Program-made: the position numbers and the translations under genes
The notes under the pieces: generated by a model
What the model was told of the DNA's origin: nothing
The model's database searches: none
The model's input: the letters and a program-made list of their open reading frames with translations, nothing else
NCBI GenBank assembly: GCA_013152945.1
Contig: JAADFL010000063.1
Location: forward strand, 1 to 6,417
Length of the DNA stretch: 6,417 nt
Source: Deltaproteobacteria bacterium
GTDB taxonomy: Bacteria; Myxococcota_A; JAADFL01
Direction of reading: 5' to 3'
Part shown: positions 1-6,417 of the stretch, in pieces
Layout: each line of letters starts with the position of its first letter
Position numbering within the stretch: position 1 is the first letter of the stretch

Positions 1-9
1 CAATTCCCC

Positions 10-26
10 AAAAGCCCCAAAGGGGC
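10..26 (-). terminator. Terminator-like hairpin, distal
   Basis: On the minus strand a GCCCC-TTT-GGGGC hairpin (stem arms 22-26 and 14-18) is followed by TTTT at 13-10. It lies about 35 nt beyond the next hairpin and may be a back-up terminator for the six-gene operon. The stem is only 5 bp and the U tract is short, so this is a weak call. It could equally be part of a repeat. Confidence 0.33.
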
Positions 27-27
27 G

Positions 28-57
28 AAATAAAATAGCCTGGGGCAACGCCCCAGG
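28..57 (-). terminator. Rho-independent terminator-like hairpin
   Basis: Arms 50-57 and 39-46 form a perfect 8-bp GC-rich stem (CCTGGGGC / GCCCCAGG) with a 3-nt loop. On the minus strand it is followed by the T-rich tail CTATTTTATTTC (38-27). This is the best terminator candidate for the minus-strand operon that ends at 245. It is about 190 nt from the last stop codon, so the transcript would carry a long 3' region containing the other palindromes. The CCTGGGGC...GCCCCAGG sequence also recurs in many bacterial genomes (recalled, not searched), so it may be a repeat acting as a terminator. Confidence 0.5.
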
Positions 58-75
58 AATTATTGGTACCAAACG

Positions 76-126
76 ATCCCCCTCGCCCGCTTTGCGGGAG
101 AGGGGGACAAAAGGGGGTGAGGGCGG
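76..126. repeat. REP-like palindromic intergenic repeat
   Basis: Arms 77-90 and 94-107 form a 14-position stem with a single mismatch (G85/A99) and a TTT loop. A GGGGGTGAGGGC tail follows at 113-124. A CCCTC..CCCGC/GCGGGAGAGGG palindrome followed by GGGTGAGGG is a layout I recognise from dispersed intergenic repeats in many proteobacteria. No transposase is encoded nearby. Apparent reading frames crossing it on the plus strand are byproducts of the repeat rather than genes. Copy number in the genome cannot be judged from this window. Confidence 0.55.
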
Positions 127-152
127 TGGAAAGCCGGCCTGGTCCGGGAGAC

Positions 153-170
153 AAAAAAACAAATTGTTTG
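153..170 (-). other. AT-rich palindrome followed by T7 tract
   Basis: A 13-bp palindrome with a single central base lies at 157-169. On the minus strand it reads AAACAATTTGTTT and runs into a T tract (159-153). The hairpin would be weak because the pairing is almost all A-T and the loop is tight. The T tract 20-50 nt downstream of the strong 181-210 palindrome could still help slow or stop transcription from the operon. This is a minor and uncertain element. Confidence 0.22.
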
Positions 171-180
171 GCTTGAATCT

Positions 181-210
181 TGTAGGGGCGGTTCGCGAAC
201 CGCCCCTGCA
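181..210. repeat. Long near-perfect palindrome (dispersed repeat type)
   Basis: Positions 184-207 are a perfect 24-bp palindrome centred between 195 and 196 (AGGGGCGGTTCG / CGAACCGCCCCT). The flanks extend it to 30 bp with one non-complementary pair (T183/G208), which would be a G-U wobble in RNA. The GTAGGGGCG...CGCCCCT outline resembles a family of dispersed intergenic palindromes that I know from several bacterial phyla. It begins 35 nt downstream of the last operon gene, so in the transcript it would fold into a very stable 3' hairpin that could protect the mRNA from exonucleases. There is no T-run directly after it, so it is not a classical terminator. Confidence 0.55.
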
Positions 211-244
211 ACTCCCAAAAATCACGGCGTTGAAACAATCCTCG

Positions 245-670
245 CTATTCAGATTCCTTCATGTCCGTACTTCTTATAGCTCGCGCCGTTTTCCTTACGA
301 TCTCTCTTATCTCTTCGGAGTCAAAAGGCTTTGCAATGAAATCAAAGGCCCCCTTGTCCATTGCCTTGCGAGCTAATTCCATCATGGCAAAGGCGGTCAT
401 GATGATGACCTTGCATTCCGGGTTTCGCTTCATCACGTGTTCCAGCACCTGGATACCGTCGATATCCCCCATAACCACATCCGTTATCACTATGTTGAAA
501 TCCTTTTCATCGATACGCTCAAGCGCCTCTGCCGGGTCTGTGAAAGATTCTATTCGGCAACCGATTTTTCCAAGGGCAAGCCTCAATGTCCTACCCACGA
601 TCGGCTCATCATCGATGACCAAAACAGCCAGATCCTTGCAAAGAGAATCACTTGATTCTTTTCCGGCCAT
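245..670 (-). CDS. Stand-alone response regulator receiver protein (second)
   Basis: This 141-aa protein is a single CheY-like receiver domain (about residues 14-130) without an output domain. All signature residues are present: acidic pair D20-D21 (VIDDEP), phospho-acceptor D64 (VITDVVM), switch T92 (MTAFA) and conserved lysine K114 (IAKPF). Short polar tails flank the domain. The ATG at 670 follows a perfect AGGAGG (680-675) with a 4-nt spacer, and the TAG stop of the upstream kinase-like gene overlaps that site, so translation is probably coupled. It is the last gene of the operon. It is clearly paralogous to the other receiver at 3523-3122 (shared FTDP, KGAFD and IAKPF segments) but diverged. 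Its likely donor is the histidine kinase two genes upstream. It would act in the cytoplasm, by protein contact or as a phosphate sink; which of these is not visible in the sequence. Confidence 0.93.
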   Translation of the reverse strand: MAGKESSDSLCKDLAVLVIDDEPIVGRTLRLALGKIGCRIESFTDPAEALERIDEKDFNIVITDVVMGDIDGIQVLEHVMKRNPECKVIIMTAFAMMELARKAMDKGAFDFIAKPFDSEEIREIVRKTARAIRSTDMKESE

Positions 671-678
671 TGTTCCTC

Positions 679-1503
679 CTAACGAAATTTACCGATCAAT
701 TGATCGGTGAGATCTCCTCCGAATTCGATTTCCACCGAGGAAACACCGGATTCGTCCTCAATCTTCTTTCTGAGCGCTTCCAATTTTTTCTTTCCTTTTC
801 CTCCAATGCCGCCGGCATTGATCTTGATATTGCCGGACCTGGCTTGTACCTGTGCCCTTGGAGCCAATCCGGATATCAATGCCTTCACCCTACTCGCCAA
901 TTCCAGGTCTTTCAAACAACCAATAGAGTAAGTCATGGGCCTATAACGTCTCTGGGAAACAGCCTCGCAAAGTACGGCCACGGCAGCCTGTGCATCCATC
1001 TTGGACGTATTGATTATCAAGTCGAAGTTTTCCTGGTCATCGTCATCTGCGCCGAACAACAGATGGGCCGCCATCAAGCGCTTCTTGTCAGCCTTCTCTA
1101 TTCTCTGCCCGGCATCGTGAATGGTTATAGCCGCCTCTTTTGCCAAATGCGCGGCCCTATCAGCTTTGGAGGCTGTTATCCTCGCCTTGAACACATGGGA
1201 GACACCCTTGATGATATGGTGGCCGAAGGGGCCTTCATACAACACGTCATCGCTCAACAACATCTTCGCCAGTACTGCGCTGAAATGCGCGAGGCATTTC
1301 AACCTTGCTTCAACCGACATTCCGAAAAAAGAAGGAGCTTCTTCGAGAGCCCTGTGCATCTTTTCGACCGGCACGCCCATGGAGGCGGCAGCCTCTTTGA
1401 AGACCTCCTCGCCAAGCCTGTCATAGCCCAGTTGCTCTGCAACATCATGCACCAATCTCTCACCAAGAGAGTAAGACAGACAGGAAATGCTTATCACCGG
1501 CAT
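679..1503 (-). CDS. Cytidylate kinase-like protein with BON-like C-terminus, catalytic motifs eroded
   Basis: This 274-aa soluble protein has an N-terminal half (about 1-190) related to the cytidylate-kinase-like family (AAK_33/PF13189 type). It shares the arrangement ISIS...LAEQLGY-type opening, GVSHVFKARI (100-109) and FDLIINTSKMD (160-170) with the 505-aa protein of this operon. The nucleotide-binding loop is poor: SCLSYSLGERL (7-17) lacks the Gly-rich/Lys pattern. The GR of the Gly-Arg-x-Gly segment in the larger paralogue is replaced by GPFG (91-94). A C-terminal segment (about 198-262) with alternating strand/helix pattern and a GVSSVEIEF ending resembles a BON domain. I chose the ATG at 1503 because GAGGT (1515-1511) sits 7 nt upstream of it; the GTG at 1512 would lie inside that site. 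The gene follows the histidine kinase stop by 11 nt. It probably does not phosphorylate CMP; a ligand-sensing or scaffold role is inferred. Confidence 0.82.
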   Translation of the reverse strand: MPVISISCLSYSLGERLVHDVAEQLGYDRLGEEVFKEAAASMGVPVEKMHRALEEAPSFFGMSVEARLKCLAHFSAVLAKMLLSDDVLYEGPFGHHIIKGVSHVFKARITASKADRAAHLAKEAAITIHDAGQRIEKADKKRLMAAHLLFGADDDDQENFDLIINTSKMDAQAAVAVLCEAVSQRRYRPMTYSIGCLKDLELASRVKALISGLAPRAQVQARSGNIKINAGGIGGKGKKKLEALRKKIEDESGVSSVEIEFGGDLTDQLIGKFR

Positions 1504-1510
1504 CTCGTTC

Positions 1511-1515
1511 ACCTC
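1511..1515 (-). promoter_or_regulatory. Shine-Dalgarno deciding the start at 1503
   Basis: The minus strand reads TAGAGGTGAACGAG before ATG 1503. The TAG is the stop codon of the histidine kinase gene and GAGGT is the ribosome binding site, 7 nt from the ATG. The alternative GTG at 1512-1510 overlaps this site and has no site of its own. Confidence 0.75.
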
Positions 1516-3107
1516 TAATGTTTACGTTCCCGGTCCTGCCTGGCCGAAAGCATGGATGGAATCGTCGTGATCGGCAACAAGACAGTAAATGTAGAGCCTT
1601 GCCCGAACGTACTACGAGCCAACAGGTAACCGCCAAGCTTACGGATTATACCACGGGATACGGATAGACCAAGCCCCGTGCCCTGTCCTTTCGGCTTGGT
1701 GGTGAAGAAAGGATCGAATATCCGGCTCAGGATGTGTTCCGGAATACCCGGGCCGTTGTCACTGACATCCACTGCCAAGAAACCTTCTCTTTGATCAGTA
1801 CTGGTCTTGATCTTTATTTCACCTTTTTCAGGCAGTACGTCGGCTGCGTTCATTATCAGATTCATGAACACCTGGTTTAAAAGTTGGTGGTCCCCATGAA
1901 CCATCGGCAATTTTTCCGGCACATCGAAATGCAACTTTATTTTTTTTACACGTAGCTGGTTTCCGATCAATTCCACGGTTTCTTCCAGTATCTTCCTTAT
2001 GTCCAAGGTCTCGACCACGGCCTTGCTTTGCCTGGCAAAACCAAGGAGGTTGGCTACTATCTTCCTTGTCCTTTCCGCCTGGGCCACCAGGTCGTCGAGC
2101 ATTTCTTTGCGTTCTTCTTCGTCCAGCTCCAGATAGTCCTCTTGAAGCACCGAGGCGGTAAGGAGGATATTGTTCATGGGATTGTTCAACTCATGGGCCA
2201 CTCCGGCCACGAGCGTTCCCATTGCACGGAGTTTATGAGACTCTACGAGTATGCGGTGGTGTCTGTCCAGGGCCCTGACCATTCTATTGATATACAGGGC
2301 CAGGACCGAGAACTCGTCCCTGTACCTCCGGGCCGGGGTGATGGGTGTGAAATCACCTGCGGCAATTCGCTGGGTGTAACCGATGAAGCGATTCAAAGTG
2401 TTCAATATGTGCCTTGCCAAAAAGCCAACCAGCAGGATCATCAACAAGAGAAGGAGCAAAAGAAAGATAAATGGAACCCTGCGCATCAATTCCATCTTTT
2501 CCTGAACCCAAACACGCTCCTTTTCCGTCAGCTTCTGTGCCAATGACACCATCAATGCCCCATGGCTACGCAGTTTTTTTTCCATTTGGGGCCGCTCGTT
2601 TTGTGACTCCGGTATATTCCTCAAGATTTTGATGTAGTCCCTGCTGTTTTGGGCCATCTCGTCAAGTGCGTCTTCACCGATTACCTTGCGGAATCTATCC
2701 TCGTATTTCTTGAAGATGGCTTCCGCCCGCACCACGTGTTCCAAGGCGTCATTCAGATTGGTTCCATACAACAGGTAGTTTTTTTCAAACCTCCTGGCTT
2801 GCTGAATCTCCACTTTGTAATCATCGGCCACCTCGAGAAACAATATTTTATCTTGCAAATTAGCCAGTGTATGCATGATCCACAGTGTTATCAGAAAAGG
2901 GAGCAGGAAGATTATTGCAAAGGACAATATCAACCGTAACCGGATGCTGAAACTTGGTCTCTGTTTCAACGCCTGGTCGGCGGCCTCCCCAAACTCCTCG
3001 TCTTCCTTGGAGAATCCTTCGGATGTCAGAACCGACCCCAGGCTCAGAGATTCGTCATTTTCTTCATCCTGCCTGTTCCCTGTGGATGTTCGCCTCTCCT
3101 CTCCCAT
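1515..3107 (-). CDS. Membrane-bound sensor histidine kinase
   Basis: This 530-aa kinase (numbered from ATG 3107) has a hydrophilic acidic N-terminal tail (1-56), membrane segment 1 (about 57-81), and a periplasmic region of about 130 residues (82-210) that looks all-helical, with an ARRFEKNYLLYG segment as in four-helix-bundle sensors. Membrane segment 2 follows (about 211-231), then a HAMP linker (about 232-285), a HisKA helix with phospho-acceptor H305 (GVAHELNNP), and a complete HATPase: N-box N416/N420, DNGPG (450-454), DPFFTTKP after F464, and the GQGTGLGL loop from 474. No receiver is fused. GAGGAG at 3119-3114 supports ATG 3107. An in-frame TTG at 3125, overlapping the preceding receiver's stop by 4 nt, would add six residues but has only a poor site. 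It probably autophosphorylates on a periplasmic signal and passes phosphate to the two receivers of the operon. The ligand is unknown. Confidence 0.93.
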   Translation of the reverse strand: MGEERRTSTGNRQDEENDESLSLGSVLTSEGFSKEDEEFGEAADQALKQRPSFSIRLRLILSFAIIFLLPFLITLWIMHTLANLQDKILFLEVADDYKVEIQQARRFEKNYLLYGTNLNDALEHVVRAEAIFKKYEDRFRKVIGEDALDEMAQNSRDYIKILRNIPESQNERPQMEKKLRSHGALMVSLAQKLTEKERVWVQEKMELMRRVPFIFLLLLLLLMILLVGFLARHILNTLNRFIGYTQRIAAGDFTPITPARRYRDEFSVLALYINRMVRALDRHHRILVESHKLRAMGTLVAGVAHELNNPMNNILLTASVLQEDYLELDEEERKEMLDDLVAQAERTRKIVANLLGFARQSKAVVETLDIRKILEETVELIGNQLRVKKIKLHFDVPEKLPMVHGDHQLLNQVFMNLIMNAADVLPEKGEIKIKTSTDQREGFLAVDVSDNGPGIPEHILSRIFDPFFTTKPKGQGTGLGLSVSRGIIRKLGGYLLARSTFGQGSTFTVLLPITTIPSMLSARQDRERKH

Positions 3108-3113
3108 CCGGAT

Positions 3114-3119
3114 CTCCTC
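3114..3119 (-). promoter_or_regulatory. Shine-Dalgarno deciding the start at 3107
   Basis: On the minus strand GAGGAG is followed by the 6-nt spacer ATCCGG and then ATG 3107. This is near-ideal spacing and favours the ATG over the upstream TTG at 3125, whose preceding bases offer only a partial AAGGCGG match close to the codon. Confidence 0.72.
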
Positions 3120-3121
3120 AA

Positions 3122-3523
3122 TCAACCGCCTTCTTGATTCAGTTCCCTTACTGCCTTGTCAAGCAATTTTAACAAGTCCTTCGGTTTGAAAGGCTTTGCT
3201 ATAAGATCGAATGCCCCCTTTGTTTGTGCCTCCCTGGCCACCTCCATCGTGGCGTAACCGGTAATCATGATTGTTTTTGTTCCAGGTTTCAATACGCGCA
3301 CGGCATTCAGAATATCGAGTCCATCCAGCCCTTCCATCCTGATATCAGTCACTACGATGTCGAATTTCCGGTTTTCGGCAAAGTGGTCCATTGCCTTTTG
3401 GGGATCGGTAAAGGTCTCAACCTCGTACCCGTGTTTCGTCAGGGATGAATACAGGCGTTTGCATACTATTTCCTCGTCATCCACGATCAACACGTGGACC
3501 TTGCCGACCCTTTTTTGTTTCAT
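3122..3523 (-). CDS. Stand-alone response regulator receiver protein (first)
   Basis: This 133-aa protein is a lone CheY-like receiver (about residues 8-128) with D15-D16 (IVDDEE), phospho-acceptor D60 (VVTDIRM), T88 (MITGYA) and K110 (LIAKPF), so it should be phosphorylatable. There is no DNA-binding, AAA+ or enzymatic output domain. The ATG at 3523 has GAGGT at 3534-3530 with a 6-nt spacer and lies 19 nt after the permease stop. It directly precedes the histidine kinase gene (14 nt to the preferred kinase start), so it is probably the cognate first receiver. The family works as diffusible phospho-signal carriers, by relay or by direct protein binding. With no obvious downstream phosphotransferase here, I infer direct action on a partner such as the permease or the kinase-like proteins. 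Confidence 0.94.
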   Translation of the reverse strand: MKQKRVGKVHVLIVDDEEIVCKRLYSSLTKHGYEVETFTDPQKAMDHFAENRKFDIVVTDIRMEGLDGLDILNAVRVLKPGTKTIMITGYATMEVAREAQTKGAFDLIAKPFKPKDLLKLLDKAVRELNQEGG

Positions 3524-3542
3524 TGTACTACCTCGTGCTATA

Positions 3543-4634
3543 TCACATCGATGCCGAAGTTCTTCGATCCATTACAAGAGAAGCCTGAACTTTCCGGCGC
3601 TGGAAATAGGCCCGAAACACGAAATACATTATTATCAAGCATCCTGTAAGACCACTTGTATACAACAACACTTTGCTTCCAAGATTAAAATAGTAGTCGA
3701 GGGACGGATCATAGCCGAGCCATCCGAGCTGCCTTAAGTAGACCGGCATGTTGATGGCCCGGCTGATGACACAAAGAATGATTATTGACGATGTTACCAG
3801 CCTTATTATCACTTCACGCACTACTTTTGTCCCGTATGCGCCCAGGTGAATACCGAGAAGGGAGCCCAAGTACAACAGAAGAACGAGACGAATATCAACC
3901 ATTCCCCGAAATCCGTAATTCATGGCGCCCCAAAGTCCCATGAACTGTGCCAGGAACAGTTCACTACCCGCAGCAACCTGGGCCGACACGCCATACACGT
4001 AGATCATGGCCGGAACGCCTATAAAACCTCCTACTCCGATGGTGCCGGCCAAGTATCCCGTGGCCAAGCCGCATAGCAATATTACCCACAATGAGACCTT
4101 GACGTCTGCGACCGGGAAATGGATCAGAGGATGCAGCGGAAGGCGCCCAAGGAAATCCACTATGGCGGTGGAAGGCTTGCCGTCTTCCTCCTGCCTGGAA
4201 CGCAATATGTCCCTGAACATTGAAATCGATACGAAAGAAAGCACGACTATGAATACTATGCTTATGTAAAGGTCGGCGCCTGCACCCTTATGGCCTCCCT
4301 TGCCTACTGCTCCGGTCAACTGCATCAACCAGGCAGCCAGGGATATTCCTGCGGCTGCTGTAATCAGCGTATAGATGGCCAATTTTTTGTCCACGTGTCC
4401 CATTTCACCGTGTCTTCTCGCTCCCACCATGGCCTTTCCGAACTTGTGGGTAATATTCGTCGCCACTGCGATGTTTCCAGGAACTCCCAGGTTCATCATT
4501 CCCGGTGTCATAAAGAAAGCACCGCCGCTTCCGATGAACCCGCTCAATATTCCTCCGACAAATCCCAGGATCACCACCTGGAGCATTATCCATGGATCCA
4601 AGGTTATGAAGTGACCGAGCAGAAAATCAGGCAT
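3543..4634 (-). CDS. Sulfite exporter TauE/SafE family permease
   Basis: This 363-aa polytopic inner-membrane protein belongs to the TauE/SafE (formerly DUF81) family, whose members are reported to move sulfite, sulfoacetate or other small organosulfur anions. The family's internal duplication is plain: GFVGGILSGFIGSGGAF (24-40) in the first half and GLATGYLAGTIGVGGFIGVP (189-208) in the second, each opening with Gly-rich helices and followed by Pro. I count about eight or nine membrane segments, including an extra C-terminal one near 322-341. A polar loop (about 140-178) separates the halves. It is longer than a minimal family member of about 250 residues. The ATG at 4634 follows GAGGAGG (4645-4639), which overlaps the TGA stop of the 505-aa gene, so the two are probably coupled. 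The substrate cannot be read from the sequence; sulfite or another anion is the family default. Confidence 0.9.
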   Translation of the reverse strand: MPDFLLGHFITLDPWIMLQVVILGFVGGILSGFIGSGGAFFMTPGMMNLGVPGNIAVATNITHKFGKAMVGARRHGEMGHVDKKLAIYTLITAAAGISLAAWLMQLTGAVGKGGHKGAGADLYISIVFIVVLSFVSISMFRDILRSRQEEDGKPSTAIVDFLGRLPLHPLIHFPVADVKVSLWVILLCGLATGYLAGTIGVGGFIGVPAMIYVYGVSAQVAAGSELFLAQFMGLWGAMNYGFRGMVDIRLVLLLYLGSLLGIHLGAYGTKVVREVIIRLVTSSIIILCVISRAINMPVYLRQLGWLGYDPSLDYYFNLGSKVLLYTSGLTGCLIIMYFVFRAYFQRRKVQASLVMDRRTSASM

Positions 4635-4638
4635 GGGT

Positions 4639-4646
4639 CCTCCTCA
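4639..4646 (-). promoter_or_regulatory. Stop codon fused with Shine-Dalgarno (TGAGGAGG)
   Basis: The TGA ending the 505-aa gene (4646-4644) is the first part of TGAGGAGG, a full-strength ribosome binding site 4 nt upstream of the permease ATG at 4634. Terminating ribosomes would sit on the initiation site of the next gene. The TAG-GAGG arrangement at 681-675 before the last receiver gene repeats the design. Confidence 0.7.
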
Positions 4647-6161
4647 CTCGAACTTGAACAAGCGCAACAGGTACTCTGTGAAATTGCCGTATCCGAAAGC
4701 GAACAAGGGTACGAAAGCAACAAGGACGGCGGTACTTAAAACCATGTGGGTGGAATCGCCGTCCGTAAGAAATGACAAAACTTCACTTTGGTGTTTCAGC
4801 ACGAGCAGAAACAACACTATTGCAAGAACGCCGAAAGACAAAAATTTAAACCATTGCCGCGGACCGAACAAGTAGTGAGCCTTCAGATCATCAGCATTCA
4901 AAACAGGAGAACGTAGAGTGTCGTACATGCTGCTGACCAATTCGGCGGTCAGCCTTTTCCTTACCGCCGGCTCCTTTTTCAGGTAAACGTTTCCCACAAC
5001 CACCAGATCGTAATTGATCGCCCTGTCCATTGTCTCGATGATTTTTTCCATACCTCCATGGACTATCCTGCATCCTCCGGCCCTTCCCGCCGTTATCAGC
5101 CTGCTGCGTGTCTTTTGAAAACCTTCGTCCAATTGTAAAAAATCATATGGGTCGGACTTGTCATCCAGGATGCCGCCGTTTTCAACAATTGCTTTATTGC
5201 CGGCCGCGTTGTCCGGTTGTATTTCATTGACAGATTCGTCCGGCGTTTCTGTTTCTTCGGGCAGGGCAACCATTTCAATTGCCGCATTCCACTTGGCGGC
5301 AATCTCCAGTAATTGATCCAGTTGAGGACTGTTCGGATCGAACTTTTCCTGGAGCCAAAGTATGTTGGTGGAGGCCATGGTGCATATCACTTCTTTGACC
5401 TCTGAAATTCCTCCCAGGACCTTTGGAATCAAGTCGGCTTGCTCATACTGGCGCGGCAGGTACGTAACCGAAACCGTTCCACGCTCTGCTTTTACCTGTA
5501 CAGACATATCCCTTGTCCGTTGATCCGCGCCGATGGCAAGCCTGCAGCGTGCAGCAAGGAGCAGGTTTTCCAGGGCCTTCCTGGTGGCCGGGGTAACCTG
5601 AAACTCCGGGAGTTGGGCCGTTGCCACCAACGAGATTGCCGCGTTTTCAGCCCTCATGTGTGAAAGGCTGACCACTATGTCGTACAGGGCCGGATCCTCC
5701 CAATCCACGTTGTATACGTTCCGAATCCATCGCCGCCTGTCGTCGTCCACATGCTCGATGTATTCCCGGGCCTTTTCACGTTTGAGGTTCAGGCGTTCCA
5801 TTACCGATGCCACCCGTTGTTCCGGATCCATAATGGCCCTTATCCTGAAAACGTGGGATACCCCTGGAAGAACAAGGTGGCCTGTCCTTCCATGGTAAAC
5901 GAGCCCGCCTTCCAGGGCCTTTTCACAGAGCGTGGCCGTAACAAAGGCCTTGTAACGTTCCTTTTCAATGGCAAGGCGCTCGTTCAAGGGCCTATGACGC
6001 ATCACGGCCATCTCCAGCTTGCCTACTGGAATACCGGCCCTTGTCGCCGATTCCGTCAGGTCTTCTCTGGACAAGCATTCATACCCGAGTTCTTTGGCAA
6101 GATTTTCCGCAAGGTTCTTTCCACCTGTAAAAGTTCCCCTGGAAATACAAATAATCTGCAT
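4644..6161 (-). CDS. Membrane-anchored cytidylate kinase-like / BON-like / USP-like fusion protein
   Basis: This 505-aa protein is the first gene of the operon. Residues 1-200 are cytidylate-kinase-like (AAK_33 type): loop ISRGTFTGGKNLAENLAKEL (6-25), a GRTG segment (91-94), PGVSHVFRIRAI (99-110) and DDDRRRW..YNVDWEDPALYDIVVS (139-165), so substrate-binding residues look largely kept, although the loop ends GK-N rather than GK-S/T. About 206-262 resembles a BON domain. About 264-422 has a universal-stress-protein-like pattern (NILWLQEKF strand, NAAIEMVAL strand, DLVVVG strand, SPVL end) interrupted by an acidic linker (302-335), and it lacks the G-2x-G-9x-G[S/T] ATP motif. Two membrane helices (about 437-456 and 473-491) anchor it, with the main body probably cytoplasmic. 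GAGAGG at 6173-6168 supports ATG 6161. Kinase activity is unproven; a nucleotide-sensing partner of the adjacent permease is inferred. The BON-like and USP-like assignments are by pattern only. Confidence 0.85.
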   Translation of the reverse strand: MQIICISRGTFTGGKNLAENLAKELGYECLSREDLTESATRAGIPVGKLEMAVMRHRPLNERLAIEKERYKAFVTATLCEKALEGGLVYHGRTGHLVLPGVSHVFRIRAIMDPEQRVASVMERLNLKREKAREYIEHVDDDRRRWIRNVYNVDWEDPALYDIVVSLSHMRAENAAISLVATAQLPEFQVTPATRKALENLLLAARCRLAIGADQRTRDMSVQVKAERGTVSVTYLPRQYEQADLIPKVLGGISEVKEVICTMASTNILWLQEKFDPNSPQLDQLLEIAAKWNAAIEMVALPEETETPDESVNEIQPDNAAGNKAIVENGGILDDKSDPYDFLQLDEGFQKTRSRLITAGRAGGCRIVHGGMEKIIETMDRAINYDLVVVGNVYLKKEPAVRKRLTAELVSSMYDTLRSPVLNADDLKAHYLFGPRQWFKFLSFGVLAIVLFLLVLKHQSEVLSFLTDGDSTHMVLSTAVLVAFVPLFAFGYGNFTEYLLRLFKFE

Positions 6162-6246
6162 TGAACACCTCTCGAAACCGTAACAAGATAACCGACCACC
6201 TGCTTCGAGTTCAAGCTGTTTTTCTTCAAGTGTGGTAGCCGAATTA

Positions 6247-6281
6247 AAATGTCAGTGTTACTGCCGAGTACAAATGTCAGT
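6247..6281. repeat. 10-bp direct repeat AAATGTCAGT, 25-bp spacing
   Basis: Two exact copies lie at 6247-6256 and 6272-6281. The complement, ACTGACATTT, contains CTGACA, which matches a sigma-70 -35 box at five of six positions, but no well-spaced -10 follows on the minus strand. The repeat could be a transposase binding site (preferred) or a tandem operator for the minus-strand operon. Confidence 0.55.
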
Positions 6282-6354
6282 AGGGTATGTATTCATGTGA
6301 CAGACCTGAGGCCCGGGTTAGGGGCGTATTTCTTTACAAGTTTGGCTCCGGAGT

Positions 6355-6417
6355 ATGGAGATAGACCAGGTACGATTGAAGGAAGCCTTGATGCGGAATA
6401 AATCGATATATCCGCAG
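6355..6417 (+). CDS. Possible 5' fragment of a plus-strand gene running off the edge
   Basis: An ATG at 6355 opens 21 codons to the window edge (beginning MEIDQVRLKEALMRNKS). A second in-frame ATG at 6391 is better placed, with AAGGA at 6379-6383 and a 7-nt spacer; GGAG before the first ATG is only 1 nt away. I do not recognise the product. It lies where the transposase gene of the suspected insertion sequence would begin. All three minus-strand frames are also open over this stretch, so openness alone proves nothing. Confidence 0.22.
   Translation, partial: MEIDQVRLKEALMRNKSIYPQ

Follow-up and report, generated by a model that had tools for sequence, protein, structure and literature searches.

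A widespread gene set of a TauE/SafE permease, a multidomain partner protein and a two-component system as a candidate regulated sulfur-oxyanion carrier of sulfate respirers

What could hold together a membrane permease, a sensor kinase, two lone receivers and two proteins that resemble nucleotide kinases? The question is raised by a 6,417-nt stretch of DNA (the window), which is the entire contig JAADFL010000063.1. Its six ORFs all lie on the minus strand and are spaced, in order, by 9, 19, -4, 2 and 8 nt, as an earlier sequence-only reading of co-directional genes with gaps of at most 19 nt had it. The first gene, 256 bp from the contig end, encodes a 505-residue protein (KIN505; 4644..6161). 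It is followed by a TauE/SafE (TSUP) permease of 363 residues (3543..4634), a lone receiver of 133 residues (receiver 1; 3122..3523), a membrane histidine kinase of 536 residues (1515..3125, listed start codon TTG), a 277-residue protein (KIN277; 679..1512) with a cytidylate-kinase-like domain and a small α/β domain resembling BON, and a second lone receiver of 141 residues (receiver 2; 245..670). The families that were named from the letters alone, namely one permease, one sensor kinase, two receivers and two kinase-like proteins, were all matched by Pfam, the receivers both by Response_reg and the sensor kinase by HAMP, HisKA and HATPase.

Do these genes belong together? A search by permease similarity alone retrieved 80 loci from about ten phyla; the permease alignment was the query that worked, and a scan of genome contigs with the 505-residue protein alone found nothing. 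In 75 of the 76 loci with room for it, the gene immediately upstream of the permease is the one for the partner protein (KIN505 in the window), which makes this the most constant pair in the cluster. Of the 50 loci that have 5.5 kb or more of downstream sequence, 42 have a receiver there, often along with a histidine kinase, and all six genes recur in identical order in four other loci (L062, L064, L083, L115). What the window carries is one instance of a gene set that is widespread and had no name before. The sequence-only reading had proposed one such module and had offered scattered genes with other partners as the finding that would speak against it; the near-invariant pair points the other way. 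Literature searches for these genes in combination turned up no account of the module. One locus (L052, genome G178) carries a KIN-KIN-receiver-PPS-HK series without the permease, and the signalling set may therefore have other targets.

What would the carrier transport? The permease matches the TSUP/TauE-SafE family PF01925 over residues 21-290 (1.8e-35; 123.2 bits with a gathering threshold of 32.6), while NCBIfam held no name for it and no solved structure close to it was found. Among genomes that carry the permease, DsrA is present in 4/4 Myxococcota (background 6/377; p 2e-8) and 7/8 Acidobacteriota (background 19/179; p 4e-7), or 6/7 Acidobacteriota without the seed genome (p 3e-6), all p-values being too small owing to relatedness and horizontal transfer. 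Named carrier genomes are DsrA-positive in 46 of 50 cases, 43 above the cut-off and three with a partial DsrA. The link is not two-way: the permease was not seen in 12 of 19 DsrA-positive Acidobacteriota and two of six DsrA-positive Myxococcota. The window's own genome has Sat, AprA and DsrA/B/D, a single contig of an acidobacterium carries both the module and dsr genes (L157/L158), and at L051 a KIN gene lies 78 bp behind dsrABDL-like genes. Because the gene set is almost confined to bacteria with DsrA, which marks the sulfite reductase used in sulfate respiration, we consider it a strong candidate for a carrier of sulfate or sulfite under regulation. This sulfur link lies beyond what the sequence-only reading could show.

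We favour, at roughly even confidence, the reading that the module is a regulated secondary sulfur-oxyanion carrier of dsr-type sulfate respirers, with a built-in regulatory subunit and under two-component control. The most likely substrate would be sulfate, taken up, with sulfite in second place; the variety of substrates and directions among TSUP members counts against this reading. Judged by description, the permease probably corresponds to a TSUP clade of sulfate reducers that has been called only 'clade B' (Marietou et al. 2018, PMC5840216); that 38 of the 120 genomes in the order of genome G605 have a homolog in single copy agrees with this membership. In the survey's account clade B, which includes DVU2958, Adeg_0175 and Dret_2118, is highly conserved and occurs in 25 of 44 sulfate reducers from six phyla; in two sulfate reducers no putative sulfate transporters outside this clade were found (PMC5840216).

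The same observations allow for the opposite direction. The carrier might export sulfite or other reduced sulfur species, removing toxic sulfite that forms faster than DsrAB can use it, with the regulators sensing the imbalance. The same dsr link speaks for this, and TauE/SafE proteins are described as named after sulfite export in Cupriavidus necator (PMC5840216, PMC3949148); an Archaeoglobus tauE homolog has been proposed as a sulfite importer (PMC3949148), so that either direction may apply. If clade B is indeed the module's family, however, its standing in the survey as the only putative sulfate transporters of two sulfate reducers favours import, and we consider export an unlikely alternative to sulfate uptake.

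How would a signal reach the carrier? The histidine kinase comprises a helical periplasmic sensor (residues about 91-211), HAMP, HisKA and HATPase, and within the sensor the stretch EiqQaRRfEKN..LYgtnL is conserved in kinases of 36 sources including the window. The marks of a two-component system are all in place: the H-box HELNNP with H311, the HATPase, and the phosphoacceptor Asp in both receivers (D60 in receiver 1, D64 in receiver 2). The output is less uniform. The sequence-only reading saw no transcriptional output, and Pfam and the ORF list show no DNA-binding response regulator in the window's cluster up to the contig end. Nor is there an NtrC or Usp gene upstream in the closest relatives L060, L061, L063 and L064 (L063 with only 1.1 kb of upstream sequence), which weakens the idea that the window's NtrC gene was merely lost at the contig end. 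The claim stands for the window and these four loci, but not for the wider set, where an NtrC-type sigma-54 activator lies at most 2.6 kb upstream in 31 of the 58 loci with room. In several NtrC loci, -24/-12 sites with high scores precede the Usp gene, for example TGGCACGGGTTTTGCT at L103; before the window's first gene no good sigma-54 match was found, the best agreeing at 7 of 12 positions.

These activators lend some weight to a second alternative, in which the signalling genes act mostly on transcription or on sulfur enzymes elsewhere; the permease would be one target of several, and the partner would serve its assembly or stability. DVU2956 of D. vulgaris binds DNA upstream of DVU2957 (PMC4641369), and the sigma-54 operon DVU2957-2964, annotated for transmembrane transport, spans the gene listed in clade B, DVU2958 (PMC4641369, PMC5840216); the permease-free set of L052 fits as well. 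Yet the closest relatives with upstream sequence have no NtrC or Usp, the window has no good site of its own, and the permease-partner pair is steadier than any other pair in the cluster. We doubt this alternative about as much as sulfite export. The suggestion in the sequence-only reading that a phospho-signal may act post-translationally on the permease fits both the constancy of the pair and the membrane helices of the partner.

What kind of protein is this partner? Its AlphaFold model (pLDDT 88.7) begins with a kinase-like domain, residues 1-188 (5598..6161), which matches structure 3hdt with Z 20.1 and rmsd 2.2 over 164 residues. Both kinase-like proteins have a Pfam match to Cytidylate_kin2/AAK_33 (PF13189; 1.7e-33 and 6.3e-23), of CMP-kinase fold; NCBIfam gave them only few matches, all below cut-off. 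A BON-like domain follows at residues 191-271 (5349..5591), seen in the model and by profile matches of residues 196-258 to OsmY (E 1e-5) and YraP (E 0.0098), with no BON hit in the Pfam search. The USP-like domain, residues ~265-422 (4896..5369), overlaps with its first strand the end of the BON-like part and contains a disordered loop (305-342). It has no PF00582 hit in Pfam, and direct comparison is weak (hhalign 28%, E 6e-4); its identity is strong when short Nitrospirota partners serve as a bridge (98.6% and 97.2% in profile comparison). The structural assignment combines these profile comparisons with a Foldseek match of the whole KIN505 model to the USP structure 5ahw (E 5.5e-4, matched range not given). 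The protein ends in two predicted transmembrane helices (434-456 and 470-501; 4659..4862), whose equivalent is found in the short Nitrospirota partners. There, and in some Desulfobacterota, the partner is reduced to USP-2TM and the kinase-like domain is missing, and some Desulfovibrionales have a ~100-residue 2TM protein and a separate Usp instead of the fusion; the 2TM piece is therefore the most constant part of the partner.

The likeness to CMP kinases noted from the sequence thus holds for family and fold, but it does not cover the BON-like, USP-like and membrane parts of the 505-residue protein. The proposed role as nucleotide sensors stays conjectural: the P-loop, GTFTGGKN, has no Ser/Thr where Walker A (GxxGxGK[ST]) calls for one, and inspection of the USP-like domain found no ATP-binding motif G-2x-G-9x-G[S/T], the window having VVVGNVYLKKEPAVRKRLTAEL instead. 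We count these missing canonical motifs against our main reading as well. A third proposal takes the kinase-like proteins as working nucleotide kinases and the cluster as serving nucleotide metabolism; the PF13189 matches and the CMP-kinase fold speak for it. The P-loop Lys is present in only 27 of 63 family members and is followed by Ser/Thr in a single one (L061), the cluster is devoid of nucleotide pathway genes, and the Nitrospirota partners do without the domain altogether; this proposal is very improbable, and an active CMP kinase was rejected as the main reading on the P-loop evidence. Chance neighbourhood of ordinary genes, each family being common alone, was rejected as next to inconceivable given four further loci of identical order and a pair kept in 75 of 76.

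In the regulated carrier that we favour, the TauE/TSUP protein would be the carrier and the 505-residue protein a regulatory subunit devoted to it and anchored in the membrane. The pair of C-terminal helices would be placed beside the carrier, in physical contact that we infer, and the USP-like, BON-like and kinase-like domains would set its activity from the cytoplasmic side. The histidine kinase may sense a periplasmic signal through its conserved helical sensor and phosphorylate both lone receivers, which would switch the carrier by contact; receiver 2 is proposed to act through KIN277, since KIN-receiver fusion proteins exist elsewhere. In many relatives the NtrC-type activator would add a sigma-54 transcriptional layer that is not seen in the window's subclade. 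A bolder version, which we hold only tentatively and think rather unlikely, takes the module as the sulfate uptake system that dsr-type respirers widely share and that has so far been missing, and KIN-BON-USP-2TM as a new gating subunit that would tie carrier activity to the cell's energy or APS/AMP state, because sulfate activation costs ATP.

Why would this matter? According to the 2018 survey no study had identified the sulfate uptake proteins of sulfate respirers (PMC5840216), and sulfate still supported growth of a D. vulgaris strain devoid of three annotated sulfate permeases (PMC7531388). For this unsettled uptake route the module offers a defined candidate pair, a permease family together with a regulatory subunit of its own, whose distribution follows dsr genes over about ten phyla including Myxococcota and Acidobacteriota. 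If true, it would be a new use of the AAK_33, BON and USP folds as the regulatory subunit of a carrier.

Which known systems come close? The sequence-only reading knew of no characterised one, and this stands in so far as the function of the module is not known, less so in that the permease probably belongs to the described clade B. Compared by description, both are TSUP proteins without known function and candidate sulfate carriers, but the module's permease family reaches more phyla, and the survey's account of clade B mentions no partner, kinase-like, USP or receiver genes (PMC5840216). The DVU2956/DVU2957-DVU2964 regulon of D. vulgaris is alike in that an enhancer-binding activator adjoins an operon spanning the clade B gene, and in several Desulfovibrionales genomes the homologs of the window's permease likewise lie close to Usp, 2TM and NtrC/HK genes; none of the eight Desulfovibrionales copies inspected had a KIN gene beside it, and DVU2956 differs as a one-component activator without receiver (PMC4641369). 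TauE of C. necator, the sulfite exporter, shares the Pfam TauE family; in contrast to it, the module's cluster has no sulfonate catabolism genes. To our knowledge, no dedicated partner or phosphorelay accompanies that protein. In the DASS and SulP clusters for sulfate uptake, too, the carrier genes of sulfate reducers are accompanied by two-component systems and by CBS proteins, and energy sensing was proposed; these clusters differ in their carrier families, cache-type kinases and WalR-type response regulators (PMC11887813). For the proposed subunit the likeness is to TeaD-TeaABC of Halomonas elongata, in which the gene of a USP protein accompanies those of a secondary transporter; the protein is described as restraining ectoine uptake by this TRAP transporter, teaA mRNA being unchanged (PMC2964678 citing Schweikhard et al. 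2010). The transporter family is another one, and TeaD is a stand-alone USP, whereas in the module the USP-like domain, without the ATP motif, is one part of a longer protein with kinase-like, BON-like and membrane portions.

The six genes are best read as encoding a candidate carrier of the TSUP family, which includes TauE/SafE, together with a membrane-anchored regulatory subunit and a phosphorelay switch: the TSUP protein would carry sulfate (or sulfite), the 505-aa partner would act as its regulatory subunit, and the phosphorelay would switch the carrier. As the sequence-only reading described, all six genes are present; they lie on the minus strand and are separated by 9, 19, -4, 2 and 8 nt. 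Pfam matches comprise TauE, Cytidylate_kin2 in two proteins, two receivers and one HAMP-HisKA-HATPase kinase. The window is an entire 6417-bp contig of a 4.84-Mb genome, and the upstream view ends 256 bp before the first gene. ORFs were called by our own script with homology guidance, and the neighbours labelled 'unknown' include some antisense ORFs. A perfect palindrome, aggggcggttcgcgaaccgcccct (184-207), follows the last gene and sits next to a repeat-like, G-rich stretch; it may be a terminator or repeat element.

The link to sulfate respiration emerges from genome content. Among 377 Myxococcota genomes, sulfite reductase DsrA scores above the curated cut-off in six (G000, the window's own, G007, G068, G112, G178 and G236), all six with AprA and Sat, and the permease occurs only in G000, G007, G068 and G112, all DsrA-positive (hypergeometric p 1.8e-8; about 1e-6 by hand without the starting genome G000; kinship uncorrected in both). 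Across 179 Acidobacteriota the permease is found in 8, DsrA in 19 and both in 7 (p 3.6e-7; 3.0e-6 without the seed genome). DsrA also exceeds the cut-off in 43 of 50 named carrier genomes, with split or edge fragments in three more; many Desulfobacterota were left out, which makes this count conservative. One contig of the acidobacterium G444 holds the module, a second TauE-like gene, more cytidylate-kinase-like (KIN) genes, dsrABD, a DsrL-like gene and probable DsrMKJOP and Qmo genes, the latter two sets named by eye from sequence starts. In G236 (L051 1-5136) a row of dsrA, dsrB, dsrD-like and dsrL-like genes is followed after 78 bp by a KIN gene of the same orientation; the dsrD-like and dsrL-like genes there take their names from position, and elsewhere these names denote similarity to the L051 genes. 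The window's genome has dsrA, dsrB and dsrD in that order.

How far is the arrangement conserved? With permease similarity as the sole selection criterion, 80 named loci were collected with a permease alignment, from Desulfobacterota, Myxococcota, Zixibacteria, Latescibacterota, Acidobacteria, Gemmatimonadetes, Planctomycetota, Armatimonadetes, Omnitrophota, Nitrospirae, Sumerlaeota and others; the carrier genomes are mostly metagenome assemblies. The USP-like-2TM part is encoded directly upstream of the permease in 75 of the 76 loci with room, and 61 of 77 partners include the kinase-like part. Where 5.5 kb or more of downstream sequence is available (50 loci), receivers follow in 42. The identical six-gene order recurs in L062, L064, L083 and L115. 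On the permease tree the window clusters with L060 (Zixibacteria), L061 (Latescibacterota) and L062, a grouping not by phylum.

The downstream signalling part takes two forms: 12 loci encode a 277-type kinase-like protein and 19 a PPDK_N-type protein, never together in one operon among the loci compared. Mapped on the permease tree, the signalling state switches about 20 times, a figure that also counts 'none' and loci truncated at contig ends; this suggests exchange. In L115, a KIN-receiver-PPDK-like set stands on the opposite strand behind the six-gene module (7156 onwards), so that both forms adjoin in one genome. A family of about 330 aa without Pfam or NCBIfam match lies between permease and receiver (L065 11133-12116, L012 1773-2726 and others); since its profile also matches PPDK-like proteins, it may be one of their domains, now detached. 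In Nitrospirota and some others, the neighbourhood of the module includes a second TauE-like gene, similar to the C-terminal part of MamO, with an Alph_Pro_TM/TIGR02186 protein encoded after it (L126 8371-10623, L125 11509-13746).

An AlphaFold model of the 505-aa protein (pLDDT 88.7, with 61 family members in the input) comprises an AAK_33 fold (residues 1-188; 3hdt, Z 20.1), a BON-like part (196-258; profile match to BON domains of OsmY and YraP), a USP-like part (about 265-422; Foldseek match 5ahw) and long helices (434-501). A direct profile comparison with USPs gives this protein a weak match; short Nitrospirota partners match both the 505-aa protein (98.6%) and USPs (97.2%) in profile comparison. 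The USP ATP motif was not found in the USP-like part. In the P-loop, G-x4-GK is present and the Ser/Thr is missing; among 63 members the Lys occurs in 27, directly followed by Ser/Thr only in L061. The 277-aa protein shares the kinase-like fold and adds one small domain.

A KIN-receiver fusion in G007, with best matches to the fusion in G112, G178 and G316, offers supporting sequence evidence for a link from receiver to kinase-like protein. Such KIN-REC fusions form a second module (L013 8346-12873, L054 3562-8272, L049 9919-11757, L055 3165-4244), accompanied in L013 and L054 by a histidine kinase, a receiver, a protein of about 226-260 aa and another receiver. This module is not tied to dsr, because G316 carries KIN-REC and gave no DsrA match. 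In DsrA-positive G178, a KIN, a 277-type KIN, a receiver, a PPDK-like protein and a histidine kinase are encoded consecutively, with no TauE gene (L052 1-5571).

The sensor kinase has a helical periplasmic domain in which the stretch EiqQaRRfEKN..LYgtnL is conserved, which suggests that these kinases read one signal class; mean identity to the window kinase is 40% in the periplasmic part and about 60% in the catalytic parts.

The proposal that the module has no transcriptional output may hold for the window's subclade: no good -24/-12 site was found in the window, and its closest relatives L060, L061, L063 and L064 have neither an NtrC-type activator nor a Usp gene within the upstream sequence present. 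It fails as a property of the system, given an NtrC-type activator at most 2.6 kb upstream in 31 of the 58 loci whose upstream sequence reaches 2.5 kb or more. A Usp gene adjoins the partner in 31 of the same 58, good -24/-12 sites precede it in several NtrC/Usp loci, and L083, with the window's six-gene order, has both genes.

Among known systems, TSUP clade B of sulfate reducers, including DVU2958, is a precedent for the carrier and a candidate relative of the window permease. One study describes this clade as highly conserved and present in 25 of 44 sulfate reducers, in two of which it holds the only putative sulfate transporters (PMC5840216). A triple permease mutant of D. vulgaris retained growth on sulfate (PMC7531388). 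Of 120 genomes from the order to which G605 belongs, 38 carry a single permease homolog, preceded in some by 2TM and Usp genes. DVU2958 itself is part of a sigma-54 operon of D. vulgaris, upstream of which DVU2956 binds (PMC4641369). Production of DVU2956 in biofilm cells led to less biofilm (PMC8586430), and the title of a paper cited there ties DVU2956 to hydrogen sulfide production. For the USP-like part, TeaD, a USP reported to act on a carrier, provides a precedent (PMC2964678).
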